Shown: positions 1-24,042 of the stretch, piece by piece | Numbering within the stretch: the stretch's first letter is position 1 | How the letters are laid out: each line of letters opens with the position of its first letter | Virus record (IMG/VR): IMGVR_UViG_3300044295_000220 | Location: 1 to 24,042 of that record | Strand: one strand, 5' to 3' | DNA from: a virus | Length of the DNA: 24,042 nt | Notes under the pieces: generated by a model | The model's input: the letters and a program-made list of their open reading frames with translations, nothing else | Database searches by the model: none | What the model was told of the DNA's origin: nothing | Translations under genes and position numbers: made by a program

Positions 1-713
1 TTCAACCTACCATAGATCAGTCACTTCTAAAGCTGGCAGAGACCCTTAATGCCTATGAACCCGCTCTTGAGATGAAGAGAGAGGTTCTAGCCAATAAGGC
101 TATCTGGAAAGCCAAGAAAATGTATATCATGAACGTTCTAGATTCTGAACGTGTCAGATATGACAAGCCAGAATTAAAGATGATGGGAATTGAGGCTATC
201 CGCTCTTCAACTCCCGTGGCGTGTCGCGATGCCATTAAAGAAACTCTTAAATTGATAATGACAGGAACTAATGATGATGTAGTGCATTATATTGAGAAAT
301 TTAAAAAGCATTTTTGGCAACTGCCATTTGAGGATATCGCTTTCCCCCGAGGGATTAACGGTATTGAAAAATATTTTGATCCAATAAATGGATGGGCAAA
401 GGGTACACCTATACACGTTAAAGGTGCACTTGTATACAATAACGAGATAAAGAAAAGGAAGTTGGAAGCTAAATATTCTTTGATTTCGGATAAAGATAAG
501 GTCAAATATTGCTATCTGTATGAGCCCAATCCAGTATTTTCTAAAGTTATATCTGTTCCTAAGGTGCTACCTAAAGTTCTAGGCTTAGAGAACTACTTGG
601 ATAGGAAAACTCAGTTTGAGAAGACTTATCTAGACCCGATGAAGACAATTTTGACTATTATTAGTTGGGATTGGGAAATTAACCAGTCAATAGAAGCCTT
701 CTTATCAGGATGA
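1..713 (+). CDS. 43: DNA polymerase (gp43-like, family B), C-terminal part, 5'-truncated by window edge
   Basis: The reading frame is open from base 3 to the stop at 711-713, so this is the end of a gene that starts before the window. It encodes about 236 residues. The stretch AKKMYIMNVLDSERVRYDKP followed by LKMMGIEAIRSSTP closely matches the thumb region of T4 gp43, which has the equivalent KKRYALNVWD and LKIMGLETQKSSTP. The C-terminal part also keeps the T4 order: an HVKGALVYNN segment (HIRGILTYNR in T4) and a final LEKTYLDP-like segment. The family is the replicative 5'-3' polymerase with 3'-5' exonuclease of T4-type phages; the exonuclease and palm motifs would lie upstream and cannot be checked here. 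The extreme C-terminus ends IEAFLSG rather than the T4 clamp-binding SLFDMFDF, so the sliding-clamp tail differs. The ATG at 72 is internal and not a real start. Confidence 0.93.
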   Translation, partial: QPTIDQSLLKLAETLNAYEPALEMKREVLANKAIWKAKKMYIMNVLDSERVRYDKPELKMMGIEAIRSSTPVACRDAIKETLKLIMTGTNDDVVHYIEKFKKHFWQLPFEDIAFPRGINGIEKYFDPINGWAKGTPIHVKGALVYNNEIKKRKLEAKYSLISDKDKVKYCYLYEPNPVFSKVISVPKVLPKVLGLENYLDRKTQFEKTYLDPMKTILTIISWDWEINQSIEAFLSG

Positions 714-722
714 TCCATTTAA

Positions 723-1808
723 ATGTTAGCTGTAGATGAGTTTTATGTAATAGCTGTTATCTCTAACCCTATCAGATACAAAAGTCGGTGGAGGCTCTTT
801 AAAGAGTTTCAACAACACATGAAAGATATGGGGGCTCAGCTACTTATTGTTGAGCAAGCCTTTGGTCGCAGAGAACCACAAGTTTGTATGGACCATCATC
901 ATTCTGATCATGATACTACAAAGATTATTGATAAGAACCGTAATGGAATTGATGACAGATATGAAGATGTTAATGCTGTTAAGTTTTGGCAAGAGCCAGT
1001 TCCTTCACATGATCCATTCCATCTTGTCATAAGAACTAATGCCGAGTTATGGCATAAAGAGAATATGATCAATCTTGGTATTCAACACCTAACCAAGATC
1101 AGACCGAAATGGAAATATGTCGCATGGGTTGACGGTGATATCATTTTCCAGAGACGTGATATCATTTCTGAAACTGCACATCAGTTACAGCATTATGATA
1201 TCGTTCAAATGTTCTCTCATGTTGTGGATATGGGTCCTGAGTATCAGCCTATCAATACCTATAACGGGTTCATGTGGTCTTATATGGAGAACGATAGGTA
1301 TCCTCCTATTGGCCCTGGAAACGGCGGTTATTACCAGTATAAGCCTGGGTTCTGGCATCCAGGTTTCGCCTGGGCAGCTACCCGTGACGCTATGGAACGC
1401 CTGAGCCTCTTTGACAAGGGAATCCTTGGGGCTGGGGATCATCATATGGCCTTATGCCTCATAGGGCAGGGTAAGAAATCGCTTCCTGGTAGCATTTCTA
1501 AGGGCTACAGGGATGCTGTATTGTCTTGGGAAGCCCAAGCCCAACACGAGATTAAGAGGAATGTAGGTTATGTTCCTGGACTCATTACTCATAATTGGCA
1601 TGGTAGTAAGAAGCATAGAAAGTATATTGAGCGTTGGTCTGTTATAACTAAGAATAACTTTGACCCCGTGAAGGATTTGATTAGAGATAATCAAGGTCTC
1701 TATAGACTTAATATGTCATATGGTAATAGATCAATCCGTCTTAGAGACGATATTCGTGCATACTTCCGTTCACGTAATGAAGATAGTATTGATTATTATG
1801 GTGAGTAA
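723..1808 (+). CDS. GT-A type glycosyltransferase-like protein with inserted EF-hand-like loop
   Basis: This is a 361-residue protein. KYVAWVDGDIIF at 131-142 is a beta-strand plus DXD-type metal/nucleotide-sugar site (D137, D139), typical of GT-A glycosyltransferases. Downstream, the aromatic and glycine-rich GFWHPGFAWA region and the GAGDHHMAL segment look like an acceptor-binding pocket, and GLITHNWHGS offers a late His as in retaining or inverting GT-A folds. Between strands 1 and 4 there is a His/Asp-rich insert at 57-83 with DKNRNGIDDRYE (70-81), an EF-hand or dockerin-like calcium loop. Known phage glycosyltransferases modify viral DNA bases or host surface sugars; the position between polymerase and uvsX favours DNA modification, but that is inference. 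The start ATG is 9 bases after the polymerase stop, with a weak AGGA 12 bases upstream. Confidence 0.72.
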   Translation: MLAVDEFYVIAVISNPIRYKSRWRLFKEFQQHMKDMGAQLLIVEQAFGRREPQVCMDHHHSDHDTTKIIDKNRNGIDDRYEDVNAVKFWQEPVPSHDPFHLVIRTNAELWHKENMINLGIQHLTKIRPKWKYVAWVDGDIIFQRRDIISETAHQLQHYDIVQMFSHVVDMGPEYQPINTYNGFMWSYMENDRYPPIGPGNGGYYQYKPGFWHPGFAWAATRDAMERLSLFDKGILGAGDHHMALCLIGQGKKSLPGSISKGYRDAVLSWEAQAQHEIKRNVGYVPGLITHNWHGSKKHRKYIERWSVITKNNFDPVKDLIRDNQGLYRLNMSYGNRSIRLRDDIRAYFRSRNEDSIDYYGE

Positions 1809-1812
1809 ATAA

Positions 1813-2475
1813 ATGATCCGACATAATGCTGAGGAGTTTCATCAGAGGGTAGTTGGTTATCCTCTGAATGAGAGCCAATTGTATATTGCGACTCGTGATA
1901 TCCCGATCAATCCATCTCCTGAGGGGCCTTGGATTTGCGGGGGGTCGGTTCGTAAGACAATCCAGAAAGTGGAATTGGATTCCGATCTAGATGTGTTCTT
2001 CAAAACCCAAGAACAGAGAGATGATGTATTCAATAAGTTATTAAAACACAATCCCCGTATTGAATATCAGCATCATAAAGAATCTGGTTTAGCTGTTACC
2101 AATTTATATTTCAGTAAAAAGACGCCATTCTTCGATTGGATTACTGTTGGTGGACCTAAGTCATCAGAAGTTAAAGTTCAGCTAATCTCGTATGGTTTTT
2201 TCGATAGTATCGAAAAAGTATTAGACTCGTTTGATTTCACCATAGCCCAATTCGGTTATGATGGGAAAGACTTTGTGACGGGTCCGTATTCCTTATTCGA
2301 TCTTGGACGAATGAGATTAGCAGTTCATAAGATAACATATCCCGTTTCTAATATGAGACGGTTGTTAAAGTATACAAGTCAAGGTTTCTATGCTTGCAAT
2401 GGTTGTCTAGGTGAGTTAGCATTAGGCATTCATGAGTTAGACAATATTAACCTTGATATGGTGTATGTAGATTAG
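1813..2475 (+). CDS. Pol-beta superfamily nucleotidyltransferase
   Basis: This 220-residue protein has the signature of the nucleotidyltransferase superfamily: ICGGSVRKTI at 41-50 (the GGSxR helix start) followed by DSDLDVFF at 56-63, giving the metal-binding pair D58 and D60. A third acidic residue is available in VLDSFDFTIAQ (D138 or D141). Poly(A) polymerases and CCA-adding enzymes share this head domain, but this protein lacks the long C-terminal RNA-binding part of CCA enzymes, so it is closer to a stand-alone transferase. It starts four bases after the preceding stop (TAAATAAATG) and ends inside the ribosome-binding region of uvsX, so it is co-transcribed with replication genes. The substrate (tRNA, a nucleotide or a protein) cannot be read from the sequence. 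Confidence 0.72.
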   Translation: MIRHNAEEFHQRVVGYPLNESQLYIATRDIPINPSPEGPWICGGSVRKTIQKVELDSDLDVFFKTQEQRDDVFNKLLKHNPRIEYQHHKESGLAVTNLYFSKKTPFFDWITVGGPKSSEVKVQLISYGFFDSIEKVLDSFDFTIAQFGYDGKDFVTGPYSLFDLGRMRLAVHKITYPVSNMRRLLKYTSQGFYACNGCLGELALGIHELDNINLDMVYVD

Positions 2476-2484
2476 GAGATTAAT

Positions 2485-3537
2485 TTGGACGCCTCAAAAC
2501 TCAATAAGTTAATTAAGGACATTGGAGCAACAATACTTTCAGAGAGCATCGTATTCGATGAAACAAATGTTGTTCCGACTCCTGTCCCGATGATCAATGT
2601 GTTATTATCGGGTCGTGTGGATGGTGGTATCTATCCAGGCGTAACGATGATTGCAGGACCGTCAAAGCACTTCAAGACTGGTTTCAGTCTTCTATTAATG
2701 AAGGCATATCTAGATCAGCATGAGGATGCTAGGGCAATTATGTTTGACTCTGAGTTTGGAGCAAAGCCAACGTATTTTTCTACGTTCGGTATTGATCCTG
2801 ATAGAGTCCTGCATATTCCTGTTACGGAAGTTGAGGAGCTAACTCATAAGTCATTGATTGCCTTAGACAGTATTGAAAAGGGAGACCATTTCTTTTTCTT
2901 TGTCGATTCGATTGGCAACCTAGCTTCCCGTAAGGAAGTGAAAGACGCCAGAGAAGGCAACGATAAGGCAGATATGACTAGAGCAAAGGCCATTAAGGCG
3001 TTCTTTCGCATCACCACTGCCAAGTGTGTTCTGAAAGGGATACCAATGGTAGCTGTCAACCATACGTATAAGGAACAGAGCATGTTCCCGAAAGACGTTG
3101 TGTCAGGTGGAACAGGAGGTATGTATAATTCAAACGACGTTTGGATTGTTGGCCGTAAACAGGATAAGGAAGATAAGTCTCTTGCTGGATTTACCTATGT
3201 TATCAATGTTGATAAGTCTAGGTTTGTCCAGGAGAAATCAAAGGTAGAAATTACAGTTGGTTTCAAAACTGGAATCATGAAAAATAGCGGTCTTTTAGAT
3301 TTGGCTATTGAAGGGAAGTACATAAAGCAGTATCGTAGTAAGACTATGATGTATCAGTTGGAGGGAGAGGAGCAGAGCTATACTTATGATGAGATAGTTG
3401 ATAGAGACAATTTTTGGGATCACGTGTTTACGACAACGGATTTCAAGGATTATATCAAAAACAAATATGCTTTAGCAGGAAGTCCAATTTTAGGTGAGCA
3501 TGATGCTAACGAACAAAGTAACGATGACGCTGACTGA
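2485..3537 (+). CDS. uvsX: UvsX, RecA/RAD51-like recombinase
   Basis: A 350-residue strand-exchange ATPase. The Walker A loop is GPSKHFKT at 58-65, very close to T4 UvsX (GPSKSFKS). The Walker B strand is HFFFFVDSIG at 135-144 (D141), with acidic E90 after the first core strand (MFDSEFG). The FPKDVVSGGTGGMYNS region at 201-216 corresponds to DNA-binding loop L2 and the following helix. The C-terminus (EHDANEQSNDDAD) is acidic, as in RecA and T4 UvsX. The start is TTG at 2485, supported by AGGAG at 2474-2478 six bases upstream that overlaps the stop of the previous gene; the first in-frame ATG lies inside the conserved core. In T4-type phages UvsX drives recombination-dependent replication with UvsY, gp32, gp41 and Dda. 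Confidence 0.95.
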   Translation: MDASKLNKLIKDIGATILSESIVFDETNVVPTPVPMINVLLSGRVDGGIYPGVTMIAGPSKHFKTGFSLLLMKAYLDQHEDARAIMFDSEFGAKPTYFSTFGIDPDRVLHIPVTEVEELTHKSLIALDSIEKGDHFFFFVDSIGNLASRKEVKDAREGNDKADMTRAKAIKAFFRITTAKCVLKGIPMVAVNHTYKEQSMFPKDVVSGGTGGMYNSNDVWIVGRKQDKEDKSLAGFTYVINVDKSRFVQEKSKVEITVGFKTGIMKNSGLLDLAIEGKYIKQYRSKTMMYQLEGEEQSYTYDEIVDRDNFWDHVFTTTDFKDYIKNKYALAGSPILGEHDANEQSNDDAD

Positions 3538-3715
3538 GTTTGATTCTTTATGCGGTTTTATTAATCAGATAGAAGAAGAATCTGCTAATATATATTCAAT
3601 ATCTATTGAAACTATGACTAATGGTATTGGTCAGCAAACACGAGTGTTTATCCAAACCTCTCCCGAAAAGGATGAGGGGGTTTATAGAGATGTATCAGAT
3701 GTTTTAACTTGGTGA
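3500..3715 (+). CDS. Small hypothetical protein
   Basis: This small gene encodes about 71 residues in a frame different from uvsX, overlapping its last 38 bases. ATG codons lie at 3500, 3503 and 3524; AGGTGA at 3492-3497 sits just ahead of the first two, while 3524 would leave a conventional short overlap. The protein has no motif I recognise. It is mixed in charge, with an acidic patch (IEEESA) and a probable beta-hairpin region (YSISIETM then TRVFIQTS), compatible with a small two-layer fold. It lies between uvsX and an HNH endonuclease and ends three bases before the next start, so it is translated from the same transcript. Confidence 0.6.
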   Translation: MMLTNKVTMTLTEFDSLCGFINQIEEESANIYSISIETMTNGIGQQTRVFIQTSPEKDEGVYRDVSDVLTW

Positions 3716-3718
3716 TAT

Positions 3719-4129
3719 ATGTCTAAAAGATGGATTAAATCAAAAATAGAAGAAAGAAATCAAGAACGTGGATATGTTCGAATGTATAGGGAAGATGCAC
3801 TTCGAAAACAGAACATGTGTTGCTATTATTGTCTAAATCCATTGACGTTTCAGAATGCAACGGCGGATCACTTGCACCCCCGTTGCAAGGGTGGTGATTC
3901 TAGAAAGGATAACATTGTTGCATCTTGTCAGGAATGTAATACATGCAAGTCAATTTTTGACAAGTATATATCGGCAGATGTTTTCAGAAACATGGTACGT
4001 TCTCCTCCAAAAGAGATTACAGAAATAAAGTTATTCTTAGCTCATTTTAGGTTTAGATTATGGTCAAAGGTTCATGCCTTTGACCGCAGATTACAGAAAG
4101 TAACATACTCTTATAATGAATATAGATGA
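3719..4129 (+). CDS. HNH endonuclease
   Basis: A 136-residue protein with a clear HNH/zinc arrangement: MCCYYC (C35 and C38), ADHLHP (D50, H51), KGGDSRKDN (N65) and ASCQECN (C70, C73, N74). The two CxxC knuckles bind a structural zinc and the DH...N residues form the beta-beta-alpha metal catalytic site seen in McrA-like and homing HNH nucleases. The N-terminus (about 30 residues) and the C-terminus are basic and helical, suitable for DNA contact. It sits between uvsX and the helicase gene, where T4-type phages often carry free-standing homing endonucleases (T4 has segA downstream of uvsX). The homing role is inferred; a packaging or recombination nuclease is the alternative. The last 14 bases overlap the start of the helicase gene. 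Confidence 0.85.
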   Translation: MSKRWIKSKIEERNQERGYVRMYREDALRKQNMCCYYCLNPLTFQNATADHLHPRCKGGDSRKDNIVASCQECNTCKSIFDKYISADVFRNMVRSPPKEITEIKLFLAHFRFRLWSKVHAFDRRLQKVTYSYNEYR

Positions 4130-5549
4130 AATCGTCCTTTCAGGTTTGGTATTTTCGGAAGATTATGCTCGGAAAACCTTACCATTCCTAAAGGACGAAT
4201 ATTTTGAGACCAACTACTCCCGTATCATCTTTGGTATAATCAACTCTTACTTTCTTAAGTACAATCGAACTCCAACTAAAGAAGTTCTAGATATTGAGTT
4301 ACAAGCCAAAGGTATACAGCTTTCACAAGATGAGTATGGTAAAGCTCAAAGTACAGTTAAGAACCTAGAAGTAGGGGACCACGTAAAATCAGATTGGTTG
4401 ATTGATACAACAGAAAGATGGTGTAAGGACAGGGCATTATTTATTGCCCTGTCCAAGTCTATTAAGATATCCAAAGAAGACAGTGGATCACTGTCTATTG
4501 GGGCCATTCCCAAGATATTACAGGAAGCCTTAGCAGTATCGTTTGATACCAAGATTGGTCATGATTACTTTCTCAATTGGCAGCACCAATATGAGTATTA
4601 CCATCTTGAAGAATATAAGATTCCATTTGATCTTGAATTTCTAAACGAGATTACCAAAGGCGGGGTTTCCAGAAAGACACTCAATATCTTACTTGCTCCA
4701 ACTGGAGTCGGTAAGACAATGTTCATGTGTCATTTCGCGACCTCAAATCTCTTGAGAGGAAAGAACGTCCTATACATCACTCTTGAAATGGCAGAAGAGA
4801 GGATACGTGAGCGTATTGATGCTAATATTTTGGACGTTAAGTTACATGATCTAGAGCACCTAACCAAAGAGTCATACGAAAGAAAGATTAAACAGGCGCG
4901 AGAGAAAACGCAAGGCAACTTAATTATCCGTGAGTATCCTGCAACAACTGTGTCTGTGTTAGCGTTTCGTCATCTCATTGACGAATTGAAGCTAAAGAAA
5001 AACTTTGTTCCTGATATAGTCTATATCGACTATCTAAATCTTTGTGCATCAGCCCGAGTGAAAAAGGGTAGCACGGGATCGTATGATTATATTAAATCAA
5101 TTGCCGAAGAGATTAGAGGGTTTGCGGTAGAGTATAACATTCCTATTATAAGTGCTACACAAACTAATAGAGGAGGGTTCAATAATCTTGACATTGAATT
5201 AACAGACACTAGCGAATCTATCGGACTTCCTGCAACTGTTGATTTGATGCTTGGTATCATGGTTGACGATAATTTAAGAAACATGAACCAAGTCTTATTT
5301 AAACAGCTTAAGAACCGATACGAAGACGAAAACAAGAGGCGGTATTTCGTTATAGGCGTCGATAGACCTAAAATGAGATGCTTTGATACTGAACAGCCTG
5401 CTAATGAAAAGATTACACATGATGTGCCTGTATTTGATAATACTCAAGTCGGAACAGAAATGAACGATGATGAGGATAATATATTTTCAGGACTTGATAG
5501 TGTCGGTATTTCAAAAAAAGCAAAGGAAATATTCAAAGAGTTTAAATAA
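4116..5549 (+). CDS. 41: Replicative DNA helicase (gp41/DnaB-like)
   Basis: A 477-residue DnaB-family helicase of the size of T4 gp41. The N-terminal 1-150 region is helical, as in the DnaB/gp41 primase-binding domain. The RecA-like core follows: Walker A LLAPTGVGKT at 192-201, YITLEM at 220-225 (catalytic Glu region, motif H1a), Walker B DIVYIDYLNL at 300-309 with D305, the SATQTNR sensor at 346-352, and DTSESIGLP at 364-372 (motif H4). The C-terminus from about 430 is acidic and probably flexible. In T4 systems gp41 forms the 5'-3' hexameric helicase at the fork and pairs with gp61 primase, also present here at 11915-12928. The gene starts inside the end of the HNH gene with no strong ribosome-binding site, suggesting translational coupling. 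Two strong inverted repeats lie within its coding sequence (4427-4496). Confidence 0.95.
   Translation: MNIDEIVLSGLVFSEDYARKTLPFLKDEYFETNYSRIIFGIINSYFLKYNRTPTKEVLDIELQAKGIQLSQDEYGKAQSTVKNLEVGDHVKSDWLIDTTERWCKDRALFIALSKSIKISKEDSGSLSIGAIPKILQEALAVSFDTKIGHDYFLNWQHQYEYYHLEEYKIPFDLEFLNEITKGGVSRKTLNILLAPTGVGKTMFMCHFATSNLLRGKNVLYITLEMAEERIRERIDANILDVKLHDLEHLTKESYERKIKQAREKTQGNLIIREYPATTVSVLAFRHLIDELKLKKNFVPDIVYIDYLNLCASARVKKGSTGSYDYIKSIAEEIRGFAVEYNIPIISATQTNRGGFNNLDIELTDTSESIGLPATVDLMLGIMVDDNLRNMNQVLFKQLKNRYEDENKRRYFVIGVDRPKMRCFDTEQPANEKITHDVPVFDNTQVGTEMNDDEDNIFSGLDSVGISKKAKEIFKEFK
4427..4496 (+). repeat. Two adjacent intragenic hairpins inside gene 41
   Basis: The first is a 10-bp perfect, GC-rich stem: arms 4427-4436 (GGACAGGGCA) and 4445-4454, loop TTATTTAT. 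The second is an 8-bp perfect stem: arms 4478-4485 (AGACAGTG) and 4489-4496, loop GAT. They are 23 bases apart in the segment linking the helicase N-terminal domain to the ATPase core. Neither is followed by a T-run, so they are not intrinsic terminators. A role in mRNA stability, cleavage or translational pausing is possible but unproven. Confidence 0.6.
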
Positions 5550-5558
5550 TGGAGAAGT

Positions 5559-6872
5559 GTGGCCACTAGTGGAAAGGCAAAGTTCGAAAAGTATTTTCAA
5601 GGAAAGCATATAGAGACCAAAATACGAAACGGCAAAGGACCTGCCAAAGTATATTTGAATTGTCAGACTAAAGTTTTTACTTGTGAATTAATCGAAGGCA
5701 CCGAGATTTTTGTTTTGCCTGTTAATGAATATAGCCCTAAATACAAAATTATGTACGATGGGAAAATTGGATATGTGCCCGAAAAATATATTACCAAGCC
5801 CAAGAAAGACAGGGGAGCTACTGAAATGCTGGGTATCTATAGTGCAGAGTTGGCTAAATGTGGAACCGAAGCGTCTCTTAATTTTGGAGATGGTATTACT
5901 ACCGTAAGACAGTTCTACAATGCTAAAGATATTAAAACCTCTATCATTACAGCCCTTGCCTCAAACCAAAATGTATGTAATGAAATCACAAAGACAGTAG
6001 ACGATATTCTTTCTTATACACCATCTTCTTTTATATGGGATGCTTCTATTGATCGATATGAAATAGATGAATTAGGAAAGTATATTGGGGAGCTTCTATT
6101 TGGGTTGATCATTATGAAGCAAGGGGAGTTTGATGGTAATAAGGTTGTTGGAATTGCTGTCCCCGATGATCCAACATACAATGGTCTAGACTCATTCATT
6201 TATTGTGAGTCTAATAAGACTATTGGTGTTTCTAGTAAATACGGTGTAGGGGCCAAGGCCTCATTCTTCACTAACATTCTTGATAAGGTATGTGATCAAA
6301 GACATATTATGCCAGAGTGTGTTCTTAAACACGTGTGTGAGAGATACAATCCATTTGGTAATTCGCGCGAATTTATCTATGAATATGGGGTAAAGAACAT
6401 TCTAGGGTTGAACATGGACAACCCATACAAGCTATACAAGGCGATCAAGGCAGGACAGGCGGTCCCTGTAAAGGATGATTTAATGTCTGTTATGATTGCT
6501 ATTGATGACATGATCTTAAATGAACCTAAAGAAAACGCGGCTGCTATCATAACAGCAACAAAGATACGTCAGGAACTTCCTTATTCGATAACGTCTTTCT
6601 TTTGTCGTAAGATCGCAGAACAATTAAACTCTTGTGAAGTATCGATGGTATTCCTAAAAAATGCTTTACAAAATAATGAGATTTATCAGGTGCATTTAGA
6701 TCAAAACAAATGGGCTAAAGGCGAGATAAGATTTGATGCATATAAGATAAAATCATCTACTTTAAAAATCGTTGGAAATAAATCAGCTATCAATGACCTT
6801 TCGTGTAGTCAAGGAATGCTGAATTATGAATTAAGAACTTTACCAGAAGATAAGTTTGAAGTGACAGTATAA
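5559..6872 (+). CDS. Uncharacterised protein with SH3-like N-terminus and possible PD-(D/E)XK-like core
   Basis: A 437-residue protein starting at GTG 5559, with GGAG at 5551-5554 upstream. Residues about 38-80 read as a bacterial SH3-like barrel: GTEIFVLPVN, then YKIMYDGKIGYVPEKYI, the usual closing strand and signature. The middle resembles a restriction-like nuclease core: a helix KYIGELLFGL (E178), then LDSFIYCES (D211), a strand IGVSSKYGVGAKAS with K227 and a glycine-rich turn. In active PD-(D/E)XK enzymes the residue two before Lys is usually Glu or Asp; here it is Ser225, so catalysis is doubtful. The rest is helical with no recognised motif. It directly follows gp41 and is closed by a terminator overlapping its stop, so it is the last gene of the replication operon. 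Function unknown; the fold assignments are by eye. Confidence 0.75.
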   Translation: MATSGKAKFEKYFQGKHIETKIRNGKGPAKVYLNCQTKVFTCELIEGTEIFVLPVNEYSPKYKIMYDGKIGYVPEKYITKPKKDRGATEMLGIYSAELAKCGTEASLNFGDGITTVRQFYNAKDIKTSIITALASNQNVCNEITKTVDDILSYTPSSFIWDASIDRYEIDELGKYIGELLFGLIIMKQGEFDGNKVVGIAVPDDPTYNGLDSFIYCESNKTIGVSSKYGVGAKASFFTNILDKVCDQRHIMPECVLKHVCERYNPFGNSREFIYEYGVKNILGLNMDNPYKLYKAIKAGQAVPVKDDLMSVMIAIDDMILNEPKENAAAIITATKIRQELPYSITSFFCRKIAEQLNSCEVSMVFLKNALQNNEIYQVHLDQNKWAKGEIRFDAYKIKSSTLKIVGNKSAINDLSCSQGMLNYELRTLPEDKFEVTV

Positions 6873-6889
6873 TTACTGTCACTTTTTTT
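6861..6889 (+). terminator. Intrinsic (Rho-independent) terminator
   Basis: A perfect 9-bp stem, GTGACAGTA (6861-6869) with TACTGTCAC (6874-6882), a TAAT tetraloop and seven consecutive T at 6883-6889. The left arm and loop encode the final V-T-V and the TAA stop of the upstream gene. It is the strongest terminator in the window. The next gene starts only 12 bases after the T-run. Confidence 0.9.
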
Positions 6890-6901
6890 AATGGAGCTTT
6901 A

Positions 6902-7531
6902 ATGTTATATAACGAATTAGTTGATATGCGCAAGGTTGGTTCATATGGTATCGAAGAACTTCTATGGATAAAGGCTGATACAGGTGCTTTTGATGGACCG
7001 CTACAAGATTGGGCGTCTCATTCTGAGAAATATCAGAAGTATTGTGATAAGTTTGATGTGGTTGTCTGTGCGGGCGGCAACCAAGGTATGTATCCACTTC
7101 TCTTTTCAAAGATGTTCAATATCGTATATACCTTCGAACCTGATCCATTAAACTTTCATTGTCTAGTGAACAATTGCCAGAATGATAGAATTGTTAAGTT
7201 CAATTGTGCTTTAGGCTCTAAGAATGAAATGGGTCAACTAAAATTAGGAGCTACTGATAATACAGGAACACATGAGGTATATCCATCAACGGAAGGTATA
7301 GTTCCAATGATGCAACTTGATAATTTCGATTTTCAGAAGCTAGATTTGATCCAATTAGATATTGAAGGATATGAACAAGAGGCGCTTTTAGGCGGTAGAG
7401 AAATCATAAATAAGTTCAAACCAGTCATTTCTGTTGAGCGTTCAAACCCATCAATTGTTAGTTTCTTAGCACAATATGGATATCAGGAAGTTGAACGTTC
7501 ACATGCAGATACATTTTTTAAGGTGCTCTAA
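6902..7531 (+). CDS. FkbM-family SAM-dependent methyltransferase
   Basis: A 209-residue class I methyltransferase. Motif I is FDVVVCAGGNQGMY at 51-64, the SAM-binding strand and glycine loop in its FkbM form. FEPDPLNF at 78-85 carries the acidic residue for the SAM ribose and the FkbM-type EP(D/N) motif. LIQLDIEGYEQEAL at 149-162 is the hallmark FkbM motif (usually IDxEGxExxxL), and ISVERS follows. FkbM enzymes are mostly O-methyltransferases acting on sugars or small molecules; in phages they occur beside glycan or DNA-modification genes. The start ATG is preceded by GGAG (6893-6896). A strong terminator ends just upstream, so expression must come from read-through. It overlaps the next gene by one base (TAATG). 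Confidence 0.82.
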   Translation: MLYNELVDMRKVGSYGIEELLWIKADTGAFDGPLQDWASHSEKYQKYCDKFDVVVCAGGNQGMYPLLFSKMFNIVYTFEPDPLNFHCLVNNCQNDRIVKFNCALGSKNEMGQLKLGATDNTGTHEVYPSTEGIVPMMQLDNFDFQKLDLIQLDIEGYEQEALLGGREIINKFKPVISVERSNPSIVSFLAQYGYQEVERSHADTFFKVL

Positions 7532-7839
7532 TGCCAAACAAGTTTAACTTGCCAGAACCAATAACATTTAAAAGAACCACTCCTAAGGACCCAAAGAGAA
7601 TTATCAATACAAAGCCGCGCCTAAATGTGGTTGATAAAAATGGCAATCCTCAAAAGCCACTAGGTGTGATTGCATCTCAGAGAGTTAGGACCGAAGGCGT
7701 TCTAACATCAGTATATTTAAACTCTATCAATGAATGGAGTGAGGATACAGGGGTAAGTAAAGAAGAATATGCCCTGAGTAAGCTCAATGAGTTTCTTACA
7801 GAAACTAGACGTGGTATTAAGGGACAGGAAAAGAAATAA
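7531..7839 (+). CDS. Hypothetical protein (102 aa)
   Basis: This gene starts on the last base of the preceding stop (TAATG). The product has a Lys/Arg/Pro-rich N-terminal half, likely flexible (KRTTPKDPKRI), then a compact C-terminal half with helix-forming residues from about 60 to 95 (NSINEWSEDTGVSKEEYALS and following). I recognise no family. The C-terminal part looks like a small helix-turn-helix or oligomerisation unit, but no convincing DNA-binding signature is visible. It is tightly coupled to the methyltransferase upstream and to the 531-residue protein five bases downstream. Confidence 0.65.
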   Translation: MPNKFNLPEPITFKRTTPKDPKRIINTKPRLNVVDKNGNPQKPLGVIASQRVRTEGVLTSVYLNSINEWSEDTGVSKEEYALSKLNEFLTETRRGIKGQEKK

Positions 7840-7844
7840 TAGGT

Positions 7845-9440
7845 ATGGAACTAACAGAAAAGTCTAACTTGCCTACACAACATGATTACTATCTACACAT
7901 GCATGTATCAGGGCCAAGTGAGGAAGGTAATTTAGGGGCTGGTCATAGAGACCACACAACTGTTTCACTTCCTTTCAAGGTTCCCGCTGGAAAGAAAGGG
8001 GCTAGAGCGCACCCTGACACGGCATGGAGAACTAAGACCCTAAAAGATAGCTTGAAAAAGGTTAAGTCTGGGGCAGTATCATGGAAGACGTTTGGCAAGA
8101 AAGACGGTTCGGAAGCAGTTGTTCCCGTTAGAGGTAATATAAAGCTACACGGCTATTCATTTTCATATCTGCCGAAGTCTGAGGCTATAGATGCCTCAGT
8201 AAATGGGGCTAATTCGATGAAGGAAGCCCATCCTAGCAAGCTGAAACGCCCTAAGCCGAAGGTCAAAAAGAAGCCTCTGAGAGAGAATTATAGGTCTCTT
8301 GAAGGGGTCTATATGACTATGCAGATGGGTATAAACGAGATCATTGGCGAGCAAAAGATTATAGACGAAGCTAACGCTGAGGCGGATAGCTCATTAGAGG
8401 TTATCGAGGAAGGGTTCTTTAAGCGTCTATTAGGTATAAAGCCAAAGGAAAAGCCTGAGTTATTCAGCGGGGCTGTTTACAATCAAACTACAAAAGAGTT
8501 TGCAGGGCATATCTTTTTACCTGCAAGGCCTCATAGAGATGAAGAATTAAGCTATCCAGACAATACAGGTATGGGCCTTCATAAGATGAGCATTCGAGGA
8601 ATGTCCCATCACGAAGACGCAAAGTTTGATAAAAAGAACAATACTGTAGAATGGAAACATGCTGAGGGTAAAAAGGGAAACAATACCCTTTATCACCATA
8701 TCAACAGATACATGAGCACTTGGACAGAGCCATTTAAGGGGGCTTCTCAGTCTGATATTGAAGATCATGCCCATAGAATGGCAACGGATATTTCCCGTGC
8801 CATCGTACAGCATCAATCTATTGCTCATAAAGAACTTGAGCCACATGAGGTTGAGCAACATATGAATGCTATGGACCATCATATTGGAGAGTATCATAAA
8901 GCTAAAGCAGATCATGCAACCATGACAGCCGAGCTAGAGAAATACAAAAACTCATTTGATCCTAAGAGCCCTGATTACAATCAATTACGTGTTAGGGCTA
9001 CAGGTTATAACCCTGGTCATCCTGGAATCCTAAAGACGAGAGAGGCTAAGTCCATTCAGATAGGCGTCCAGAAGGCCAAAAATGCAATGGACAAGCATGA
9101 GCATCACTATAAATATCATCAGCGTGTGTTAGGATCGCAAAGAGCATTTAAAGGACTTATTGGAGACGAAAATATGTCAGAAGAAACAAAGATTGACCCT
9201 AAGGTGGCGTATTACGCTAACATGATCAAGACTTCAACGTTTCTAAGAGAACAATTAATAGCTACCAGACCTACAAATAGATCAATGGGGGCCACAACGG
9301 CTCGCCCTGGAGCCAAGATTGCTAGCAGAACCAGCAAGCCAACGAGTGGCGGGGTTCCTCCTATGAAGCCTGGAGGCGGTGCAACTCAAACTAATATGCA
9401 TAGAATGAGTGCTGATAAGCCTGGGGTTCCGAAGCGTTAA
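7845..9440 (+). CDS. Large uncharacterised protein, His-rich, basic, multi-segment
   Basis: A 531-residue protein with no enzyme motif I recognise. Three parts are visible. Residues 1-120 are rich in His and aromatics (YLHMHVSGP, GAGHRDHTTV) and may be beta-rich. Residues about 128-210 contain a Lys/Pro linker (KLKRPKPKVKKKP) and an amphipathic helical section. Residues about 210-440 are strikingly His-rich and helical (SHHEDAKF, YHHINRY, QHMNAMDHHIGEYHKAKADH, HEHHYKYHQR), possibly metal binding or coiled coil. The C-terminal 60 residues are Gly/Pro/Thr/Arg-rich and probably disordered. The His spacing is not that of HD, metallopeptidase or HNH sites. It is the last gene before a late promoter. 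Candidates are an internal or injected virion protein, or a host-takeover protein; neither can be shown here. Confidence 0.7.
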   Translation: MELTEKSNLPTQHDYYLHMHVSGPSEEGNLGAGHRDHTTVSLPFKVPAGKKGARAHPDTAWRTKTLKDSLKKVKSGAVSWKTFGKKDGSEAVVPVRGNIKLHGYSFSYLPKSEAIDASVNGANSMKEAHPSKLKRPKPKVKKKPLRENYRSLEGVYMTMQMGINEIIGEQKIIDEANAEADSSLEVIEEGFFKRLLGIKPKEKPELFSGAVYNQTTKEFAGHIFLPARPHRDEELSYPDNTGMGLHKMSIRGMSHHEDAKFDKKNNTVEWKHAEGKKGNNTLYHHINRYMSTWTEPFKGASQSDIEDHAHRMATDISRAIVQHQSIAHKELEPHEVEQHMNAMDHHIGEYHKAKADHATMTAELEKYKNSFDPKSPDYNQLRVRATGYNPGHPGILKTREAKSIQIGVQKAKNAMDKHEHHYKYHQRVLGSQRAFKGLIGDENMSEETKIDPKVAYYANMIKTSTFLREQLIATRPTNRSMGATTARPGAKIASRTSKPTSGGVPPMKPGGGATQTNMHRMSADKPGVPKR

Positions 9441-9445
9441 TAATA

Positions 9446-9453
9446 TATAAATA
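9446..9453 (+). promoter_or_regulatory. T4-type late promoter (TATAAATA)
   Basis: An exact match to the T4 late-promoter element TATAAATA lies in the 45-base intergenic gap after 9440, 40 bases before the start of a virion-type gene. T4-type late transcription uses gp55 (sigma) and gp33 with the sliding clamp. Position, exact sequence and downstream structural gene agree; expected chance matches in a window of this composition are one to two. Confidence 0.75.
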
Positions 9454-9485
9454 ACAAACAATAATAATTTAGAGGGAATACTTTT

Positions 9486-10100
9486 ATGGCCTTATGGGGT
9501 TCTATAGACAGAGCAAATAGCTCTCCGATTTTCACAGCGGCTCAGTTTAATTTAGCTGCTAATTCAGATAACAGAGATGCATTATTCACTAACTCAACTG
9601 CCGATGCTTTTATTACGGGTAAGACAGTTGGTGTATTTGGTGTTAATGACAATGAGCAAGCGGCTTCATTAGGTAAGTTTCCTCATACAGGATGGATTAT
9701 CAAGACAACGGGTTCTGGCGGTCGCGCGGGTCGTGTGACGTATGAATGCCTTGTTGCAGGTGGTTTTTCTGTTGACGCTAACGTGTCAGGTACGCCTAAC
9801 AACGCAATCGTTATCTCCATTCATCCTACCAGCAAATCAGTTAACGATAACTTATCAACTACGTTCTCTATTAATGCTGTTACAGCCCCTCCTGGTGGTA
9901 CTATTACCTATCTATGGCAGGCTAATACAGGAAGTGGATTCGCCAACCTTACAAACGCTGGCGTGTATAGCAACGTTACTACAGCAACATTGTCTATCTC
10001 TAACGTCCATAGCTTAAACGCAGTTTCATATCAGTGCTTCCTAAGATCAACGGGCGCTGTTAACGTAACATCAAACTCAGCTACACTAACAGTCGTCTAA
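9486..10100 (+). CDS. Virion/surface protein with C-terminal Ig-like domain
   Basis: A 204-residue protein in two parts. Residues 1-95 (MALWGSIDRANSSPIF start, then ALFTNSTADAFITGKTVGVFGV and GWIIKTTGSGGRAGRVTYECLVA) match a module I know from T4-like marine and cyanophage structural proteins. Residues about 108-204 form an immunoglobulin-like domain: TYLWQ holds the core Trp, LSISNVHSLNAVSYQC carries the usual F-strand Tyr-x-Cys pattern, and SATLTVV is the final strand. Ig domains on T4-type virions (for example Hoc) often bind host surfaces or mucus glycans. The start is supported by GAGGG at 9472-9476 and a late promoter at 9446. The exact virion location is unknown. Confidence 0.75.
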   Translation: MALWGSIDRANSSPIFTAAQFNLAANSDNRDALFTNSTADAFITGKTVGVFGVNDNEQAASLGKFPHTGWIIKTTGSGGRAGRVTYECLVAGGFSVDANVSGTPNNAIVISIHPTSKSVNDNLSTTFSINAVTAPPGGTITYLWQANTGSGFANLTNAGVYSNVTTATLSISNVHSLNAVSYQCFLRSTGAVNVTSNSATLTVV

Positions 10101-10118
10101 TAAGCGACTGTTATTATA
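10088..10118 (+). terminator. Possible weak terminator hairpin
   Basis: An 8-bp perfect stem, AACAGTCG (10088-10095) with CGACTGTT (10105-10112), has a 9-base loop containing the stop codon of the upstream gene. The following bases (ATTATATAAT) are AT-rich but not a proper T-run, so termination would be partial at best; an mRNA 3'-end or processing structure is the alternative. Confidence 0.45.
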
Positions 10119-10124
10119 TAATGG

Positions 10125-10550
10125 ATGATAGATAATAAAAACCCAATATTGACGAATGATAATTTTGTCCTTTATGCTGCAAAGTATTATGACAATCCTC
10201 AATGTCATTCTATAGAAGAGTTTCTTGAAGACTTAAAACGATTTAAGTACATTAAGAAACTCTTCACTCGTTATGAGAACACTTCTGAATTGAAAGAGAA
10301 GTTGATTCTTAATCATGTCATTGTTTTAAACAATGTATTTGGTCCTTTCCATGTGGTACGAATGTTCTTTCTGAAAATACCAGAGAAACATTTATGCTAT
10401 CTCAAACCATTCTTAGTGTTTCTTGATATACTCCCTGATAGGGTTTATAATATAGGGATAAATAAGAAGAGATACGATACTGATGATATATCATTAGATC
10501 AAGAAATCGTCAATAAACTAAGAGAAATATTGAATAATGCAGCAGGATAA
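10125..10550 (+). CDS. Conserved T4-like phage protein (DUF7207-type)
   Basis: A 141-residue protein. The pattern NPILTNDNFVLYAAKYYDNP, then SIEEFLEDLKRFKYIKKLFTRY, KEKLILNHVIVLNNVFG, and LKPFLVFLDILP is one I associate with a conserved protein encoded by most cyanomyoviruses and other exo T4-like phages (DUF7207). It is an all-helical protein without catalytic residues, and its function is not established. In such phages it sits among virion or assembly genes, as here after an Ig-domain protein. Start ATG 10125 has only a weak ribosome-binding site. The last 14 bases overlap the next small gene. Confidence 0.75.
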   Translation: MIDNKNPILTNDNFVLYAAKYYDNPQCHSIEEFLEDLKRFKYIKKLFTRYENTSELKEKLILNHVIVLNNVFGPFHVVRMFFLKIPEKHLCYLKPFLVFLDILPDRVYNIGINKKRYDTDDISLDQEIVNKLREILNNAAG

Positions 10551-10686
10551 AACAACAAACGAAAGTGAAGTCGCCGTTAATTCAATTGGTAGTGGAAGCG
10601 GTGTGGCGATGTTTGATCCTAAACTAGGGAATGGTAAAGTTCTTCGTCGTCGCAGATTGAGGGATACAATACCGAAAAGGAAGTAG
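10537..10686 (+). CDS. Small basic protein, 49 aa
   Basis: This short gene starts at ATG 10537 inside the end of the previous gene and stops at TAG 10684-10686. The product has a Gly/Ser/Asn-rich middle (NSIGSGSGVAMFDPKLGNG) and a strongly basic end (KVLRRRRLRDTIPKRK). The same order, a neutral Gly/Ser segment, an FDP-type motif and a poly-Lys/Arg tail, occurs in very small proteins next to the equivalent gene in other T4-like phages, as far as I recall, which supports a real gene. Base 10551-10686 would otherwise be an unexplained gap in a densely packed region. The basic tail suggests nucleic-acid or capsid-lumen contact; function unknown. Confidence 0.65.
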   Translation: MQQDKTTNESEVAVNSIGSGSGVAMFDPKLGNGKVLRRRRLRDTIPKRK

Positions 10687-10694
10687 CTTAAGTA

Positions 10695-11036
10695 ATGAAT
10701 ATCCCAAATGAAGTAGTTTGGATATTAGTGGCAATTCTTGGGGGAGCAGCTAGATATTTTGATAGATATCTAAAAGGTGAAGAGACACTTTTATTTGTTA
10801 GATTGATATCAACTATTATAGTTACTGGTTTTACTGGTTATATGTGTTCTCAAGTTATATTGTTATTATATCCACAATGGGTCACGATTGGAGCGGGGGT
10901 CGGGGGATACGCGGGAACACAGATTATGGATATGATATTTGAATTAGTGAAATTGAAACTAGGAGATGCAAATAAGGTTGTGAGGGATGAAAGTAAACCC
11001 TCGGCAACCAAGCCGACAATTGGAAAGAAAAAATAA
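10695..11036 (+). CDS. Putative holin (holin superfamily III / LydA-like)
   Basis: A 113-residue membrane protein. Hydrophobic segments are at about 7-20 (WILVAILGGAAR), 33-58 (FVRLISTIIVTGFTGYMCSQ and onward) and 62-85 (TIGAGVGGYAGTQIMDMIF), followed by a charged, Lys-rich cytoplasmic tail (90-113). The G-(A/V)GGYAGTxxMD pattern in the last segment is typical of LydA-like phage holins. Holins form pores that release or activate the endolysin at lysis time. No endolysin is visible in this window. It overlaps the next gene by one base (TAATG), and that gene is its shortened paralogue. Confidence 0.65.
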   Translation: MNIPNEVVWILVAILGGAARYFDRYLKGEETLLFVRLISTIIVTGFTGYMCSQVILLLYPQWVTIGAGVGGYAGTQIMDMIFELVKLKLGDANKVVRDESKPSATKPTIGKKK

Positions 11037-11236
11037 TGATGCAAATGCCAAGCCAATCGTTAGTATATAAAATACTGCTTATTATTCTTAAAATGTTTGT
11101 AGCAGGATTTTTTGGTTATTGTGCATCATTATTCTATATAACTAATTACACATTAATGTTCGCAGGTATATTAGGCCATCTTGGAGTCTATTTCTTTGAA
11201 TACCTGTTAGAACATTTCAGTAGGAAACCATTATAA
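11036..11236 (+). CDS. Second, shorter holin-like membrane protein (paralogue of upstream gene)
   Basis: A 66-residue membrane protein with two hydrophobic segments, about 10-35 and 38-60. It aligns with the second half of the upstream holin: GFFGYCAS against GFTGYMCS, then after a similar spacing AGILGHLGVYFFEYLLEHF against AGVGGYAGTQIMDMIFELV. It lacks the first segment and the long charged tail of its neighbour. Tandem paralogous holins of different length often act as a holin and antiholin pair, or as a hetero-oligomer; that role is inferred. It starts on the stop codon of the upstream gene and ends directly before the next ATG. Confidence 0.65.
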   Translation: MMQMPSQSLVYKILLIILKMFVAGFFGYCASLFYITNYTLMFAGILGHLGVYFFEYLLEHFSRKPL

Positions 11237-11905
11237 ATGAATAATCTATTGGTGGTGCTTTTTATTATTCTTGTTGAAGGATGCCTTATCACCTGGGCCG
11301 TTTATAAAAAAGATGATACTTCTAATATATTACGTTCTCTAATGACTGTTAACATGGTGTTGACTGGTCTGTTATCGAGCGCAGTATTTTCTTTGTTAGG
11401 TTTCTGGGCTAATATTGGTTCAGTGTTATTCTCGGCTGTGTTTTTTATTCAATACATAGTTATACAAAAGTTTGGTTTTGATATAGCTAAGGCTAATTTA
11501 TTTAGAGTGTTTGTAGTTATTGCGGCAACAATTTTGATAACCCAACCGCTAGGATTTTTAACAGGACCATTTTTGGCTTCAACAATTAGCACGTCATTAG
11601 TTAATATTTTGGCTGTAGCCCCAACCACACAGACATTATCAGTGTTGGCTTTCTTTATTTCTCAGACATTGTTTTTGCATATGGTAGAGAAATGTAAAAA
11701 CAAATTGGAACCACATATTAATTTCTTTGTATGGTTTACTTTGACTAACATTCTAAGTTCTGCGATATTCCTTCCGTTAAACTTCTACTATCAACCTCTT
11801 TCAATAATATTGAATCTGTTTTTGACAGCCATAACGTTTAAGGCTATAATCGGAGCTATATTTACTCCGTTCGTGCTCTATATGAGCAAAAAGAACATTT
11901 TATAA
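11237..11905 (+). CDS. Polytopic membrane protein resembling VUT/YhhQ-type transporter
   Basis: A 222-residue, very hydrophobic protein with six or seven membrane segments (about 3-20, 36-56, 58-78, 88-106, 125-148, 160-180, 185-215). The last third follows the layout of the VUT (YhhQ, queuosine-precursor/vitamin uptake) family: LAFFISQTLFLHMVEKCKNK, a short polar turn, a helix TLTNILSSAIF, and a final FKAIIGAIFTPFVLYM ending in a TPxxxY motif. The membrane-embedded Asp residues typical of that family after SQ and after the second helix are not present, so transport specificity is doubtful. No queuosine or 7-deazaguanine genes are seen here. It abuts two holin-like genes, so a lysis-related membrane role is an alternative. 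Confidence 0.6.
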   Translation: MNNLLVVLFIILVEGCLITWAVYKKDDTSNILRSLMTVNMVLTGLLSSAVFSLLGFWANIGSVLFSAVFFIQYIVIQKFGFDIAKANLFRVFVVIAATILITQPLGFLTGPFLASTISTSLVNILAVAPTTQTLSVLAFFISQTLFLHMVEKCKNKLEPHINFFVWFTLTNILSSAIFLPLNFYYQPLSIILNLFLTAITFKAIIGAIFTPFVLYMSKKNIL

Positions 11906-11914
11906 TGAGGTTAT

Positions 11915-12928
11915 ATGTCGTGGTTAGAAGTAAAATATGTAATGTTGATTTCGTCGCGTCTTCATCGCTTCCAAAAGAAGAGCGGCAACCTATTTAATTT
12001 TCGTTGCCCTTTCTGTGGAGATTCAGAGCAGCATAAGAACAAAGCTAGAGCCTATATGTTTGAAAGGCTTGGCACCTTCCGTTTTTATTGTCACAACTGT
12101 ATGGTATCCCTTAGATATGAACAGTTCCTTAAGAAGTTTGACAGCGGTATCTATGAACAATTCTTGCTAGAGAAATTGGAAGGTAGCGATGAACACATAC
12201 TCAATCAACATGCTGAACGATTAAAAACAGAGTTTAATAACGATGCTCTTAACAGCATTATGCTTCTTACTTCTTTACCTTTGGATTCTTTACCGTACCA
12301 ATATATACTAAATCGAAAACTCCCAGACAAGTTTATTTCAACTCTTTACTACTGCGAAACATTCAAGGCTTGGACAAATAAGCAATTAGCTGGTAAGTTC
12401 GCTAAGACAACTCCTGATGAACCTCGTATTATTATCCCAATGAAAGATAAAAATGGGGTGATGTTTGGGTTCCAAGGGAGAGCAATTCTAGACACCCCAA
12501 ATAATTTAAGATATATCAGCATCATGCTTGACGAAACCAAGCCAAAGATATATGGTTTGGACAGAGTTGACTTTAATTATCGTTTCTACTGCCTTGAAGG
12601 TCCATTTGATTCGATGTTTCTTCCTAACGCCATAGCTACGGCTGGCGGTAAGATTACATCTGAGTTGATGAAATGTAATGTAAATATTGATAATGCTATT
12701 GTATTATATGATAATGAACCACATAATCAACATATCGTAAAGGCTCTTAGATCGGCTGTAATGTCGAATAAGAAGGTTATGATTTGGCCATCTTCGGTAC
12801 AGCATAAAGATTTGAATGACCTTGCTAAGGCAGGTTGGAGCCTAGAGAAGATCAAGGAAATGGCTGAGCAAAGAACCTTCCAAGGCCTAGAGGCTGAACT
12901 AGAGTTTGCATCGTGGAGTAAGTGTTAA
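11915..12928 (+). CDS. 61: DNA primase (gp61-like)
   Basis: A 337-residue DnaG/gp61-type primase. The N-terminal zinc ribbon is FRCPFCGDS (C31, C34) and FYCHNC (C59, C62). The TOPRIM catalytic domain has the acidic CLEGPFDS at 226-233 (E228) and IVLYDNEPH at 262-270 (D266, E268), with IATAGGK between them. Length and architecture fit T4 gp61. It synthesises RNA primers on the lagging strand in a complex with the gp41 helicase, encoded at 4116-5549. A short TGAGG (11905-11909) lies ahead of the ATG. Its stop overlaps the next start (TAATG). Confidence 0.93.
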   Translation: MSWLEVKYVMLISSRLHRFQKKSGNLFNFRCPFCGDSEQHKNKARAYMFERLGTFRFYCHNCMVSLRYEQFLKKFDSGIYEQFLLEKLEGSDEHILNQHAERLKTEFNNDALNSIMLLTSLPLDSLPYQYILNRKLPDKFISTLYYCETFKAWTNKQLAGKFAKTTPDEPRIIIPMKDKNGVMFGFQGRAILDTPNNLRYISIMLDETKPKIYGLDRVDFNYRFYCLEGPFDSMFLPNAIATAGGKITSELMKCNVNIDNAIVLYDNEPHNQHIVKALRSAVMSNKKVMIWPSSVQHKDLNDLAKAGWSLEKIKEMAEQRTFQGLEAELEFASWSKC

Positions 12929-13158
12929 TGAGTGTAAGTATAATCATAAAGGCTCAAGTAGGTGACAAGTTTTTTGATATAGAATACACAGAACAGTGTA
13001 TTGAGGATTTCAAGAAATATACCACAAACCCTGAACTTGAGTTAGGTCAGTTGATGTTTGCTGAGTATGAGGCATTAAAGAAAAGAGTTAAGCTGTATGA
13101 ACTATCTAAGAAAGCTGAAACAGAACAGACCAAGGCGAAAACCCCAACACAAGACTAA
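12928..13158 (+). CDS. Small hypothetical protein (76 aa)
   Basis: Start ATG 12928 overlaps the primase stop. The product begins with a predicted beta-hairpin (SIIIKAQVGDKFFDIEY), followed by long helical segments and a Lys/Glu/Thr-rich tail (KKAETEQTKAKTPTQD). There is no recognised motif. The tight coupling to the primase suggests co-translation; no function is proposed. Confidence 0.6.
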   Translation: MSVSIIIKAQVGDKFFDIEYTEQCIEDFKKYTTNPELELGQLMFAEYEALKKRVKLYELSKKAETEQTKAKTPTQD

Positions 13159-13210
13159 GGAAGAGCTTCAACAAGAGCACCTTTACTATTCATTTCTTGA
13201 GGGAAAGAAT

Positions 13211-13474
13211 ATGGCCTCTATCATAATTGATAAGGCAGAAAAGAAAGTGAAGGATAATGGTCAGGTTGTTGATTGGTTAAAAATATTTGCGGAGATGGAT
13301 TGGGAAAACCTTGCCCGCCAGTATTCATGTGATGCAACTAATTTTAGATATGGGGTAGCAACCGCTTTAGAAAATAATCCAGGATTTGCAGAGAGCATTA
13401 AGAAGAAAAAAGCTGAACATAAAAAAATAGTTGATATTTGGGCTACAATGACTAGGAGACCACATGGCAGTTGA
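13211..13474 (+). CDS. Small hypothetical protein (87 aa)
   Basis: ATG 13211 has an excellent ribosome-binding site, GAGGGAA at 13199-13205, and is preferred. An in-frame ATG at 13097 would add 38 residues but overlaps the preceding gene by 62 bases and has no ribosome-binding site; the intervening residues (EELQQEHLYYSFLEGKN) look protein-like, so the longer form is not excluded. The product is helical: VDWLKIFAEMDWENLARQYS and then FRYGVATALENNPGF suggest two or three packed helices that may form a small helix-turn-helix unit. The C-terminus overlaps thyX by 11 bases. No function recognised. Confidence 0.6.
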   Translation: MASIIIDKAEKKVKDNGQVVDWLKIFAEMDWENLARQYSCDATNFRYGVATALENNPGFAESIKKKKAEHKKIVDIWATMTRRPHGS

Positions 13475-14153
13475 ATTGATTGGATCGTTAAAACCTACAC
13501 AGAAGTTTCAGGAGAGAACGGGGTGTGAAGATGGAGAGGATTTGATATCCTATTGTGCACGGGTATCCAATCCATCTAATCAGGACAACTTTGATACCGC
13601 CCCCAAGCTTCTTAAGTATTGTATTCGTAAAAAGCATTGGTCCGTATTTGAGATGGCCGATGTGTTGTTTGAAATCAATTGCACAAGAGACATTGGCAGG
13701 CAAATCCTAAGGCATCGTTCGTTCTGTTATCAGGAGTTTTCTCAGCGATATGCAGAACCAAACCCCGAGGATTTCGTGATTAGAGAATGCCGCTTTCAGG
13801 ATATGACTAACCGTCAATCCTCAATCGAGGTTGATCCATTTAACGAGTCGGATACGGCAATTGCCGCATGGTGGTATAAGACACAGCAAGAGGTTTTAGA
13901 TTTCACTCTTGGGAAGTATAAGGAAGCCCGAGAGAAGAACATTGCCAAGGAACAAGCGAGGGTGCTGCTACCTGAGGGTCTTACCCCTTCGGTAATGTAT
14001 ATGAAGGGTAGCCTACGTTCGTGGTTCCATTATTGCACCCTGAGAATGGATAAGGGAACACAAAAGGAACACAGAATTATTGCAAGAGAATGTTGGGATG
14101 CCCTAACAGAAGAATTTTTGTTCCTCAATGAAATTGACGTGGAGTCTCACTAA
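13464..14153 (+). CDS. thyX: Flavin-dependent thymidylate synthase ThyX
   Basis: A 229-residue protein with the ThyX signature RHRx7S: RHRSFCYQEFS at 83-93, followed by QRY. The N-terminal ISYCARVSNPSNQD and LKYCIRKKHWSVFEM segments and the late EQARVLLPEGLTPSVMYMKGSLRSWFHYCTLRM block (dUMP and FAD contacts) are all typical. ThyX makes dTMP from dUMP using methylene-tetrahydrofolate and FADH2, feeding phage DNA synthesis. T4 itself uses the unrelated ThyA-type enzyme (gene td). AGGAG at 13454-13458 supports the ATG at 13464. It belongs to a nucleotide-metabolism run with nrdA, nrdB and a MazG-like gene. Confidence 0.95.
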   Translation: MAVELIGSLKPTQKFQERTGCEDGEDLISYCARVSNPSNQDNFDTAPKLLKYCIRKKHWSVFEMADVLFEINCTRDIGRQILRHRSFCYQEFSQRYAEPNPEDFVIRECRFQDMTNRQSSIEVDPFNESDTAIAAWWYKTQQEVLDFTLGKYKEAREKNIAKEQARVLLPEGLTPSVMYMKGSLRSWFHYCTLRMDKGTQKEHRIIARECWDALTEEFLFLNEIDVESH

Positions 14154-14443
14154 TGGATTATAGGCATCATTTGAAGTCATGGGTTGGTTTATTCCAACCA
14201 TTATATGACGGAACCAAAACTCATGATCTTAGAGTTATGGATAGAGATTATAAGGTCGGAGATATATGTAAGATATGGGAATGGAACCCAACCACAAGAG
14301 AGTATACAGGCAGGGAGATGTTCTATCAGATAACGTATATCACATCGTCAAAGCATTCCCCGTGTGCCTTTTCTCCCGTGGCTTTGCATGATGCCATGGC
14401 GGTTCTAAGCATTAAAAAGGTTGAGGATGACAAAGATAATTAA
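14153..14443 (+). CDS. DUF3850 (ASCH/PUA-like) protein
   Basis: A 96-residue protein. The N-terminal HHLKSWVGLFQPLYDGTKTHDLRVMDRDYKVGDICKIWEWNP and the later YTGREMFYQITYI match the DUF3850 pattern (HxLKx, DGxKxxExRxxDRxfxVGDxLxLxE, YTGR). This family belongs to the ASCH/PUA-like beta-barrels thought to bind RNA or modified nucleotides. Here the usual E before R is replaced by L (HDLRVMDRD). It may regulate translation or bind a nucleotide; neither is shown. It is co-translated with thyX (TAATG) and overlaps the next gene by 17 bases. Confidence 0.8.
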   Translation: MDYRHHLKSWVGLFQPLYDGTKTHDLRVMDRDYKVGDICKIWEWNPTTREYTGREMFYQITYITSSKHSPCAFSPVALHDAMAVLSIKKVEDDKDN

Positions 14444-15062
14444 TCTATATGGTGGCCCTGGTAGCGGAAAATCTACCACGGCTACAGGAGTTTTTTCGCA
14501 GTTGAAACTTAAGGGTATCAACTGTGAATATGTTTCCGAGTATGCTAAAGATGTGGTATGGGAACAAGCCAATTTGCTTCTGGATAACCAGCTTCATATA
14601 TTCGCTGAGCAATTCCGCAGACAATTCCGCTTGATTGGAAAGGTGGATTATGTTATAACTGACTCTCCCCTTATTCTATCATGTATCTACTTTGATCATT
14701 GGTTCCGAAAGAGGAACACATCAATGTTCAATGATGATTACTGCGCCCTAACGAAACAGTATTTCTTTGAGAGCTTTAAGCAATTTGACAATGTTAATTG
14801 GATGATTGCCCGTAAAAAGGAATATAACCCCAAGGGTAGGTTACAGACATTGGATGAAGCAAAGCAGCTAGACGCTGATATACACAACTTCCTATTGAAG
14901 AATTGGGTTGATTACAAGTTAACCGATTCTATACATGCTATTGAAGATATCACAAATGATATCTTAGGGCTTCCCCCAAGGTCTGACTATGGTCAGATGC
15001 ACGAATATTTTAATGGGTTTCCAGAGCCTAAAAAGAAGAAAAGTTGGCTTTTTGGTCGATAA
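14427..15062 (+). CDS. P-loop ATPase/kinase-like protein
   Basis: ATG 14427 is chosen because AAGG at 14417-14420 lies six bases upstream; a TTG at 14421 would be too close to it. The 211-residue product has a Walker A motif GGPGSGKST at 9-17, right at the N-terminus as in small nucleotide or metabolite kinases, and a Walker B-like YVITDSPLILS. The segment CEYVSEYAKDVVWE and the LHIFAEQFRR helix recall the AAA_28/NadR kinase group. It lies between ThyX and NrdA in a nucleotide-metabolism cluster, so a nucleoside or cofactor kinase is plausible, but no substrate-specific motif is visible. The C-terminus is Lys-rich. Confidence 0.75.
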   Translation: MTKIINLYGGPGSGKSTTATGVFSQLKLKGINCEYVSEYAKDVVWEQANLLLDNQLHIFAEQFRRQFRLIGKVDYVITDSPLILSCIYFDHWFRKRNTSMFNDDYCALTKQYFFESFKQFDNVNWMIARKKEYNPKGRLQTLDEAKQLDADIHNFLLKNWVDYKLTDSIHAIEDITNDILGLPPRSDYGQMHEYFNGFPEPKKKKSWLFGR

Positions 15063-15065
15063 ATA
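15058..15065 (+). promoter_or_regulatory. Possible late-type promoter upstream of nrdA (GATAAATA)
   Basis: GATAAATA differs from the T4 late element only at the first base and lies 44 bases before the preferred nrdA start, similar to the spacing seen at 9446. It overlaps the stop of the upstream gene. nrdA would be expected earlier in infection, and the six-base core TAAATA is common by chance in this AT-rich DNA, so the call is weak. Confidence 0.25.
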
Positions 15066-15101
15066 TTACATTCCAAATTTTTGAGTTTTAAAAGGATTGA
15101 G

Positions 15102-17402
15102 ATGGTTGCTACTGATTTACTTGTTACAAAAAGAAACGGCGAGCTTGAAGCGTTTGATTTAGAGAAGTTTCATAGAGTTTGTCAATGGTCGTGTGAAGGT
15201 ATTACGGGAGTCTCCCCTTCTACTCTTGAATTGAAAACTGGAATCCAATTTCATGATAAGATTAAGACTACGTTTATCATGGATACTACAATCAAAGCCG
15301 CCGCAGATTTGATTTCTGAGGATACTCCTAATTATCAATTCGTAGCGTCTCGTCTTGTTAATTTCAAGCTTCGCAAAGAAGTTTATAATAACCATATTCC
15401 ACCATCTCTTTATGACCATGTAAAGAGTGTCGTCAAACTAGGCTATTATGATTCTCAGCTTCTAGAGTGGTTCTCGGAAGCTGATTTCACAACTATGGAA
15501 AACTTTATCAATCATGATAGAGATTTCAACATCGTGTATGTTGGAATGGAACAGTGGAGAGGAAAGTATCTAGTTAAGAATAGAGTAACAAAGCAGCTAT
15601 TTGAAACTCCTCAAATGGCTTATATGCTTATTGCTGCTACGCTATTCCATGAATATCCAAAAGAGACACGTCTAAAGTGGATCAAGAATTATTATGATGC
15701 AATCTCTCAATTTGATATTTCATTGCCTACTCCTATTCTTGCTGGCGTTCGGACACCACAACGTCAGTATGCTTCTTGTGTTCTTGTATCTAGTGACGAT
15801 AGTTTGGATTCGATAAATGCCACATCATCAGCCATTGTCAAATACGCGGCGCAAAAGGCGGGTCTCGGTATCGGGGCTTCTCGTATCCGTGCTATTAACT
15901 CTCCTGTTCGTAACGGTGATACTGCCCATACTGGCGTTATCCCGTTTATTAAATACTTTCAAGCGGCTCTTAAGTCATGTGCGCAAGGTGGTATTAGAAT
16001 GTCTTCGGGCACTCTCAACCTTCTTTGCTGGCATTATGAAATAGAGGACTTGGTTGTCTTAAAAAACAACAAGGGTATTGAAGAAAACAGAGCAAGGCAC
16101 CTTGACTATTGCATACATTTCAATAAGCTATTCTATGAGCGGCTGATTGAGGGTAAGAATGTTTCCTTGTTCTCGCCTCATGATGTACCAGAGGTTTACG
16201 AGGCCTTTTACTCGGGCCATCCCGACAAGTTCAAGGAGTTATATGAGAAGGCAGAACGCAACAATAAGATTCGTCGCAAGACGATTTCCGCTATGGACTT
16301 GTTTTCCAAGTTCTTACAAGAGAGAAAGGATACAGGCCGCATCTATCTAATGAATGTTGATCATGCTAATAGCCATAGCTCATTCAACATTCCCGTGGAA
16401 ATGACTAACCTTTGTGTTGAGATAACCCTACCAACCAAACCTTTAAGGACCATAGACGATGAAGACGCTGAAATTGCTACTTGCATCCTTTCAGCTATTA
16501 ATTGGGGTCGTATCCGTGAACCTAGGGATTTTGAACGGGTCTGCACTTTGGCTGTTAGGGGGCTTGATTCTATTATTGATTACCAATCATATCCTGTCAA
16601 CGCAGCGAGAAATTTCACTCTCAATCGTAGGGCACTTGGGATTGGTATTATTAACTTCGCTTATTGGCTTGCTCGTAACGACTTGGATTATGAGAATATA
16701 GATACAGAAGGGTTAACCAAAATACATGAATACTCAGAGGCATGGTCATACTATTTGATTAAAGCCTCGGTTGACTTAGCAAAAGAGAAAGGGGCGTGCA
16801 ATAAAGCAGAGGACACCAAATACTATAGTGGCTTGCTACCTATTGATACTTACAAGTCTGATATTGATGATCTAGTCAAACCTGTATATCATATGGATTG
16901 GAAGCTTTTGAGAAAGGACTTGGCTCAATACGGGATACGTAATTCTACGTTAATGGCAATTATGCCTGCTGAATCATCAGCCCAAATCTCTAATTCAACA
17001 AATGGTATTGAACCTCCTAGAGCATTAGTCTCAATTAAGCAATCCAGAGATGGAGTCTTAAGGCAGGTTGTTCCTGAGTTTAGGAGAATGAAGAATAAGT
17101 ATAACCTCTTATGGGATCAAAAAACATGCGATGGTTATATTAAGATTTGTGCTGTTCTACAAAAGTTCATAGACCAGTCTATTAGTATGAATATCTCGTA
17201 TAACCCAAAGTTTTACGAGGAAGAGAAACTTCCAATGTCTGAGCTATTCAGACACTTGCTAATGTGCTATAGATACGGGATCAAGACATTGTATTACTGT
17301 AACGTGGCAGATCAAGCAGGAGAATGGGAAGAAAAGCCGAAAGAACTTCCTAAACAGGAAGCCCCCGTAATCGAAGAAGATTGTGACTCTTGTAAAATCT
17401 AA
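15102..17402 (+). CDS. nrdA: Ribonucleoside-diphosphate reductase class Ia, large subunit NrdA
   Basis: ATG 15102 is preferred (AAAGGA at 15091-15096); an in-frame TTG at 15081 lacks a ribosome-binding site. The 766-residue protein opens with an ATP-cone (VTKRNGELEAFDLEKFHRVC), followed by the ten-stranded barrel. Hallmarks include YASCVLVSS (first redox Cys), the finger-loop MTNLCVEI with the thiyl Cys at 438 and N436/E440, TCILSAINW (second redox Cys), and MPAESSAQISNSTNGIEPP near the substrate phosphate site. The C-terminus CDSCKI gives the shuttle Cys pair that exchanges with thioredoxin or glutaredoxin. Whole-length similarity to T4 NrdA is obvious. With NrdB (21709-22818) it converts NDPs to dNDPs; its partner gene is 4.3 kb away, separated by tRNAs and tail-fibre genes. 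Confidence 0.96.
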   Translation: MVATDLLVTKRNGELEAFDLEKFHRVCQWSCEGITGVSPSTLELKTGIQFHDKIKTTFIMDTTIKAAADLISEDTPNYQFVASRLVNFKLRKEVYNNHIPPSLYDHVKSVVKLGYYDSQLLEWFSEADFTTMENFINHDRDFNIVYVGMEQWRGKYLVKNRVTKQLFETPQMAYMLIAATLFHEYPKETRLKWIKNYYDAISQFDISLPTPILAGVRTPQRQYASCVLVSSDDSLDSINATSSAIVKYAAQKAGLGIGASRIRAINSPVRNGDTAHTGVIPFIKYFQAALKSCAQGGIRMSSGTLNLLCWHYEIEDLVVLKNNKGIEENRARHLDYCIHFNKLFYERLIEGKNVSLFSPHDVPEVYEAFYSGHPDKFKELYEKAERNNKIRRKTISAMDLFSKFLQERKDTGRIYLMNVDHANSHSSFNIPVEMTNLCVEITLPTKPLRTIDDEDAEIATCILSAINWGRIREPRDFERVCTLAVRGLDSIIDYQSYPVNAARNFTLNRRALGIGIINFAYWLARNDLDYENIDTEGLTKIHEYSEAWSYYLIKASVDLAKEKGACNKAEDTKYYSGLLPIDTYKSDIDDLVKPVYHMDWKLLRKDLAQYGIRNSTLMAIMPAESSAQISNSTNGIEPPRALVSIKQSRDGVLRQVVPEFRRMKNKYNLLWDQKTCDGYIKICAVLQKFIDQSISMNISYNPKFYEEEKLPMSELFRHLLMCYRYGIKTLYYCNVADQAGEWEEKPKELPKQEAPVIEEDCDSCKI

Positions 17403-17417
17403 ATATGGAGTGTTGTT

Positions 17418-17669
17418 ATGGATACGTTGGGTAAATTAGAACATAAAAAAGGACCGCAGAAAATGCTCATTTTGACTCTTAGTAAATCAGGAAAGCCAAT
17501 CTATCTTTCTAGAAGCCATATTATCGGCTGTCAGGCCAGCGATGACCCAAATAAGATTGGTGTTACAGTCGTGTATACTACATTCCAGAGCTTCCCTTTT
17601 GAGGTAAAGGAAGAGTGCAATTATATCATGAACCTTCTAAGTGACTCTTTTGGGAATGTTAAGAAGTAA
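17418..17669 (+). CDS. Small hypothetical protein (83 aa)
   Basis: ATG 17418 follows TATGGAG (17404-17410), a good ribosome-binding site directly after the nrdA stop. The product has alternating hydrophobic strands (MLILTLSKSGKPIYLSRSHI, IGVTVVYTTFQ) and a C-terminal helix, compatible with a small beta-rich binding protein. No family recognised. It shares its stop/start base with the next gene (TAATG). Co-transcription with nrdA suggests an accessory role, but this is not shown. Confidence 0.6.
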   Translation: MDTLGKLEHKKGPQKMLILTLSKSGKPIYLSRSHIIGCQASDDPNKIGVTVVYTTFQSFPFEVKEECNYIMNLLSDSFGNVKK

Positions 17670-17953
17670 TGTTAGACTTGTCTATTGGGCTGTTAAATCC
17701 TTTCGAGTATGCGTCGAAAGACCGTAAGTTTGTCGATTGGAATCCAGACCTAGTTGACCATAAGAAGATTCGTCTGATGCTTGGAACTCTACCCCAAGCA
17801 TCGGACGTATTCAGGCTTAGATTTTCATCTAAGTTCTGGGGTAATGCCAAGACTGGTATTATTCTACAGTTATCAGTTTTACAGTTCGTGTTTGAATTCA
17901 GATTCTATGATAACAGGCATTTCGACCTACTAAACAACGTCTGGAAAGAATAA
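17669..17953 (+). CDS. Small hypothetical protein (94 aa) containing strong intragenic hairpins
   Basis: It starts on the stop of the previous gene. The 94-residue product (SIGLLNPFEYASKDRKFVDW, then FRLRFSSKFWGN, then LQLSVLQFVFEFRFYD) has amphipathic strands and an aromatic-rich C-terminal half; no family recognised. The coding DNA holds an unusual 14-bp hairpin at 17771-17807 and a 7-bp one at 17700-17720. It ends six bases before the tRNA-Gln, so the transcript continues into the tRNA. Confidence 0.6.
   Translation: MLDLSIGLLNPFEYASKDRKFVDWNPDLVDHKKIRLMLGTLPQASDVFRLRFSSKFWGNAKTGIILQLSVLQFVFEFRFYDNRHFDLLNNVWKE
17771..17807 (+). repeat. Long intragenic hairpin (14-bp stem)
   Basis: Arms 17771-17784 (CGTCTGATGCTTGG) and 17794-17807 pair over 14 positions with a single G-U wobble; the loop is nine bases (17785-17793). 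This is the longest stem found in the window. No T-run follows, so it is not a standard terminator. It lies in codons for residues about 35-47 of the small protein, about 150 bases upstream of tRNA-Gln. Confidence 0.75.
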
Positions 17954-17959
17954 GTTTAT

Positions 17960-18035
17960 TGGGGTTTAGCCTAGCGGACTAAGGCTATGGATTTTGATTC
18001 CATGATCGCAGGTTCGAATCCTGCAACCCCTACCA
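17960..18035 (+). tRNA. tRNA-Gln (anticodon TTG), CCA encoded
   Basis: A 76-base cloverleaf. Acceptor 17960-17966 (TGGGGTT) pairs with 18025-18031 (AACCCCT) except for a U1-U72 mismatch; D-stem GCCT/AGGC; anticodon stem ATGGA/TCCAT with loop TTTTGAT, anticodon TTG at 17994-17996; T-stem GCAGG/CCTGC with loop TTCGAAT; discriminator A and an encoded CCA. A weak or open 1-72 pair is characteristic of tRNA-Gln and favours glutaminyl-tRNA synthetase recognition. It reads CAA (and possibly CAG) codons. Confidence 0.93.
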
Positions 18036-18041
18036 TTTTAA

Positions 18042-18092
18042 GCAATCTTGAACCTCTAAATATGCACACAAAGCAATGTTTAGGAAGATTGC
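18042..18092 (+). promoter_or_regulatory. Inverted repeat able to sequester the tail-fibre gene ribosome-binding site
   Basis: GCAATCTT at 18042-18049 is perfectly complementary to AAGATTGC at 18085-18092. The right arm covers most of the AGGAAG ribosome-binding site (18082-18087) of the gene starting at 18102. A candidate late promoter (18055-18062) lies inside the 35-base loop. Transcripts reading through from upstream would contain both arms and hide the site; transcripts from the internal promoter would lack the left arm. Confidence 0.55.
18055..18062 (+). promoter_or_regulatory. Candidate late promoter variant (TCTAAATA)
   Basis: TCTAAATA matches the T4 late element at six of eight bases with the TAAATA core intact. 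It lies in the intergenic gap after tRNA-Gln, 47 bases before a tail-fibre-type gene. The same octamer occurs at 23217-23224, 48 bases before the Hsp20-family gene. The predicted start near 18068 would give a short leader containing the ribosome-binding site. Confidence 0.45.
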
Positions 18093-18101
18093 AAAAAATA
18101 A

Positions 18102-19118
18102 ATGTCAAAAATATCTAATATAGCTGTAACTAATTCAGCAAGTTCTAATGATAGAATACTGTTACTTGTTAACACAAGTGGTACAGCAAATCTAAGAACT
18201 ATTACTACAGAAAATCTATTTACTACTATTGCCACAACTGCTAATACTACAGTAGCAGGTGTAATAAAAGTCGGTAATGGACTTTCTATTAATGGTAATG
18301 GGTTCTTATATTCTACTGTAGGAACCGCTAATACTACTGTAGCGGGTGTAATAAAGGTAGGAGATGGGCTTGCCATTGACGGTAACGGTTTTCTAACCGT
18401 TGATGGTCCTGCTGGTTTTTCTAACGGTAGTGATATTCTTGTTGATACAATTACCATCGGTAATGTCACATCTTATTTTACAACATTATCAGTTAACCAG
18501 ACTACAGGAGCCTTTACGATCCACAGCGCCCAAGATGGCGGATGGATAAATGAATGGAAAATGATCCATGAGGACGGGGTTCCACGGTTCTATTTACCAT
18601 TAAATGGCTCAATTAATAATGAAGATGGTTCGCATTATCTTACAAAGGCAATGTCGGACATAATTCCTGTAACCACGGAACAGAGTTTAGGAAGCCCTGA
18701 CCTTCCATGGAAGCATTTATATATTTCGAACAACACCATTTATATTAATGGTATTCCATTAACTATTTCTTCAACTAATGAAGTTCTAGTTAATGGTCAT
18801 GCAACGTATTCACCAATGGGTAGCGTAACTAATAATCAGTTATGTTTCTCTAAAGAAATAGTTGCAAGCGGTAATTTAAAGCTAAGCGGAAATCTATTAG
18901 ACGGGTTAGAACGCCCATTATTAAATACTAATGCGCTAGATATAAATACAGATGGTGGAACTTCGGTATCTGTGTTTTCGGCTTATGATTTACAGTTTGA
19001 TGGTGGCTCTGTGAGCACAATATTTGGCTTGTACGAAGCAGGTTTAGACGGTGGTTGTTCATATAATAACCTAATATCTTCACAATTTTTAGACGGTGGC
19101 AGCGCCTTAGTCCAATAA
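18102..19118 (+). CDS. Tail fibre / minor structural protein with internal repeats
   Basis: A 338-residue, Asn/Thr/Ser/Gly-rich, beta-type protein. Two 24-residue repeats occur at 46-69 and 75-98 (TANTTVAGVIKVGNGLSI and TANTTVAGVIKVGDGLAI, each ending in GNGFL), a pattern common in T4-like fibre shafts. LGSPDLPWKHLYISNNTIYI at about 203-222 is a phage fibre motif often found before a chaperone or receptor domain. The last 60 residues carry four DGG motifs at 14-18-residue intervals (TDGGT, FDGGS, LDGGC, LDGGS). AGGAAG at 18082-18087 precedes the ATG by 14 bases. It is probably a host-recognition or baseplate-attached fibre protein; the partner is the next gene. Confidence 0.78.
   Translation: MSKISNIAVTNSASSNDRILLLVNTSGTANLRTITTENLFTTIATTANTTVAGVIKVGNGLSINGNGFLYSTVGTANTTVAGVIKVGDGLAIDGNGFLTVDGPAGFSNGSDILVDTITIGNVTSYFTTLSVNQTTGAFTIHSAQDGGWINEWKMIHEDGVPRFYLPLNGSINNEDGSHYLTKAMSDIIPVTTEQSLGSPDLPWKHLYISNNTIYINGIPLTISSTNEVLVNGHATYSPMGSVTNNQLCFSKEIVASGNLKLSGNLLDGLERPLLNTNALDINTDGGTSVSVFSAYDLQFDGGSVSTIFGLYEAGLDGGCSYNNLISSQFLDGGSALVQ
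18237..18395 (+). repeat. Tandem 72-base coding repeat in tail-fibre gene
   Basis: Two in-frame 72-base units, 18237-18308 and 18324-18395, separated by 15 bases, encode near-identical 24-residue segments. They differ mainly at third codon positions, so the protein rather than the DNA sequence has been conserved, which implies an old duplication under selection. Confidence 0.8.
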
Positions 19119-19142
19119 CTAACAGGGGTAAGAAAAATTTAA

Positions 19143-20642
19143 ATGGCAACGAAAATACAGGCTAGAAGAGATACCAGAGCAAATTGGGAGAGTGCTAATC
19201 CAGTTCTCAGTCAAGGTGAACCTGGACTAGAGATTGATACTGGTAGATTTAAGTTTGGTGACGGTACGTCCAAGTACACAGATTTACCTCATGTTGGTTC
19301 GTCACGCAAAAAGATGACTGATGGGTCATTCTGGGGAGTTGAAGAGTTTAACGGGGTCAAAGAGTTTACCTTTACCACTAGAGGCCATAGATGGTTGCCC
19401 GTAATTGCGGCTCAGTCAGGTGAAGGATTGACTTCATTTACTGTTAGCAGCGAGACTTTCCCTGATGTTATAGCCCTATATGCTGCTTATAGCGCAGACG
19501 GGATTGGTAGCATAAGAGTTATGCCTAATAATGATATTAATAATCAGTTAACGATTGATACTATATCATTTGACAATGACCATACATATACCTTTGTCCT
19601 AGATGGAGGAAGTATGGATTTGACTAATGGTACTACTCCTCTTCTAATCATCGCTTGGTGGAGAGGTACTAGATTAGTAATTAATGATATGTATGAACTT
19701 TATAATATGAGGCCTAATGCTACAACATCTAATTCAAACGTAGTTGTGATTGATGCTGGCGGAAGTTCAACCGATTTTGATACGTATCTTATGACAAATC
19801 CTACCAAATGTGCATTGGTGTTTGACGACAAACCACAAGCATGGATTCAGGATGGTCAGCATCTTATTGATGATGAAAGAAAGATTTTATCGGTTACAAA
19901 AAACGACACTCTATACACAATTACATTTGATGGCGAGCCTATTTCTTTAAGAACAGATTATAACCCTTCTGTTAATACGGTTGCGTCTCTTGCTGTTGAG
20001 AATAGCACAATCATTTATGTTAATAGAACATTATATCCTGAGATTTCTGATTGGGTTTATTATTCTGGTGGTACTGTAACCATTGGTGAACAGACTGCAA
20101 GCATTTCTTATATTGATCAATATGAAAACAATAACATTACCTATTATGGTGATAATTGGGTTATCTGGTTAAATAGCCAAGTTACGTGTAATGTGGGCGA
20201 TACTATTACGTTTTCTTATTCTAAGCCTGGGACCGATATTACTTTAGAACTTTATAGACCAAACCATTCTATTGACACTAATGAATACATGTGGTTTAAT
20301 TGGTTGGATGATCTTCCTAAATTACGTAACATTCCTGGTCAAGGTGTAGAAGGTGGTGAAATTACGTTCTTCTGTAAGGTATATCGCCCATATGACAATA
20401 CAGTAGATTATTATATGAATGCTAGATATTTCCATCTAGGTCACTGGTGGGATTATTCTAGAAGACGTGGCCAGCCTAATTTCTGGTTTGGCCGTGACTC
20501 TAATGATACTGTGTTTTATTCATTCGACCAAAATGGAATTACCTTTAAAGAATATCCATATGAAAACGTATCACAAGATATTAAAGTGAGAATTGCATAT
20601 AGTATGAAATTGATGATTGGCGACCACGAATATTGGGATTAA
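19143..20642 (+). CDS. Tail fibre/adhesin with Mtd-type N-terminal domain
   Basis: A 499-residue protein. Residues 1-50 (TKIQARRDTRANWESANPVLSQGEPG, then IDTGRFKFGDGTSKYTDLPH) match the N-terminal domain of major tropism determinant-type and many T4-like fibre proteins (IQxRRDTxxNWxxxNPVLxxGExGxExDTxxxKxGDG). The remainder is beta-rich and aromatic (for example AWWRGTRLVINDMYELYNM and HLGHWWDYSRRRGQPNFWFG), suitable for glycan or surface binding. There is no repeat of a diversity-generating retroelement and no reverse transcriptase in the window. It begins 24 bases after its neighbour and ends just before tRNA-Ala. Candidate receptor-binding protein; the receptor is unknown. Confidence 0.8.
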   Translation: MATKIQARRDTRANWESANPVLSQGEPGLEIDTGRFKFGDGTSKYTDLPHVGSSRKKMTDGSFWGVEEFNGVKEFTFTTRGHRWLPVIAAQSGEGLTSFTVSSETFPDVIALYAAYSADGIGSIRVMPNNDINNQLTIDTISFDNDHTYTFVLDGGSMDLTNGTTPLLIIAWWRGTRLVINDMYELYNMRPNATTSNSNVVVIDAGGSSTDFDTYLMTNPTKCALVFDDKPQAWIQDGQHLIDDERKILSVTKNDTLYTITFDGEPISLRTDYNPSVNTVASLAVENSTIIYVNRTLYPEISDWVYYSGGTVTIGEQTASISYIDQYENNNITYYGDNWVIWLNSQVTCNVGDTITFSYSKPGTDITLELYRPNHSIDTNEYMWFNWLDDLPKLRNIPGQGVEGGEITFFCKVYRPYDNTVDYYMNARYFHLGHWWDYSRRRGQPNFWFGRDSNDTVFYSFDQNGITFKEYPYENVSQDIKVRIAYSMKLMIGDHEYWD

Positions 20643-20647
20643 GATTA

Positions 20648-20724
20648 GGGCTTATAGTTTCAATTGGGAAAATCCTGCCTTTGCACGGCAGAGTTGAGGG
20701 TTCGAATCTCCTCTAGGTCCACCA
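20648..20724 (+). tRNA. tRNA-Ala (anticodon TGC), with bulged T-stem, CCA encoded
   Basis: A 77-base cloverleaf. Acceptor GGGCTTA (20648-20654) pairs with TAGGTCC (20714-20720), including the G3-U70 wobble that is the main alanine identity element. D-stem GTTT/AAAT; anticodon stem CTGCC/GGCAG, loop TTTGCAC, anticodon TGC at 20682-20684; T-loop TTCGAAT. The T-stem GAGGG/CTCCTC needs a one-base bulge (T at 20709). Discriminator A and CCA are encoded. The D-loop has C where A14 is usual. It is probably functional, but these oddities leave a pseudo-tRNA possible. Confidence 0.8.
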
Positions 20725-20735
20725 AATAGAATAGT

Positions 20736-20760
20736 AATTGGCCACATTTCGTGGCCAATT
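20736..20760 (+). terminator. Strong hairpin after tRNA-Ala (terminator or processing site)
   Basis: A 10-bp perfect stem, AATTGGCCAC (20736-20745) with GTGGCCAATT (20751-20760), loop ATTTC. Only three T follow (20759-20761), so intrinsic termination is likely incomplete. Its place between a tRNA 3' end and the ribosome-binding site of the next gene suits termination or protection and processing of the tRNA precursor. Confidence 0.5.
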
Positions 20761-20777
20761 TAGTGAAAGGATATATT

Positions 20778-21029
20778 ATGAAAGTCAAAGTAGTTACTCC
20801 CGCACATGACATTACAGATTGGAGTCGGTATAAAGAACCTATTTTAGTTTGTGACAGTGGCTACACTGTATACTTAACGCTACCTTTAAATCCAGAATAC
20901 TATACTTACGAAAGAGATGCTATCATCGTAGTGGCAAATATTAAAGATAAAGTTGGTTCTTTTATTAAAGCCCTAAATCTCGAAAACTGCAAACTTTGGA
21001 ATGGAAAGGTTGAACTATCCAATGAATAA
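20778..21029 (+). CDS. Small hypothetical protein (83 aa)
   Basis: ATG 20778 is chosen because AAAGGA (20766-20771) lies six bases upstream; an in-frame GTG at 20751 falls inside the hairpin stem. The product has an N-terminal strand (KVKVVTPAHD), a central beta region (ILVCDSGYTVYLTLPL) and a C-terminal helix (DKVGSFIKALNLEN). No family recognised. Its end overlaps the start of the MazG-like gene by 8 bases or more. Confidence 0.62.
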   Translation: MKVKVVTPAHDITDWSRYKEPILVCDSGYTVYLTLPLNPEYYTYERDAIIVVANIKDKVGSFIKALNLENCKLWNGKVELSNE

Positions 21030-21447
21030 AACCCAAGCCGAAGTCTTGACTATCTTACAGGAAGAATGTGCTGAACTTATTCAGGCCATTTCCAAGGTGT
21101 TTAGATTTGGAATTGAATCCTATAACCCTGATGACAGTTCTATTAATAATAGAGACCAACTTAAAAAAGAGTTGGCCGATGTTTCAACTATGATTAGTTT
21201 GAGTATGTTTGCCTATGGTATTTCTCATGCTGAGTTAAAGCTTGAGACCACACGTAAAGTAGAACGTTTGCAAAAATATTCAAAGGTATTTGATAAAATA
21301 ACAACAGAGTATACTGCTGAGGAATTCAATATGTTTTTTGCAGATTTCTTAAATACTGTGAATAAATCAGCATCTACTATAATTAATAAAAATAAGACTT
21401 CAAAGAAATCTAAGATAGAGAAGGTTCCCAAAAATGAACTCAATTAA
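21022..21447 (+). CDS. MazG-like nucleotide pyrophosphohydrolase
   Basis: The product from ATG 21022 has 141 residues; an in-frame ATG at 21001 is possible but lacks a ribosome-binding site. LQEECAELIQAISKVFRFG at 12-30 and KKELADVSTMI at 48-58 give the all-alpha NTP pyrophosphatase motif (E15, E18 and E50, D53) that binds magnesium. This superfamily hydrolyses NTP or dNTP to NMP and pyrophosphate, sanitising the pool; phage MazG homologues may also affect host (p)ppGpp signalling. The C-terminal 20 residues are Lys-rich and probably flexible. It lies upstream of nrdB, in keeping with nucleotide metabolism. Confidence 0.8.
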   Translation: MNKTQAEVLTILQEECAELIQAISKVFRFGIESYNPDDSSINNRDQLKKELADVSTMISLSMFAYGISHAELKLETTRKVERLQKYSKVFDKITTEYTAEEFNMFFADFLNTVNKSASTIINKNKTSKKSKIEKVPKNELN

Positions 21448-21709
21448 TAGTTGGTCTCACGCAATTTTCGCCATTGATAGAGATGATATGACGAAAGTTG
21501 TTCATGCGGTTTTCTTTGATGCTCCTCCTACCCAAGCTGATTATATTGGGATTTACGAGGAACTAGAAACCGAATATGATCTTAACATGAGTGATATCCT
21601 CTTGGTCCCTGGTACTGAAAAACAGATAGCTGATATTAAGACCATGATATCAGAAACCCCTGAGGATTTCCATGTTGAGTTACACGGAACAAAGGATCAG
21701 TTGAACTAA
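21434..21709 (+). CDS. Hypothetical protein (91 aa), acidic
   Basis: It starts inside the end of the MazG-like gene and ends on the start of nrdB (TAATG). The acidic product has an N-terminal strand-rich section (SHAIFAIDRDD, VVHAVFFDAPP) and helical middle, with a probable C-terminal strand (FHVELHG), compatible with a small alpha/beta fold. No motif recognised. Coupling to nrdB suggests expression with the reductase. Confidence 0.6.
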   Translation: MNSINSWSHAIFAIDRDDMTKVVHAVFFDAPPTQADYIGIYEELETEYDLNMSDILLVPGTEKQIADIKTMISETPEDFHVELHGTKDQLN

Positions 21710-22818
21710 TGACGTATACAGTCTTTGAGGCGTCTTCAAAGAGCCATCTGGAAAAGAAGATTTTCTTTGATGGCACTCCTGGTATTGCCAGATATGAAAC
21801 GAGTAAGTATTCATGGATCAATAAGCTGCTAGAAAAGCAGTTGTCATTCTTCTGGATTCCAGAGGAGGTTAATCTACAGCAAGACAGTAATGACTTTAAG
21901 TCCTTAACGAAAAACGAACAACACATCTTTCTCTCTAATCTCAAGAGACAGATTCTTTTAGATACGGTTCAAGGCAGATCGCCGTCTTTGGCGTTCCTTC
22001 CTATTGTATCTATTCCTGAGATGGAGATTTGGGTTCAGGCATGGTCATTCTCTGAGACCATTCATTCCAAGTCCTATACCCATATCATTCGTAACGTGTT
22101 CTCTAATCCATCAGAAGTCTTTGATGAGATTATGAACATTCAAGAGATTATGGATTGCTCTGAGGATATCAGTGAGGATTATAATAAGTTAATCCTTTAC
22201 AATAATGCTAGAGGAGCCGCAGAGTGGAATGGCTGGGATTCAGCAGCTAATGAATACGAGCATAAGAAATCTCTTTGGCTAACGATCAACTCAATCAATA
22301 TCCTAGAAGGTATTCGTTTCTATGCTTCCTTTGCTTGTTCATGGGCGTTTGCTGAGAACAAGAAAATGGAAGGTAATGCCAAGATCATTAAGCTTATCTG
22401 CCGTGACGAAAACCTTCACCTAGCAGGAACCCAACAGCTATTAAAGACACTCCCTCAGGATGATCCTGATTTCGCAAAGATCAAAGAGGAAACAAAAGCG
22501 GAATGCGAAAAGATGTTCCTCTCAGCCTTAGAGCAAGAGAAGAAATGGGCTGAATATCTTTTCAAGGATGGTTCTATGGTTGGATTAAACAAGCAATTGC
22601 TTGTTGATTATCTAGACCATATCGCGTATAAGAGGATGACAGCTTTAGGGCTAGACTGCCCCGTAGGGTCTCCAACTAACCCGTTGCCATGGACTCAAAA
22701 ATGGATCGCAGGCTCAGAAGTGCAAGTTGCCCCTCAGGAAGTTGAGCTATCGTCTTATACGGTTGGGGCTATTAAACAGGACGTTAGTGTTGACTCATTC
22801 AAGGGAATGAAGTTATGA
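21709..22818 (+). CDS. nrdB: Ribonucleoside-diphosphate reductase class Ia, small subunit NrdB
   Basis: A 369-residue NrdB with all radical-site residues: iron ligands D85 (LLDTVQGRSP), E116 and H119 (FSETIHSKSYTHII), E200 (LEGIRFYASFAC), E234 and H237 (RDENLHLAGTQ), and the radical Tyr at 123. The C-terminus ends DVSVDSFKGMKL after QVEL-type SAPQEVELSSY, the NrdA-docking tail region. Similarity to T4 NrdB runs the full length. It builds the tyrosyl radical used by NrdA. The stop overlaps the next start as ATGA. Confidence 0.96.
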   Translation: MTYTVFEASSKSHLEKKIFFDGTPGIARYETSKYSWINKLLEKQLSFFWIPEEVNLQQDSNDFKSLTKNEQHIFLSNLKRQILLDTVQGRSPSLAFLPIVSIPEMEIWVQAWSFSETIHSKSYTHIIRNVFSNPSEVFDEIMNIQEIMDCSEDISEDYNKLILYNNARGAAEWNGWDSAANEYEHKKSLWLTINSINILEGIRFYASFACSWAFAENKKMEGNAKIIKLICRDENLHLAGTQQLLKTLPQDDPDFAKIKEETKAECEKMFLSALEQEKKWAEYLFKDGSMVGLNKQLLVDYLDHIAYKRMTALGLDCPVGSPTNPLPWTQKWIAGSEVQVAPQEVELSSYTVGAIKQDVSVDSFKGMKL

Positions 22819-23249
22819 AAAAAGATAAATGGGATTACATTATGGAGGATATAGGACCATGGGTATTGGTCCTTATCCTTGTAGTCTTCTTTTTCTTTTG
22901 TATATTCGCTAATACTCCCGCTCATGCTAAAGGTGGGGCTGGTGGTGGGGGAGGAAGGTCCGTGTCAGTATCCCGTAGCGTTTCAACTTCAAAACCCTCT
23001 ATTCCCAAGCCGCCCCCTTCGGCTTCTATTCCCAAGCCTACACCCAAGCCATCTCCCTCGTCTTCTATTACTTCATTGGCTACAGGAGCCGCTGTAGGGG
23101 CAGTTATTAGCCATTCAACGCCATCATGGGCTAAACCAGCAGAAGCTACAGCTAAAGCGGTACTTAAGCTAGGTAAACGGGCATCAGGGGATTATTCCCC
23201 CTCAGGGATCATAGATTCTAAATATCGTTACGATAAGTTTAATTACTAA
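22815..23249 (+). CDS. Membrane-anchored or secreted low-complexity protein
   Basis: A 144-residue protein, translationally coupled to nrdB (ATGA). Residues 1-14 are charged, 15-32 are a strong hydrophobic segment (PWVLVLILVVFFFFCIFA), and TPAHAKGG at 34-41 looks like a signal-peptidase I site (AHA then KGG). Then come a Gly run, a Ser-rich stretch (VSVSRSVSTS), and a Pro/Lys/Ser repeat in which the DNA TCTATTCCCAAGCC recurs. The segment LATGAAVGAVISHST resembles a short Gly/Ala helix. The C-terminus is basic and aromatic. A periplasmic or outer-surface protein, perhaps superinfection- or lysis-related, is plausible but unproven. Confidence 0.65.
   Translation: MKKDKWDYIMEDIGPWVLVLILVVFFFFCIFANTPAHAKGGAGGGGGRSVSVSRSVSTSKPSIPKPPPSASIPKPTPKPSPSSSITSLATGAAVGAVISHSTPSWAKPAEATAKAVLKLGKRASGDYSPSGIIDSKYRYDKFNY
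23217..23224 (+). promoter_or_regulatory. Candidate late promoter variant (TCTAAATA)
   Basis: This octamer is identical to the one at 18055-18062 and stands 48 bases before the next start, again with the TAAATA core. It lies inside the last codons of the preceding gene, so coding constraint may explain it by chance. Confidence 0.3.
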
Positions 23250-23264
23250 AATTAGGAGTCAAAT

Positions 23265-24042
23265 ATGGCCATTAGTTACGTATTCGATAAGGACCCAAAA
23301 CCAATATATATTGGTTATGATGAAATCGATGCTGACTTAAGAGCAGCTAACGAAGAATTATATCGCCCTGAGTTTGATCCTACAAAGTTTCCGTTATACA
23401 ATATCTTAAAGTTCAAGGATATAGGATTTACTATTCAAATCTATGTTCCTGGCTTTAAGAAGTCGGAATTAGACGTGTCCATTGATGGGGATATACTTAC
23501 CGTTGCTGGTAAGCAACCTCCATTATCGGATGAAGTCATATTCTTCAAGGGTATGGAATTACCAAACGAGTTTAAAAGATCATTCCACTTGTCTGATAAT
23601 GTCAAGGTCGCTAAGGTTAGCCTTGATAGTGGAATTATGTCTATCGAAATATTAAAATTGAATGTTGAACCTAAGCATACTGATATTCCAGTAGACTTTA
23701 ATGATCCATCAACACAAGATTTTGATACTCCTGTTGCGGAAGGTAATACCGCCCCTTTAGTGGTTCCCCCAACACCAAATAATGATGTTGGGGTTGCTAA
23801 TGCAGTGATACCTAGTGATTCTACCCCTGTTGTTGTCCCTTCGATCCCTGTTGTTCCAGAGCCACAACCCGCGCCGTTACCGATTCCAACGCCCGAGCCG
23901 TTACCAGTAGTTGATCAGCCAACCGTCGAAGTAGCTCCAAAGACTGACCCAACGACTCCGTTAGTTGTTGATTCGTCATTACCTCAGAATCAGGTTCTTC
24001 CTGATCCTGTTCCTCAGCCTCAGCCTGAGCCAGTTGTTGTAA
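23265..24042 (+). CDS. Hsp20/alpha-crystallin-family protein with long Pro-rich tail, 3'-truncated by window edge
   Basis: ATG 23265 follows AGGAG (23254-23258). The visible 259 residues stay open to the edge. The alpha-crystallin domain spans about 45-131: FTIQIYVPGFKKSELDVSIDGDILTV (beta strands 2-5 region), FKRSFHLSDNV and the A-x-x-x-x-G-I-M-S-I strand (AKVSLDSGIMSIEI) replacing the usual GVL. T4-like cyanophages commonly encode an Hsp20. What is odd is the C-terminal region from about 145, which is Pro/Val/Gln/Asp-rich with repeated PVVP, PEPQP and PQPQPEP segments and shows no sign of ending. Normal small heat-shock proteins are 140-200 residues with a short IXI tail. A chaperone-like core tethered to a flexible spacer is suggested. 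Confidence 0.8.
   Translation, partial: MAISYVFDKDPKPIYIGYDEIDADLRAANEELYRPEFDPTKFPLYNILKFKDIGFTIQIYVPGFKKSELDVSIDGDILTVAGKQPPLSDEVIFFKGMELPNEFKRSFHLSDNVKVAKVSLDSGIMSIEILKLNVEPKHTDIPVDFNDPSTQDFDTPVAEGNTAPLVVPPTPNNDVGVANAVIPSDSTPVVVPSIPVVPEPQPAPLPIPTPEPLPVVDQPTVEVAPKTDPTTPLVVDSSLPQNQVLPDPVPQPQPEPVVV

Follow-up and report, generated by a model that had tools for sequence, protein, structure and literature searches.

The window, meaning the whole stretch of 24,042 nucleotides analysed here, is a viral record, a 24 kb fragment from a T4-like phage. The genes for UvsX and a gp41-type replicative helicase mark the end of its replication block (Table 1). They are followed by a gene without assigned function, whose product shows 31.7% identity over 92% to gp073 of phage Cr30 (tblastn), by an FkbM-family methyltransferase gene and by two closely packed genes whose products match nothing in Pfam or PHROGs. 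The FkbM gene is proposed to be the first of a late unit, with which these two genes would be co-transcribed. The exact late box ahead of the head-protein gene is, by its sequence and position, a conventional late promoter within the same phage. A gene for gp55 was not seen in the window, which is only a 24 kb fragment. The Rfam matches in the window are two tRNAs only, and a curated RNA family at the hairpin behind the replication block was rejected on this ground.

Table 1. Features of the window that bear on the hairpin behind the replication block and on its surroundings.
Feature	Position	Strand	Basis or remark
UvsX gene	2485-3537		PHROGs phrog_97, E 3.6e-76
HNH endonuclease gene	starts 3719		
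gp41-type replicative helicase gene	4116-5549	+	PHROGs phrog_19, E 2.6e-116
Gene without assigned function, ends in the hairpin	5559-6872	+	homologue of Caulobacter phage Cr30 gp073
Intrinsic terminator (predicted), 10-12 bp stem, 4-nt loop TAAT, seven T	6858-6889	+	fold
Putative late-promoter -10 box TATAATTA, in loop and inner stem	6868-6875	+	7/8 match to TATAAATA
Putative leader of late RNA, 21 nt, begins in right arm, GGAG at 6893-6896	6881-6901	+	predicted from T4 spacing
FkbM-family methyltransferase gene	6902-7531	+	Pfam PF05050, E 3.1e-12; phrog_8156, E 1.2e-37
Two closely packed genes, 7531-7839 and 7845-9440	7531-9440	+	open reading frames overlapping or 5 nt apart
Exact late box TATAAATA	9446-9453	+	33 nt upstream of the Ig-domain head-protein gene
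Ig-domain head-protein gene	starts 9486		
Further genes: primase, thymidylate synthase, ribonucleotide reductase, tail-type protein			
tRNA-Gln	17960-18035		
Second hairpin, late-type box TCTAAATA at 18055-18062 in left arm	18041-18093	+	fold, z -4.2
Gene downstream of the second hairpin	starts 18102		precedes tail-type gene at 19143

The hairpin at the end of the 5559 gene reads AGTGACAGTA-TAAT-TACTGTCACT at 6860-6883, with seven T at 6883-6889. Its stem consists of ten perfect Watson-Crick pairs, or of twelve (6858-6885, including four G-C) when a further A-T and a G-T pair are counted, these two using two of the T's. An earlier note on this DNA had given the seven T ending at 6889 correctly, together with a stem of 9 bp that is one to three pairs too short. 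Its description of the element as a strong terminator is upheld by the fold of hairpin and T-run, with -16.1 kcal/mol, a z-score of -7.8 and none of 200 shuffles equally good; in a context of 81 nt the z-score is -3.2, with 1 of 200 shuffles equally good. Under strict criteria it is the sole terminator on both strands of the 24 kb window. Loose terminator-like matches in the window are at the level of chance (12 found, 12.4 expected), this hairpin being the longest and best of them, and 104 of 391 surveyed phage terminators have a stronger core hairpin, so that it is not extreme among its kind. By stem, loop and T-run it is a good intrinsic terminator, at which termination is predicted. A bidirectional terminator was rejected, as the minus strand has no T-run.

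The FkbM ATG lies at 6902, as had been noted before, 12 nt behind the T-run, and a Shine-Dalgarno-like GGAG stands 5 nt upstream of it; the earlier statement that the stretch from T-run to ATG has no room for a promoter is borne out. The stop codon of the preceding gene had been assigned to the left arm. That arm encodes the last sense codons, and the TAA (6870-6872) sits in the loop.

Loop and inner stem carry the sequence TATAATTA, one base off the T4 late box TATAAATA, with the variant base at box position 6. Promoters of the T4 late type have a -10 box only, at -13 to -6 (PMC1524935), and no -35 element; of 50 listed T4 late sites 32 match the consensus fully, and most of the remainder differ from it at a single position (PMC2988020). 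The box sequences given in PMC1524935, PMC2984593 and PMC2988020 are TATAAATA, NATAAATA and CTAAATA. The loop box has no -35 element, the best match being 2/6 at spacings of 16-18, and inspection of the sequence revealed no TGn extension. From the T4 spacing a start near A6881, in the right arm, is predicted, which would give a leader of 21 nt. A late RNA from about 6881 would lack the left arm and thus could not form the terminator. The earlier note held that the FkbM gene and the two genes behind it depend on read-through, antitermination or attenuation; this does not follow, because a late box, for which no -35 is needed, fits inside the hairpin.

Exact matches to TATAATTA in the window are at the level of chance (2 found, 3.1 expected), which counts against a promoter in the loop, and TAAATA near the gene starts of the window, with 5 occurrences, is within the range of the controls (up to 7). 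Within 28 nt after phage terminators TATAATTA was seen 4 times against 0.28 expected, at sites without -35 elements. Such a box could serve either gp55 or sigma-70. The GGAG of the FkbM gene has an unpaired probability of 0.34 in the late RNA versus 0.32-0.50 in read-through RNA. This Shine-Dalgarno sequence is not predicted to be freer in the late RNA, so a translation lock like that of T4 gene e was rejected for the FkbM gene, and the hairpin there would act on transcription only.

No close homologue of the junction itself was found in phage records or viral contigs. Positions 5559-9440 gave no blastn match against phage records, and scans of viral contigs with peptide patterns of FkbM and the upstream protein and with the exact hairpin returned nothing usable. 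Alignment-based scans yielded 4, 80 and 80 loci, among which, only part being annotated, the gene order at the window hairpin was not seen. The homologue of the 5559 gene in Cr30 ends a gene run that faces a convergent gene, and in locus L010 the homologue is preceded by a terminator and TATAAATA. Upstream regions of FkbM genes were viewed in 59 cases, from 80 viral and 4 phage loci: in L104 and L106, identical in sequence, a terminator and TATAAATA precede FkbM in this order, the box adjoins the FkbM ATG in L108 and L110, and in L151 a terminator touches the FkbM gene. Most of the 59 regions have none of these arrangements, so FkbM is not generally tied to a switch of the kind proposed below.

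Two observations from these loci are recorded in their own right. In L108 and L110 the box TATAAATA lies about 5 nt upstream of the FkbM ATG, just before the match at 5001; judged by its position, transcription from it would begin at the start codon or close by, giving a late RNA that is possibly leaderless. In Cr30 (L007, 7199-7229) the end of gp073 falls inside a perfect 14-pair inverted repeat, and homologous codons (KIVGNKG...YELR) resume in another frame right after the repeat, which may reflect a frameshift, a recoding site or a sequence error brought about by the hairpin.

Terminators were surveyed in the loci from two protein searches, in tiles of eleven named T4-like phages, in one further viral record and in the window, with 12 control hexamers set beside TAAATA. 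This motif stands 1-20 nt downstream of the stem in 49 of 391 terminators (controls: mean 10.2, maximum 18), and late promoters and terminators thus appear to be normally packed together, the classical cassette. Inside the hairpin, with the start beyond the loop, it was found in 6 of 391 (controls: mean 1.7, maximum 4), and there is no excess of it just upstream of the stem with a start that falls in the left arm (11 of 391; controls: mean 7.7, maximum 12). A selection blind to the motif gave 46 of 413 terminators that touch an ATG. Twelve of these 46 carry TAAATA with a predicted start inside the hairpin, compared with a mean of 1.5 and a maximum of 4 for the 12 controls; the loci are partly related (L070 and L091 are near repeats), so that independent cases are fewer than twelve. 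The window is absent from the twelve and from all exact-motif counts, as its box is a variant without an exact TAAATA core. With one mismatch allowed, a box in the position seen in the window occurs in 7 of 390 other terminators (control mean 1.57), and among 53 control motifs at least one likewise gives 7, which counts against the loop promoter. ATG-touching terminators of syn9 (L197), S-PM2 (L213) and ACG-2014d (L245) have TATAAT- or TATACT-like boxes just upstream of the left arm and resemble, by sequence, early versions of the same overlap in the manner of PeSLs, reportedly promoter early stem-loops in the terms of Arbiol in 2010 and Comeau in 2014.

The excess of late boxes with a start inside the hairpin among equally tight terminators (12/46) speaks against the main rival explanation, a leaky terminator, by which the hairpin halts most polymerases where the replication block ends, the FkbM gene and the next genes are served by the few that read through, the loop holds no promoter and the box is there by chance. 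This explanation is consistent with a T-run that adjoins the gene and with an AT-rich loop that includes the TAA stop. It also accords with the lack of a strong sigma-70 promoter in 4100-6900, where 9-of-12 matches were the best found, so that polymerases reading through would have started farther upstream. By chance, about 0.4% of hairpins (1.57/390) are expected to hold an equally good box in this position, a share that is small but, for a post hoc observation, not negligible. We regard the leaky terminator as unlikely and rank it ahead of the ribosome-coupled and sigma-70 versions considered further below.

The overlapping design recurs in named phages. S-PM2 has a terminator with ATAAATA in the loop upstream of the gene for gp13, the head-tail adaptor, at about 66,789-66,833, and OspM_OC one with TAAATA in the loop between tRNA-Pro and the tail spike gene, at about 148,277-148,325. 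In ACG-2014d the box lies just upstream of the stem, followed by a carbamoyltransferase gene and downstream of a head-vertex gene. Sf-CH5 and S-8S56 have a T-run that reaches, or all but reaches, the ATG, with TAAATA immediately upstream of the left arm; the site is the junction downstream of gp41 and MazG, where an overlap was present in 2 of the 8 named phages examined and absent in the other 6, which counts against the design.

A larger set of hairpins, a metagenomic family, came from a scan with the pattern TCTAAATA-GGGG-T6, which matched at least 120 stretches, 80 loci being listed as a sample. The pattern fixed TCTAAATA, GGGG and the T-run and left only the left arm free to test. Among the matches listed, TCTAAATA lies in a hairpin loop at 45 of 80 sites, and with near-identical sites removed a stem of at least 9 bp is formed at 38 of 65 distinct sites, against 0.55 on average and at most 3 when the left flank was shuffled in 200 rounds. 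In all 38 hairpins among the matches listed the predicted start falls in the right arm, in 20 an ATG follows the T-run immediately, and a Shine-Dalgarno-like stretch lies between start and ATG in 34, or in all 38 when the right arm was searched slightly more widely. The mean unpaired probability of this stretch, again among the matches listed, is 0.02 in read-through RNA versus 0.50 in late RNA, and it is higher in late RNA in 37 of 38. Each of ten family records checked holds one such site.

Ten upstream and ten downstream proteins were tested from among the 38. Three of the upstream ones are MazG-like; downstream there are one head closure protein, one DNA end protector and one RuvC-like protein, six that match families without assigned function and one without a match. 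Members that adjoin MazG or its small neighbour occupy the same map place as the window hairpin, just after UvsX and gp41, and some lie elsewhere, for instance downstream of a tail-tube gene (L496). Sites running from TATAAATA to T6 in random viral contigs form a hairpin in 3 of 85 among the matches listed, which counts against the design. As a separate observation, the first gene after the loop-promoter hairpin differs strongly between related contigs (L418-L496), several of these genes resembling by eye short nuclease-type proteins (motifs such as VEAK or IEIK); this may be a site of variable cargo controlled by a constant late switch.

The window itself holds a second late-type box within a hairpin, which lies downstream of tRNA-Gln and ahead of the gene at 18102 and has no T-run. 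The Shine-Dalgarno sequence AGGA of that gene has an unpaired probability of 0.02 in RNA reading through from the tRNA versus 0.82 in RNA from the predicted start at 18068, and the hairpin is thus predicted by folding to hide the site from read-through RNA only. It suggests that hairpins of this phage do contain late boxes. Three further folds were noted in the window. A ten-pair hairpin at 10087-10113 (z -3.0, no T-run) has the tandem stops TAATAA of the 9486 gene in its loop and ends 11 nt upstream of the next ATG (10125). A stable hairpin GGTCAAAGG...CCTTTGACC at 4056-4115 (z -3.8) is located within the last part of the HNH gene, a short way upstream of the start of the gp41 helicase gene, and a stable fold at 10976-11035 (z -4.1) lies just upstream of the gene at 11036, within the coding end of the previous gene.

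We consider it rather probable that the 32 bases at 6858-6889 are a compound switch, which ends a middle RNA and starts a late RNA within the terminator. Polymerase coming from the UvsX-gp41 replication block would transcribe both arms, the hairpin would form and transcription would end at the seven T. Late in infection, we infer, a gp55-type sigma would recognise TATAATTA in the loop and open the DNA there; RNA would start near A6881, inside the right arm and without the left arm, pass the T-run and continue through the leader with its GGAG into the FkbM gene and the two following genes. The promoter in the loop is supported by the tight terminators of the survey, among which late boxes with a start inside the hairpin exceed the chance expectation, by the second late-type box in a hairpin of the window, and by the named cases, which precede virion genes (gp13 in S-PM2, tail spike in OspM_OC).

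That the design exists in other T4-like phages is very probable. We lean slightly towards the wider view of a widespread element common to T4-like phages, placed where the replication block ends and made up of a terminator, a late promoter in its loop and often a Shine-Dalgarno sequence in its right arm, of which the window would be a divergent member with TATAATTA. If so, one palindrome would take three timed decisions: middle RNA ends, leaked RNA is left untranslated, and late RNA starts past the lock and is translated.

The same loop letters admit a reading by host sigma-70, as TATAAT at 6868-6873 is a perfect -10 hexamer, and the box would then belong to an early or middle promoter in a PeSL-like cassette rather than to a late one. 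Early promoter-terminator cassettes are known in T4-like phages (cited in PMC4503421), and TATACT or TATAAT stands just upstream of the stem in some surveyed terminators; with a -35 match of 2/6 at best at spacings 16-18 and no TGn extension, we hold this reading to be improbable, and assignment of 6858-6889 to the PeSLs was rejected for want of a -35. Coupling of a translating ribosome to termination, as the earlier note suggested, is possible with the stop codon in the loop. Since the last genes of ordinary operons overlap their terminators too and no alternative antiterminator fold was seen in the 81-nt context, we give the lowest probability to a translation-coupled attenuator, in which a ribosome ending at TAA 6870-6872 would occupy both arms and let the polymerase pass, FkbM expression following upstream translation; it could act together with the loop promoter.

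If the compound switch is true, a phage with almost no intergenic space would separate middle from late transcription without antitermination, since late RNA, starting within the terminator, would not be stopped by it. A terminator touching a start codon need not mean dependence on read-through, and promoter searches that mask terminators would miss such sites. Elements of this type would also be compact parts for synthetic circuits, which stop one polymerase and start another.

Already known are the logic of the translation lock (T4 e, soc, 49 and I-TevI) and the fusion of early promoters with terminators (PeSLs). A literature search, in which the PeSL work was represented by a citing paper only and which is thus no proof of absence, found no description of a late promoter in a terminator loop with a Shine-Dalgarno sequence in the right arm. 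Ordinary intrinsic terminators are like the window element in stem, short loop and T-run, whereas here the next ATG stands 12 nt behind the T-run and a promoter-like box lies in the loop. Promoters of the T4 late type are alike in having a -10 box only and a short spacing to the start; those surveyed usually follow a terminator, whereas the one proposed here lies in a terminator loop and departs from the consensus at position 6.

The early promoters of PeSLs are sigma-70-like. As cited in PMC4503421, PeSLs combine terminator stem-loop and promoter within a very short intergenic space of T4-like phages, as is proposed for the window element; in contrast, the window box has no -35, resembles the late consensus and lies inside the loop. 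T4 genes e, soc, 49 and I-TevI have inhibitory leader hairpins, with the late promoters of gene e in the DNA of the 5' strand (PMC3014915). In systems of this type the hairpin is complete in the long early or middle RNA, whereas the late RNA, whose promoter is situated in the hairpin DNA, has no 5' arm and escapes the block. The box at 6868-6875 with a predicted start near 6881, past the 5' arm, would repeat the gene e arrangement in its geometry and near-consensus sequence only. The like case for a lock of the gene e type is the hairpin at 18041-18093, where the predicted fold hides the Shine-Dalgarno sequence in read-through RNA and frees it in late RNA. The T4 hairpin hides a ribosome site and blocks translation, whereas the hairpin at 6858-6889, with its T-run, is predicted to stop transcription.

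Follow-up and report, generated by a model that had tools for sequence, protein, structure and literature searches.

A candidate late promoter nested in a hairpin over the ribosome-binding site of a fibre-type gene in an uncultured T4-like phage

Introduction

Would a fibre-type gene lying behind nrdA and a tRNA gene be translated from RNA that reads through from them, or does its leader hold it silent until late transcription begins? The question is raised by a locus in a 24,042-base fragment of IMG/VR record IMGVR_UViG_3300044295_000220, referred to here as the window. In phage T4, the late promoters of e, soc and 49 lie within a hairpin that sequesters the ribosome-binding site (PMC3014915), and the combination of such a hairpin with a late promoter has also been described for the homing endonucleases I-TevI, I-TevII and I-TevIII, for segB, and for mobE of phage Aeh1 (PMC2988022). 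Among the titles and abstracts of a PMC subset, no description of this device on a fibre gene was found, and mistimed or mis-dosed expression of host-recognition-type genes is rarely studied. A first-pass annotation of the window had proposed T4-type logic for its fibre gene, silent on read-through RNA and open late, and this proposal is supported here by in-silico folds, the promoter variant, T4 controls and homologous genes. We consider it likely that the site works as a translational switch of the T4 type, operated by the choice of promoter; a control device familiar from T4 textbooks would thereby reach phages that are uncultured and distant from T4, and genes of the host-recognition type.

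Gene order around the hairpin site

The window encodes homologues of UvsX, a gp41-type helicase, DNA primase, NrdA and NrdB, and was therefore placed in the T4 superfamily; all of its main genes are carried on the + strand. None of the late-transcription genes gp55, gp33 and gp45 was seen in the 24-kb fragment, and gp55 is encoded by Caulobacter phage Cr30 and by phage C48C1, both of which are compared below. The hairpin site is located between tRNA-Gln (TTG; 17960-18035, + strand; ARAGORN, Rfam RF00005) and an open reading frame of 338 aa (18102-19118, + strand). Upstream on the same strand are nrdA (15081-17402; PHROG 84), two small ORFs and, directly before the site, the tRNA. We take nrdA to be of the early/middle class, as in T4, in which case it would be the source of read-through RNA, and no terminator-like site was found on the + strand from 17400 to 18100.

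An in-frame TAA precedes the ATG of the 338-aa reading frame, and position 18102 is therefore its first possible start. The frame had no match in Pfam, PHROG or PDB, and its putative identity as a fibre comes from an N-terminal domain common to fibre-like genes of other T4-like contigs, together with a neighbouring gene bearing an Mtd_N domain, rather than from a curated family match. This second fibre gene (19143-20642, + strand) begins 24 nt downstream of the first and is probably co-transcribed with it. Peptide searches found no close relatives of ORF 17669, ORF 18102 or the fibre gene at 19143, a DNA similarity search of the region returned matches to tRNA-Gln only, and in an Rfam scan the tRNA alone exceeded its gathering score. 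The order of nrdA, tRNA and fibre gene was not found in another phage.

Closer inspection of the surroundings revealed a block comprising tRNA-Gln, the two fibre genes and tRNA-Ala (17960-20724) between nrdA and nrdB. Given that the homologous fibre gene elsewhere sits behind a structural gene and upstream of nrdA, this block resembles a fibre cassette that has been relocated and is flanked by tRNAs. Also noted were very strong inverted repeats within coding sequence, one in ORF 17669 (17770-17840; CGTCTGATGCTTGG/CCAAGCATCGGACG) and one in the helicase gene (4426-4500; GGACAGGGCA/TGCCCTGTCC), as well as a perfect hairpin (AATTGGCCAC/GTGGCCAATT) at 20738-20762, just 3' of tRNA-Ala, with a terminator score on the - strand.

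A predicted composite hairpin pairs the putative Shine-Dalgarno sequence

The leader of the fibre gene contains the perfect 8-bp inverted repeat that had been annotated, with GCAATCTT at 18042-18049 and AAGATTGC at 18085-18092 (+ strand) matching exactly, and the repeat extends to 15-nt arms (87%). Its right arm had been described as covering the putative Shine-Dalgarno (SD) sequence AGGAAG (18082-18087, + strand); this holds for the last three bases, AAG (18085-18087), whereas the AGG is sequestered in a second helix, overlooked in the earlier description, in which 18055-18062 pairs with TGTTTAGG (18077-18084, + strand). The late-promoter octamer TCTAAATA (18055-18062, + strand), previously placed in the loop, is instead one strand of this helix: in the minimum-energy fold of read-through RNA, the 5' strand of the inner helix is exactly the octamer. 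The two helices adjoin directly on their 3' side, while a five-base bulge (18050-18054) separates their 5' strands, and the composite hairpin comprises 19 pairs at -16.8 kcal/mol.

In these folds, which are predicted from thermodynamics and take account of neither proteins nor co-transcriptional folding, the SD is fully paired on read-through RNA (per-base probability of being unpaired at most 0.03), and opening it costs 11.1 kcal/mol as against 1.6 kcal/mol on a late RNA starting near 18068 and missing the 5' strand of the outer helix. Truncation from the 5' end lowers the cost in two steps, to approximately 4.7 kcal/mol once the outer strand has gone and the promoter helix alone remains, and to 1.6 kcal/mol without both strands. 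Since the SD is open at 1.6 kcal/mol for any 5' end from 18057 to 18079, the conclusion is independent of the exact start, and the fold persists on longer RNAs that take in the tRNA and more of the flanks. The spacing from SD to ATG is long, at 14 nt from AGGAAG and 16 nt from AGGA, as it is at several other genes of the window. Because the SD core is short (4-5 bases) and the spacer 14 nt, the open late RNA may be weakly translated.

Other features of the leader were considered and set aside. A mini-ORF on read-through RNA, with its ATG at the end of the octamer (18062) and approximately 19 codons, is without an SD and is missing from late RNA; no intrinsic terminator was called on the + strand at the hairpin site; and four matches in IMG/VR to the exact stem, GCAATCTT-TAAATA-AAGATTGC, have no visible link to the site and were judged to be chance. 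An orthologue with the same stem as 18042-18092 was not found.

The promoter octamer and its counterparts in Aeh1 and Cr30

The octamer is present at 18055-18062 as annotated, and it departs from TATAAATA at a single base, an A to C change at position 2, rather than at the two bases first counted. TATAAATA is the T4 consensus and CTAAATA the late promoter of Aeromonas phage Aeh1, and T4 late transcription starts 13 nt downstream of the octamer's first base (PMC1524935), a rule that places the predicted start of the fibre-gene transcript at 18068 on the + strand. Cr30, the only phage of the reference set to match window ORF 5559-6872, carries four copies of CTAAATA in 150 kb of its sequence, all on the late-gene strand and each immediately preceding a structural gene (gp23, gp22, tail sheath and gp063; 4/4). 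These findings suggest that TCTAAATA is plausibly a late promoter, the C-variant of the Aeh1/Cr30 group.

Comparison of the Cr30 gp063 leader (TCTAAATAAATGCACACAAAGGCA) with that of the window (TCTAAATATGCACACAAAGCAA) revealed that the two share TCTAAATA plus TGCACACAAAG, amounting to 11 further bases. This extended 11-nt string was found in no viral contig of IMG/VR beyond the window and Cr30, and on account of this confinement we treat it as a curiosity, yet one that lends support to the octamer. Cr30 gp063 is itself homologous (32% identity) to window ORF 9486-10100, which probably encodes a structural protein and now stands apart from the fibre gene; a match to the TATAAATA late promoter (9446-9486) precedes this ORF. 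There are several candidate late promoters within the window. One of them, a further copy of TCTAAATA (23217-23265), lies 48 nt ahead of the hsp20 ATG with no SD-hiding hairpin, which indicates that the phage does not provide every late gene of the nrd region with a hairpin.

Accessibility gain and membership of the T4 class

The proposed switch is founded on sequence, on pairing computed in silico and on comparative recurrence. We infer from these the promoter activity, the read-through and the effect on translation, as follows. RNA arriving from the side of nrdA and tRNA-Gln would fold 18042-18092 into an outer and an inner helix of 8 bp each, pairing all of the AGGAAG and leaving the fibre gene (18102-19118) untranslated. 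Late, a gp55-type sigma factor would initiate at TCTAAATA, with a start near 18068, and the resulting RNA, without the 5' strands of both helices, would have an open SD from which the fibre could be made.

Such an arrangement has a computable signature, namely how much more accessible the SD becomes once the RNA begins at a late promoter nested in the hairpin. We defined a score (ddG) as the difference in SD opening cost between read-through RNA and an RNA whose 5' end lies 13 nt past the octamer's first base (the former minus the latter), with gene starts taken from a simple in-house ORF caller rather than from annotation. The signature recovers the T4 controls I-TevII (11.1 kcal/mol), e (9.3) and 49 (6.4), and the fibre site of the window scores 5.5 kcal/mol (4-nt SD core). 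On testable features the site belongs to the T4 e/49/I-Tev class: in silico, the SD is sequestered in a helix on upstream-initiated RNA and the promoter is placed such that late RNA drops the 5' strand of the helix, and the gene is downstream of genes of early/middle class, as assigned from T4, with no terminator between.

In common with T4 e, soc and 49, the SD is sealed on upstream-initiated RNA and the late promoter drops the 5' strand. The window site differs from these in its C-variant promoter, its longer SD-AUG spacing and the whole octamer forming one helix with the SD, and it serves a fibre-type gene rather than the lysozyme or endonuclease VII of e and 49. With the I-Tev genes, segB and mobE it shares an early nrd/td operon setting and an RBS hairpin with a late promoter immediately upstream, and with Aeh1 a CTAAATA-type promoter; those genes, however, are mobile endonucleases, whereas that of the window is structural. 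Aeh1 mobE was sought as a positive control in the stretch from 180 to 220 kb and was not there. Cr30, despite its CTAAATA promoters and the bases common to the gp063 leader, has no strong SD-hiding hairpin at any of its four sites (ddG -1.1 to 2.5), unlike the window.

Homologous fibre genes with their own late promoter

Searching with single proteins returned no relatives of ORF 18102. The accessibility scan led to two contigs in which the next gene begins with its N-terminal domain (MSKISNIAVTNSASSNDRILLLVNTSGTANLRTITT in the window and KKVSELAVTTTLSANDRVVILSNPSSAANTKTIT in contig L006), and a profile search with this domain, in which a closer subset was aligned and the full set was too diverse, identified 24 loci. 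At most of these, 10-22 nt separate the fibre gene from a preceding structural gene with a GGRAGRV-type C-terminus, and such loci have neither a late promoter of their own nor a promoter-nested hairpin. Relatives that lack the hairpin while keeping the gene order, which the first-pass annotation had named as evidence against the switch, were not encountered, the fibre gene of the hairpin-less relatives being that found 10-22 nt behind the structural gene, and this comparison thus favours the switch.

One clade (L006/L119/L122, L016/L123, L036/L124, L118, L120/L121 and L125, some of which are the same contig entered twice) possesses a gap of 30-32 nt that holds AATAAATA, the flank of which pairs with the SD (AAATACTACT...AGGAGTATTT; score 6.1-7.3). 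Clade and window genes alike have the homologous N-terminus and a late promoter nested in an SD hairpin; they differ in that the clade uses AATAAATA and a stem of 7-10 bp with no visible sequence similarity to that of the window, and in that its fibre genes follow a structural gene with a GGRAGRV C-terminus, probably late, in place of nrdA and a tRNA. The clade comprises six distinct 60-nt leaders, or seven with the window, and none of the fibre homologues found to carry a late promoter of their own lacks a nested SD hairpin (7 distinct leaders). Because the two designs share no stem sequence, they appear to be either independent or fully diverged, and would represent two lineages rather than seven events.

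The position of the clade hairpin, 30-32 nt behind a probably late structural gene and not behind an early one, bears on a reading in which the hairpin is a general translational insulator that leaves the dose of the fibre to its own promoter, regardless of whether RNA from upstream is made early or late. This reading has the same mechanism as the switch with another purpose, and the two are not exclusive. Against it, the genes upstream in the window are nrdA and a tRNA, for which early versus late timing suffices, and as an account of this site it seems to us rather unlikely. The switch worked by promoter choice may nonetheless have early versus late timing as only part of its function, given that the upstream gene in the related clade is itself structural. 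In view of the same seal downstream of a structural gene in the clade, the hairpin may in general serve to tie fibre translation to the gene's own promoter, an arrangement that in the window coincides with early silence and late expression. More tentatively, it is possible that T4-like phages broadly use promoter-in-hairpin insulators, beyond lysis and homing genes, in tying fibre and tail synthesis to its own promoter, the design having had more than one origin among homologous fibre genes, with the octamer sometimes serving as the SD-sealing strand.

Chance expectation and less likely readings

Inverted repeats of 8 bp are common in the window (63, compared with 29.5 in shuffled sequence), and among stretches of its GC content the 75-nt fold at the site comes no higher than the top 3.4%. 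The hairpin might therefore have formed by chance in an AT-rich leader and regulate nothing, beside a genuine late promoter, a reading also favoured by the frequency with which 5.5 kcal/mol is reached elsewhere, in 1.2% of 1,500 leader shuffles with octamer and SD held fixed and in 54 of the 4306 control pairs of gene start and pseudo-promoter (1.25%). The combination of elements is rarer than repeat or fold alone. Scores of 5.5 or more occur at 12/190 motif-bearing gene starts versus 54/4306 controls, and at 6/114 after deduplication and exclusion of T4 and fibre genes (Fisher p ~0.016). Furthermore, the architecture is present in all distinct fibre leaders with a late promoter, compared with approximately 6% of motif-bearing genes and 1-2% of controls, and we judge chance to be an unlikely explanation.

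It is less likely still that TCTAAATA is no promoter and that fibre RNA comes only from upstream, with the hairpin either lowering translation or being opened by a ribosome, protein or helicase. In favour of this reading, the octamer also occurs on the opposite strand inside a gene (11506) and in another copy overlapping the nrdA stop (17398). Conversely, CTAAATA is found upstream of late genes in both Cr30 and Aeh1, and the octamer-to-ATG spacing of the fibre gene (47 nt) agrees with those seen at hsp20 (48 nt) and at the sites in Cr30 (36-58 nt). That the hairpin instead belongs to the tRNA-Gln transcript, as a 3'-processing or stability element just after the CCA or as a weak terminator with incidental SD overlap, is highly improbable, for although it begins 7 nt past tRNA-Gln and tRNA-Ala of the window is likewise followed by a hairpin (20738-20762), it has no + strand U-tract or terminator call, a downstream fold ranking in the top 10% accompanies only 15% of 39 tRNAs in T4-like loci, and there is no tRNA ahead of the nested hairpins at T4 e and 49, in C48C1 or in the fibre clade.

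Candidate further cases

The score predicts further cases in metagenomic contigs. High scorers include two SegE GIY-YIG endonucleases and one HNH endonuclease of uncultured T4-like phages, where predicted RBS-sealing hairpins coincide with a late-promoter match (L022:11600-11645, L048:10998-11036 and L002:2214-2265); endonucleases are the kind of gene on which the device is known from T4 and Aeh1 (PMC2988022). The high scorers also include a small ORF and a gene for tail-fibre assembly in phage C48C1, where two nested late-promoter hairpins are predicted (L097:30990-31040 and L099:3040-3096). One, CTCTCTC-TGTCTATAAATAATTATAGAC-TAAAGGAGAGAG, has a ddG of 9.9, and another, CCCTAAG-TTGTATAAATA...TTTATACGCTTAGGG, which lies ahead of the tail-fibre assembly gene, has a ddG of 5.5. 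Elsewhere in C48C1 (117.6 kb), divergent TATAAATA sites overlap on both strands (TATAAATAGTTTAATCGTATTTATA; L098:17582-17625) between two divergent structural genes.
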